Assembly (NCBI GenBank): GCA_018699935.1
Contig: JABISF010000069.1
Coordinates: forward strand, 1 to 38,412
Source of the DNA: Flavobacteriaceae bacterium
GTDB taxonomy: Bacteria > Bacteroidota > Bacteroidia > Flavobacteriales > Flavobacteriaceae
Direction: 5' to 3'
Length of the DNA: 38,412 nucleotides
Positions 1-38,412 of the stretch are shown piece after piece. The first letter of the stretch is position 1, and each line of letters starts with the position of its first letter. The notes beneath the pieces were generated by a model. That model saw only the letters and a list, made by a program, of their open reading frames with translations. It was not told the DNA's origin and did no database searches. The translations under genes were made by a program, and so were the position numbers.

Positions 1-56
1 GGGAATATCAGTAAATTTAATTAATATTTTAGTGTAATCAAACTACTTTAATTAAT

Positions 57-503
57 TTAAAAATTATTAATGTAAATCTTCTCGTTGGGATCATCTTTAC
101 CATATTGACTTACTTTACCAAATCTCCTTTCAACAACTCCTTTCTTAATCAACTTATTCAATCTATCCTTATAAACATTCACACCTAAAAGTGATTCAAT
201 CTCTTTACTTTCAATAAACACCCATTTATCCTCATTTCTTCTCTTTATCTCAACACACTTCTTATAAATCAAAAACAAAAACTTACCAACTCTATCAACT
301 ACACTATAATCAAAATCTCTCTGTATTTGTCTATCATCATAAACACTAAACTCATACCTAATATATTTCTCTTCTATTTCATACTTAATCTTATTACCAA
401 CCCACTTACCACTGTCCTCATTCCAATACCTACCAATCCCATTAACAACTTTATAGTTATTCATTTTATATTTCACTTCCTTTTCATACCAACTAAACTT
501 CAT
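57..503 (-). CDS. Hypothetical AT-rich protein, possible winged helix
   Basis: I do not recognise this 148-aa protein. It is unusually rich in Lys, Tyr, Ile, Asn and Arg and its codons are strongly A/T biased, unlike the genes that follow, which suggests recent transfer. The last third (about residues 98-140) reads like a small winged-helix or replication/regulatory module: helix (IESKEIESLLG), helix (KDRLNKLIKKGVVERR), then a short strand-rich tail. There is no signal peptide or membrane segment. The start could be the first Met (503) or the internal Met at 464; the sequence does not decide. No neighbour on the same strand is visible, so its role is unknown. Confidence 0.55.
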   Translation of the reverse strand: MKFSWYEKEVKYKMNNYKVVNGIGRYWNEDSGKWVGNKIKYEIEEKYIRYEFSVYDDRQIQRDFDYSVVDRVGKFLFLIYKKCVEIKRRNEDKWVFIESKEIESLLGVNVYKDRLNKLIKKGVVERRFGKVSQYGKDDPNEKIYINNF

Positions 504-846
504 TAAACAGTTATATTTGATTTAATCATTAAGAATAATAACATACCATTTTACTTCTAAAATACAATACCTTTCTAATATACCATTCTTATATAATAAT
601 AATATTATCATTATTCATAAAAATCATATAAACCTTAAGTGTAAAAAATCGTTTTTAACAAAGGGAAAATCTGAAATAATACAACACCTATATACACCAA
701 TAAAACCCTCTTAAAACCTTTCTAAATCAGTATATTACCCTTATAAGTTGTTGTTTCATTCCCATTTAACTTAATGAAAATATCAAACTCAAATATAAAA
801 TCAAATACATTTTTATATATCAAAATAGGGGTATTCACTTCCCTTC
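504..846. other. Very AT-rich intergenic stretch, no gene seen
   Basis: About 340 nt with very low GC, poly-A/T runs and no open reading frame I can support on either strand. Together with the AT-biased gene at 57-503 it looks like the edge of an acquired island. I see no terminal inverted repeat or integrase here. Confidence 0.5.
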
Positions 847-877
847 AAAGAGACATCCACTCGATGTCTCTTTTTTT
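847..877 (+). terminator. Strong intrinsic terminator
   Basis: A perfect 11-bp stem (847-857 with 863-873, core AGAGACATC / GATGTCTCT) closes a 5-nt loop and runs into a T tract at 871-877. It points to the plus strand, although no plus-strand coding gene lies upstream in the window. It may end an unseen plus-strand RNA, or insulate the downstream region. Confidence 0.85.
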
Positions 878-1028
878 ATTCCTTTAATCTACAGGGCTTT
901 AGCTTGACCTTTCTAAAAAAATAATCGGATCGAATCCCCTTTAAAATCCAATTTTAGGATATTAACATTTTTTTACCATTTCCTTCATGTAACTATTTGT
1001 CGCTTATGAAGTCTATTATATAAGTAGT
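878..1028. other. Intergenic stretch without a gene
   Basis: No supported gene. A short segment near 931-945 (GGATCGAATCCCC) looks like a tRNA T-arm but lacks a consistent stem. Confidence 0.4.
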
Positions 1029-1036
1029 TAGATTTG
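1029..1036 (+). promoter_or_regulatory. -7 box TAGATTTG for the candidate sRNA
   Basis: A perfect match to the Bacteroidota -7 consensus TAnnTTTG, ending three bases before the hairpin arm at 1039. No good TTTG -33 element lies at the usual 19-20 nt spacing, so the call rests on the -7 box and its position relative to the hairpin. Confidence 0.5.
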
Positions 1037-1038
1037 GT

Positions 1039-1117
1039 AAACCTGCCTCCAAAAAATCTTTCATTTTGATAGTTGCGAGTATTATTACATTTTGTTCAAC
1101 CGGAGGCAGGTTTTTTT
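1039..1117 (+). ncRNA. Candidate small RNA with paired ends
   Basis: The 5' arm at 1039-1050 (AAACCTGCCTCC) is perfectly complementary to 1102-1113, which continues into seven T residues. The enclosed 51 nt has no ORF. A -7 box ends just before the first arm, so the predicted transcript would begin near 1040 and end near 1117, with its 5' and 3' ends paired in the terminator. I do not recognise the family. It could also be a 5' leader/attenuator of the Dabb gene at 1183. Confidence 0.5.
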
Positions 1118-1182
1118 AAATTCTTATTTGTTCCCATTTAGAAATCGTATTTTTATATTTTTAAAAAAGATTTTTAAATCCT

Positions 1183-1605
1183 ATGTTCAGAATCACAGAT
1201 AAGATCGCTTTTTTCATCCTCATTGTTTTTTATTCCTCAACCTTGTTGATTGGATACTTTTTTCTCAAAGATGTACAGCGTTTTCACAACAATACTGAGC
1301 CAGAAAAGAAACTTCATCACGTAGTTTTGATTCAATACAAAGATGCTGTTCCTGATGAAAAGATGAATGAAATTACAGATGCGGCCTATGCGCTGCAGCA
1401 AATTCCAGGCGTTCATCAGTTACATTATGGGAATAATGTGTCACCCGAAGGATTAAATCGGGGCTATACGCACAGTTTAACCATGGATTTTTATCGTGCT
1501 GTAGATCGAGACAGTGTTTATTTGCCACATCCGACCCATCAAGCGTTCGTTTCCCTGTTTGTACCTTTTACAGCCTCCGTTTTGGTGTACGATTATTGGG
1601 ATTAA
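1183..1605 (+). CDS. Dabb (stress-responsive A/B barrel) family protein
   Basis: A 140-aa protein with an N-terminal membrane anchor (about residues 8-28) followed by a Dabb ferredoxin-like domain. Visible family features are HHVVLIQYKD at the first strand, the central IPGV..LHYGNNVSPEGLNRGYTHS stretch, and YLPHPTH near the end. Dabb domains usually form dimeric alpha/beta barrels; some bind heme-like or small aromatic ligands, but many have no known reaction. The membrane anchor suggests an extracytoplasmic domain. It converges with the coiled-coil gene on the minus strand and overlaps its 3' end by 4 nt. Function beyond the fold is unknown. Confidence 0.85.
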   Translation: MFRITDKIAFFILIVFYSSTLLIGYFFLKDVQRFHNNTEPEKKLHHVVLIQYKDAVPDEKMNEITDAAYALQQIPGVHQLHYGNNVSPEGLNRGYTHSLTMDFYRAVDRDSVYLPHPTHQAFVSLFVPFTASVLVYDYWD

Positions 1606-2378
1606 CCCTCGATAATAGACTGGATTTTTAGCACTTCCTCGGCTGCGAGTTCGGCATCAACAAGAATTCTTCCACTGTGTTCATCGGTGATGATCTTGTT
1701 GCGAGAAGCAATCTCCAATTGCACCTGAGGAGGAATGGTAAAGAAAGAACCTCCGGAAGCACCACGCTCAACAGGAACGATGGCTAATCCATTTTTCACA
1801 TTGCTACGGATTCTTTTGTAAGCAATGATCAAACGCTCTTCAATCAATTTTTCAAACTCTTCCGATTTTTTCAAAAGGAGTTCCTCTTCTTTTTGGGTTT
1901 CTTTAAGAATGGCATCCAATTCTCCATTTTTTGCGGCAAGATGCGCAGATCGTTCTTCAAACTTTTCATTCAACGTATAAATAGCCTCTTGTTTTTGCTC
2001 AATACGTGCCTTAAATTCTTTGATGCGTTTTTCGGCCAATTGAATTTCCAACTCTTGAAATTCTTGTTCTTTCACAATGGAATTGTATTCTCTATTGTTT
2101 CGAACGTTTTTTAGCTTTTCTTCATATTTCTTGAGCAATTCTTTAGCTCCGTCAATGGTGTTTTTTTGCGCTGCAATCCCATTTTCATTTTCAGTGACCT
2201 CGTCTTTAAATTTTTGCAACTTGACGTTGAGTCCGGAAATTTCATTTTCCAAGTCTTCAACTTCTAGGGGAAGTTCACCTCTCAAATTACGAATTTCATC
2301 GATGCGTGAATCGATTAATTGCAGGTCATAGAGGGCTCTAAGCTTGTCTTCTACTAGGATTTCTTTTTTTTTGGCCAT
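1602..2378 (-). CDS. Coiled-coil 'zinc ribbon' family protein lacking zinc ligands
   Basis: A 258-aa protein dominated by a long charged coiled coil (about residues 10-185) followed by a small C-terminal domain (195-258). The architecture matches the bacterial C4-type zinc-ribbon/coiled-coil family found next to NIF3-like genes, and here the NIF3 homologue is indeed immediately upstream (2 nt gap), so the two are probably one operon. The C-terminal segment keeps the fold signature (ERGASGGSFFTIPPQ and DEHSGRILVD), but the four Cys positions are now Ala/Ser/Asp/Ser and the whole protein contains no cysteine. It cannot bind zinc in the usual way. Its role is not established; a part in nucleic-acid or protein-complex organisation is only inferred from the family. 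Confidence 0.8.
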   Translation of the reverse strand: MAKKKEILVEDKLRALYDLQLIDSRIDEIRNLRGELPLEVEDLENEISGLNVKLQKFKDEVTENENGIAAQKNTIDGAKELLKKYEEKLKNVRNNREYNSIVKEQEFQELEIQLAEKRIKEFKARIEQKQEAIYTLNEKFEERSAHLAAKNGELDAILKETQKEEELLLKKSEEFEKLIEERLIIAYKRIRSNVKNGLAIVPVERGASGGSFFTIPPQVQLEIASRNKIITDEHSGRILVDAELAAEEVLKIQSIIEG

Positions 2379-2380
2379 CG

Positions 2381-3475
2381 CTAAAAATAATTAACTGGGT
2401 TGCTATTGATGTTTGATAAAACGATTGCAAAATTAGGCATTTTTTTGCTAAGAAAATCATATATCAGATTTTTGGTGAATTGTTCACTTTCATAATGTCC
2501 AATATCCATTAAAATCAGCTGATTTTCGGCTTGAAAAAACTGATGATATTTTAAATCCGAAGTAATAAAAACATCTGCTTTTTGTTGTTTGGCAGCAGCA
2601 ATAGCAAAGCTTCCGGAACCGCCCAGCACCGCCACTTTTTTGATGGGATCTTTTAAAAGTGTCGTATGCCGAATATGTGAACAGTTCAATTTCTTCTTTA
2701 CACTTTCCATAAATGTTTTTGCATCCAGAATTTCAGGACAGTCACCAATCATTCCCATTCCCACATCAGGATCTATATTGTCTGTAGTAATGATCTCGTA
2801 GGCCACTGATTCATAGGGGTGGCTTTGGTGGAGTGCACGCAACAATGCTGCTTCCTGATGTGTTTTAAACACCATTTGAATTTGCACTTCCTGGACCTTG
2901 GTTTTTTCATGGGGCTTCCCAAGGGCGGGTTGGCTGACTGCATTGCCTTTAAATTGTCCAGTACCTACATGAGAAAAACTACACTCTTCATAATTTCCTA
3001 TGCTTCCTCCTCCAGCATCATGTATGGCTTGAAGCACCGTTTCAAAGTGAGATTCGGGCACATAGGTTAGTAATTTTTTAATAGTGGACGTTTTAGGCAT
3101 CAAAATCTGGGTGTTCAAAAGTCCCAATTGTGTTGCTATAACATCGCTGACCCCTTGCGGATGATTGTCCAAACGGGTGTGCATGGCAATGATGGCAATG
3201 TTATTTTGTATTGCTTTTATTACAACACGTTCCACATAATCTTTGCCCGTTATTTTTTTTAATCCTTCAAAAAGAATGGGATGAAAACTGACAATCGTAT
3301 TGCATTTCTGTAGGATGGCTTCATCAACCACCGCTTCCAAACAGTCCAGACAGACGAGTATCCCGCTACAGCTTTGATCCGGATTACCCACTAAAAGACC
3401 CACATTGTCAAAATCTTCGGCATAGGAGGAAGGCGCCCATTCTTCTAAAATTGTAAGAACATTTTTTACTGTCAT
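2381..3475 (-). CDS. NIF3 / DUF34 family dinuclear-metal protein
   Basis: NIF3-like (YbgI/YqfO, often labelled 'GTP cyclohydrolase 1 type 2') protein of 364 aa from the start chosen here. The N-terminal half has the family marks: WAPSSYAEDFDNVGLLVG, a metal-site His in VSFHPILF, and AMHTRLDN. The C-terminal GHYESEQFTKNL supplies further metal ligands. The middle (about 135-235) is the YqfO-type insert. I start at Met 3475 rather than 3514 because residues before it are not family-like and a -7 box lies at 3493-3500. The reaction is unproven in the family; roles in metal or nucleotide/GSH-adduct handling have been proposed. Likely co-transcribed with the coiled-coil gene downstream. Confidence 0.9.
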   Translation of the reverse strand: MTVKNVLTILEEWAPSSYAEDFDNVGLLVGNPDQSCSGILVCLDCLEAVVDEAILQKCNTIVSFHPILFEGLKKITGKDYVERVVIKAIQNNIAIIAMHTRLDNHPQGVSDVIATQLGLLNTQILMPKTSTIKKLLTYVPESHFETVLQAIHDAGGGSIGNYEECSFSHVGTGQFKGNAVSQPALGKPHEKTKVQEVQIQMVFKTHQEAALLRALHQSHPYESVAYEIITTDNIDPDVGMGMIGDCPEILDAKTFMESVKKKLNCSHIRHTTLLKDPIKKVAVLGGSGSFAIAAAKQQKADVFITSDLKYHQFFQAENQLILMDIGHYESEQFTKNLIYDFLSKKMPNFAIVLSNINSNPVNYF

Positions 3476-3492
3476 GTGAATCAGATTGAAAA

Positions 3493-3500
3493 CAAATATA
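3493..3500 (-). promoter_or_regulatory. -7 box for the NIF3 gene
   Basis: The minus strand reads TATATTTG, a perfect TAnnTTTG, 18 nt before the chosen ATG. It supports the downstream start at 3475. The -33 region is weak. The 37-nt gap also has to hold the lpxK start region on the other strand. Confidence 0.5.
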
Positions 3501-3512
3501 ATATTTATCTTC

Positions 3513-4547
3513 ATGGGCGTGAAAAACCTGAGATTCTTATTGTTTCCTTTTGCCGTGATCTACGGTGCTGTTATGAGGGCTCGAAATTTTCTGTTTGATA
3601 AAAGTTTCTTTACCTCACGGTCATCCACCCTTCCGAGTATTGGAGTAGGGAATTTATCCACAGGAGGGACGGGGAAATCGGTAGTGGTGGATTATTTAAT
3701 TCAACATTTTAAAGAGCAGTATGCCGTCGCCGTACTCAGTCGCGGTTATGGGCGGAAAACCCGTGGATTGTTACTCGCCGATGAACGGTCTACAGCATTG
3801 ACATTGGGTGACGAACCGTTTCAATTTTACAAAAAACACCCGGAAATAAAGGTTTTAGTAGCTGAAAAAAGAAGGGTGGGAATGAATTTTTTGGAACAAC
3901 AAAAAAATCCCCCCCGTCTTGTTCTTTTGGACGATGTGATGCAACACCGATGGGTGCTTCCCCGTGTTTTGATCCTCACAACCGCCTATGACGCTCTGTA
4001 TAGCAATGACCAAATAGTGCCTTGGGGAAACCTTAGGGAATCTAAAGCAGGGGCTCGAAGAGCAACCCTTATTTTGGTAACTAAATGCCCGCCCAATCTT
4101 AGTATTGATGCGCAAAAAAAGATTCAAAAACAATTGAAATTGGGAGTACATCAGCTGTTGTTTTTCACCCATATTGCCTATGCCCATCATTTAACAAATA
4201 CACTAAAGAAAGTTCCTCTAATGGAATGGAAAAAATCCTCTTTTGTCTTAGTGACCGGAATTGCCCAACCAAAACCCTTACTTCAACATTTGGAAAGCTT
4301 GGGATTGCAGTTTAAGCATTTGGAATTTCCCGATCACCATAATTTTACAATGCGAGGAATTGAGCGGATTAAACAGGAAAGTGGCACAGCTCCCATAGTG
4401 ACGACCGAAAAAGATTTTGGTCGTTTGATTCCATATTTTGATCCCGATAAAATATTTTATTTACCCATTGAATTGGCCTTCTCATCAAAAAGCGAGGAAC
4501 AACAATTTCTTGATTTCGTTGAGGAAAAAGTCAATAAAGACTTATAA
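3513..4547 (+). CDS. lpxK: Tetraacyldisaccharide 4'-kinase (lipid A synthesis)
   Basis: LpxK phosphorylates the 4' position of the tetraacyldisaccharide 1-phosphate intermediate to make lipid IVA at the inner face of the cytoplasmic membrane. The 344-aa product has an N-terminal hydrophobic membrane-associating segment ([14 protein letters not shown]), the expected P-loop in [20 protein letters not shown] motifs, and a C-terminal FPDHHNF and TEKDFGRL characteristic of LpxK. I choose ATG 3513 (MGVKNL) because the nine residues upstream of it are not family-like. It is divergent from the NIF3 gene and overlaps the 3' end of lipA (minus strand) by 6 nt. Confidence 0.95.
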
Positions 4548-5411
4548 CATATGCTTGTGTGCCTTGTAGGAAGAACGCACGAGTGGACCACTTTCTACAT
4601 GAATAAAACCGAGGTCTCTACCAATGGCTTCATATTTTTTGAATTGATCCGGACTGATAAAATTTTGCACGGGCAGGTGGGTTTTGCTCGGCTGAAGATA
4701 CTGACCAATGGTGACCACATCCACCTGCGCTTCTTTTAGATCATGCAGTGTTTGTATCACTTCAGATTCTTCTTCTCCGAGTCCCAGCATGATTCCAGAC
4801 TTCGTTCTTCGCACCCCTTGCGCTTTTAAATATTCCAAAACTTCCAAACTAGTGTCATATTTGGCTTGTACGCGAACCTTGCGGGTAAGGCGTTTTACAG
4901 TTTCTACATTGTGTGACACCACTTCAGGAGCCGCTTCAACAATACGATCTATATTTCTTTTATTTCCCTGAAAATCGGGAATTAATGTTTCCATGGTTGT
5001 TCCGGGACTGATACGTCGAACCGCATTTACGGTTTCGGCCCAAATAATAGACCCCATGTCTTTTAGGTCATCCCGATCCACCGAAGTAATCACGGCATGT
5101 TTAATTTTCATTGTTTTGATGGAATTGGCTACTTTTTCGGGTTCGGCCCAATCCACTGCGCTGGGTCGCCCAGTTTGTACTCCACAGAACCCACAAGAAC
5201 GGGTACAGATATTCCCCAATATCATAAAAGTAGCAGTGCCCTCTGCCCAACATTCGCCCATATTGGGGCAGCTTCCGGAGGTACAGATGGTGTTGAGTTT
5301 GTAACGATCCACCAAGCTTCGTAGTTCGGTGTATTTCTTACCAGTAGGTAATTTTACACGAATCCAATCGGGTTTTTTTTGGTGTTTCACTTCTTTAATC
5401 TCCATCGCCAT
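4542..5411 (-). CDS. lipA: Lipoyl synthase
   Basis: Radical SAM enzyme that inserts two sulfurs into octanoyl groups on lipoyl domains. Both iron-sulfur motifs are visible: the auxiliary cluster set [12 protein letters not shown] and the radical-SAM CxxxCxxC in CTRSCGFC. The C-terminal RSSYKAH carries the serine that caps the auxiliary cluster in characterised LipA. At 289 aa it has the normal length. The start may be Met1 (5411) or Met3 (5405). A perfect -7 box lies just upstream. It is convergent with lpxK, and the Nramp-like gene lies 30 nt upstream on the same strand. Confidence 0.97.
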
Positions 5412-5419
5412 TTTTTTTA

Positions 5420-5427
5420 CAAAGATA
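5420..5427 (-). promoter_or_regulatory. lipA: -7 box for lipA
   Basis: The minus strand reads TATCTTTG, a perfect Bacteroidota -7 element, 8 nt before the lipA ATG. The implied leader is very short. The -33 element at standard spacing is poor. Confidence 0.5.
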
Positions 5428-5441
5428 CAAACTCCTGCATT

Positions 5442-6659
5442 TTAAAGTTGCAAGATGTAAAAAAGCGTAAAGCCCGATAAAATGGTGATTCCGATCAGGC
5501 TGAGTATTTGAAGTCCTTTTTTGGGTCGGTGTTCTTTGGGCATGATGTCACTGGTGACCAAGCGATAATTTAAAAAAGCATACAGCGGACTTGTTAAAAA
5601 GGACAAGACGGTAGCGATTTGAACCAAAAGTCCCATTTCAGAAAGCAGAAAAAGGAAAATAAATCCTGTGCCCAACGCCAATATAATAATCCAAATCAAA
5701 TACAAATGTTTGTTTTTACGATTGAATAACAGCTCAACTGAAATGGACATCGCTCTAGGGGAAGCATCGAGGGTAGTGATGGTGGTACTCAACATGGTTG
5801 TAAAAGCAGCCAAAGCAATGATGGTATAGGTGGATGCTCCCAAGTTGGAGGTGTAAAGTTGAATCAATTGTCCTGCAAAGGCATTGCCATTATTTGAAAA
5901 CGTCATCCCACTATTGAACATCACCAAGGCCCCCAAGCCGAGGAAACAGAGTGCCAATACAACGGTAGCGATATAGCCGACATTAAAATCAAAAAGTCCT
6001 TCTTTTACGGTGATTAACTTTTTTTGGATCTTATTTTTTTCAACGGACCAAATGGAATGCATGATGGATACATCCAAGGGTGCGGGCATCCATCCCAAAA
6101 AGGCTATAAAAAAAAGGAGGGCGGAACTATCGGGAAATACTTGTTGCCAAGAAAGGGGATTGCCGGTTTTTCCAAAAGCAATTGAAAAAGCAGCAACACT
6201 ACTGAGTGCCAAAATCACCATCACTATTTTAATGATCCGATCGAGCATTTGATATTTTCCGATCAAAAGCAGCAGCATACTGCCGAGGGTGATGATTACT
6301 CCCCAGAGGGCTAAATTTTCGGTAATTCCAAAAAGTTGGGAAGCCAAGCCTGCGGTAACAATAGTCACGGCAGTTTGAATGGTAAACATGGAGGCTAAAT
6401 TGAGGATGAAATAAATCCACAAATAACCTTTCCCCAATTTGTGATAGCCGTCGAGCAGGGTGGTGTTGGTCGCCAAAGCAAAGCGAGGGCCGTATTGAAA
6501 AAAAGGATATTTAAAAAGATTAATCAACAACAACGCCCAGACAAATCCCCAACCGAATTCTGCGCCTGCCCTGGTGGATTGCACCAAATGTGAAACACCA
6601 ATGGCAGCCCCCGCAAATAATAAACCGGGGCCTAGTTTTGCAATACTGAATTTATTCAT
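5442..6659 (-). CDS. Nramp-like membrane transporter with divergent metal site
   Basis: A 405-aa protein with about 11 membrane helices in the Nramp (LeuT-fold) family. The start LGPGLLFAGAAIGVSHL...RAGAEFGWGFVW aligns with TM1 of Nramp/MntH. At the place where true Nramp metal transporters have DPGN it has GVSH, and TM6 has WMPAPLDVSIMHS instead of the MPHN-type motif, so the canonical Asp/Asn/Met metal ligands are mostly missing. It is probably a transporter of another ion or substrate, as in Nramp-related branches. Its 5' end overlaps the sigma-factor gene by 8 nt, so the two are co-transcribed and translationally coupled. Confidence 0.85.
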   Translation of the reverse strand: MNKFSIAKLGPGLLFAGAAIGVSHLVQSTRAGAEFGWGFVWALLLINLFKYPFFQYGPRFALATNTTLLDGYHKLGKGYLWIYFILNLASMFTIQTAVTIVTAGLASQLFGITENLALWGVIITLGSMLLLLIGKYQMLDRIIKIVMVILALSSVAAFSIAFGKTGNPLSWQQVFPDSSALLFFIAFLGWMPAPLDVSIMHSIWSVEKNKIQKKLITVKEGLFDFNVGYIATVVLALCFLGLGALVMFNSGMTFSNNGNAFAGQLIQLYTSNLGASTYTIIALAAFTTMLSTTITTLDASPRAMSISVELLFNRKNKHLYLIWIIILALGTGFIFLFLLSEMGLLVQIATVLSFLTSPLYAFLNYRLVTSDIMPKEHRPKKGLQILSLIGITILSGFTLFYILQL

Positions 6660-7215
6660 TTTTTATGCTTGAGGCTAACATCTTTTTAGCTCTAAATAAT
6701 TTCACTTTTATCGTATTGACGGGTTGATCTAGAACCACCCCCATTTCTTTATAACTCATGCCCTCGAAATACCGCAAATTAAGAATATTTCGATATTCTT
6801 TTTTCAAATTTTGAATATGTAATAAAATACGATCCAAACTTTGATTCGAAATTAAATGTTCTTCGGGATTTAAGTTGGGACTTGCCAATTCCAAATGTTC
6901 CGAATCATCTATGTTTTCCTCGAGTTCTTGTTGATTACTTTCTTTGCGATATCGATCGATTTGAGTGTTTTTGGCAATGGTAATTAACCAACCTTGAAAA
7001 TTGTATTTTGAATTGTAAGAAACAATATTGTCAAAGGATTTGGCAAAGGTTTCAATGGCAATTTCTTCGGCAGTAGCTTCATTTTGAGTGCGTTGTAGTA
7101 AATAAGAAAACACGGCATCCCAATGTTTATTAAATAAATCATTGAACGCCTGTTGATCCTGCGCAATTGCTCTACTGATCAATGCGTCCTCATCACTGTT
7201 TTTCATATCCTTCAC
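6652..7215 (-). CDS. ECF-type RNA polymerase sigma factor
   Basis: A 187-aa sigma-70 family protein with the two-domain ECF layout. Sigma region 2 is at about residues 20-90 (FNDLFNKHWDAVFSYL, FQGWLITIAKNTQIDRYR) and region 4 at about 130-182 (YRNILNLRYFEGMSYKEMG, then NTIKVKLFRAKKML, the -35-binding helix). The linker is acidic. No anti-sigma factor gene is adjacent. It overlaps the Nramp-like gene downstream, so it may regulate that transporter or be regulated with it. The alternative start Met4 is equally possible. Confidence 0.92.
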   Translation of the reverse strand: MKDMKNSDEDALISRAIAQDQQAFNDLFNKHWDAVFSYLLQRTQNEATAEEIAIETFAKSFDNIVSYNSKYNFQGWLITIAKNTQIDRYRKESNQQELEENIDDSEHLELASPNLNPEEHLISNQSLDRILLHIQNLKKEYRNILNLRYFEGMSYKEMGVVLDQPVNTIKVKLFRAKKMLASSIKNE

Positions 7216-7233
7216 AATTGAGTACTAAAATAA

Positions 7234-7440
7234 TCAATTATTGATAGGATTCGGATTTTTGCATTCGGCTTCACTAGGAAGCTTACCACACATTCCACAG
7301 GGCTGATTGTCTTTGTTCAGAAAAGGGCTTTGACTCGCGCAAGTACCGGAAAATTCGCCGCCTTTTTTTGCCCAAATTTTTATGGCAATCCCTGCAAAAG
7401 CGAGAAAAAGAAGAATAAAGGTGATTAGAAAAAGTTCCAT
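7234..7440 (-). CDS. Small membrane-anchored cysteine-containing protein
   Basis: A 68-aa protein with one N-terminal membrane helix (residues 2-24), a short basic segment (KIWAKKGG), then an extramembrane tail with four cysteines (CASQ, CGMCG, CKNP). It belongs to a small Flavobacteria-type 'membrane or secreted protein' group of unknown role. The CxxC could bind metal or form disulfides. It lies 18 nt upstream of the sigma-factor gene on the same strand and is probably in that operon. Confidence 0.7.
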   Translation of the reverse strand: MELFLITFILLFLAFAGIAIKIWAKKGGEFSGTCASQSPFLNKDNQPCGMCGKLPSEAECKNPNPINN

Positions 7441-7444
7441 GCGG

Positions 7445-7452
7445 CAAAAATA
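7445..7452 (-). promoter_or_regulatory. -7 box for the small membrane protein/sigma/Nramp operon
   Basis: The minus strand reads TATTTTTG, a perfect TAnnTTTG, 5 nt before the ATG at 7440. The implied leader is extremely short, so translation may be near-leaderless. Confidence 0.4.
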
Positions 7453-7682
7453 CGAAATAATCTTATTTTTTTTAATGCGGCCATCATTTTCGTAGGAAAA
7501 AGACTACAATTTAAAAAATCATGCACTTCCCGTTTATGCTTGATTTAAAACCAAAAATTACATCATTCTACCGTTAATGCTAATATAGTGATAGACAGCA
7601 GGAAGAATCATCATATTTGAGAAGTCAATCAGATAGGAAGATCTCAGATTGATACAGAAATGTCCAACTAAATTGTTTAATA

Positions 7683-8093
7683 ATGTTAGATACTACCCCA
7701 ACAAATCTCAATATTACTATAAACGCCAAAGAGTTGCATGTACTAAAATCTTTTGCGTTGGGTCTAAGCACCACAAAGATACAAGAGTTGTGCGAGATTT
7801 CAGAAACAGAATTTACTCGTATTTGTTCCAATCTATTTTCGAAATTACAAGTTCAAAATCCTTATGCTGCTGTTCGTATAGCCTATCATAAAAACATTCT
7901 AAGAGAAAAAGATTACACTTTAGAAAACGTAAAATCTTTGGCATTGGAGATGGCGCACAAACAAGTTGAAAAACTTTGTACCAGTTGTACAAATTCCAAA
8001 AAATTACTGTGGGTGGTTTATGATTTGTTGATGGATTTCCACACTGCAGTAGAATCAAACTTTTTGTCTAATCAAGTTTTTGTCTCAAAATAA
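7683..8093 (+). CDS. LuxR-type HTH protein next to dead Cas9
   Basis: A 136-aa protein. Residues about 10-72 fit a LuxR/GerE C-terminal HTH: INAKELHVLKSFALGLSTTKIQELCEISETEFTRICSNLFSKLQVQNPYAAVRIAYHKNIL, which parallels the usual pattern of E..VL...A.G.S...IA..L.IS...V......I..KL.V.....AV..A. The remaining 60 residues are helical with one CTSC pair and have no recognised receiver or ligand domain, so the order (HTH first) is unusual for LuxR proteins. It has no membrane segment. It lies directly upstream of cas9 on the same strand, and its stop codon touches the tracrRNA terminator. By position it may be a transcription-factor partner or regulator of the dCas9 system; this is inference. Confidence 0.75.
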   Translation: MLDTTPTNLNITINAKELHVLKSFALGLSTTKIQELCEISETEFTRICSNLFSKLQVQNPYAAVRIAYHKNILREKDYTLENVKSLALEMAHKQVEKLCTSCTNSKKLLWVVYDLLMDFHTAVESNFLSNQVFVSK

Positions 8094-8158
8094 AAATCCC
8101 ACCGAAGCGGGATTTAAGAATTCATCTACGGCATTTAGCCTTATTGTGATAAGATTGA
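8088..8158 (-). ncRNA. Compact tracrRNA of the dead-Cas9 system
   Basis: Read on the minus strand from about 8158: an anti-repeat at 8143-8158 (TCAATCTTATCACAAT), then AAGGC and a small nexus hairpin GGC-TAAAT-GCC (8130-8140), then GTAGATGAATTC, then a 9-bp terminator stem with a UUCG tetraloop (8094-8115) followed by T5-A-T4. ACAATAAGGC...GCCGT...GATG is the hallmark core of type II-C tracrRNAs, comparable to Neisseria. The total of about 70 nt is short because the start falls at the anti-repeat itself, so no RNase III trimming of a long 5' part would be needed. The anti-repeat pairs with the repeat at 11700-11715. Confidence 0.88.
8094..8115 (-). terminator. tracrRNA terminator with UUCG loop
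   Basis: Minus-strand stem AAATCCCGC / GTGGGATTT (seven Watson-Crick pairs, one G-U, one C-G) around a TTCG tetraloop, followed by T5-A-T4. On the plus strand the same hairpin has only three Ts, so it would be a weak terminator for the HTH gene whose stop codon is adjacent. Confidence 0.88.
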
Positions 8159-8161
8159 GCC

Positions 8162-8192
8162 CAAATATATAAAAAAAATAATACATGCCAAA
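8162..8192 (-). promoter_or_regulatory. tracrRNA promoter overlapping the cas9 start
   Basis: The minus strand carries TTTG (8189-8192), a 19-nt spacer, and TATATTTG (8162-8169), a full match to the Bacteroidota -33/-7 consensus. The predicted start is about 4 nt further on, at 8157-8158, exactly where the anti-repeat begins. The -33 element lies in codons 2-3 of cas9 and the -7 element in its ribosome-binding region, so tracrRNA and cas9 transcription face each other over the same DNA. Confidence 0.75.
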
Positions 8193-11100
8193 TTTACTTG
8201 GACTTTCACTAGACGTAAATACTATCGGTTGGGCACTGATTGATTCAGAGACACATCAGATTCAGGGAATCGGAACACGAGTATTCCCTATTGGTTGTGA
8301 AAATTTTGCCTCCGGAAAGAGAGAACTCTCCAAAAAAGCATTTAAGCGCTATAAAAAAACCAGTAGACTACGTTATGAACGCGCCCGGAAAAGAAAAATC
8401 AAAGTCGTTGAAGTTTTGATTAAACACGGCATGTGTCCCTTGTCCAAGGAAGCTTTTGTAGAATGGAAAAAAACCAAAAGATTTCCAGTCGCTGAATTGC
8501 GTGAGTGGTTGCAAATGAATCCTTATAAGCTGAGAGAGCGTGCCGTAAAAGAAAAAATTACAAAACTTGAAATAGGAAGAATATTTTATCAAATTACCAT
8601 ACATCGGGGGTTTAAAATTTCAGATCGAAATAGTGGTTTTAAAGAAAACGCGATGTTTTCGGGTATGCCTAAAATAGATCGGTTGGGAATTTTACACACC
8701 GAAAAAAACACCAAAAATCAATCGTTGGGAACCTATTTATCAAAAATTCTTCCTGAAGAAAAGGCATCCTATTCTCAGCACAATGAACGCATTCGTAACC
8801 GGTTCTTGGCAAGGGAAATGTTTTTGGAGGAAACTCATCAGATTTGGAATTTTCAGAGTAATTTTCATCATGACTTACTTCCTGAGGTTCGTAATGAATT
8901 GATTGGAGATTCAGAAAATGATCCTCAAGAATTGGGTGCCGTTTTTTTCCAACGCCCTTTAAAATCCCAAAAATTTAGAGTTGGACGATGTGAGTTTGAG
9001 AAGAACAAAACCAAATGTTCCGTTTCCAGTTTAATTTATCAAGAAGTTTTGGCCTATCGATGGCTAAATTCCATCAAGATCAACGGAAATCCACTCGATC
9101 TTGAAGATCGCGAAAAAGTTTTGCGTTATTTTATGACCCATAGAAAATTTGACTTTTTTGCGATCCGTCAATTGTTGGGACATCATAATGTACAGTACAA
9201 CATGAAAGACAGCGATCTAATTGTAGGCTCTTTCATCAATTCCTTTTTGTCTAGTTCGCGTATTTTTGGAAGCCGTTGGTTTGATTTTGATGAAAAAATC
9301 AAGGAAGATATTTGGCATAGTTTATATTTTTTCGACCACGAAGAAAAGTTAAAAGAACATGCGCAAAGACAATGGGGATTGGACGATTATCAAGCGCAGG
9401 CTTTTGCTAAAATAAATTTGGACAAGCGTTATGCTCCCATTAGTAAAAAAGCAGCCAGAAACATCCTTTATTTCCTTAAAAGAGGAATTTCCTATGATCT
9501 TTCAGTAATTCTTGGGGGAGTAAAAAATAGTTTAGGTAAAAATTGGGAGACCATAGCAGCCAATGATATAGAATATATTATCAATCGTGTACTCACTTTA
9601 TATAAAGAGAATAAGGTTTTTGACTTTATTCCTAAACTCCAAGAATTTTTGGAAGAAGAAATGCATTTCAATGCCTTTCAAATCAATAAACTCTATGGGC
9701 AAAGCATGCAAGCTTCTAAAGAAACGGTGAATTTATTTCCCGTAGGGAGCAGTGCGGATAAGGAAATTTATAATTTTAAAAACCCCTTATTAATCAATGC
9801 TCTGTTTCAGTGTCGAAAAGTAATCAATGAAATCATTAAAAAATTTGGTCCCATTGATGAAATCAAAGCGGAACTTAGTGCCGATCTGAAGGTCAATAAA
9901 TACCAACGCTATTTGCACCGTTTGGATCATCGAAGAATGGAACGTCTTCGAAGAAAATATATCGAAGAGTTGGGTAAAAGAGCCGAAAATATCATACCCC
10001 TCAATCTGATCAAATTTTCATTATGGGAAGAATGTAAACAAACCTGCCCTTATACGGGAGCCTATATTCCTTTGGATATTTTATTTACCGATCAAGTAAG
10101 TGTGGTCTATATTCAGCCCTGGCAACTCTCATTGAATGATAGTATTTGGAACAAAACCCTTTGTATGCAGTCTTTTACACCCAATATTTTGGATGTTCCT
10201 CCTTATGATTATTTCAATGAGCATGATCCTGAAAACTGGGAAATGGTTGTAAAAAGAGCTGCGCGTCTTTTTTCAAATACCAAAGATTATCCCTCCAGTC
10301 ATCGAAAGTTTAAACGCTTTATTAAAAAATATTCTCATCGAAATTTTATCAAACATCAGTTGGAAGATTTCAATGTGTTGAGCAAAGAAGTTACCGTTTA
10401 TTTATCAAAAGTAGTATCCAAAGTGTCTGTAGGACCGGGGCATAGTACACCACATTTGATTGAAAAATGGCGGCTCAATCAACTTTTTGATTGGAAAACC
10501 GACAGCGAACAAATCATCGATTATCGCTATGCGGCCGTTGTGGCTTATGTCAATGCCAATCGAAGAAAATCATATTTGGAAATACTTGCCCAACAAAACA
10601 AATATCAACCGCAATCTAAAAAAGCTTCTTTCCCGATTCCCTATCAAGGATTCAGAAACGATTTGGAATACAAAGTGAATTCTATATTGGTATCACATAA
10701 AATTGAAAGTAAATTGATTTCAAAGCGTATCCAGAAATCTGTAAAAAATGATCAAGTTTTCAATAATATTTGCGTTTCTGTAAGAGGTTCCTTACACAAA
10801 GAAAGTATCTATGGAAAGCGGAAAGCACCCAAAGGAGCACAAGAGAGTTATCACATTAGAAAACCCCTGCACACTTTCGAAACCCTTCATCAGATCAATA
10901 AAATTGTTGATCCTATAGTTTTGGAATTAGTACTGGAGGCTGTAGAAAATGCAGGGGGATTTAACTCCGATCGCGTTCCTAGAAATGCTTTTTTTGACAT
11001 CGATGCCAAAGAACGTTTAATTCCTAAAGTGTTTCTCCCCAATGCAAAGGGAGATCCGGTGCCCATAAAAAAAGTGAGGATTAAAGAACTTTTTAATGGT

Positions 11101-11607
11101 GCTGTTAACTTAAAAGAAAACATCAACCAACATGTGAATTTGAGAAACAATCACCATGTTTTGATTTATATCGACAAAGACGGGGTATATCAAGAAGAGG
11201 TGGTGAGTTTTTGGGAAGGAGTGAGACGATACCGTCAAAGGGAACCCATTTACCAACTCCCCGAGGATGGAGCGCAATTTGTGACCACCTTGCAAATTAA
11301 TGACTTGTTTATTTTGGGTTTAGAAGATTTAGAAATTCCCATCGATCAAGAATCAAAAAGTTTTTTAGCCAAACACCTCTATCGAGTCCAAAAGCTATCG
11401 AGTAAGTTTTACGAATTTCGTTTGGTGAACGATCTTTTCTTGTCCAGCACGGATGCACCTGCCTATGTGCGAATCAATAATTTTGGCAGTAGAAAGACAG
11501 GTTGGCAAACCTATAACCCACATAAAGTTGCATTGAATGCCATTGGGGATTTGATTGCAGTGAAACGCGATATTACAATTATGAATCAGATAAAAAATTT
11601 AGTATGA
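8185..11607 (+). CDS. cas9: Naturally nuclease-dead type II-C Cas9 (dCas9)
   Basis: A 1140-aa Cas9 homologue with RuvC-I (1-45), Arg/Lys-rich bridge helix (about 50-80), REC lobe (about 85-530, with NPYKLRERAV and FYQITIHRGFK), RuvC-II (553-570), HNH (617-680), RuvC-III (770-800) and a WED/PI C-terminus (about 870-1140, with VVSFWEGVRRYRQ and LYRVQKLSSKFYEFR). Ungapped alignment to family motifs shows lost catalysis. GLSLDVNTIGW replaces GLDxGTNSIGW (Ser8 for Asp). In HNH Val641-Tyr642 replace Asp/Glu-His and Thr665 replaces Asn. DYRYAAVVA replaces DHRHHAxDA (Ala783 for His, Val786 for Asp). Only Glu563 of RuvC-II persists. CPYTG and NKTLC of HNH remain, so the fold is kept. No frameshift or stop occurs. 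A guided DNA-binding role without cleavage is inferred. Confidence 0.96.
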   Translation: MPNLLGLSLDVNTIGWALIDSETHQIQGIGTRVFPIGCENFASGKRELSKKAFKRYKKTSRLRYERARKRKIKVVEVLIKHGMCPLSKEAFVEWKKTKRFPVAELREWLQMNPYKLRERAVKEKITKLEIGRIFYQITIHRGFKISDRNSGFKENAMFSGMPKIDRLGILHTEKNTKNQSLGTYLSKILPEEKASYSQHNERIRNRFLAREMFLEETHQIWNFQSNFHHDLLPEVRNELIGDSENDPQELGAVFFQRPLKSQKFRVGRCEFEKNKTKCSVSSLIYQEVLAYRWLNSIKINGNPLDLEDREKVLRYFMTHRKFDFFAIRQLLGHHNVQYNMKDSDLIVGSFINSFLSSSRIFGSRWFDFDEKIKEDIWHSLYFFDHEEKLKEHAQRQWGLDDYQAQAFAKINLDKRYAPISKKAARNILYFLKRGISYDLSVILGGVKNSLGKNWETIAANDIEYIINRVLTLYKENKVFDFIPKLQEFLEEEMHFNAFQINKLYGQSMQASKETVNLFPVGSSADKEIYNFKNPLLINALFQCRKVINEIIKKFGPIDEIKAELSADLKVNKYQRYLHRLDHRRMERLRRKYIEELGKRAENIIPLNLIKFSLWEECKQTCPYTGAYIPLDILFTDQVSVVYIQPWQLSLNDSIWNKTLCMQSFTPNILDVPPYDYFNEHDPENWEMVVKRAARLFSNTKDYPSSHRKFKRFIKKYSHRNFIKHQLEDFNVLSKEVTVYLSKVVSKVSVGPGHSTPHLIEKWRLNQLFDWKTDSEQIIDYRYAAVVAYVNANRRKSYLEILAQQNKYQPQSKKASFPIPYQGFRNDLEYKVNSILVSHKIESKLISKRIQKSVKNDQVFNNICVSVRGSLHKESIYGKRKAPKGAQESYHIRKPLHTFETLHQINKIVDPIVLELVLEAVENAGGFNSDRVPRNAFFDIDAKERLIPKVFLPNAKGDPVPIKKVRIKELFNGAVNLKENINQHVNLRNNHHVLIYIDKDGVYQEEVVSFWEGVRRYRQREPIYQLPEDGAQFVTTLQINDLFILGLEDLEIPIDQESKSFLAKHLYRVQKLSSKFYEFRLVNDLFLSSTDAPAYVRINNFGSRKTGWQTYNPHKVALNAIGDLIAVKRDITIMNQIKNLV

Positions 11608-11745
11608 AGTAGCACCCTTTCCTCAAAACCCATGTATTGCTCAGCTTTACATTGGGAGAAAAAATATACGTACAACGACATTCATTAAATAAATATAGTG
11701 TTGTGGTTTGATTGATTTTTTTTCTTGAGGAAAGGCTACTTTTTA
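11608..11745 (+). ncRNA. Structured RNA element 3' of dCas9, bounded by inverted repeat
   Basis: Starting at the base after the cas9 stop, 11608-11626 is complementary to 11725-11740 (16 bp, with three unpaired bases on the left arm), and the right arm runs into five Ts. Inside lie a hairpin at 11629-11656 (CCCA-TGTA with TACA-T-TGGG, 11-nt loop), a possible ACAAC/GTTGT pairing (11672-11676 with 11700-11704) and the tracr-matching repeat at 11700-11715. The element has no ORF. It looks like a guide-RNA precursor, with the long-range stem doubling as a terminator. It could instead be only an unusual cas9 terminator. No clear promoter is seen; TACATTGG at 11648-11655 is an imperfect -7 box. Confidence 0.6.
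11700..11715 (+). repeat. Solitary CRISPR-like repeat matching the tracrRNA
   Basis: GTTGTGGTTTGATTGA pairs with the tracrRNA anti-repeat 8143-8158 at 14 of 16 positions (12 Watson-Crick, 2 G-U). The two mismatches sit together at positions 9-10 and give the internal bulge usual in repeat:anti-repeat duplexes. GTTGTG is a common start of Bacteroidota type II-C repeats. Eight Ts follow at 11716-11723. Only one copy exists in the window. The bases just before it (11680-11699, ATTCATTAAATAAATATAGT) would be the guide in type II order (spacer, then repeat). Confidence 0.72.
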
Positions 11746-11775
11746 AAAAACACATGGGGAAAAACTCTGTGCAGA

Positions 11776-12276
11776 TTAAAAAATGCGTTCAGAAAATTGC
11801 CAAATGAATTTGACATAATAAAAAAGGAAGGCAAGCCCAATTATAAACTTTATAAATACTCCACTCAAAAAACCAATGAGCGATCCAATGGCGGCTTTAA
11901 GGGCTCCTTGGGTATTGTCTTTTTGAAAATATAATTCTCCCAAAAACGCTCCCAAGAAGGGACCAATGATGATTCCAAATGGACCCAAAAAAAGAATACC
12001 TATCAGAAGTCCGATTGCACTTCCGTAGGTGCTTCCTTTTCCACCCCCGAATTTTTTTGCTCCAAGAATCGGAATTATTAAATCTAACAAAAACACGATC
12101 ATTGCGAGGATCCCCGTGATGACTAAAAATCGTATCTCTACGGTGATGGCCTCAGTGAAAAAAAGTAAAAGTAACCCAATCCATCCGGTCAAAGGACCCG
12201 GAATAACGGGCAAAAAACTCCCGGCGATTCCCAACAGAATAAAAAAGAAACTTAGAATGATTAAAAAAGTATCCAT
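11776..12276 (-). CDS. DUF456 family membrane protein
   Basis: A 166-aa, very hydrophobic protein with about five membrane helices and the DUF456 signature: FFILLGIAGSFLPVIPGPL near the start, GAKKFGGGKGSTYGSAIGLLIG in the middle and GPFGIIIGPFLGAFLGEL after it. Gly-rich repeats of this type are typical of the family, whose function is unknown. It converges with the dCas9 RNA element, with 30 nt between. It is divergent from the lipoprotein gene at 12372. Confidence 0.9.
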   Translation of the reverse strand: MDTFLIILSFFFILLGIAGSFLPVIPGPLTGWIGLLLLFFTEAITVEIRFLVITGILAMIVFLLDLIIPILGAKKFGGGKGSTYGSAIGLLIGILFLGPFGIIIGPFLGAFLGELYFQKDNTQGALKAAIGSLIGFLSGVFIKFIIGLAFLFYYVKFIWQFSERIF

Positions 12277-12371
12277 AATTTTGAGGTTTTTGCTGTGAAG
12301 TGCTTGACTTTATTATTACAAATGAATAAAAAATTGTAATTTTATGGGACAATAATGCTTAAACTTTTATC

Positions 12372-12866
12372 ATGATTTTTTCCCATAAAACACCTTTACT
12401 GTTTTTTGCATTGCTGATGTTGACCTTAAATAGTTGCCATCTTTTTCAATCTACCAAAGTTTCTACTATCGAAATTAACAAAGCATCTGAGTGGTCGTCT
12501 AAAGATCAGCCTCCCACCTTTCAAGCCTGCGAAATTTTAGAGGGAGCCGAAGCGCGAGCCTGTTTTGACAGCATCGTTTCCAATTCAATTACAGATTTTA
12601 TTTATAGCAATCCTTTGGAGTCAAAAGCATTGGTTGATGATGAAATTCGTTTGCTAATTCAAATTGACAAAGCAGGGAATTTTTCATTGATTTCAACGGT
12701 CCTATCCAATTCTACAGCAGCTGCAATGCCTGCGTTGGAATCGCTCATGGAACAGGCGGTTAGCAATCTTCCACAAGCCATTCCGGCCGTAAAGACCAAT
12801 GTTGGCGAGCTTGTTTCCACCCAAGTCGAATTGCCCATTCGCATTATTGCTCAGGCGCAGAACTAA
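12372..12866 (+). CDS. Putative lipoprotein, possibly TonB-C-like domain
   Basis: A 164-aa protein with a lipoprotein signal ([15 protein letters not shown], lipid-modified Cys at about residue 22). The mature part contains [32 protein letters not shown], a pattern seen in Bacteroidota proteins related to TonB C-terminal domains, then a beta-rich half ([29 protein letters not shown]). It is likely anchored in the outer or inner membrane facing the periplasm. Its last base is the first base of the ruvC start codon (TAATG), so the two are translationally coupled. Exact function unknown. Confidence 0.75.
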
Positions 12867-13420
12867 TGCCGAATGAGACCATTATTTTAGGAATCGATCC
12901 AGGGACAACTATTATGGGTTTCGGGCTGATCAAAACGACAAAGTCTTCGCTCGAGCTTTTGCAGTTTCACGAATTGATTTTAAAAAAATTCGACAATCAC
13001 TATATTAAATTGCATCATATTTTTCAACGTACCGTGGAGTTGATCGATGAATACCATCCCGATGAAATCGCTATTGAAGCTCCATTTTTTGGAAAAAATG
13101 TACAGTCCATGTTAAAGTTGGGTAGAGCACAAGGCGTAGCCATGGCCGCCGGGCTTTCCAGAGAAGTACCGATTACAGAATATTCGCCCAAAAAAATTAA
13201 AATGGCCATTACCGGAAACGGGAATGCCAGTAAAGAACAAGTGGCCAAAATGCTGCAACAATTACTTAAAATGAAAGTTTTACCCAAAAATTTGGATGCC
13301 ACTGATGGGCTGGCAGCGGCAGTTTGTCATTATTACAATCGGGGAAATGTTCAAGCGGGGAAAAACTATTCGGGTTGGGGTTCTTTCATCTCACAAAATC
13401 CCGATAAGGTGACCTCCTAA
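12866..13420 (+). CDS. ruvC: Holliday junction resolvase RuvC
   Basis: A 184-aa RuvC endonuclease, which cuts Holliday junctions held by RuvAB during recombinational repair. The four acidic active-site residues are in place: Asp in LGIDPGTT, Glu in [10 protein letters not shown], and the pair in [28 protein letters not shown] is the usual junction-binding segment. Length is normal. It overlaps the upstream lipoprotein by one base and hemW follows 9 nt later, giving a three-gene operon. Confidence 0.97.
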
Positions 13421-13429
13421 TCCACTTGT

Positions 13430-14557
13430 ATGGCAGCGGTTTATTTTCACTATCCTTTTTGTAAACAGGCTTGCCATTATTGTAATTTTCATTTTTCAAC
13501 CTCCCTTCGGAAGTCCGATCTAATGATCGCTGCTATGCTCAAAGAACTCAATCTGCGTTCTTCGGAATTAAATAGTTCTATTACGAGTATTTATTTTGGT
13601 GGGGGTTCGCCCTCTTTGATGAGAGCTCCTGCTTTAGCTGCTTTTTTGGAAGTGTTAAGCAGGTTTGAATGGGCAGCGGATATTGAAATAACGGTGGAAG
13701 TGAATCCCGATGATGTCACTGCGGCATATCTTTCGGAACTCAAATCTTTGGGCGTAAATCGATTGAGTGTGGGCATACAATCCTTTCATCAAAAAGATTT
13801 GATCTTGATGAATCGTGCACATGATAGCACCCAAGCGTTGAACGCATTGGAATTGATTGCTGCTCAGTTTGAGAATTTCTCTCTCGATTTAATCTATGGG
13901 ATGCCACAAAGTACCCCTGAGGAGTGGCATGCAAATGTCCAAAGGGCTTTAAGTTTTAATCCGCCGCATATTTCCGCCTATGCCTTGACCGTGGAAGAAA
14001 AAACAACACTTCATCATTGGGTGGAAAAAGCTAAAGTTATATTGTTGGACGAAAGTGCGGTGGAGGCTCAATATCATTATTTGGTAGCGATATTGGAGGA
14101 AAAAGGATTTGATAATTATGAATTTTCAAACTTTGGGAAGCCTAATTTTTACTCAAAAAATAATACCAACTATTGGTTAGGAGGAGCTTACGTAGGAATT
14201 GGACCCTCAGCGCACAGTTATGATGGTGCCAAAATCCGTAGTTGGAATGTTTCCAACAATCCTTCGTACCTTAAATCCATGACAGAAGGAATTTTACCGA
14301 TGACTTCTGAACGCCTGAAAAAAAACGATCGCTTTAACGAATACATCATGACCGGACTTCGAACGCAATGGGGTGTTTCACTCGATCGAATTCGTTCAGA
14401 TTGGGGGGATCGCTATGCGGTTTATCTTGAAAAACAAGCAGAAAAACACCTAACAAATCATCAGCTTTTTTGGGATGGAGATCAGTTAAAAATTTCCAAA
14501 TCCGCTCGTTTTTTGACGGATGGTCTGGCAGCCGATTTTTTTCTTATTGATTTTTAG
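13430..14557 (+). CDS. hemW: HemW-type radical SAM protein
   Basis: A 375-aa member of the HemW family (formerly HemN-like 'oxygen-independent coproporphyrinogen oxidase'), now regarded as a heme chaperone/insertase. The radical-SAM motif CKQACHYC (CxxxCxxC) is at residues 11-18, followed by FGGGSPSL and NPDD, and SVGIQSF, DLIYGMP, YEFSNFGK and NYWLGG..GIGPSAHS, all typical. The extra Cys of true coproporphyrinogen dehydrogenase (CxxxCxxCxC) is replaced by Phe, as in HemW. Its 3' end overlaps the convergent dipeptidase gene by 14 nt. Confidence 0.95.
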   Translation: MAAVYFHYPFCKQACHYCNFHFSTSLRKSDLMIAAMLKELNLRSSELNSSITSIYFGGGSPSLMRAPALAAFLEVLSRFEWAADIEITVEVNPDDVTAAYLSELKSLGVNRLSVGIQSFHQKDLILMNRAHDSTQALNALELIAAQFENFSLDLIYGMPQSTPEEWHANVQRALSFNPPHISAYALTVEEKTTLHHWVEKAKVILLDESAVEAQYHYLVAILEEKGFDNYEFSNFGKPNFYSKNNTNYWLGGAYVGIGPSAHSYDGAKIRSWNVSNNPSYLKSMTEGILPMTSERLKKNDRFNEYIMTGLRTQWGVSLDRIRSDWGDRYAVYLEKQAEKHLTNHQLFWDGDQLKISKSARFLTDGLAADFFLIDF

Positions 14558-15929
14558 CACCCATCAAACGAGCAAAATGGTGGTAAAATTTTGGGATGGT
14601 TGCGATGCCTTTAAAGAAATTGAACAATCCGAAATGCTCATTGGGAGAGTGGATGGCATCGGTGTCTAAACCAAAACCCATCAAGATCGATTTTACGCCC
14701 AATTCTTTTTCGAACATGGGAACAATAGGGATACTTCCTCCGCCGCGATGGGGGACCGGTGCCACGCCAAAGACATCGCTATAAGCAGCATGAGCTGCCT
14801 GATATCCCAATGTATCTATGGGGGTGACATAAGGATAGCCTCCGTGGTGGGTGGTGACTTTTACCGAAACGCTTTTTGGGGCTAAAGCCTCCACTTGTTG
14901 GGTAAACAGCCTGCTGATTTCTTCCCAATCTTGATCAGGAACCAAACGCATCGAAATTTTGGCATGGGCTTCACCGGGGATGACCGTTTTTGCCCCCTCT
15001 CCGGTATAGCCTCCCCATATTCCATTCACATCCAAGGTTGGACGGATGGAGCGTCGTTCTTCGGTGGAATAACCGGCTTCTCCGCGGGTGTCATTAATTC
15101 CAATAGAGTTTTTAAACCCTGATTCATCAAAAGGAATACGACCCATCAAAGCTCTTTCTTCGGAGCTGATTTCCTGTACTTTGTCATAAAACCCGGGGAT
15201 GTTCACTTGGTGTTTTTCATTCTGCAACTGTGCAATGATTTCACACAACACATTGATGGGATTGGCCACGGCTCCTCCATACAAACCGGAATGTAAATCC
15301 CGATTGGGTCCCGTCACCGTTATTTCCATGTAACTTAATCCCCGCAAACCGGTGGTAATGGAAGGTTGTTCGTTGGAGATCATTCCGGTGTCGGAGATCA
15401 GGATGATATCACATTGAAGTTTTTCTTTATTCTTTTTTACAAAATCTTCCAAATGATCACTTCCCACTTCTTCTTCTCCCTCCACCATAAATTTTACATT
15501 AGTGTGCAAACTTTGGTCGGCTATCATTTTCTGTAGCGCTTTGATATGCATAAAAACCTGCCCTTTGTCGTCGCAAGCCCCACGAGCAAAAACAGCTCCA
15601 TCGGGATGGAGTTCGGTGGATTTAATGACGGGTTCAAAAGGAGGACTCTTCCACAATTCAACAGGATCGGGAGGCTGCACATCGTAATGTCCATAAACCA
15701 AGACCGTGGGAAGTTTGGGGTCAATAAGATATTCCCCATACACGATAGGATGTCCGGGAGTGTCGATGAGGTCGACGGTGGTACATCCGGAATCTAAAAG
15801 GGCTTGTTGCACCCAATGGGCGGCACGACGAACGTCCGCTTTAAAATTAGAGTCTGCACTGATGGAAGGAATTTTTAAAAAATCCATCCATTCCTCAATA
15901 GATTGCTGTTGTTCCGACGTCATTTTCAT
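14544..15929 (-). CDS. M20 family dipeptidase
   Basis: A 461-aa M20/M28-superfamily metallopeptidase resembling cytosolic non-specific dipeptidase (CNDP). Metal-site motifs are visible: VYGHYDVQPPDP (His and Asp ligands), GACDDKGQ (bridging Asp), EGEEEVGS (general-base and metal Glu), SDTGM, and C-terminal DAIHSPNEHF. The dimerisation/lid domain is at about 200-370 (DLHSGLYGGAVANP, RLVPDQ). No signal peptide, so cytoplasmic. It likely hydrolyses dipeptides for amino-acid recycling. Single-gene unit. Confidence 0.95.
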   Translation of the reverse strand: MKMTSEQQQSIEEWMDFLKIPSISADSNFKADVRRAAHWVQQALLDSGCTTVDLIDTPGHPIVYGEYLIDPKLPTVLVYGHYDVQPPDPVELWKSPPFEPVIKSTELHPDGAVFARGACDDKGQVFMHIKALQKMIADQSLHTNVKFMVEGEEEVGSDHLEDFVKKNKEKLQCDIILISDTGMISNEQPSITTGLRGLSYMEITVTGPNRDLHSGLYGGAVANPINVLCEIIAQLQNEKHQVNIPGFYDKVQEISSEERALMGRIPFDESGFKNSIGINDTRGEAGYSTEERRSIRPTLDVNGIWGGYTGEGAKTVIPGEAHAKISMRLVPDQDWEEISRLFTQQVEALAPKSVSVKVTTHHGGYPYVTPIDTLGYQAAHAAYSDVFGVAPVPHRGGGSIPIVPMFEKELGVKSILMGFGLDTDAIHSPNEHFGLFNFFKGIATIPKFYHHFARLMGAKNQ

Positions 15930-16002
15930 AAGGTGCTGTTTAAGCGACTAAATTAAGGATAGTATTTTTTTTGAATGCTAATTTTATATGAGAAAACTTA
16001 AT

Positions 16003-16010
16003 TATATTTG
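16003..16010 (+). promoter_or_regulatory. -7 box for tRNA-Leu
   Basis: TATATTTG, a perfect TAnnTTTG, 11 nt before the tRNA. No good -33 match at standard spacing. Confidence 0.5.
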
Positions 16011-16021
16011 TCCTCCCAAAT

Positions 16022-16103
16022 GCGGGTGTGGTGAAATTGGTAGACACGCTAGACTTAGGATCTAGTGCTTCACGGCTTGGGGGTTCGAGTCCCTTCACCC
16101 GCA
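16022..16103 (+). tRNA. tRNA-Leu (anticodon UAG)
   Basis: Acceptor stem GCGGGTG (16022-16028) pairs with CACCCGC (16096-16102), followed by discriminator A. The D-loop has AATTGGTAGAC. The anticodon stem CTAGA/TCTAG encloses the seven-base loop CTTAGGA, giving anticodon TAG. A long variable arm (TGCTTCACGGCTTG) is typical of the class II tRNA Leu. The T-arm has GGGGTTCGAGTCCC. CCA is not encoded. Confidence 0.97.
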
Positions 16104-16110
16104 CTACTTG

Positions 16111-16139
16111 AAAAGTCGAAGTTTTACTTCGGCTTTTTT
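16111..16139 (+). terminator. Terminator after tRNA-Leu
   Basis: Stem AAGTCGAAGT / ACTTCGGCTT with a TTT loop followed by a T run. It overlaps the 3' end of the convergent lactonase-like gene, which ends at 16124. Confidence 0.8.
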
Positions 16140-17059
16140 TGTTCTACAAATGCTCTACCGGGATGCGAAACCCTAAAGGTTTCAATATATCCTCTGTCTT
16201 GTAAGGTAACAAAAACGCTTCGACCGTCCGTACCGCCAAATGCAATATTGGAAGGTTTTTTGCCTTTTAAAATTACTTCTTCTAAGATTTTTCCTTGCGG
16301 AGAAACTTTCACTACGGTTCCTTTTCCATAGCGGGTGATATAAAGATTTCCCAGAACATCGCAGCGCATTCCATCCAAACCAAAATCATCAAAGGAAATC
16401 AATTTGCGTTTGTTGGAAAGTGTTCCTTCCTCACTGAGATCATAAACCCAAACGTTGCGCTGAGCACTTTCATTGACATATAAATTTTTAGCATCGGGAC
16501 TTACTTCTATACCGTTGGTAGTTCCCATATTGGCTTCCAGTAAGATAAATGCTCCCTTTTCAACGCTCCACAAATTTCCGGTTCCCTCTTTCCAATTGGG
16601 ATCGGAGGCAAAAACCAAATCATTACAGCAAATGGCAATATCATTGGGCTGATTCAATAATGAATCCTGGGCATATACCAAAACTTCTTTGGTCAACCGA
16701 TCTACTTCCAAAAGCTTGTGCCCGGTATAATCGGCCAGCAACAGTTTCCCTTTGGAATTGATTCGAATGCCATTGGCAGTACTTCCTTCGGGGAGGTTTT
16801 CTATAAAAATACTGAAGTTCCCCAAGGAATCCAATTTTCCAATAGAACCGTTATGATGGGGATTTACAAAAAACAAATTTCCATCTCGATCTACAGCAGG
16901 ACCCTCCAAGCCTTGTGTGAATTCCCCTACAAAAGCAAAATCATGGGCAACATAAAGCTTCTCTTTTGGGGAACAGCTCGAGTTCAATAAAAAATAAGGA
17001 CTACAGAGTAGAAGTAGTCTGAAAGTCAAACTCCAAGGTTGATTTTTATAGCAATTCAT
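16124..17059 (-). CDS. SMP-30/gluconolactonase-like lipoprotein
   Basis: A 311-aa six-bladed beta-propeller of the SMP-30/gluconolaconase/LRE group, which hydrolyses sugar lactones using a divalent metal. Supporting motifs are LEGPAVDRDGNLFFVN (metal Glu), TANGIRINSKGKLLLAD, QPNDIAICCNDLVFAS (metal Asn), GTTNGIEVSPDAKNLYVNES (metal Asn), and GLDGMRCDVLGNLYIT (metal Asp). The N-terminus has a lipoprotein signal ending LLNSSC, so it acts outside the cytoplasm. It is divergent from the CBM9-like gene with only about 20 nt between chosen starts, suggesting shared control of the catabolic cluster. Exact substrate unknown. Confidence 0.88.
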   Translation of the reverse strand: MNCYKNQPWSLTFRLLLLCSPYFLLNSSCSPKEKLYVAHDFAFVGEFTQGLEGPAVDRDGNLFFVNPHHNGSIGKLDSLGNFSIFIENLPEGSTANGIRINSKGKLLLADYTGHKLLEVDRLTKEVLVYAQDSLLNQPNDIAICCNDLVFASDPNWKEGTGNLWSVEKGAFILLEANMGTTNGIEVSPDAKNLYVNESAQRNVWVYDLSEEGTLSNKRKLISFDDFGLDGMRCDVLGNLYITRYGKGTVVKVSPQGKILEEVILKGKKPSNIAFGGTDGRSVFVTLQDRGYIETFRVSHPGRAFVEQKKPK

Positions 17060-17078
17060 TCAAAAGGTGTATTTTTTA

Positions 17079-17798
17079 ATGGTGAAATGGATTCTAAAAA
17101 TAGTATGTTTATTTGGCATGATACAATGTAACTCAACTTCAGGGGAAAAAGAATTGCTTGTTGAAAAAGTACAAATCCATCAGGAATTGAGTTTTAGTGA
17201 GGTTTCCTTTGTTTTAGAACAACATACCAAGCTGCAGCAAATTGATGTCGTTGGCTGGAAAGAATTTTCTTATAAACCAAAAGTGCAATTTCGACTTGCA
17301 CACAGCGATTCTCTACTTTTTATCAAGTTTTATGTGGACGAAAATCATCTTCTAGCCAGACAACAAGAACCCAACTCGGCCACGCATACGGATAGCTGTG
17401 TTGAATTTTTTTTCGATCCCTTGGGCAATGGGAACTATTACAATTTTGAGTTTAATTGTATAGGCACGACCCATCTTGCCTATGGGCCGAACAGACGGCA
17501 GCGGAATTTTGTTTCCAAAAAGGAAATTACAGATCAAATTCAGATCTGGACTACCTTGGGCAAAGCCCCTTTTGAGGAGCGAACAGGAAATTTCCATTGG
17601 GAAATGGTTGTAGCGATTCCCAATACAATCTTAGTTTATACCCCCAATTTTACTTTTTCGAATAAAAGTGCGCGCGCCAATTTTTATAAATGTGGAGATC
17701 ATACTTCAAAACCACATTATTTGTCTTGGAATGAGGTGCTTACGCCAAGGCCTGATTTTCACCAACCCGAATATTTTGGTACATTAATTTTTAAATAA
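17079..17798 (+). CDS. CBM9/DOMON-like carbohydrate-binding lipoprotein
   Basis: A 239-aa protein from ATG 17079 (a GTG at 17067 would add four residues). It has a lipoprotein signal (KIVCLFGMIQC). The mature part is a beta-sandwich resembling carbohydrate-binding module 9 as seen in Bacteroidota: LLFIKFYVDENHLLAR, DSCVEFFFDPLGNGNYYNFEFNCIGT, GNFHWEMVVAIPNTIL and a C-terminal HQPEYFGTLIF. Such proteins usually bind sugars or help cytochrome-linked sugar oxidation at the cell surface. It is the first gene of a plus-strand run reaching 24615. Confidence 0.8.
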   Translation: MVKWILKIVCLFGMIQCNSTSGEKELLVEKVQIHQELSFSEVSFVLEQHTKLQQIDVVGWKEFSYKPKVQFRLAHSDSLLFIKFYVDENHLLARQQEPNSATHTDSCVEFFFDPLGNGNYYNFEFNCIGTTHLAYGPNRRQRNFVSKKEITDQIQIWTTLGKAPFEERTGNFHWEMVVAIPNTILVYTPNFTFSNKSARANFYKCGDHTSKPHYLSWNEVLTPRPDFHQPEYFGTLIFK

Positions 17799-17864
17799 TA
17801 ATTATGATTTTGATCTAAACCAACAAAAAAAACAATATTTTAGACTTATCAACCTCAATATCTA

Positions 17865-19598
17865 ATGAAAGTTCCTCAAATCTTTCTCTTTTTAACAGGC
17901 AGTTTTTTTATGTGGAATTGTGAGTCCGTTTCGGTCTCCGGAGAACTGTTTTTGCCAGAAGGATTTGAATCCACTGTTTTTATTGATAGTATTCCTGAAA
18001 CGGTTCGACATATTGCGGTGGATGCGACAGGAAAGGTTTATGCAAAATTCAACAAGCCCTCAGATCGTGGGGTATTAATCGCATTAAAAGATGTAACCCA
18101 TGATGGAGTGGCGGACTCTATAATCCCTTTTGGAAACTATTCCGCGCCTCAAAAAGGAGGCTATTCAACCGCTGCACGGATTTATGAAGGCTATTTGTAT
18201 TTTAGTTCCAGACTGGCGGTCTATCGTTATAAACTAAATGCAGACACAATGATTCCGGCAGGACCACTGGAAACGGTGGTGTTGGACGATCACTCCCATG
18301 GTTCTCATGAACATATAGCCAAGCCCATTGCATTTGACAATGACGGAAATTTATATGTCCCTTTTGGAGCGCCTTCTAATGCTTGCCAAGAACCCAAAAG
18401 AACTCCCTTTCAAGCAGGATTGAATCCTTGCCCTCAGCTTATCGATCATGCTGGAATATGGAAATTTGATGCCCATCAATTAAATCAAACCCAAGCCGAT
18501 GGAGAACGCTATGCCACAGGGATTCGAAGTCTCGTAGCGATGGACTGGAATATGCAAGAGAATTCTCTTTTTGCAGTGGTTCATGGGCGAGATGATTTGT
18601 TGCGTCTTTGGCCCGATCGCTATTCTGCTTGGCAAAGTGCTGTACTCCCTTCCGAAGAGTTTATTCGAATTGAAAAAGGAGATGATTTTGGCTGGCCCTA
18701 TTGCTATTATGATCAAATTCAAGAGAAAAAAGTTTTGGCACCCGAATACGGTGGAGATGGTGAAAAAATAGGAGCATGTGGAACCTATAAAAATCCTATC
18801 ATGGGTTTTCCTGGACATTGGGCACCCAACGATCTTGTGTTTTATGATGGAGAACACTTTCCGGAGCATTATAAAAACGGAGCTTTCATCGCATTTCATG
18901 GAGCTACCAACAGAGCTCCCTATCCACAGGCTGGATATTTTGTTGGTTTTGTTCCGTTTCAGAACGGTTGGCCCACTGGGGAATGGGAAATCTTTGCCGA
19001 TGGTTTTGCCAAAGTAGATACCATTGTAAATGTCAATGACGCCATCTATCGACCCATGGGAATTGCTTTTGGGAAAGATGGCAGCATGTATATTGGGGAT
19101 ACTGAAAAAGGAAGGATTTGGAGAATTTTATATCGAGGAAAGCGAGATCAGTTTGGAGCGAAACATCGGGCTGCAATGGAATTGAGAAAAAACTTACCCC
19201 ACATCAAAAATCCGGATATTATAAAAGATAAAATCCTTGTCAAAAATAATCAAGAAGTTGGAGAACAGGCTTACACGCTGTATTGCGCCATCTGCCATCA
19301 AGGGAATGGAAAAGGTGCCTCTGGGCGTTTTCCTCCGCTGGCAAATACGGACTGGGTGAGTGGCGATAAAGAAAGGTTAATTAAGATCATCCTCCAAGGC
19401 ATGGAAGGTTCCATTGAAGTGAATAATGAGACCTACAATGGAATCATGCCCCAACATGCCTTTTTGGACGATAGCAGTATTGCCGAAATCCTCACCTACA
19501 TCAGATCGCATTTTGGAAATCAAGCCGCACCAATAACAGAGGAAGAAATTGCTCACGTAAGGAAGATTAACATTCACAATTCTGATAACACTAAATGA
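17865..19598 (+). CDS. Sorbosone-dehydrogenase-like PQQ propeller with cytochrome c
   Basis: A 577-aa lipoprotein (signal FFMWNC) with two parts. Residues about 25-430 form a beta-propeller like soluble PQQ-dependent aldose/L-sorbosone dehydrogenases (VDATGKVYAKF, IAFDNDGNLYVPFGAPSNACQ, GDDFGWPYCYYD, PMGIAFGKDGSMYIGDTEKGRIWRI). Residues about 460-560 are a c-type cytochrome with heme motif CAICH (Cys474, Cys477, His478) and an axial Met in GIMPQHAF. It likely oxidises a sugar or sugar-like alcohol and passes electrons to the respiratory chain from the periplasm. It precedes the amidohydrolase by 6 nt. PQQ dependence is by family only. Confidence 0.88.
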   Translation: MKVPQIFLFLTGSFFMWNCESVSVSGELFLPEGFESTVFIDSIPETVRHIAVDATGKVYAKFNKPSDRGVLIALKDVTHDGVADSIIPFGNYSAPQKGGYSTAARIYEGYLYFSSRLAVYRYKLNADTMIPAGPLETVVLDDHSHGSHEHIAKPIAFDNDGNLYVPFGAPSNACQEPKRTPFQAGLNPCPQLIDHAGIWKFDAHQLNQTQADGERYATGIRSLVAMDWNMQENSLFAVVHGRDDLLRLWPDRYSAWQSAVLPSEEFIRIEKGDDFGWPYCYYDQIQEKKVLAPEYGGDGEKIGACGTYKNPIMGFPGHWAPNDLVFYDGEHFPEHYKNGAFIAFHGATNRAPYPQAGYFVGFVPFQNGWPTGEWEIFADGFAKVDTIVNVNDAIYRPMGIAFGKDGSMYIGDTEKGRIWRILYRGKRDQFGAKHRAAMELRKNLPHIKNPDIIKDKILVKNNQEVGEQAYTLYCAICHQGNGKGASGRFPPLANTDWVSGDKERLIKIILQGMEGSIEVNNETYNGIMPQHAFLDDSSIAEILTYIRSHFGNQAAPITEEEIAHVRKINIHNSDNTK

Positions 19599-19604
19599 GT
19601 TCCC

Positions 19605-20861
19605 ATGAATAAAATCATTGATTATCCCCTAGTTTTTTTAAGTCTTGTATTTTGCTTCCTTTCAGTTCAAAGTCAACCCAAATATAAATATGATCTTATA
19701 ATAAAAAATGGGACAGTTATTGATTCCAAAAATGAGATCTACGCATTTTTGGATTTGGCTATAAGAGATCAAAAAATTGTAGCTGTAGAGAAAAATATTT
19801 CTGCTACTGCAGCACCAAAATTCATTGATGCAAAAGGGATGTATGTTTGTCCGGGATTGATCGATATTCATTCCCATAATTTTCATGGCACCGAAGCCGA
19901 TCAATACCTCAGCAACAGTTTTACGGCACTTCCTCCGGACGGATTCACGTTCAGAAATGGAATCACCACCATTGTTGATGTGGGAGGTGCCGGATGGAGA
20001 AATTTTAAAACCTTTAAAACGCAGACCATTGATCGTTCCAAAACACGGGTGCTTTCATTTTTAAATATTGTGGGCAATGGAATGCGTGGAGGGGTTTATG
20101 AACAAGACCTATCCGACATGAATCCAAAATTGACGGCACTATTAGCAAAACAATATCCGGGCGTAATCGTTGGATTTAAGTTGGCACATTACAGTGGTTT
20201 TGATTGGACCCCAACCGACCGTGTGATTGAGGCTGGAAACACTGCCAATCTACCGGTAATGATCGATTTTGGGGGAAGTCAACCGGAATTGTCTTTGGAA
20301 AAATTACTTCTTGAAAAATTACGCCCTGGAGATATTTTTACGCACACCTATGCACATGTTAACGGGAGAATTCCCATCGTTGATAAGAATGGAAAGCTGG
20401 GCGCTTTTGTTTTGAAAGCACAGCAAAAAGGAATCATCATTGATGTGGGTCATGGGGGTGGTAGTTTTGATTTTGAACAAGCTGTTCCTGCTTTAGCACA
20501 AGGCTTAAAACCCAATACCATCAGTACGGATCTTCATACAGGAAGCATGAATGGGGGCATGAAAAACATTTTAAATGTCATGTCAAAATTTTTGAATCTT
20601 GGTCTTTCCCTCGAAGAAGTGGTTCGGGCAAATACTTGGAGTGCTGCTCAAGCAATCAGGCAATATCACCTGGGAAGCCTGTCCCCGGGCAATGAAGCCG
20701 ATATTTGTATTCTAAACCTTAGAAATGGTAACTTTGGTTTTGTGGATACCAAAGGTTTAAAAATGTCCGGAACCCAAAAATTGGAATGTGAACTCACCCT
20801 GAGAAGTGGTAAAGTGGTGTTCGATTTAAACGGACTTGCGAGTGAATCTTGGAAAAAATAA
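19605..20861 (+). CDS. Secreted amidohydrolase/deacetylase-family metallohydrolase
   Basis: A 418-aa amidohydrolase-superfamily enzyme with a Sec signal peptide (VFLSLVFCFLSVQSQ). The TIM-barrel metal motifs are visible: HxH at His89/His91 (DIHSHN), a likely carbamylated Lys in VGFKLAHYS, metal His in FTHTYAH and VGHGGGS, and catalytic Asp in ISTDLHTG. The small beta-domain is formed by DLIIKNGTVIDS and the C-terminus. It resembles the EF_0837-type family usually encoded with a SelA-like PLP enzyme, which is present here at 23395. A deacetylase or deacylase step on an N-acyl amino acid or amino-sugar acid is the best inference. Confidence 0.85.
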   Translation: MNKIIDYPLVFLSLVFCFLSVQSQPKYKYDLIIKNGTVIDSKNEIYAFLDLAIRDQKIVAVEKNISATAAPKFIDAKGMYVCPGLIDIHSHNFHGTEADQYLSNSFTALPPDGFTFRNGITTIVDVGGAGWRNFKTFKTQTIDRSKTRVLSFLNIVGNGMRGGVYEQDLSDMNPKLTALLAKQYPGVIVGFKLAHYSGFDWTPTDRVIEAGNTANLPVMIDFGGSQPELSLEKLLLEKLRPGDIFTHTYAHVNGRIPIVDKNGKLGAFVLKAQQKGIIIDVGHGGGSFDFEQAVPALAQGLKPNTISTDLHTGSMNGGMKNILNVMSKFLNLGLSLEEVVRANTWSAAQAIRQYHLGSLSPGNEADICILNLRNGNFGFVDTKGLKMSGTQKLECELTLRSGKVVFDLNGLASESWKK

Positions 20862-20868
20862 ATCATAT

Positions 20869-21945
20869 ATGAAAAATGCCTATCGCATTATACTACTGCT
20901 TGCACTACTTTGTTTAGGAGCAAGCATCCTTTTATTCAATCAGGCACACTATACTGCAGCCGGTCTTTTGGCTACCGCTTTTTTTATAGGTCTTGCTTTG
21001 GGAATTAGAAAATTAGATATTCTCAAAGGATTTTCTTTTACAATCTTGATTTTTGCAGCGGTCTGTCTTTCTCTTTTTTTCCCTTCTTATTTTATCAGTT
21101 TAGGGAATTTTCAATTGAAACTACTGATCGTTCCACTCTTACAAATCATCATGTTTGGAATGGGAACTTCCATGAGTGTAAAAGATTTTTATGGGGTTAT
21201 CAAAATGCCAAAAGGGGTCTTTGTGGGTGTGGTCTGTCAATTTTCCATCATGCCTTTGGTAGGATTTTCTTTGGCGACCTTATTTCGTTTTCCTCCTGAA
21301 ATTGCTGCTGGAGTAGTTTTAATTGGAGCTTCACCCAGTGGGCTGGCGTCCAATGTAATGGCCTATTTGGCCAATGCCAATTTAGCCTTGTCGGTCACCC
21401 TCACGGCAGTGGCAACTTTGTTGGCTCCGCTGATGACACCCCTCCTTATGGAATTTTATGCTGGAGAATTTGTCCCAATCGATTTTTGGGCGATGCTGTT
21501 TAGTATAGTGAAAATCGTAATTGTACCTATCGTATTGGGTTTACTGTTCAATTATTTTTTCCATGGAAAAGTAAAATGGTTGGATTTGATTTTACCCAAA
21601 ATTTCAATGGCAGCGATTGTATTAATTATTACCATCATCACGGCTGCCGGAAGAGATAATTTACTTTCCATAGGACTTTTTCTGATTCTTGCTGCCATCA
21701 TTCACAATCTTCTAGGCTATTTTTTGGGGTACTGGAGTTGTAGATTATTTAAAATGAAGGAACAGGATTGTCGAACCATAGCCCTTGAAGTGGGGATGCA
21801 AAATGGAGGGCTTGCCTCTGGGATTGCCCTAGAAATGGGAAAAGTAGCTACCGTTGGTTTGGCTCCTGCAGTTTTTGGACCTTGGATGAATATCTCCGGT
21901 TCATCATTAGCCATTTGGTGGCGGAATAAAAAAATTAAAAATTAG
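20869..21945 (+). CDS. BASS-family (bile acid:sodium symporter-like) transporter
   Basis: A 358-aa membrane protein with about ten helices, from ATG 20869 (a longer frame from TTG 20836 would overlap the previous gene and is less likely). BASS signatures are LQIIMFGMGTSMSVKDF, QFSIMPLVGFSLA, GASPSGLASNVMAYLANANLALSVTLTAVATLLAPLMTP (unwound crossing helices) and EVGMQNGGLASGIA. Relatives carry pyruvate, ketopantoate or bile acids with sodium. In this cluster it is well placed to import an organic (keto) acid made outside the cytoplasm. Confidence 0.9.
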   Translation: MKNAYRIILLLALLCLGASILLFNQAHYTAAGLLATAFFIGLALGIRKLDILKGFSFTILIFAAVCLSLFFPSYFISLGNFQLKLLIVPLLQIIMFGMGTSMSVKDFYGVIKMPKGVFVGVVCQFSIMPLVGFSLATLFRFPPEIAAGVVLIGASPSGLASNVMAYLANANLALSVTLTAVATLLAPLMTPLLMEFYAGEFVPIDFWAMLFSIVKIVIVPIVLGLLFNYFFHGKVKWLDLILPKISMAAIVLIITIITAAGRDNLLSIGLFLILAAIIHNLLGYFLGYWSCRLFKMKEQDCRTIALEVGMQNGGLASGIALEMGKVATVGLAPAVFGPWMNISGSSLAIWWRNKKIKN

Positions 21946-21956
21946 AATTCACAACC

Positions 21957-22883
21957 ATGAAATTAAAATACTACCCCCTCCTTAGCCTACTTACTGTAAT
22001 GATGTATAGTACTCTTGTGGCCCAAGAATTGAGTAAAACAGAATTAATTTTTTTAACCCATCAATGGAAGGGAGAACGTTTTGAAGATGGTCGTCCAAAA
22101 GTTTCTGATGCGCTTCTAAAACGAATGAAAAATGTTTCAATAGAAGAAGCCTGGGGAGTCCTCAGAAATGAAGGCTTTCACAATCAATTTGAAGGAAATT
22201 GGCAGCCGCTCCACGAGGACGTGACAATCGTAGGAAGGGCGCTCACGGTTCAATACATGCCCAATCGTCCCGACATGGCGGAACAGATTAAAAAGAAAGG
22301 ACATGAACGAGGCGAGATTGGAAACACCAATGCTTGGCCCATTGATCGACTCGTGGAACACGATGTTTATGTTGCCGATGGTTTTGGAAAAATCATTGAT
22401 GGGACTTTAATTGGTGACAATTTGGGAAACTCCATCTATGCGAAAACCAAAACGGGAGTGGTTTTTAATGCTTCAAGCAGAGACTTAGAAGGACTTTCAA
22501 AAATCGAAGGGTTCAATGCTTTTGTTAAAGGATGGCATCCGTCTTTTCTTACCGAGGTGATGTTACTAAGCATCAATACTCCTATTCGTATTGGAGCCGC
22601 AACAGTTTTGCCAGGAGATGTCGTACTGGCAAAAAAAGAAGGTGTCATTTTTATTCCGGCACAGTTAGCAGAAAAGGTAGTCCTTACTTCAGAAATTGTG
22701 CGCCTAAGAGATTTATTTGGTATTTCAAGGCTGAAAGAAGGAATTTATACTCCCGGTCAAATCGATAATAAATGGTCCGAAGCTATAGAGAAAGATTTTT
22801 CCGAATGGCTGCGAGCGCATATAGACGATTTACCAGTCCCCAAAAATCAAATCCAAGAATTACTTAAAAACAGAACTTGGTAA
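21957..22883 (+). CDS. Exported RraA/HMG-aldolase-family protein
   Basis: A 308-aa protein with a Sec signal peptide (LLSLLTVMMYSTLVAQ) and an RraA-like domain (about 60-260). Seen motifs: GDNLGNSIYAKTKTGVVFNASSRDLEGL, corresponding to the family metal/substrate loop GD.....A...G..G.V..G..RD, and GDVVLAKKEGVIFIPAQLAEKV. Members include 4-hydroxy-4-methyl-2-oxoglutarate aldolase/oxaloacetate decarboxylase and the unrelated-in-function RNase E inhibitor RraA. An exported copy in a catabolic cluster suggests an aldolase/decarboxylase role. Residues before 60 and after 260 are extensions to the core fold. Confidence 0.85.
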   Translation: MKLKYYPLLSLLTVMMYSTLVAQELSKTELIFLTHQWKGERFEDGRPKVSDALLKRMKNVSIEEAWGVLRNEGFHNQFEGNWQPLHEDVTIVGRALTVQYMPNRPDMAEQIKKKGHERGEIGNTNAWPIDRLVEHDVYVADGFGKIIDGTLIGDNLGNSIYAKTKTGVVFNASSRDLEGLSKIEGFNAFVKGWHPSFLTEVMLLSINTPIRIGAATVLPGDVVLAKKEGVIFIPAQLAEKVVLTSEIVRLRDLFGISRLKEGIYTPGQIDNKWSEAIEKDFSEWLRAHIDDLPVPKNQIQELLKNRTW

Positions 22884-22914
22884 TTCAATTATTCACTTAA
22901 AACCCTCAAATCTT

Positions 22915-23391
22915 ATGAAACACAAACAAAACCGAAGAAACCTCCTAAAAAAAATGGGAGTAGCATTCACTGCAATTTTAGGCATGGGTGCTTTAAGCGC
23001 ATCCAACACATCTAATAAGAAAAAAGAAGTAGTGGGAGACATCTGTACCGACCAAGATATTCCCCTTTTTTCTGGTGCTGTTCGACATGGAGACACACTT
23101 TATATTGCCGGAAAAGGAGCTCATTTTGAAGGAGATATTAAAGCCCATACGGATCATGTATTAAAAGAACTTGAAAAGGAATTGATAAAAAACGGTTCGT
23201 CTATGGAGCAAGTCCTCAAAGTAAATGTTTATCTCGCCGATCTTGCCGATTATAAAGCCATGAATGAAGTTTATAGAGGAAGATTTGGAGCGCATCCACC
23301 GGTTCGAACAACCGTTGCTACCTATGGGGGTGTCCCTGGAAACTCCTTGGTGGAGATAGACTGTATTGCTGCCCTAAATTCAAATGCTTGA
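22915..23391 (+). CDS. Tat-exported RidA-family enamine/imine deaminase
   Basis: A 158-aa protein made of a twin-arginine signal (NRRNLLKKMGVAFTAILGMGALSAS) and a RidA/YjgF domain. The domain shows LYIAGKGA, VLKVNVYLADLADYKAMNEVYRGRFGAHPPVRTTV and VEIDCIAAL. Arg131 in PPVRTTV is the carboxylate-binding Arg of active RidA enzymes. RidA hydrolyses reactive enamine/imine products of PLP enzymes, and the next gene (3 nt away) encodes one, so the pair makes biochemical sense. RidA proteins are normally cytoplasmic; Tat export is uncommon. Confidence 0.9.
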   Translation: MKHKQNRRNLLKKMGVAFTAILGMGALSASNTSNKKKEVVGDICTDQDIPLFSGAVRHGDTLYIAGKGAHFEGDIKAHTDHVLKELEKELIKNGSSMEQVLKVNVYLADLADYKAMNEVYRGRFGAHPPVRTTVATYGGVPGNSLVEIDCIAALNSNA

Positions 23392-23394
23392 GTC

Positions 23395-24615
23395 ATGATA
23401 AATCGAAGAAAATTGTTAAAAGGTCTTACGGCCCTTCCTTTTATTGGAAGTGCGTTTGGTATTGAGAAACTCAATGCATCTAATCGCAGTTTATTGATTT
23501 CTAATCAAGTACAACGAGACTTTTTTAAAGAACTAGGAATTCGGACTTTCATCAATGCTGCCGGTACGTATACCTCTATGACAGGCTCCTTAATGCCGGA
23601 ACAAGTTATTGATGCAATACGTTACGGTACTTCTGAATACGTCAATTTAGATGAATTACAGGACAAAGTTGGCGAGCGCATTGCGGAGCTTTTAGAGTGT
23701 GAATATGCAACGGTCACCTCGGGTGCCTTTGGCGCCATGAGTATCGGAATGGCTGGAATACTGTGTGGAATGGACACCGAAAAAGTTTCAAAATTGCCCA
23801 ATACACAGGGAATGAAAAATGAAGTCATTTTACAAGAAGGGCATAACATTGGCTACAGTCAGGCACTGACCAATGTGGGCGCCAAATTAGTCTTTGTCAA
23901 AACCGCAAAAGACATTGAAAAAGCGATCAATAAAAATACGGCGATGCTTTGGTATTTAAATGCCAATACCGAAAATGGAAACGTGAAATGGGAAGCGTTC
24001 GTGGCTCTTGGAAAGAAGTACAACATCCCTACTTTTATTGATTGTGCCGCCGATGTGCCCCCCGTTGAAAATTTATTTCGTTTTACGAAAATGGGATTTG
24101 ATTTGGTGGCTTTTTCTGGAGGAAAGGGAATTAGAGGGCCACAAAGTGCCGGGCTGCTCCTTGGTAAAAGAAAATATATTGAAGCAGCGCGACTTCATAC
24201 GCCCCCCCGTGGCACCACCATTGGAAGAGGAATGAAAGTCAATAAAGAAGAGGTTTTGGGAATGCTAGTGGCACTTGAGTTGTATTTAAATAAAGATCAT
24301 AATCACGAATGGAAGTTGTGGGAATCTCAAATTAAATGGATTAGCGATAGTGCCCTTGCCGTAACAGGGGTTGAAACAGAAATTCATGTCCCCCCTCATG
24401 CAAATCATGTTCCAAGCTTGAGAGTTCGTTGGGATCAGAAAAAAGTAAAAGTTACTGTAGAAGAACTTAGAAAGCAACTTCGAGAAGGACATCCCTCTAT
24501 AGAAACCGTTGGGGATAAGGAACATTTGGGAATTACTACTTGGATGATGACCCCCGGGCAAGAACGCATTGTGGCAAAAAGAATTTATCAAATTTTAAAA
24601 GCTGGTGCTGTTTAA
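23395..24615 (+). CDS. Tat-exported SelA-like PLP enzyme (probable ammonia-lyase)
   Basis: A 406-aa fold-type I PLP enzyme of the SelA/DgaE-like group, with an N-terminal twin-arginine signal (NRRKLLKGLTALPFIGSAFG). The PLP-binding Lys is Lys244 in FSGGKGIRGPQSAGLLLG, preceded by FIDCAADVPP (Asp that pairs with the pyridine nitrogen). The N-terminal INAAGTYTSMTGSLMPEQV and LECEYATVTSGAFGAM are family typical. Relatives include D-glucosaminate-6-phosphate ammonia-lyase. Tat export fits a protein that loads its cofactor before export. It is the last gene of the 17-24.6 kb run. Confidence 0.88.
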   Translation: MINRRKLLKGLTALPFIGSAFGIEKLNASNRSLLISNQVQRDFFKELGIRTFINAAGTYTSMTGSLMPEQVIDAIRYGTSEYVNLDELQDKVGERIAELLECEYATVTSGAFGAMSIGMAGILCGMDTEKVSKLPNTQGMKNEVILQEGHNIGYSQALTNVGAKLVFVKTAKDIEKAINKNTAMLWYLNANTENGNVKWEAFVALGKKYNIPTFIDCAADVPPVENLFRFTKMGFDLVAFSGGKGIRGPQSAGLLLGKRKYIEAARLHTPPRGTTIGRGMKVNKEEVLGMLVALELYLNKDHNHEWKLWESQIKWISDSALAVTGVETEIHVPPHANHVPSLRVRWDQKKVKVTVEELRKQLREGHPSIETVGDKEHLGITTWMMTPGQERIVAKRIYQILKAGAV

Positions 24616-24836
24616 ATTGATTTCTGCCGTCAATAACTACCCACTACCAACAAAAAACCATTCCTAAATTTTCATAAATCACAAGATGCAATAAATACAA
24701 TGGCAGAAAAATTTAGTGGGAAATACCGTATTCCATCCAATCGATAATCCCAAAATTTGGGCGATTACATGATTTTCACAAGGAAACAAACATATATATG
24801 GGGTTTTAAAAAAGAGTTTGTATCTTCCGTATTCAA
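24616..24836. other. Intergenic gap in the catabolic cluster
   Basis: About 220 nt without a supportable gene. TTTGTATCTTCC near 24823 resembles a degenerate -7 region for the next gene. No clear terminator is visible. Confidence 0.4.
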
Positions 24837-24875
24837 ATGTTTTTCAAAATTTTATTTATTTCTAGAAATTGTAAA

Positions 24876-25694
24876 ATGAAAATAGCTACCCTTAACCCTT
24901 TTATGAGAACCCTGACCTTTTTTGTCTTTTCCCTACTCCTTTTTGGGAGCTGCAAGGAAGTGTCAAAGGCTCAAAAAGAAATTACTTCGGCAGAAAATTC
25001 TGAGCCACTAGCATCCGATTGGATATTCCTTTTTGACGGAACTTCTACGGAAGGTTGGCGGGGCTATAATATGGAAACGCTGCCTCCTGGATGGATTATT
25101 AAGGACAGTGTTTTGACCTATGACACCCAATTGGGTTTAGAACAAAATTACAAGGGAGGAAAAGACATTCTATACGGTTTAGAGGAATTTGAAAATTTTG
25201 AACTTTATCTGGAATGGAAACTTCCGAAAGGGGGGAATAGCGGTATTTTTTATCACGTTAAAGAGGGCTATGATGCCCCTCCAGTGGTGGCCCCCGAATA
25301 CCAACTCATTGACGACGAAAATTATGCCAGCATCCACGATTTGACGGCTTACAATACCAGCTTGGGATATACCGAAAAACCTGAGGAATTGAAACCCCTT
25401 CAACAAACCGGAGCCGATTACGCCATGCATCCTCCTAGCCCCAACAAAACCTTACATCCGGTGGGGGAGTGGAATGCTTCGAAAATCGTATTTACCCCCA
25501 GCAGGGTAGAACATTGGCTCAATGGTGAATTGATAGTTTCCTTTGTGCCTTGGGATGCTGCTTGGGAAGCCAAAAAAAATTCCGATAAATGGAAAAATAG
25601 TCCTGCCTACGGAAGCTTCAAAACGGGTTATATTGCCTTACAAGATCACGCCAGTCCAATCTGGTTTAGAAATATCAAAATAAAAAAATTATAA
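24876..25694 (+). CDS. DUF1080 lipoprotein (3-keto-disaccharide hydrolase-like)
   Basis: A 272-aa lipoprotein from ATG 24876; ATG 24837 or 24903 are alternatives, the latter giving the cleanest signal (FFVFSLLLFGSC). The mature part is the DUF1080 concanavalin-like fold: WIFLFDGTSTEGWRGYN, LYLEWKLPKGGNSGIFYHV, PEYQLIDDENY, ADYAMHPPSPNKTLHPVGEWN, VEHWLNGELIVSF and ALQDHASPIWFRNIKIK. Characterised members cleave 3-keto-glycosides. It lies 3 nt before a Gfo/Idh/MocA oxidoreductase, a common partner in such glycoside breakdown. Confidence 0.9.
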   Translation: MKIATLNPFMRTLTFFVFSLLLFGSCKEVSKAQKEITSAENSEPLASDWIFLFDGTSTEGWRGYNMETLPPGWIIKDSVLTYDTQLGLEQNYKGGKDILYGLEEFENFELYLEWKLPKGGNSGIFYHVKEGYDAPPVVAPEYQLIDDENYASIHDLTAYNTSLGYTEKPEELKPLQQTGADYAMHPPSPNKTLHPVGEWNASKIVFTPSRVEHWLNGELIVSFVPWDAAWEAKKNSDKWKNSPAYGSFKTGYIALQDHASPIWFRNIKIKKL

Positions 25695-25697
25695 CTC

Positions 25698-27125
25698 ATG
25701 AACAAACGCGAATTTATTAAAACCAGTGGTGTGGGAGCCTTAGGAATCATGATGACTCCTGCCTTTTTGAAGGGGGCAACCCTCAAAGATCGATTGCGTA
25801 CAGCGCATATAGGCGTGGGAAATATGGGCGCAGAGGACCTCAAAGCCATCTCCTCGCACAGTGCCGTTGATGTGATTGCCCTTTGTGATGTGGATGCGGT
25901 CAATTTGGCCAAAGCGCACAAGCTGCATCCCAAAGCGCGGATCTTTTTTGATTATCGTGTAATGCTCGACGAATTGGCCGATGAAATTGATGCCGTGGTG
26001 GTTTCAACTCCGGATCATACTCATGCTCCGGCTTCACTACTTGCCATGCAAAAAGGCAAAGCAGTCTATTGTCAAAAACCACTTACCCATTATGTGTCCG
26101 AATCACGCGCGATGAACAAATTGGCAGCAGACAATGGCTTGGTTACTCAAATGGGAATTCAAGTGCATTCTTTTTACGATTATAAATTAGCCACCCTTTT
26201 GATCCAATCCGGAATCATTGGCAAGGTCCATACGGTACACGCTTGGTCCCCCAAAAACTGGGGTTATGATGGCGCAACACCCCAAGGAGAAGACGCTATT
26301 CCAGAACAATTAGATTGGAATTTGTGGATGGGAACCTCCAAAAAAAGACCTTATAAAGACGGAATGTACCATCCCGGGAATTGGCGAAAAATGATGGATT
26401 ACGGTTGTGGAACTTTGGGAGATATGGGGGTTCATATTTTTGATACGCCCTATAATGCATTGGCCTTGGATGTACCCACCACCATTACCAACCAATGCCG
26501 CCCTTCTAACGATTATGGTTATCCAGAAAATAATTTGGTCACCTATGAATTTCCACAAACACCATACACCGCAAAAACCCTAAAATGGGTGTGGTACGAC
26601 GGTCCTGGCGTTCCACCCATGCATGAGGATTTGCTCTTGCCCGGGGCTAAAAATCAAACAGCGAACAAGTCCAAAGCTTCGGACAGCATACAAGATAAAA
26701 TATCCTTGGATGCCAAAATTGCCGATGAAGCAAGCCTACCAGAGCAAGGCGCCATGTTTGTAGGTTCCAAAGGGCGGTTGCTTTTGCCACACTTTATGCA
26801 ATTGCCTAAGAAAATTTCAAAAGGGAAATATGTAGATATAACCAAAGAAATTGCCAAAGTTGCTGCAGCCCATCAATTGGGAGAACCCATTCGAAACTAC
26901 GGTACGGAAGGACCCAAACATTATCACCAATTTGTAGATGCTTGTCTAGGAAAGGGCGAAACTTCCGCTCCTTTTGCCTATGCCGCGCGCTTGACAGAAA
27001 CGATCTTGTTGGGTACCATAGCAGGAAGATTCCCTGGCGAAACCTTGCATTGGGATTCCGAAAAAGCCCGATTTAAAGAAGAAAAAGCCAACCAATATTT
27101 GGCCGGCGACTATCGTGATTTTTAA
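25698..27125 (+). CDS. Tat-exported Gfo/Idh/MocA oxidoreductase
   Basis: A 475-aa NAD(P)-dependent oxidoreductase. The N-terminus (NKREFIKTSGVGALGIMMTPAF) is a Tat-like signal with Lys-Arg in place of Arg-Arg. The Rossmann fold starts at RTAHIGVGNMGAEDL, followed by VVSTPDHTHAP, and the catalytic Lys lies in YCQKPLTHY (EKP-type motif with Gln for Glu). The C-terminal substrate domain has GNWRKMMDYGCGTLGDMGVHIFDTPYNAL. Such exported members often act on sugars, for example 3-keto formation or reduction. Ends near a strong terminator. Confidence 0.92.
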   Translation: MNKREFIKTSGVGALGIMMTPAFLKGATLKDRLRTAHIGVGNMGAEDLKAISSHSAVDVIALCDVDAVNLAKAHKLHPKARIFFDYRVMLDELADEIDAVVVSTPDHTHAPASLLAMQKGKAVYCQKPLTHYVSESRAMNKLAADNGLVTQMGIQVHSFYDYKLATLLIQSGIIGKVHTVHAWSPKNWGYDGATPQGEDAIPEQLDWNLWMGTSKKRPYKDGMYHPGNWRKMMDYGCGTLGDMGVHIFDTPYNALALDVPTTITNQCRPSNDYGYPENNLVTYEFPQTPYTAKTLKWVWYDGPGVPPMHEDLLLPGAKNQTANKSKASDSIQDKISLDAKIADEASLPEQGAMFVGSKGRLLLPHFMQLPKKISKGKYVDITKEIAKVAAAHQLGEPIRNYGTEGPKHYHQFVDACLGKGETSAPFAYAARLTETILLGTIAGRFPGETLHWDSEKARFKEEKANQYLAGDYRDF

Positions 27126-27151
27126 AAAGCAGAATTAGATTTTTTACTTTT

Positions 27152-27181
27152 AACCGGATTGTTTTTCAATCCGGTTTTTTT
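27152..27181 (+). terminator. Terminator of the catabolic cluster
   Basis: Perfect 10-bp stem AACCGGATTG / CAATCCGGTT with a five-T loop, running into a T tract. Confidence 0.9.
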
Positions 27182-27297
27182 ATTTTCAAAAGCAAAGCAA
27201 TTGCCGCTTGTGAAATTAAACCCCATTTCATGAGAGGAAAAAAGGCTGTTCCTTAGAATTAGTTTACTTTTGCCCCTTCATTAAAAAAACCTATATT

Positions 27298-28893
27298 TTG
27301 AAGCCTTTCCAACTGATAGACAAGACCAACGGAGGTAGTGTCAAAAACGATCTTTTATCCGGACTTACTGTAGCCTTAGCCCTAGTTCCCGAAGCTGTCG
27401 CTTTTGCTTTTGTAGCTGGAATATCTCCTGTTGTGGGTCTTTACGGGGCATTTATGATGGGGATTATCACGGCTATTTTTGGCGGTCGTCCAGGAATGAT
27501 TTCCGGAGCTACGGGTGCCATGGCAGTAGTTATGGTACATTTGGTACGCGAAGGCAATTTATTGGCAGGAAATGAAGCTTCAGGGTTACAATATTTGTTT
27601 GCCACGCTATTGTTGGCTGGAGTAATACAAATGGCGTCCGGAGTTTTGCGATTGGGAAAATTTGTACGCATGATTCCCCACTCTGTTATGATGGGGTTTG
27701 TCAATGGTTTGGCCATTGTCATCTTTATTTCCCAATTGGGCATGTTTAAAAGTCAGGGAGTATGGTTGGAAGGCAAAGCGTTGTGGATCATGCTGGGATT
27801 GGTAGCGGTCACCATGGCCATCATGGCACTGCTTCCTTTACTGACCAAAAAAATTCCTGCAGCGCTGACAGCCATACTACTGGTGTCATTTTGGGTGATT
27901 TTTGGAGAACTAGAAACGGAAACCGTAAAATCCTTTATTGTTGCCAATGGCGGTGTGGGGGTCAAAGCAGGACTGCCAAGTTTTCAGATTCCAATGATTG
28001 CTTTCAATATGGAAACCTTGCTCTTTATTGCGCCTTATGCCCTAATTTTAGCTGCAATTGGATTGATTGAGTCTTTAATGACTTTAAATTTAATTGATGA
28101 ATTAACCGATTCGCATGGGAGTGGAAACCGCGAGTGTGTTGCCCAAGGGGCAGGAAATTTCGTAAATGGTTTGTTTGGCGGTATGGGTGGATGTGCCATG
28201 ATTGGACAAAGCATCATCAATATTAAGTCGGGGGGAAGAGGGCGTCTTTCCGGGATCACCGCCGCAGTTGCATTGTTGTTTTTCATCTTATTTGGTTCTA
28301 GCTATATCGAACAGGTTCCCATTGCTGCCTTGGTGGGAGTTATGTTTATGGTGGTGTTGGGCACTTTTGCTTGGAGCACCTTCAAAGTATGGAATAAAGT
28401 TCCAAAGGCGGATGTCATTGTCATTGTTTTGGTAACGGTTCTCACCGTCTTTTTTGATTTGGCGATTGCCGTGCTGGCGGGAGTAATTATTTCCTCATTG
28501 GTTTTTGCTTGGGAAAATGCAAAACGAATTCGAGCGCGAAAATATATAGACGAACACGGTGTAAAACATTACGAAATATATGGGCCCTTATTTTTTGGTT
28601 GTATCGAATTGTTCAATAGTAAATTTGATGTTCAAAATGATCCAGATGAGGTGGTCATTGATTTTAAAGAATCTCGAATAGTGGATCAGTCTGCCATTGA
28701 ATGCATTAACAAACTCACCGAACGCTATTTGAAAAACGGGAAAAACATTCACTTGCGACATCTGTCCTCCGATTGTATCAAATTGATTCAACGCGCAGAA
28801 AAAATTTGTGTGGTAAATGTTTTGGAGGATCCTGATTATTTTGTTGCGATTGATAATTTCCGTCAAGCTCAAAATAAAATTGCAGCACTGTAA
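27298..28893 (+). CDS. SulP-family anion transporter with STAS domain
   Basis: A 531-aa SulP transporter. About 10-14 helices occupy residues 15-410, with the family start LLSGLTVALALVPEAVAFAFVAGISPVVGLYGAFM, then GGRPGMISGATGAMAVV and CVAQGAGNFVNGLFGGMGGCAMIGQSIINI. A C-terminal STAS domain is at about 425-525 (EVVIDFKESRIVDQSAIECINKL). Relatives carry sulfate, bicarbonate or other anions. The start is TTG at 27298; the next Met is at about residue 54, inside the first helices, so TTG is required. Substrate cannot be read from the sequence. Confidence 0.93.
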   Translation: MKPFQLIDKTNGGSVKNDLLSGLTVALALVPEAVAFAFVAGISPVVGLYGAFMMGIITAIFGGRPGMISGATGAMAVVMVHLVREGNLLAGNEASGLQYLFATLLLAGVIQMASGVLRLGKFVRMIPHSVMMGFVNGLAIVIFISQLGMFKSQGVWLEGKALWIMLGLVAVTMAIMALLPLLTKKIPAALTAILLVSFWVIFGELETETVKSFIVANGGVGVKAGLPSFQIPMIAFNMETLLFIAPYALILAAIGLIESLMTLNLIDELTDSHGSGNRECVAQGAGNFVNGLFGGMGGCAMIGQSIINIKSGGRGRLSGITAAVALLFFILFGSSYIEQVPIAALVGVMFMVVLGTFAWSTFKVWNKVPKADVIVIVLVTVLTVFFDLAIAVLAGVIISSLVFAWENAKRIRARKYIDEHGVKHYEIYGPLFFGCIELFNSKFDVQNDPDEVVIDFKESRIVDQSAIECINKLTERYLKNGKNIHLRHLSSDCIKLIQRAEKICVVNVLEDPDYFVAIDNFRQAQNKIAAL

Positions 28894-28955
28894 GGGGGTA
28901 TTAAAGGGATTTATCTAAAGTGATTTTTTGTAACTTTAGAAAAAACTATTAATTA

Positions 28956-29480
28956 ATGGGAACCACTTTTTTAGGAAAAGAACAAAAAAAGAAAATAACA
29001 CCCTCCTACGATACGGTTGAAGGAAAGAGTGTTATGGATGCAAATTTGGAAAGCTTTCAAAAAAAAGCTGATAAAAGTGCGCCCCAAGAGCAACTGAATG
29101 CTTTACAAGAAAAAGTGGATAGCAATACAGGTTTACCCCTTCAGCTAAAAGCCGGAGTGGAGCAGCTTTCAGGCGTATCGCTAGACGATGTGCAGGTCAA
29201 TTATAATTCCGATAAACCTTCGCAATTGAAAGCCAAAGCCTATGCCGAGGGCAATCAGATTCACCTTTCTAGCGGAGAAGAAAAGCAGTTGCCCCACGAG
29301 GCATGGCACGTGGTTCAGCAAAAACAAAAGCGGGTACAACCTACCGTATCCATGAATGGAACTCAAATTAATGATGACCCCACGCTAGAAAAGGAAGCCA
29401 CTCAAATGGGCGAAAAAGCCAATTTTTTGGGCAGCCCCACCTTTTTTAATGATCAAAAGGAGAAAGAAAACACTCCTTAG
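28956..29480 (+). CDS. DUF4157 (eCIS core domain) protein
   Basis: A 174-aa soluble protein. The middle (about 65-130) is a DUF4157 domain: GLPLQLKAGVEQLSGVSLDDVQVNYNSDKPSQLKAKAYAEGNQIHLSSGEEKQLPHEAWHVVQQKQ, with a zincin-like HExxH (His114-Glu115...His118). This domain is common in proteins encoded with extracellular contractile injection systems and in some toxins. The tail is short and has no recognisable toxin domain. No contractile-injection genes are in the window. TAACTTTA just upstream of the start resembles a -7 box. Stand-alone function unknown. Confidence 0.82.
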   Translation: MGTTFLGKEQKKKITPSYDTVEGKSVMDANLESFQKKADKSAPQEQLNALQEKVDSNTGLPLQLKAGVEQLSGVSLDDVQVNYNSDKPSQLKAKAYAEGNQIHLSSGEEKQLPHEAWHVVQQKQKRVQPTVSMNGTQINDDPTLEKEATQMGEKANFLGSPTFFNDQKEKENTP

Positions 29481-29507
29481 TACTTTTAAAGGCGTTAGGG
29501 ATTTAAC

Positions 29508-29684
29508 TTAGTCTTTGTGTGAACTGTCACAGTAGGGCATCCTTTGAGATTTTCCACAACCACAGAGCGTAAATTTTGGACCATGGGGGAGCGGATTTCC
29601 TTCCGCATCGGTCAAGTCAACCGGCCCGTCAATGACGATGGGACCGTGCGGTTTTCTGAATATGGTGGGTATAGTTTTTTCCAT
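29508..29684 (-). CDS. CDGSH iron-sulfur domain protein
   Basis: A 58-aa protein. Residues 40-56 carry the 2Fe-2S motif LCGCGKSQRMPYCDSSH, that is Cys41, Cys43, Cys52 and His56 in the CxCx8CxxxH pattern of CDGSH (mitoNEET-like) proteins. The N-terminal half has PHGPIVIDGPVDL and GNPLPHGPKF, typical of small bacterial members. It probably serves in redox or Fe-S handling in the cytoplasm. Its ATG shares one base with the stop codon of the DUF885 gene (TAATG), so translation is coupled. Confidence 0.88.
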   Translation of the reverse strand: MEKTIPTIFRKPHGPIVIDGPVDLTDAEGNPLPHGPKFTLCGCGKSQRMPYCDSSHKD

Positions 29685-31399
29685 TATTTATTTAAAGATT
29701 TATTAATATATCGATTTATTTTTTCTTCGAGTAAGGGCAGGGTCAATGTTCCTTTATCAAGAACAGCTTCGTGAAACTGTCGGATGTCAAAATTTGTTCC
29801 CAAGGCATTTTCAGCTTTTCTTCTCAGTTCTCGAATTTTAAGTTCTCCAATTTTATAGGACAAGGCTTGTCCCGGCCAAGAAATATAGCGATCAATTTCC
29901 GTATTTACCTCACGAAGCGAGAGGGCGGTGTGATTTTTCATATAGTTTACGGCTTCTTCTCTGGTCCAGTCAAAGGCGTGGATGCCCGTGTCTACGACCA
30001 AACGACAAGCTCTCCACATCTCGTAAGTCAATTTGCCAAACACTTCATAGGGAGTCGTATATATCCCCATTTCGTTGGCTAAATACTCACTGTACAACCC
30101 CCAACCTTCGCCATAAGCAGAGAGGTAAAGCGTTTTTCTAAATTTTGGGATCGTGGCTCCCAGTTCTGCATTCAAAGCACCCTGCAAATGATGTCCTGGT
30201 ACCGCCTCATGCGCCGATAGGGAAGGAATCACATACAAGGGACGACTGGGTAAATCAAAAGTATTCACCCAATAATATCCCGGATCAGTGCTGTCGGGAG
30301 CCGTCCCGATATAACGACCGCCGGTGTATTTTGGAGCAAGAGCATCCGGTACAGCGGCCACGCCATACGGTTTTCGGGGAAGTGTAATAAAATAACGAGG
30401 CAATTGCTCATCAATTTTTTTACAAACATCTCTCGTAAAACGCAGTAATTCTTCAGCACTTTGCGCATAAAATTGCGGATCGGTTCGCAAGTAGTCGATA
30501 AAGGCACTCAAATCGCCTTTAAATCCAACTCTTTTGATGACTTCTTCCATCCGTAATTTGATGAGTGCCACTTCTTCCAGGCCTTTTTGATGGATTTCCT
30601 CGGGGCTTAAAGGCAGTGTCGTGTAATATTCGATACGACTTTGGTAGAATGCTTTTCCGTTGGGAATTTTTGAGATACCAATTGCAGACCTTGTTTTGGG
30701 ATAGTATTCCGATTGAAAAAACCGTTTGACCCCTTTGAACGTAGGGATGATGTCTTTTTCAATCACTTCGAGGGCGGCAGTTCGCAGTGAATCTCTAAAG
30801 CTATTGGAAAAAGTTTTCGGAAGATTTTTAAAAGGACTGTAATAAAAATGATTTCTGCTATCCACCAAAATATGCTTTTCGTAAGTGGCATCATAACCCT
30901 TGAAAATCACAAGGGGTTGACCCATTCCTGCCTCCAATCCTTTTTGAATCAGTACTTTTTGTTGTTCGATATAGCGCGGAATGGATTTGAGCAATTTTAA
31001 ATATTCCAAAGCAGCCTTTCGACTCGTTATGGGACGGACAGTATAGGTCAAACTGGTGTGAAATCCATCATCAGAAAGGATGGGATTCCAATGCGTTTTA
31101 TATTCGAAAGCGGCTTGTTTTTCATTTAATTCAAACAGCAACAGCGCATGGGAAATCTGATCGTCTTCGTCCAATTCCTCCTTTGGTAGGGCTTGAAGTT
31201 GATCGATCAGTTGTTCACTAAAAACAGCTTCTTTCTCAAAGCGTTCTTCACTAAAATCACCCAAAGGAAATTCCTTGGGGTCATAGGCTTCAAAATTTTC
31301 ATAACGACGGATCAGATCAGCCAGTTGTTCTTGCGGATTTGGGGTTTGACAGCTCCATAAAAAAAGCACAAGGATTCCGCTATAGAGGCATTTTTTCAT
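29684..31399 (-). CDS. DUF885 lipoprotein, putative metallopeptidase
   Basis: A 571-aa protein with a lipoprotein signal (GILVLFLWSCQT) and a DUF885 domain over most of its length. The zincin-like motif HEAVPGHHLQ (an HExxxH form, typical of the family) is at about residues 395-405, with a downstream Glu-rich helix containing YGEGWGLYSEYLANEMG. Family members behave as carboxypeptidase-like or oligopeptidase-like enzymes in some organisms. It likely works in the periplasm or at the surface. Translationally coupled with the CDGSH gene. Confidence 0.88.
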   Translation of the reverse strand: MKKCLYSGILVLFLWSCQTPNPQEQLADLIRRYENFEAYDPKEFPLGDFSEERFEKEAVFSEQLIDQLQALPKEELDEDDQISHALLLFELNEKQAAFEYKTHWNPILSDDGFHTSLTYTVRPITSRKAALEYLKLLKSIPRYIEQQKVLIQKGLEAGMGQPLVIFKGYDATYEKHILVDSRNHFYYSPFKNLPKTFSNSFRDSLRTAALEVIEKDIIPTFKGVKRFFQSEYYPKTRSAIGISKIPNGKAFYQSRIEYYTTLPLSPEEIHQKGLEEVALIKLRMEEVIKRVGFKGDLSAFIDYLRTDPQFYAQSAEELLRFTRDVCKKIDEQLPRYFITLPRKPYGVAAVPDALAPKYTGGRYIGTAPDSTDPGYYWVNTFDLPSRPLYVIPSLSAHEAVPGHHLQGALNAELGATIPKFRKTLYLSAYGEGWGLYSEYLANEMGIYTTPYEVFGKLTYEMWRACRLVVDTGIHAFDWTREEAVNYMKNHTALSLREVNTEIDRYISWPGQALSYKIGELKIRELRRKAENALGTNFDIRQFHEAVLDKGTLTLPLLEEKINRYINKSLNK

Positions 31400-31457
31400 T
31401 TTACTTTTTTATGAAGATAGGGTTTTTTCAAAAAATTCCGAAGAAAGTTGGAAAGGT

Positions 31458-32198
31458 CTATTTTCTGGACATTTCAAATTTACTGAGCTTGATGTCGTCC
31501 AAGCCGTTGTCGTCAAATGGATATTCCATATGATCTTGTATATTATACAGGGAGATCAGAATAAATTCACTTAGAATAACTACAAAATAGGTGAGCCAAG
31601 CGGGATTGTCCAAACCAATTTTATTGATGATCGTAGGGGTGTACACCACCGGAAAAATATAAATAAAGATCAAACAATAGGCTTTCAAGCTGATGGGCGT
31701 TCGGTGGGTATGAATGCCAATCAAATTATTGGAGGATTCTATACTGTCTTTTAAAAATCGAAAGAGGCGTTGCCGGGTGCCCCCACTGATTGCTTCGCTG
31801 TTGGCCATGACAAAATCTACAATGTCTTTCATGCTATCATCCACCTTCTGGGTATTTTCATCTGCAGATTTCAAAAAATTCATAACCGCACTGTTGGCGT
31901 GATTTATTTTTTCAACGCCTGTTTTTAAATCTTCTTCTTTCAGACTTTTGGTGGAGATGAGAATGTTTTCAAAAGTGCGTAACGAAGCGTGAAAACGACT
32001 CAAATGCTCCAAGGCTTTTTCGCGTCTGCGAAACGCTCCGCGGATAGTAAAAACCAAAGGAAAAATAATGGCAATACTCATCAACGTAAGATCGATATTG
32101 TAGATCACTTTAAATCGATAGGCCACATAGGGAATGAGAGCCGACAACAAAACGCAAACCAAAGTTCTATAATTGATGATACTTAAATATCTAGACAT
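31458..32198 (-). CDS. Bestrophin-like membrane protein
   Basis: A 246-aa protein with four membrane segments (about 10-30, 38-52, 171-190, 200-217). The central part is helical and charged. The last section LSEFILISLYNIQDHMEYPFDDNGLDDIKL resembles the C-terminal signature of bacterial bestrophin-type channels (NPFD.DG.DDI). The rest is not a clear match, so I call it bestrophin-like only. It is divergent from the gene at 32241 and separated by about 40 nt. Confidence 0.6.
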   Translation of the reverse strand: MSRYLSIINYRTLVCVLLSALIPYVAYRFKVIYNIDLTLMSIAIIFPLVFTIRGAFRRREKALEHLSRFHASLRTFENILISTKSLKEEDLKTGVEKINHANSAVMNFLKSADENTQKVDDSMKDIVDFVMANSEAISGGTRQRLFRFLKDSIESSNNLIGIHTHRTPISLKAYCLIFIYIFPVVYTPTIINKIGLDNPAWLTYFVVILSEFILISLYNIQDHMEYPFDDNGLDDIKLSKFEMSRK

Positions 32199-32211
32199 CT
32201 ATCTTAATTGT

Positions 32212-32219
32212 TATATTTG
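32212..32219 (+). promoter_or_regulatory. -7 box for the CotH-like gene
   Basis: TATATTTG, a perfect TAnnTTTG, 21 nt before ATG 32241. It supports that start rather than the upstream TTG-type start at 32208. No matching -33 element. Confidence 0.5.
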
Positions 32220-32240
32220 AGTAAATTTATTAACTATAAT

Positions 32241-33260
32241 ATGAAATTGCAAACATTCTCTAGTTTCATTTACTTGTGTACCTCTTTTATTTTTGCACAA
32301 GTAGAGCTCCCATCGGATCAACTATTTAATGATCAAACTCCTTTAGAAATTAAGCTTTCCTATTCTAACTCCGAAATGCAAAAGGATACGGACGATTCTA
32401 CCTTTATTAAAACGAATATGGAGTTTTTGCACGAACAAAAATGGAATAATATGGAGGTGTCGCTTCGTGCAAGAGGGAATTTCAGAAGATCAAAATGTTA
32501 TTTTCCTCCCATCAAAATGAAGATCAAGAAAAAACAGTTGGAAGGAACCTTGTTTGAGGGCAATAAAACCATGAAGTTGGTAATGCCCTGTAAGATGGAA
32601 AAAGAAAACAACGACAATGTTTTGCAAGAGTTTATAGCCTATAAGTTGTACGAGATTATATCTCCCTATCATTTTAAAACCCGAAGAGTACATATTGATT
32701 TCTCAGAACCTGTTCGATCCAATGTTAAAAAATACGAACTCACTGGATTTTTTATAGAGGACGACAAAATGGTCGCAAAACGGAACGATGGAAAAATCTT
32801 TGAGCGGTATATGCATCCCTTGGCCATGGAGGATTTGACTTCCGTTCGCAACGCCTATTTCCAATTTCTTTTGGGAAATACCGATTTTTCAGTGGCCTAT
32901 CAGCACAATGGCAAATTGATGTATGTGAACAATGTCACTGTGCCACTGCCCTATGATTTTGATATGACCGGTTGGGTGAGTCCTAGTTATGCGGTGGTCA
33001 ACCAAACTCTTGGTATTGATTCTGTGAATGACAGAAAATACAGAGGTTTTAAACGCGATGTAAAGGTGTTCGACAAGGTGCGTTCGGAATATATTGCCAA
33101 CAAACAAAAGATGTTGAGTTTGGTAAGTTCCTTCGAAGGTGATTTTGAAAATCCCACAGAATTCAGCAAAATGAATAGCTTTTTGATTTCCTTTTTTGAG
33201 TTGATTGAGGACGATAAAGCCTACCAAAAACAAATTGTGGAGGCCGCTCGAGTAAAATAG
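32241..33260 (+). CDS. Secreted CotH-like protein
   Basis: A 339-aa protein with a Sec signal (FSSFIYLCTSFIFAQ). The body resembles CotH-type atypical kinases: VSLRARGNFRRSKCYFPPIKMKIKKK, TMKLVMPCK, VLQEFIAYKLYEIISPYHFKTRRVHIDFSEP, YELTGFFIEDDKMVAKRN, and a later NAYFQFLLGNTDFSVAYQHNGKLM and PLPYDFDMTGWV (Asp of a DFD-like metal motif). CotH kinases phosphorylate secreted proteins; whether this one is active is not clear. The neighbour on the minus strand is a phosphatase. Confidence 0.7.
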   Translation: MKLQTFSSFIYLCTSFIFAQVELPSDQLFNDQTPLEIKLSYSNSEMQKDTDDSTFIKTNMEFLHEQKWNNMEVSLRARGNFRRSKCYFPPIKMKIKKKQLEGTLFEGNKTMKLVMPCKMEKENNDNVLQEFIAYKLYEIISPYHFKTRRVHIDFSEPVRSNVKKYELTGFFIEDDKMVAKRNDGKIFERYMHPLAMEDLTSVRNAYFQFLLGNTDFSVAYQHNGKLMYVNNVTVPLPYDFDMTGWVSPSYAVVNQTLGIDSVNDRKYRGFKRDVKVFDKVRSEYIANKQKMLSLVSSFEGDFENPTEFSKMNSFLISFFELIEDDKAYQKQIVEAARVK

Positions 33261-33270
33261 CTTTAAAAAA

Positions 33271-34314
33271 CTATTTTACGATGCTTTTCATTTTCTCAAA
33301 GATTGCGGTGTTTTCGTAAATACCGCTAAACAGTGCTGCATAAGGACCATAACTAAAAACAGGCACTAGCGTGGCGGTGTGTCCTTTGGTGTTAAATTTA
33401 CCTATCATCGCTCCTGTTTCTATGCTCCCTTGTGTCAAAGCAAAACCACCCGTTTCGTGATCCGCAGTTACCACAACCAGTGTATTTCCCTCTTTTTTTG
33501 CAAATTCCAACACCTTTTGTAGGGTGGTATCAAATTCTTTAAACTCGCTCAGGATATAGTCTGTCTCGTTGGCATGTCCCCCCCAGTCAATTTGAGAGCC
33601 TTCCACCATCATAAAAAAGGGTTGGTCGTGGGCTTTAAGTTTTTCCAAAGCAATTTCAACAGCTTCGTCAAGGGCTGGGGTTCTGTCATCCAACTTTCTT
33701 GGGGGTTCATCATCATAAGTAAAATATCCAATTTTGTCAGAAGTACTCTTTTCAAGCTGTCTTAGATTTTTCACAAAATCGTAGGAATCCATTTCATCAA
33801 TCAAATCACGACCATCTTCTCTTTTTTCGAAATGTTTTTTTCCACCTCCGAAAAATAAATTAACGCTGTGTTTGCTCAATGCCAAGGCAATGTCTTCGTA
33901 ATTTTTTCTGGAGGGAACTTTTGCATAAAACGAAGCCGGCGTTGCATGAACGATACTGGAAGTTGCCAAAAGCGCAGTTTTATATCCTTTTTCAGCACAA
34001 ATTTCTAAAATTGAAATATGCGGGTTTTTGTTGGGATCTAAACCTATGGCACCATTGTACGTTTTTACTCCTGTGGCCATGGCAGTTCCACTGGCGGCAG
34101 AATCGGTCACCAAATTGTCCGAAGAATAGGTTTTGGACAAACCCACAGTAGTGAAGTCCTCCAAAGCCGTTTTATTTCCGTTAGCATACATGCCAGCAGA
34201 AATCTGGGACAGTCCCATTCCGTCTCCAATTAAAAAAATGATGTTTGGATTTTCGTTTTGAGAAAAAATGAATCCTGAAAAAAGGATGCAACAAAGACGG
34301 AAAAGGTTTTTCAT
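33271..34314 (-). CDS. Alkaline phosphatase (PhoA family)
   Basis: A 347-aa secreted enzyme with a signal peptide (LFRLCCILFSGFIFSQ). The active site is intact: IIFLIGDGMG (Asp for metal), VTDSAASGTAMATG (Ser nucleophile in TDSAAS), HATPASFYAK, MVEGSQIDWGGHAND/E region, and VVTADHETGG (Asp/His metal ligands). It is shorter than E. coli PhoA, as common in Bacteroidota. It releases phosphate from organic esters in the periplasm. Single-gene unit convergent with the CotH-like gene. Confidence 0.95.
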   Translation of the reverse strand: MKNLFRLCCILFSGFIFSQNENPNIIFLIGDGMGLSQISAGMYANGNKTALEDFTTVGLSKTYSSDNLVTDSAASGTAMATGVKTYNGAIGLDPNKNPHISILEICAEKGYKTALLATSSIVHATPASFYAKVPSRKNYEDIALALSKHSVNLFFGGGKKHFEKREDGRDLIDEMDSYDFVKNLRQLEKSTSDKIGYFTYDDEPPRKLDDRTPALDEAVEIALEKLKAHDQPFFMMVEGSQIDWGGHANETDYILSEFKEFDTTLQKVLEFAKKEGNTLVVVTADHETGGFALTQGSIETGAMIGKFNTKGHTATLVPVFSYGPYAALFSGIYENTAIFEKMKSIVK

Positions 34315-34465
34315 TTGACAAAATTTATTCTCAAATGTACAATTCTTCCCTCAAATCCATTTCATAAGTGTTGTTTTAATTGAGGGAATTGTGCACAGTA
34401 AATCTTAGCTTTGGAATTTCAAGAAAAGTACAAGCACGTTAATTTTATTATCTTTACAATGAACT

Positions 34466-35455
34466 ATGACAGACTCAGAGAAAGCGTTTGAAAAGGAGCC
34501 GATTGATGCCGTAGTCGCTTGGGTTGATGGTACTGATCCCAAGCATCTACAAAAAAGAATTCAATACAGTAATTCCCTGTCAAGAGCACCGATTCCGGGT
34601 GCTGAATCTACTCGATTTCATTCCTTTAATGAAGTGACCTATTGTGTGTTGTCCATTTTAAAATTCGCTCCTTTTATCAATAAAATATATATCGTTACGG
34701 ATGATCAAAATCCAAAAATTGATGCGGTCATCAAGCAGTTTTTTCCGGAGCGTTTCAACGACATTCGGAGGGTAGATCATCTCGAAATATTTGAAGGGTA
34801 TGAGGAACTACTTCCTACTTTCAATAGTATTGCCATCAGCAGTATGTTGTGGCGCATCAAAGGTCTGGCCAACCAATTTGTCTATTTCAATGACGATATT
34901 TTTTGCATACGGCCGCTGGTGCCAGAGGTTTGGTTCAAAAAGGGGTGGCCGGTATTGCGGGGACAATGGCATTTTCCACCCTTTGAACGTTTACTTTGGG
35001 ATGGAATAAAACGATTTTTTGGACAAAAAAAAATAGCTGCGTCCTTTCAAATCCATCAATGGAGGGCGGCTCAGTTGTTTCGTTTTCAATGGCGCTATTT
35101 CCGATCGGGTCACACGCCCTTACCCATGCGACGCGATCATTTAGAGGACTTTTACACACAACATCCTGAATTGCTAGCATCGAATATTTCTTCTCGCTTT
35201 AGAACCTACGAGCAGTTCAATACGGTTGCTTTGTCCAGCCATTTGGAAATTAGAAATGGAAATAAAAACCGCTCTGCCATCAATGCCGTTTATATGCAGC
35301 CCCACCATCGTGGGGTTGAATATGTCAATAAAAAGTTCAATAAATGTTTGCATTCCTCTGCAGTTTATTTTCTTTGTATTCAAAGCCTTGACCAAGCCAG
35401 CCAGGCAGAACAAGAAAAAGTGAAGGAATACCTCGATAAGATATTTAAAAACTGA
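34466..35455 (+). CDS. Stealth family sugar-phosphate transferase
   Basis: A 329-aa Stealth protein. CR1 is DAVVAWVDGTDPKH (residues about 13-26). CR2 covers YCVLSILKFAPFINKIYIVTDDQNP and FNSIAISSMLWRIKGLANQFVYFNDDIF. CR3-like SGHTPLPMRRDHLEDF and CR4-like SSRFRTYEQFNTVALSSH follow. Stealth enzymes transfer hexose-1-phosphate to build capsule or exopolysaccharide. Cytoplasmic, with no membrane helix. The glycosyltransferase follows after 4 nt, forming a polysaccharide operon. Confidence 0.93.
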   Translation: MTDSEKAFEKEPIDAVVAWVDGTDPKHLQKRIQYSNSLSRAPIPGAESTRFHSFNEVTYCVLSILKFAPFINKIYIVTDDQNPKIDAVIKQFFPERFNDIRRVDHLEIFEGYEELLPTFNSIAISSMLWRIKGLANQFVYFNDDIFCIRPLVPEVWFKKGWPVLRGQWHFPPFERLLWDGIKRFFGQKKIAASFQIHQWRAAQLFRFQWRYFRSGHTPLPMRRDHLEDFYTQHPELLASNISSRFRTYEQFNTVALSSHLEIRNGNKNRSAINAVYMQPHHRGVEYVNKKFNKCLHSSAVYFLCIQSLDQASQAEQEKVKEYLDKIFKN

Positions 35456-35459
35456 GTTA

Positions 35460-36296
35460 GTGCGAGAGAAAAAAATAGCGGTGGTTTCTATGGTTCGTCA
35501 TGCAGCGCTTTTTGCCAACAAATGGATTGAGTATTACAGTCGACAACTCGGGGAAGAAAATGTGTATTTATTTATTGATGGCTTTGATCTAGAACTTCCT
35601 GCCAATGCCCCCCGAATAAATTATATGCAAGAAGCCCACATTGCTTATCCAAGAGTAAAAGGGGATCGGCGAAGAGCCCATAAAATCTCCGCTTTTGCGC
35701 GTTCTCTTTTTGATCGGTATGATGTTGTTATGGCGATGGATATTGATGAGTTTGTCATTTTAGACCCGAGCATTGATGCCACTTTAAGAGAGTATCTACA
35801 ATTGGATTTCAATTGCCTTTCGGTATCTGCCATGGGGGTGGATGTTGGACAACATCCTGATTTGGAAGCGCCATTGATTTGGGAGCAGCCCTGGCTTTCG
35901 CAACGGCAATTTGCTTCAATTTCCGATCGTTATACCAAACCTGTGATTGCTTTTGAGCCGTTGACTTGGGGTTCGGGATTTCATCGTGTGAAAGGAAAAG
36001 ATTACACCATAGACCCTAATATTTTTCTTTTTCACTTTGGTTTGGTAGACTATCAAGTGACCTTGGATCGAATAAAAAATGAAAACAATCACTGGGGTTG
36101 GAGCTTTCATAACAAAAGAAGATTGCAGTTGTTTAAAAAAATACAAGCCAACACGCCCCAGGAAGGCGATAATTTTATGAGAAAAGCCAAACACAAATTG
36201 GTCAAAAATAGATCATGGTGGGCGCCCAACAAACCAGCTCCTTTAAGAGGGAATACCATCATACAAATTCCAGAACGATTTCGGAAGGTACTCTAA
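35460..36296 (+). CDS. Glycosyltransferase family 2-like protein
   Basis: A 278-aa protein starting at GTG 35460; translation from here gives the first beta strand KKIAVVSMVRHAALFANKWIEYY. It shows YLFIDGFD, DVVMAMDIDEFVILDP (DxD-like metal/nucleotide-sugar site), and WGSGFHRVKGKDYTIDPNIFLFHFGLVDY. This is the pattern of the Glyco_tranf_2_4 group that includes many capsule/LPS enzymes. No signal or membrane segment. It lies between a Stealth protein and an aminotransferase, so it likely adds a sugar to a surface glycan. Confidence 0.85.
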   Translation: MREKKIAVVSMVRHAALFANKWIEYYSRQLGEENVYLFIDGFDLELPANAPRINYMQEAHIAYPRVKGDRRRAHKISAFARSLFDRYDVVMAMDIDEFVILDPSIDATLREYLQLDFNCLSVSAMGVDVGQHPDLEAPLIWEQPWLSQRQFASISDRYTKPVIAFEPLTWGSGFHRVKGKDYTIDPNIFLFHFGLVDYQVTLDRIKNENNHWGWSFHNKRRLQLFKKIQANTPQEGDNFMRKAKHKLVKNRSWWAPNKPAPLRGNTIIQIPERFRKVL

Positions 36297-36330
36297 ATCT
36301 AACGTATATTTGAAATCACTTTTAAAGCCA

Positions 36331-37464
36331 ATGAAAAAAATACAAATGGTCGATTTAAAAGGCCAATACGAGTTTATAAAAGACGAAGTTGCTACCGCTT
36401 TTGACCAAGTGATGGTACAAACCGCATTCATCAATGGCCCCATGGTGGCTGCCTTCCAAAAAGACTTGGAACGTTATCTTGCGGTGAAACATGTAATTCC
36501 TTGCGCCAATGGGACGGACGCTTTACAGTTGGCATTGATGGCTTTGGGTTTACAACCGGGAGATGAAGTCATCACCGCTGATTTTACTTTTGCGGCCACC
36601 GTGGAAGTGATTGCCTTGTTGCAGCTCAAACCTGTTTTGGTGGATGTTGATCCGGTCAGTTTTAATATCCTTCCGGCTGCGGTAGAACAAGCGATTACGT
36701 CCAAAACAAAAGCAATCATCCCGGTACATCTTTTTGGGCAAAGTGCCGAAATGGAACAACTCCTCGATATTGCAGCACGGCATCAACTGTTTTTGGTGGA
36801 AGATACCGCTCAAGCTATTGGAGCCAATTATACCTTCAGCTCCGGAAAAGTTGCCAAAGCCGGAACCTTGGGGCATATCGGTGCCACCTCTTTTTTTCCT
36901 TCCAAAAACCTAGGTGCTTATGGCGATGGAGGGGCACTTTTTACCAATGATGATACATTGGCGCACCGCCTGCGAGGGATGGTAAACCACGGCATGTACG
37001 AACGTTATTATCACGATGTTGTGGGGGTCAATTCCCGTTTGGACGCCTTGCAAGCAGCCGTTTTAAAAGTTAAATTACAATATTTAGATTTTTACAATGA
37101 ACGTCGTAAGGAGGCTGCCCTTCGCTATACACGCCTACTCCAAGGCCATCCCAACATCATTACTCCCAAAGTAATCGGTGCTTGCGATTCTCATGTGTTT
37201 CATCAATACACCCTAAGAATTGTCAATCACGACCGGGAGGGACTGGTAGAATACCTCAATGTACACGATATTCCCTGTGGGGTGTACTATCCAGTACCCT
37301 TACATGCTCAAAAAGCCTACATTGATCCCGAGGTGGATTCGGAACAGTTTCCTATCACCAATCAGTTGGTCAAAGAAGTGATCTCTTTACCCATGCATTC
37401 GGAATTAGAATTGGAGCAAATTAATTATATTGCTGAAAAAGTATTGGCGTATTTAAACGCCTAA
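36331..37464 (+). CDS. DegT/DnrJ/EryC1/StrS aminotransferase
   Basis: A 377-aa PLP-dependent sugar aminotransferase from ATG 36331 (a TTG at 36310 would add seven unlikely residues). Motifs: PCANGTDALQLALMALGLQPGDEVITADFTFAATVE, VEDTAQAIGA (Asp for PLP), and GATSFFPSKNLGAYGDGGALFTND with the PLP Lys in SKNLG. RLDALQAAVLKVKLQYLD is also typical. It transfers an amino group to a nucleotide keto-sugar for surface glycans. Follows the glycosyltransferase after 34 nt, so likely one operon. Confidence 0.95.
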   Translation: MKKIQMVDLKGQYEFIKDEVATAFDQVMVQTAFINGPMVAAFQKDLERYLAVKHVIPCANGTDALQLALMALGLQPGDEVITADFTFAATVEVIALLQLKPVLVDVDPVSFNILPAAVEQAITSKTKAIIPVHLFGQSAEMEQLLDIAARHQLFLVEDTAQAIGANYTFSSGKVAKAGTLGHIGATSFFPSKNLGAYGDGGALFTNDDTLAHRLRGMVNHGMYERYYHDVVGVNSRLDALQAAVLKVKLQYLDFYNERRKEAALRYTRLLQGHPNIITPKVIGACDSHVFHQYTLRIVNHDREGLVEYLNVHDIPCGVYYPVPLHAQKAYIDPEVDSEQFPITNQLVKEVISLPMHSELELEQINYIAEKVLAYLNA

Positions 37465-37488
37465 GCACCCAATATTAAATTTTTTCCC

Positions 37489-38412
37489 ATGAAAAACAAA
37501 ATTCTTTTAATAGCTCTGCTGTTGACAGCAGCATTGTCTGCCCAGCAAACCTATCTCCATTGCGGTCAACTTTTTGATGCAAAAAGCGCAACATTTTCCG
37601 GTCCTTTCACCATTGTTGTTGAAGGTTCTAAAATTGTAACTGTAGAAAAAGGCTATCAGTATCCTGAAGAAGAGACAACTGCTGTGATCGATTTAAAAAC
37701 CAAAACGGTCTATCCCGGTTTTATTGATATGCATGTCCATATTGAAAGTGAATATACTCCCGATCAATATTTAAAAGTATTTCAGAACAATGATGCCGAT
37801 GTAGCTTTTGAAGCGGTAGAATTTGCTCACAGAACCTTGATGGCAGGATTTACCACAGTGAGAGATTTGGGCGGATCGGGGGTCAATATCGCTCTGCGGA
37901 ATGCCATAGAAAAAGGAACTATTACAGGACCACGGATTTTCACTTCGGGGAAATCCTTAGCCACCACAGGTGGTCATGCCGATCCTACCAATGGATATAA
38001 AAAAGCGTTACAAGGCGATCCGGGACCCAAAGAAGGGGTGGTCAATTCCGTAGAAGATGCCAAAAAAGCGGTTCGGCAACGGTATAAAAATGGTGCTGAT
38101 TGGATTAAAATTACAGCTACCGGCGGAGTTTTAAGCGTGGCGAAAAGTGGTCAAAACCCGCAATTCACTGAAGAAGAAATTGCAGCCATCACTCTGACGG
38201 CCAAAGACTATGGCATGCAAGTAGCGGCGCATGCCCATGGAGATGAAGGCATGTACCGTGCAGTTAAAAATGGTGTAAAAACCATAGAACACGGCACCTT
38301 AATGGAACAACGCACCATGGATTTGATGAAATCCAAGCAGGCTTATTTGGTGCCTACCATTACGGCGGGTAAATTTGTTGCCGAGCAAGCCAAAATCCCT
38401 GGGGCTTACCCC
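37489..38412 (+). CDS. Amidohydrolase, cut by the window edge (partial)
   Basis: The frame starts at ATG 37489 and stays open for 308 codons to the edge, so the C-terminus is missing. It has a Sec signal (ILLIALLLTAALSAQQ). Metal motifs are DMHVHIE (HxH), IKITATGGVLS (the carbamylated Lys), AAHAHGDEG and IEHGTLM. RDLGGSG and TGPRIFTSGKSLATTGGHAD are typical of the Xaa-Pro dipeptidase/imidazolonepropionase-like amidohydrolases common in Bacteroidota. Likely a secreted peptidase or deacylase. It is separate from the glycan operon by 24 nt. Confidence 0.9.
   Translation, partial: MKNKILLIALLLTAALSAQQTYLHCGQLFDAKSATFSGPFTIVVEGSKIVTVEKGYQYPEEETTAVIDLKTKTVYPGFIDMHVHIESEYTPDQYLKVFQNNDADVAFEAVEFAHRTLMAGFTTVRDLGGSGVNIALRNAIEKGTITGPRIFTSGKSLATTGGHADPTNGYKKALQGDPGPKEGVVNSVEDAKKAVRQRYKNGADWIKITATGGVLSVAKSGQNPQFTEEEIAAITLTAKDYGMQVAAHAHGDEGMYRAVKNGVKTIEHGTLMEQRTMDLMKSKQAYLVPTITAGKFVAEQAKIPGAYP

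Follow-up and report, generated by a model that had tools for sequence, protein, structure and literature searches.

Nuclease-dead Cas9 (dCas9) is known as a laboratory tool. In Bacteroidota, exapted dead effectors are found in the RNA-guided dCas12f-sigma transcription systems, which use Cas12f and activate transcription with a sigma factor. The TldR proteins, for which we know of no tracrRNA, are derived from TnpB, and differ in origin and hosts from the Cas9-derived system described here. They are TnpB-like nuclease-dead repressors, domesticated from an RNA-guided nuclease, and guides down to 6 nt are described as still acting (PMC13418256). For Cas9 itself, two cases of repression are described (PMC8616872). 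Francisella Cas9, with scaRNA and tracrRNA, binds endogenous genes and represses them without any cut, and in the tracr-L autoregulation of S. pyogenes an 11-nt match adjoining the PAM is enough for repression. Francisella Cas9 is, however, catalytically active according to a title cited there (PMC8616872), and is part of a CRISPR system, whereas the Cas9 presented here has lost its nuclease and is accompanied by a solo spacer-repeat guide. Tracr-L takes its guide from an extended tracrRNA and targets its own promoter, whereas no consistent own-promoter target was found among ten loci of the present system. Our literature search found no title or abstract opening on a natural dead Cas9 family; the search is sparse in preprints and subscription papers, and such a family may be in print elsewhere.

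The locus lies in a window of 38,412 nucleotides (the whole stretch of DNA analysed) from a Flavobacteriaceae bacterium. Its features are as follows.

7683-8093, plus strand: small LuxR/GerE-type helix-turn-helix (HTH) protein, upstream of dCas9
8087-8159, minus strand: tracrRNA with a short anti-repeat, hairpins for the nexus and terminator, and a T-run (ends inferred from sequence)
8162-8191, minus strand: putative Bacteroidota-type tracrRNA promoter, TTG-N19-TATATTTG
8185-11607, plus strand: dCas9, type II-C-like Cas9, 1140 aa (open frame, Cas9 profile, alignment, codons)
11616-11626, plus strand: putative inverted repeat, 5′ arm (pairs with 11725-11735)
11679-11715, plus strand: solo crRNA-like element, guide and truncated repeat (sequence, relatives)
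11679-11699, plus strand: guide CATTCATTAAATAAATATAGT, 21 nt
11700-11715, plus strand: truncated CRISPR repeat GTTGTGGTTTGATTGA, 16 nt
11725-11735, plus strand: putative inverted repeat, 3′ arm (pairs with 11616-11626)

A Cas9 frame without nuclease sites

The product of 8185-11607 scores 366 bits with the Cas9 profile TIGR01865 (cut-off 100), and is labelled Cas9 by PADLOC. Its AlphaFold2 model (mean pLDDT 73, pTM 0.49) is matched by Cas9 structures along its length, and the protein is thus a Cas9 by profile and fold over its full length. The catalytic residues are different. Nine intact orthologs were used as reference, all of which have D, E, E, H, N, H, D at the positions where the aligned window protein has S8, E563, V641, Y642, T665, A783 and V786. 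Six of the seven RuvC and HNH positions are replaced (D8S, H783A and D786V in RuvC; E641V, H642Y and N665T in HNH), and E563 is the only one kept. Exactly these residues, in a frame of 1140 codons free of stops, had been named in a first-pass annotation made from the letters alone, and the alignment and the open frame bear this out. Related genomes have other substitutions at the same positions, and sequencing error is therefore an unlikely cause. It is confirmed that the window carries an intact frame for a Cas9 that lacks its nuclease sites.

The loss of both active sites, which had been read from this one gene, is common to a clade. Eight genomes with replaced catalytic residues, from five genera, form a single clade (support 98.8/100) and have a common chromosomal neighbourhood, while the sister clade has intact catalytic sites and CRISPR arrays. 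The type II-C-like CRISPR-Cas9 orthologs of other Flavobacteriaceae (G157, G483, G403, G054 and others) are 39-43% identical to the window protein. They have the same tracrRNA core and repeat start as the dead locus, and carry an array behind cas9, where the dead loci carry the solo element. Unlike the dead loci, they have intact catalytic residues, a CRISPR array, cas1 (in the two tested, G157 and G483), other chromosomal surroundings, and a longer repeat and anti-repeat. No CRISPR arrays were found at the dead loci, and the window has one solo repeat only, with no direct repeat of at least 22 nt. A cas1 match was obtained in both intact controls (G157 and G483) but in none of eight dead carriers; the window genome (G000), in which no match was found, is an 88% complete assembly.

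Full-length dead frames of different genera are 31-53% identical, and their dN is much lower than dS. A pairwise codon model rejected neutral evolution in all four dead pairs, with likelihood ratios of 517-848; omega values are not quoted because dS is saturated. These results show that the dead Cas9 is under strong purifying selection, as the first-pass annotation had supposed. Of the 37 other genomes in the window genus (g1), however, only eight gave a dCas9 match, and the gene is therefore dispensable. Among these eight it looks unbroken only in G012 and G018 (the G018 copy is split), and is broken or in fragments, at an unchanged locus, in G025, G026, G016, G023, G030 and G036. A peptide-pattern search of genome contigs for relatives found none.

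This repeated loss, both RNA genes and the HTH partner gene were all overlooked in the first-pass annotation. The HTH gene is kept adjoining dCas9 in g1 (G000, G012, G018), g21 (G057), g219 (G280) and UBA4439, and was not found adjoining it in G119, G260 and G436. In six genomes that have lost dCas9 (G003, G016, G023, G030, G034, G036) it is truncated or was not found.

The tracrRNA and the solo guide

The tracrRNA gene runs divergently from dCas9 (8159-8087), is present at 12 dead-lineage loci, and is nearly invariant among relatives that keep dCas9. The TTG-N19 pattern upstream of it, which we take to be a Bacteroidota-type promoter, overlaps the first codons of dCas9. A loosened form of the pattern is matched ahead of the tracrRNA at 11 of the 12 dead-lineage loci, compared with none of the three intact loci examined. 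The repeat and anti-repeat of the dead lineage are conserved, and shorter than those of intact relatives, and in the predicted fold they still pair, with a bulge, nexus and terminator. By sequence and predicted fold, the window locus therefore has the tracrRNA with anti-repeat and terminator that is characteristic of type II-C.

The solo crRNA-like element is directly 3′ of dCas9, in the position of the intact relatives' array, and is predicted to fold with the tracrRNA. Its 3′ half is identical to the start of their array repeat (14/14 nt), and because of this identity in the array position, a reading of the element as a dif site or plain promoter was dropped. All 21 nt of the guide are the same in G000, G012, G018, G025 and G026. 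The last 19 nt are the same in G057, and the last 12 nt, on the PAM side, in G280, the dCas9 of which is only 37% identical. More distant bearers of dCas9 have two solo elements; in G260 and G436 nine PAM-side nt of guide 2 are kept and the distal part differs, as judged by eye. Retention of a tracrRNA and a guide-repeat element, with repeat and anti-repeat that pair, is as expected if guided binding was retained.

Candidate targets

In the window genome, the 21-mer guide at up to three mismatches matched only its own locus, and no target was found there with the 21-mer, 14-mer, 11-mer, AATATAGTGARTAA, or 9-mer plus NNNTMA. The 11-mer gave six matches, including its own, against five for a reversed control, and none of the G012 matches lies at a place corresponding to one of these. 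With guide 1 (13-mer, one mismatch) there were fewer matches than for the reversed control in G260 (7 and 29), G436 (12 and 26) and G119 (17 and 39). G280 has ten non-self matches to the 11-nt seed, where about 2-4 are expected; NART follows in nine of the ten, and several are near gene starts. After 11-mer matches elsewhere, NART follows in 0/5 (G000), 3/7 (G012) and 0/4 (G057). The p-values for G280 are partly post hoc, because the motif was noticed ahead of the PAM inference. The window genome thus yielded no conserved target within a promoter or at the start of a gene; G280 and G057 have candidate sites.

Two pairs of sites, L158/L175 and L186/L196, are in related regions but at non-matching places, and were rejected. 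In G012, G018 and G023 the sequence AATATAGTTAATAA lies upstream of orthologs of the gene at 32208 of the window; we discounted it as pre-start-codon sequence, and it had no match in the window genome at one mismatch. To derive a PAM, the spacers of seven arrays were compared with phages, and four viral scans were added; two spacers, both in one array, gave five differing flanks. Most of the remaining spacer matches had E 0.06-1 and fell in phages whose hosts are unrelated.

Proposed role and alternatives

We consider it probable, at roughly two chances in three, that this is an exapted nuclease-dead Cas9 which serves as a fixed-address RNA-guided DNA binder, blocking RNA polymerase by way of a seed, as natural CRISPRi. 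The dCas9 would assemble with the tracrRNA of its locus and a single crRNA transcribed from the solo element; the complex would bind chromosomal sites by a short PAM-side seed of about 9-12 nt and obstruct RNA polymerase, so that transcription is blocked. We infer that the RNAs are transcribed and assembled, that the complex binds DNA and represses, and which kind of genes it targets. The first-pass annotation had likewise proposed guided binding without cutting, in transcription control or as a roadblock; the lost active sites, purifying selection and kept RNA genes favour this, but the target sought in the window genome was not found. The sequences suggest that several flavobacterial genera inherit a Cas9 without cutting sites, together with genes for the RNA that partners it and for one or two fixed guides, as a natural CRISPR-interference switch. 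A more specific history is tentative, and we rather doubt it as a whole: several flavobacterial genera may descend from an ancestor in which, on a single occasion, a vertically inherited chromosomal Cas9 was turned into a dedicated transcription regulator, with the tracrRNA re-promoted from inside dcas9, a fixed crRNA, and a regulon of envelope genes recognised through seeds of 9-14 nt adjoining a T-containing PAM. If the proposed role is true, Cas9 has followed a path already described for TnpB. Natural dCas9 proteins would then be available for study, along with crRNA:tracrRNA pairs of reduced length, and the clade makes the transition from defence nuclease to regulator directly testable.

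The scarcity of dCas9 within g1, mostly in broken copies, and the frame break or stop in the UBA4439 and HS5SWF copies, could mean that the locus is a relic: an inherited Cas9, minus array, cas1 and nuclease, that is slowly vanishing, its intact copies being survivors without present function. This is unlikely, given the full-length frames with dN far below dS across genera, and RNA genes that are conserved and retain their pairing. It is also quite unlikely that the guide-repeat element is an autonomous structured small RNA or 3′-UTR element, with dCas9 an optional or former partner. Exact copies do occur where dCas9 is lost or fragmentary (G016, G023, G030, G036; records L088, L095, L096), and the putative inverted repeat that encloses the element covaries in several relatives. 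However, the element has the repeat start, array position and predicted tracrRNA pairing of a crRNA; it has 1-2 mismatches in G003, G020, G022 and G034, where dCas9 was not found, and a search allowing three mismatches did not find it in 25 of the other 37 g1 assemblies, where the locus may be unassembled.

Binding-only defence, in which a fixed-guide dCas9 blocks a mobile element or phage and not a host gene, would fit the window genome, where no good match on the chromosome was found. The guide's last 19 nt occur in five IMG/VR contigs, one of which, L104, matches 20/21 nt and has GAAT after it, a flank also seen in G280. The other four are in a common context, though, followed by TGTA and not NART; an AT-rich 19-mer may arise by chance in so big a collection, and a guide that is invariant across several genera fits an arms race poorly. 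We regard this reading as very improbable. That cutting persists through residues unrecognised here is scarcely credible: E563 is retained in the window genus, but it is missing in G119, G260, G436 and G280, and core residues are gone from both HNH and RuvC, with lineage-specific replacements.

A sigma factor is part of the dCas12f-sigma systems. Near the window locus there is an ECF sigma gene, and it persists also where dCas9 has been lost (G016, G023, G030, G036).

Cas9 proteins with replaced catalytic residues

The Cas9 of the window is predicted to be nuclease-dead (dCas9), and is encoded as follows.

8185–11607, plus strand: dCas9 gene, a single open frame of 1140 aa

The protein matches TIGR01865 with 366 bits (cut-off 100), and small Cas9s in the PDB match it in sequence. 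Its AF2 model (mean pLDDT 73, pTM 0.49) is matched lengthwise by Cas9 structures, with CbCas9 and Nme1Cas9 at the top. Where nine intact orthologs have D, E, E, H, N, H, D at the seven catalytic positions of an alignment, the window protein has S, E, V, Y, T, A, V. The first-pass annotation had described a Cas9 with both nuclease sites lost and had named the residues. The alignment shows every named residue to be correct, and the claim of replaced catalytic residues is right, and larger than stated. R61, R66, R70, and K71, which we take to be bridge helix residues, are invariant in all 16 aligned sequences (seven dead and nine intact).

A Cas9 match was found in 25 of 100 genomes searched; of 397 genomes of the family, 24 had one with an E-value of at most 1e-30. 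The window's genome (G000) is counted in both sets. Full-length proteins with dead sites occur in G000, G012, G057, G280, G119, G260, and G436, and their catalytic columns read SEVYTAV, SEVYSNL, SEIYYHN, RTLMAKQ, STVYKHH, HVVYKPV, and HVVYKYN. The G018 copy is split across two contigs, and those of UBA4439 and HS5SWF have a frame break or stop. All seven catalytic residues are present in G157, G123, G480, G294, G483, G403, G464, G127, and G054, and also in G112, although the latter has internal stops. The eight dead genomes group as a single clade (support 98.8/100) in a tree built from 18 sequences, among them one distant outgroup; support for the nine intact sequences is 94.3/84. The dead Cas9 is a clade and not an accident. 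DUF456, ruvC, and hemW adjoin the dead copies in the window's genus (g1) and in genera g21, g219, g68, and g199, and are absent as neighbours at the intact loci fetched. Among papers other than preprints, literature searches listed none on a natural dead Cas9 family.

Pairwise codon models of four dead pairs gave dN of 0.25–0.44 with saturated dS, and rejected omega = 1 in all four (likelihood ratios 517–848). Despite this, dCas9 is often missing within g1. Only 8 of the 37 other g1 genomes have any match. Of these eight, G012 and the split G018 alone have copies that look unbroken, while G025, G026, G016, G023, G030, and G036 hold broken copies or fragments at the same locus. Some of the g1 absences may come from incomplete assemblies.

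The tracrRNA and the solo guide

Two RNA features flank the gene.

8159–8087, minus strand: predicted tracrRNA gene, a nearly invariant stretch between the HTH gene and dCas9
11679–11715, plus strand: one guide and a truncated repeat, behind dCas9

The tracrRNA consists of anti-repeat, nexus, terminator, and T-run, and is predicted to cofold with the repeat into a repeat:anti-repeat duplex with a bulge (total −37.2 kcal/mol). The repeat and anti-repeat conserved in the dead lineage are both shorter than in intact relatives, and the first 14 repeat bases of the element are the start of the intact relatives' array repeat. A TTG-N18-22-TAnnTT-type match lies upstream of the tracrRNA in 11 of 12 dead-lineage loci (the exception is G359) and 0 of 3 intact loci, as counted without a shuffled control; the window's match overlaps the opening codons of dCas9. 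A second tracrRNA-like copy, with altered anti-repeat, is seen upstream of the intact cas9 of G403 (L148:11860).

No direct repeats of at least 22 nt were found within the window, the part of the 88% complete G000 assembly that this result covers, nor in loci L022, L023, L024, L029, L025, L134, L138, L139, L097, and L100. One 24-nt repeat, which also has a third copy at 71%, occurs in locus L137, at the edge of the contig and not near dCas9. The intact loci L028, L141–L145, and L147–L149 have 3 to 42 repeat matches apiece, often counting the anti-repeat as one; in intact L146 one array repeat was found, preceded by a stretch of N. A search for cas1 (PF01867) found the gene in 0 of 8 dead carriers and in both of the intact genomes searched.

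G000, G012, G018, G025, and G026 all have the same 21-nt guide. That of G057 has mismatches at the two distal positions only, and G280 keeps the last 12 nt. Two guide-repeat elements lie behind dCas9 in G119 (L134), G260 (L137), and G436 (L138). Between G260 and G436, guide 1 is nearly identical throughout, while guide 2 shares 9 PAM-side nt and differs in the distal part. Such short seed conservation fits short-guide repressors, namely tracr-L and TldR, which are reported to act through 11 nt and 6 nt, respectively. The seeds of the paired elements differ, being AGTTAAAATTT and ATAGT-type. Judged by eye, ATTGTGATTTGA, used by G260 and G436, gives Watson-Crick instead of G-U pairs with their own anti-repeat.

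Candidate targets and function

The best reading of dCas9 function is a repressor with a fixed guide, acting with tracrRNA and crRNA, to which we give a probability of about two in three. In G000 the 21-mer guide, allowing up to 3 mismatches, found its own locus and no other site. Shorter matches are listed in the table.

Table. Non-self places of the 11-mer ATAAATATAGT and counts of AAATATAGTNNNTMA, with reversed controls
Genome: 11-mer, reversed; AAATATAGTNNNTMA, reversed
G000: 5, 5; 1, 2
G012: 7, 1; 1, 0
G018: 0, 3; 0, 2
G025: –, –; 3, 4
G057: 4, 8; 5, 1
G280: 10, 2; 9, 1

About 2–4 places of the 11-mer are expected in G280. Its ten sites are followed by NART in nine cases (binomial 5e-12) and by NNNTAA in six (5e-8), values which are partly post hoc because the motif was noticed before the PAM was inferred. 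NART follows the 11-mer in 0/5 places in G000, 3/7 in G012, and 0/4 in G057. Protospacer flanks of the intact ortholog in G157 have T at position 4 in 5/5, from two spacers. Five of the nine NART-flanked G280 sites have an ORF start no more than about 120 nt away. For two this is less sure, as one was judged by eye and the other has a doubtful start, and for two it does not hold; by eye, several ORFs at G280 sites resemble lipoproteins or exported proteins. In G057 all five AAATATAGTNNNTMA sites have NNNTAA and lie 16–83 nt upstream of ORF starts, and this form was not found in G000, G012, G018, or G025. A dispersed motif, ATAAATATAGTNART, occurs at the G280 11-mer places, with several copies near the starts of genes whose products resemble exported proteins.

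The fixed guide might instead direct dCas9 to block a mobile element or phage. A stretch of an IMG/VR contig (L104:4856–4874), located in an open reading frame, matches the guide at 20 of 21 bases and is followed by GAAT; it may be a foreign protospacer or a chance match. Because of this flank we raised our estimate for binding-only defence, which is still improbable, and slightly lowered that for the fixed-guide repressor. The repressor reading does not fit easily with retention of the element where dCas9 is gone. With up to 3 mismatches over 33 nt allowed, the element occurs in 14 of 149 genomes, comprising G057, G000, and twelve others of g1. Four genomes with dCas9 remnants (G016, G023, G030, and G036) carry an exact copy, and the element has 1–2 mismatches in G003, G020, G022, and G034, where the dCas9 search gave no match. 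The 19 named records with the element are all Flavobacteriaceae or Bacteroidetes MAGs; the sequence fetched shows no usable dCas9 for nine of them and a full, partial, or broken copy for seven, and for L083, L089, and L093 it ends before this can be judged. An exact element without intact dCas9 may reflect recent loss or a second function. Records L031, L032, L033, L034, L088, L095, and L096 have the exact element with dCas9 lost or a fragment.

Neighbouring features

An inverted repeat encloses the crRNA element (window 11616–11735) and is present in many of 22 loci, surveyed as the best helix per locus without a shuffled control. It is clear in the window, G012, G023, G030, L085, and L089, and weak or oddly placed in G034, G020, G036, G057, L083, L088, and UBA4439. 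As judged by eye, only RNA of the plus strand would allow its U-G pairs. At orthologous loci of several species, pairing is kept while the sequence diverges.

The HTH protein (136 aa) is predicted to be all-helical and matches PF00196 with 23.9 bits (cut-off 23.5). Its gene is kept beside dCas9 in g1, g21, g219, and UBA4439. G003, G016, G023, G030, G034, and G036 have a truncated copy or none that was found, and no copy was found in G119, G260, and G436. Possible roles of the protein are regulation of the operon and joint action with dCas9. Near it lies a further gene.

7234–7440, minus strand: gene for a 68-aa protein, 72–89% identical in the relatives read

A Pfam search of the 68-aa protein gave no match. 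Between this gene and the HTH gene is an inverted repeat, GTAG...CTAC (7492–7507), a reduced version of the GTAGG-N6-CCTAC seen in relatives. By eye, G023 and G030, which have lost dCas9, carry a form of this inverted repeat as well.
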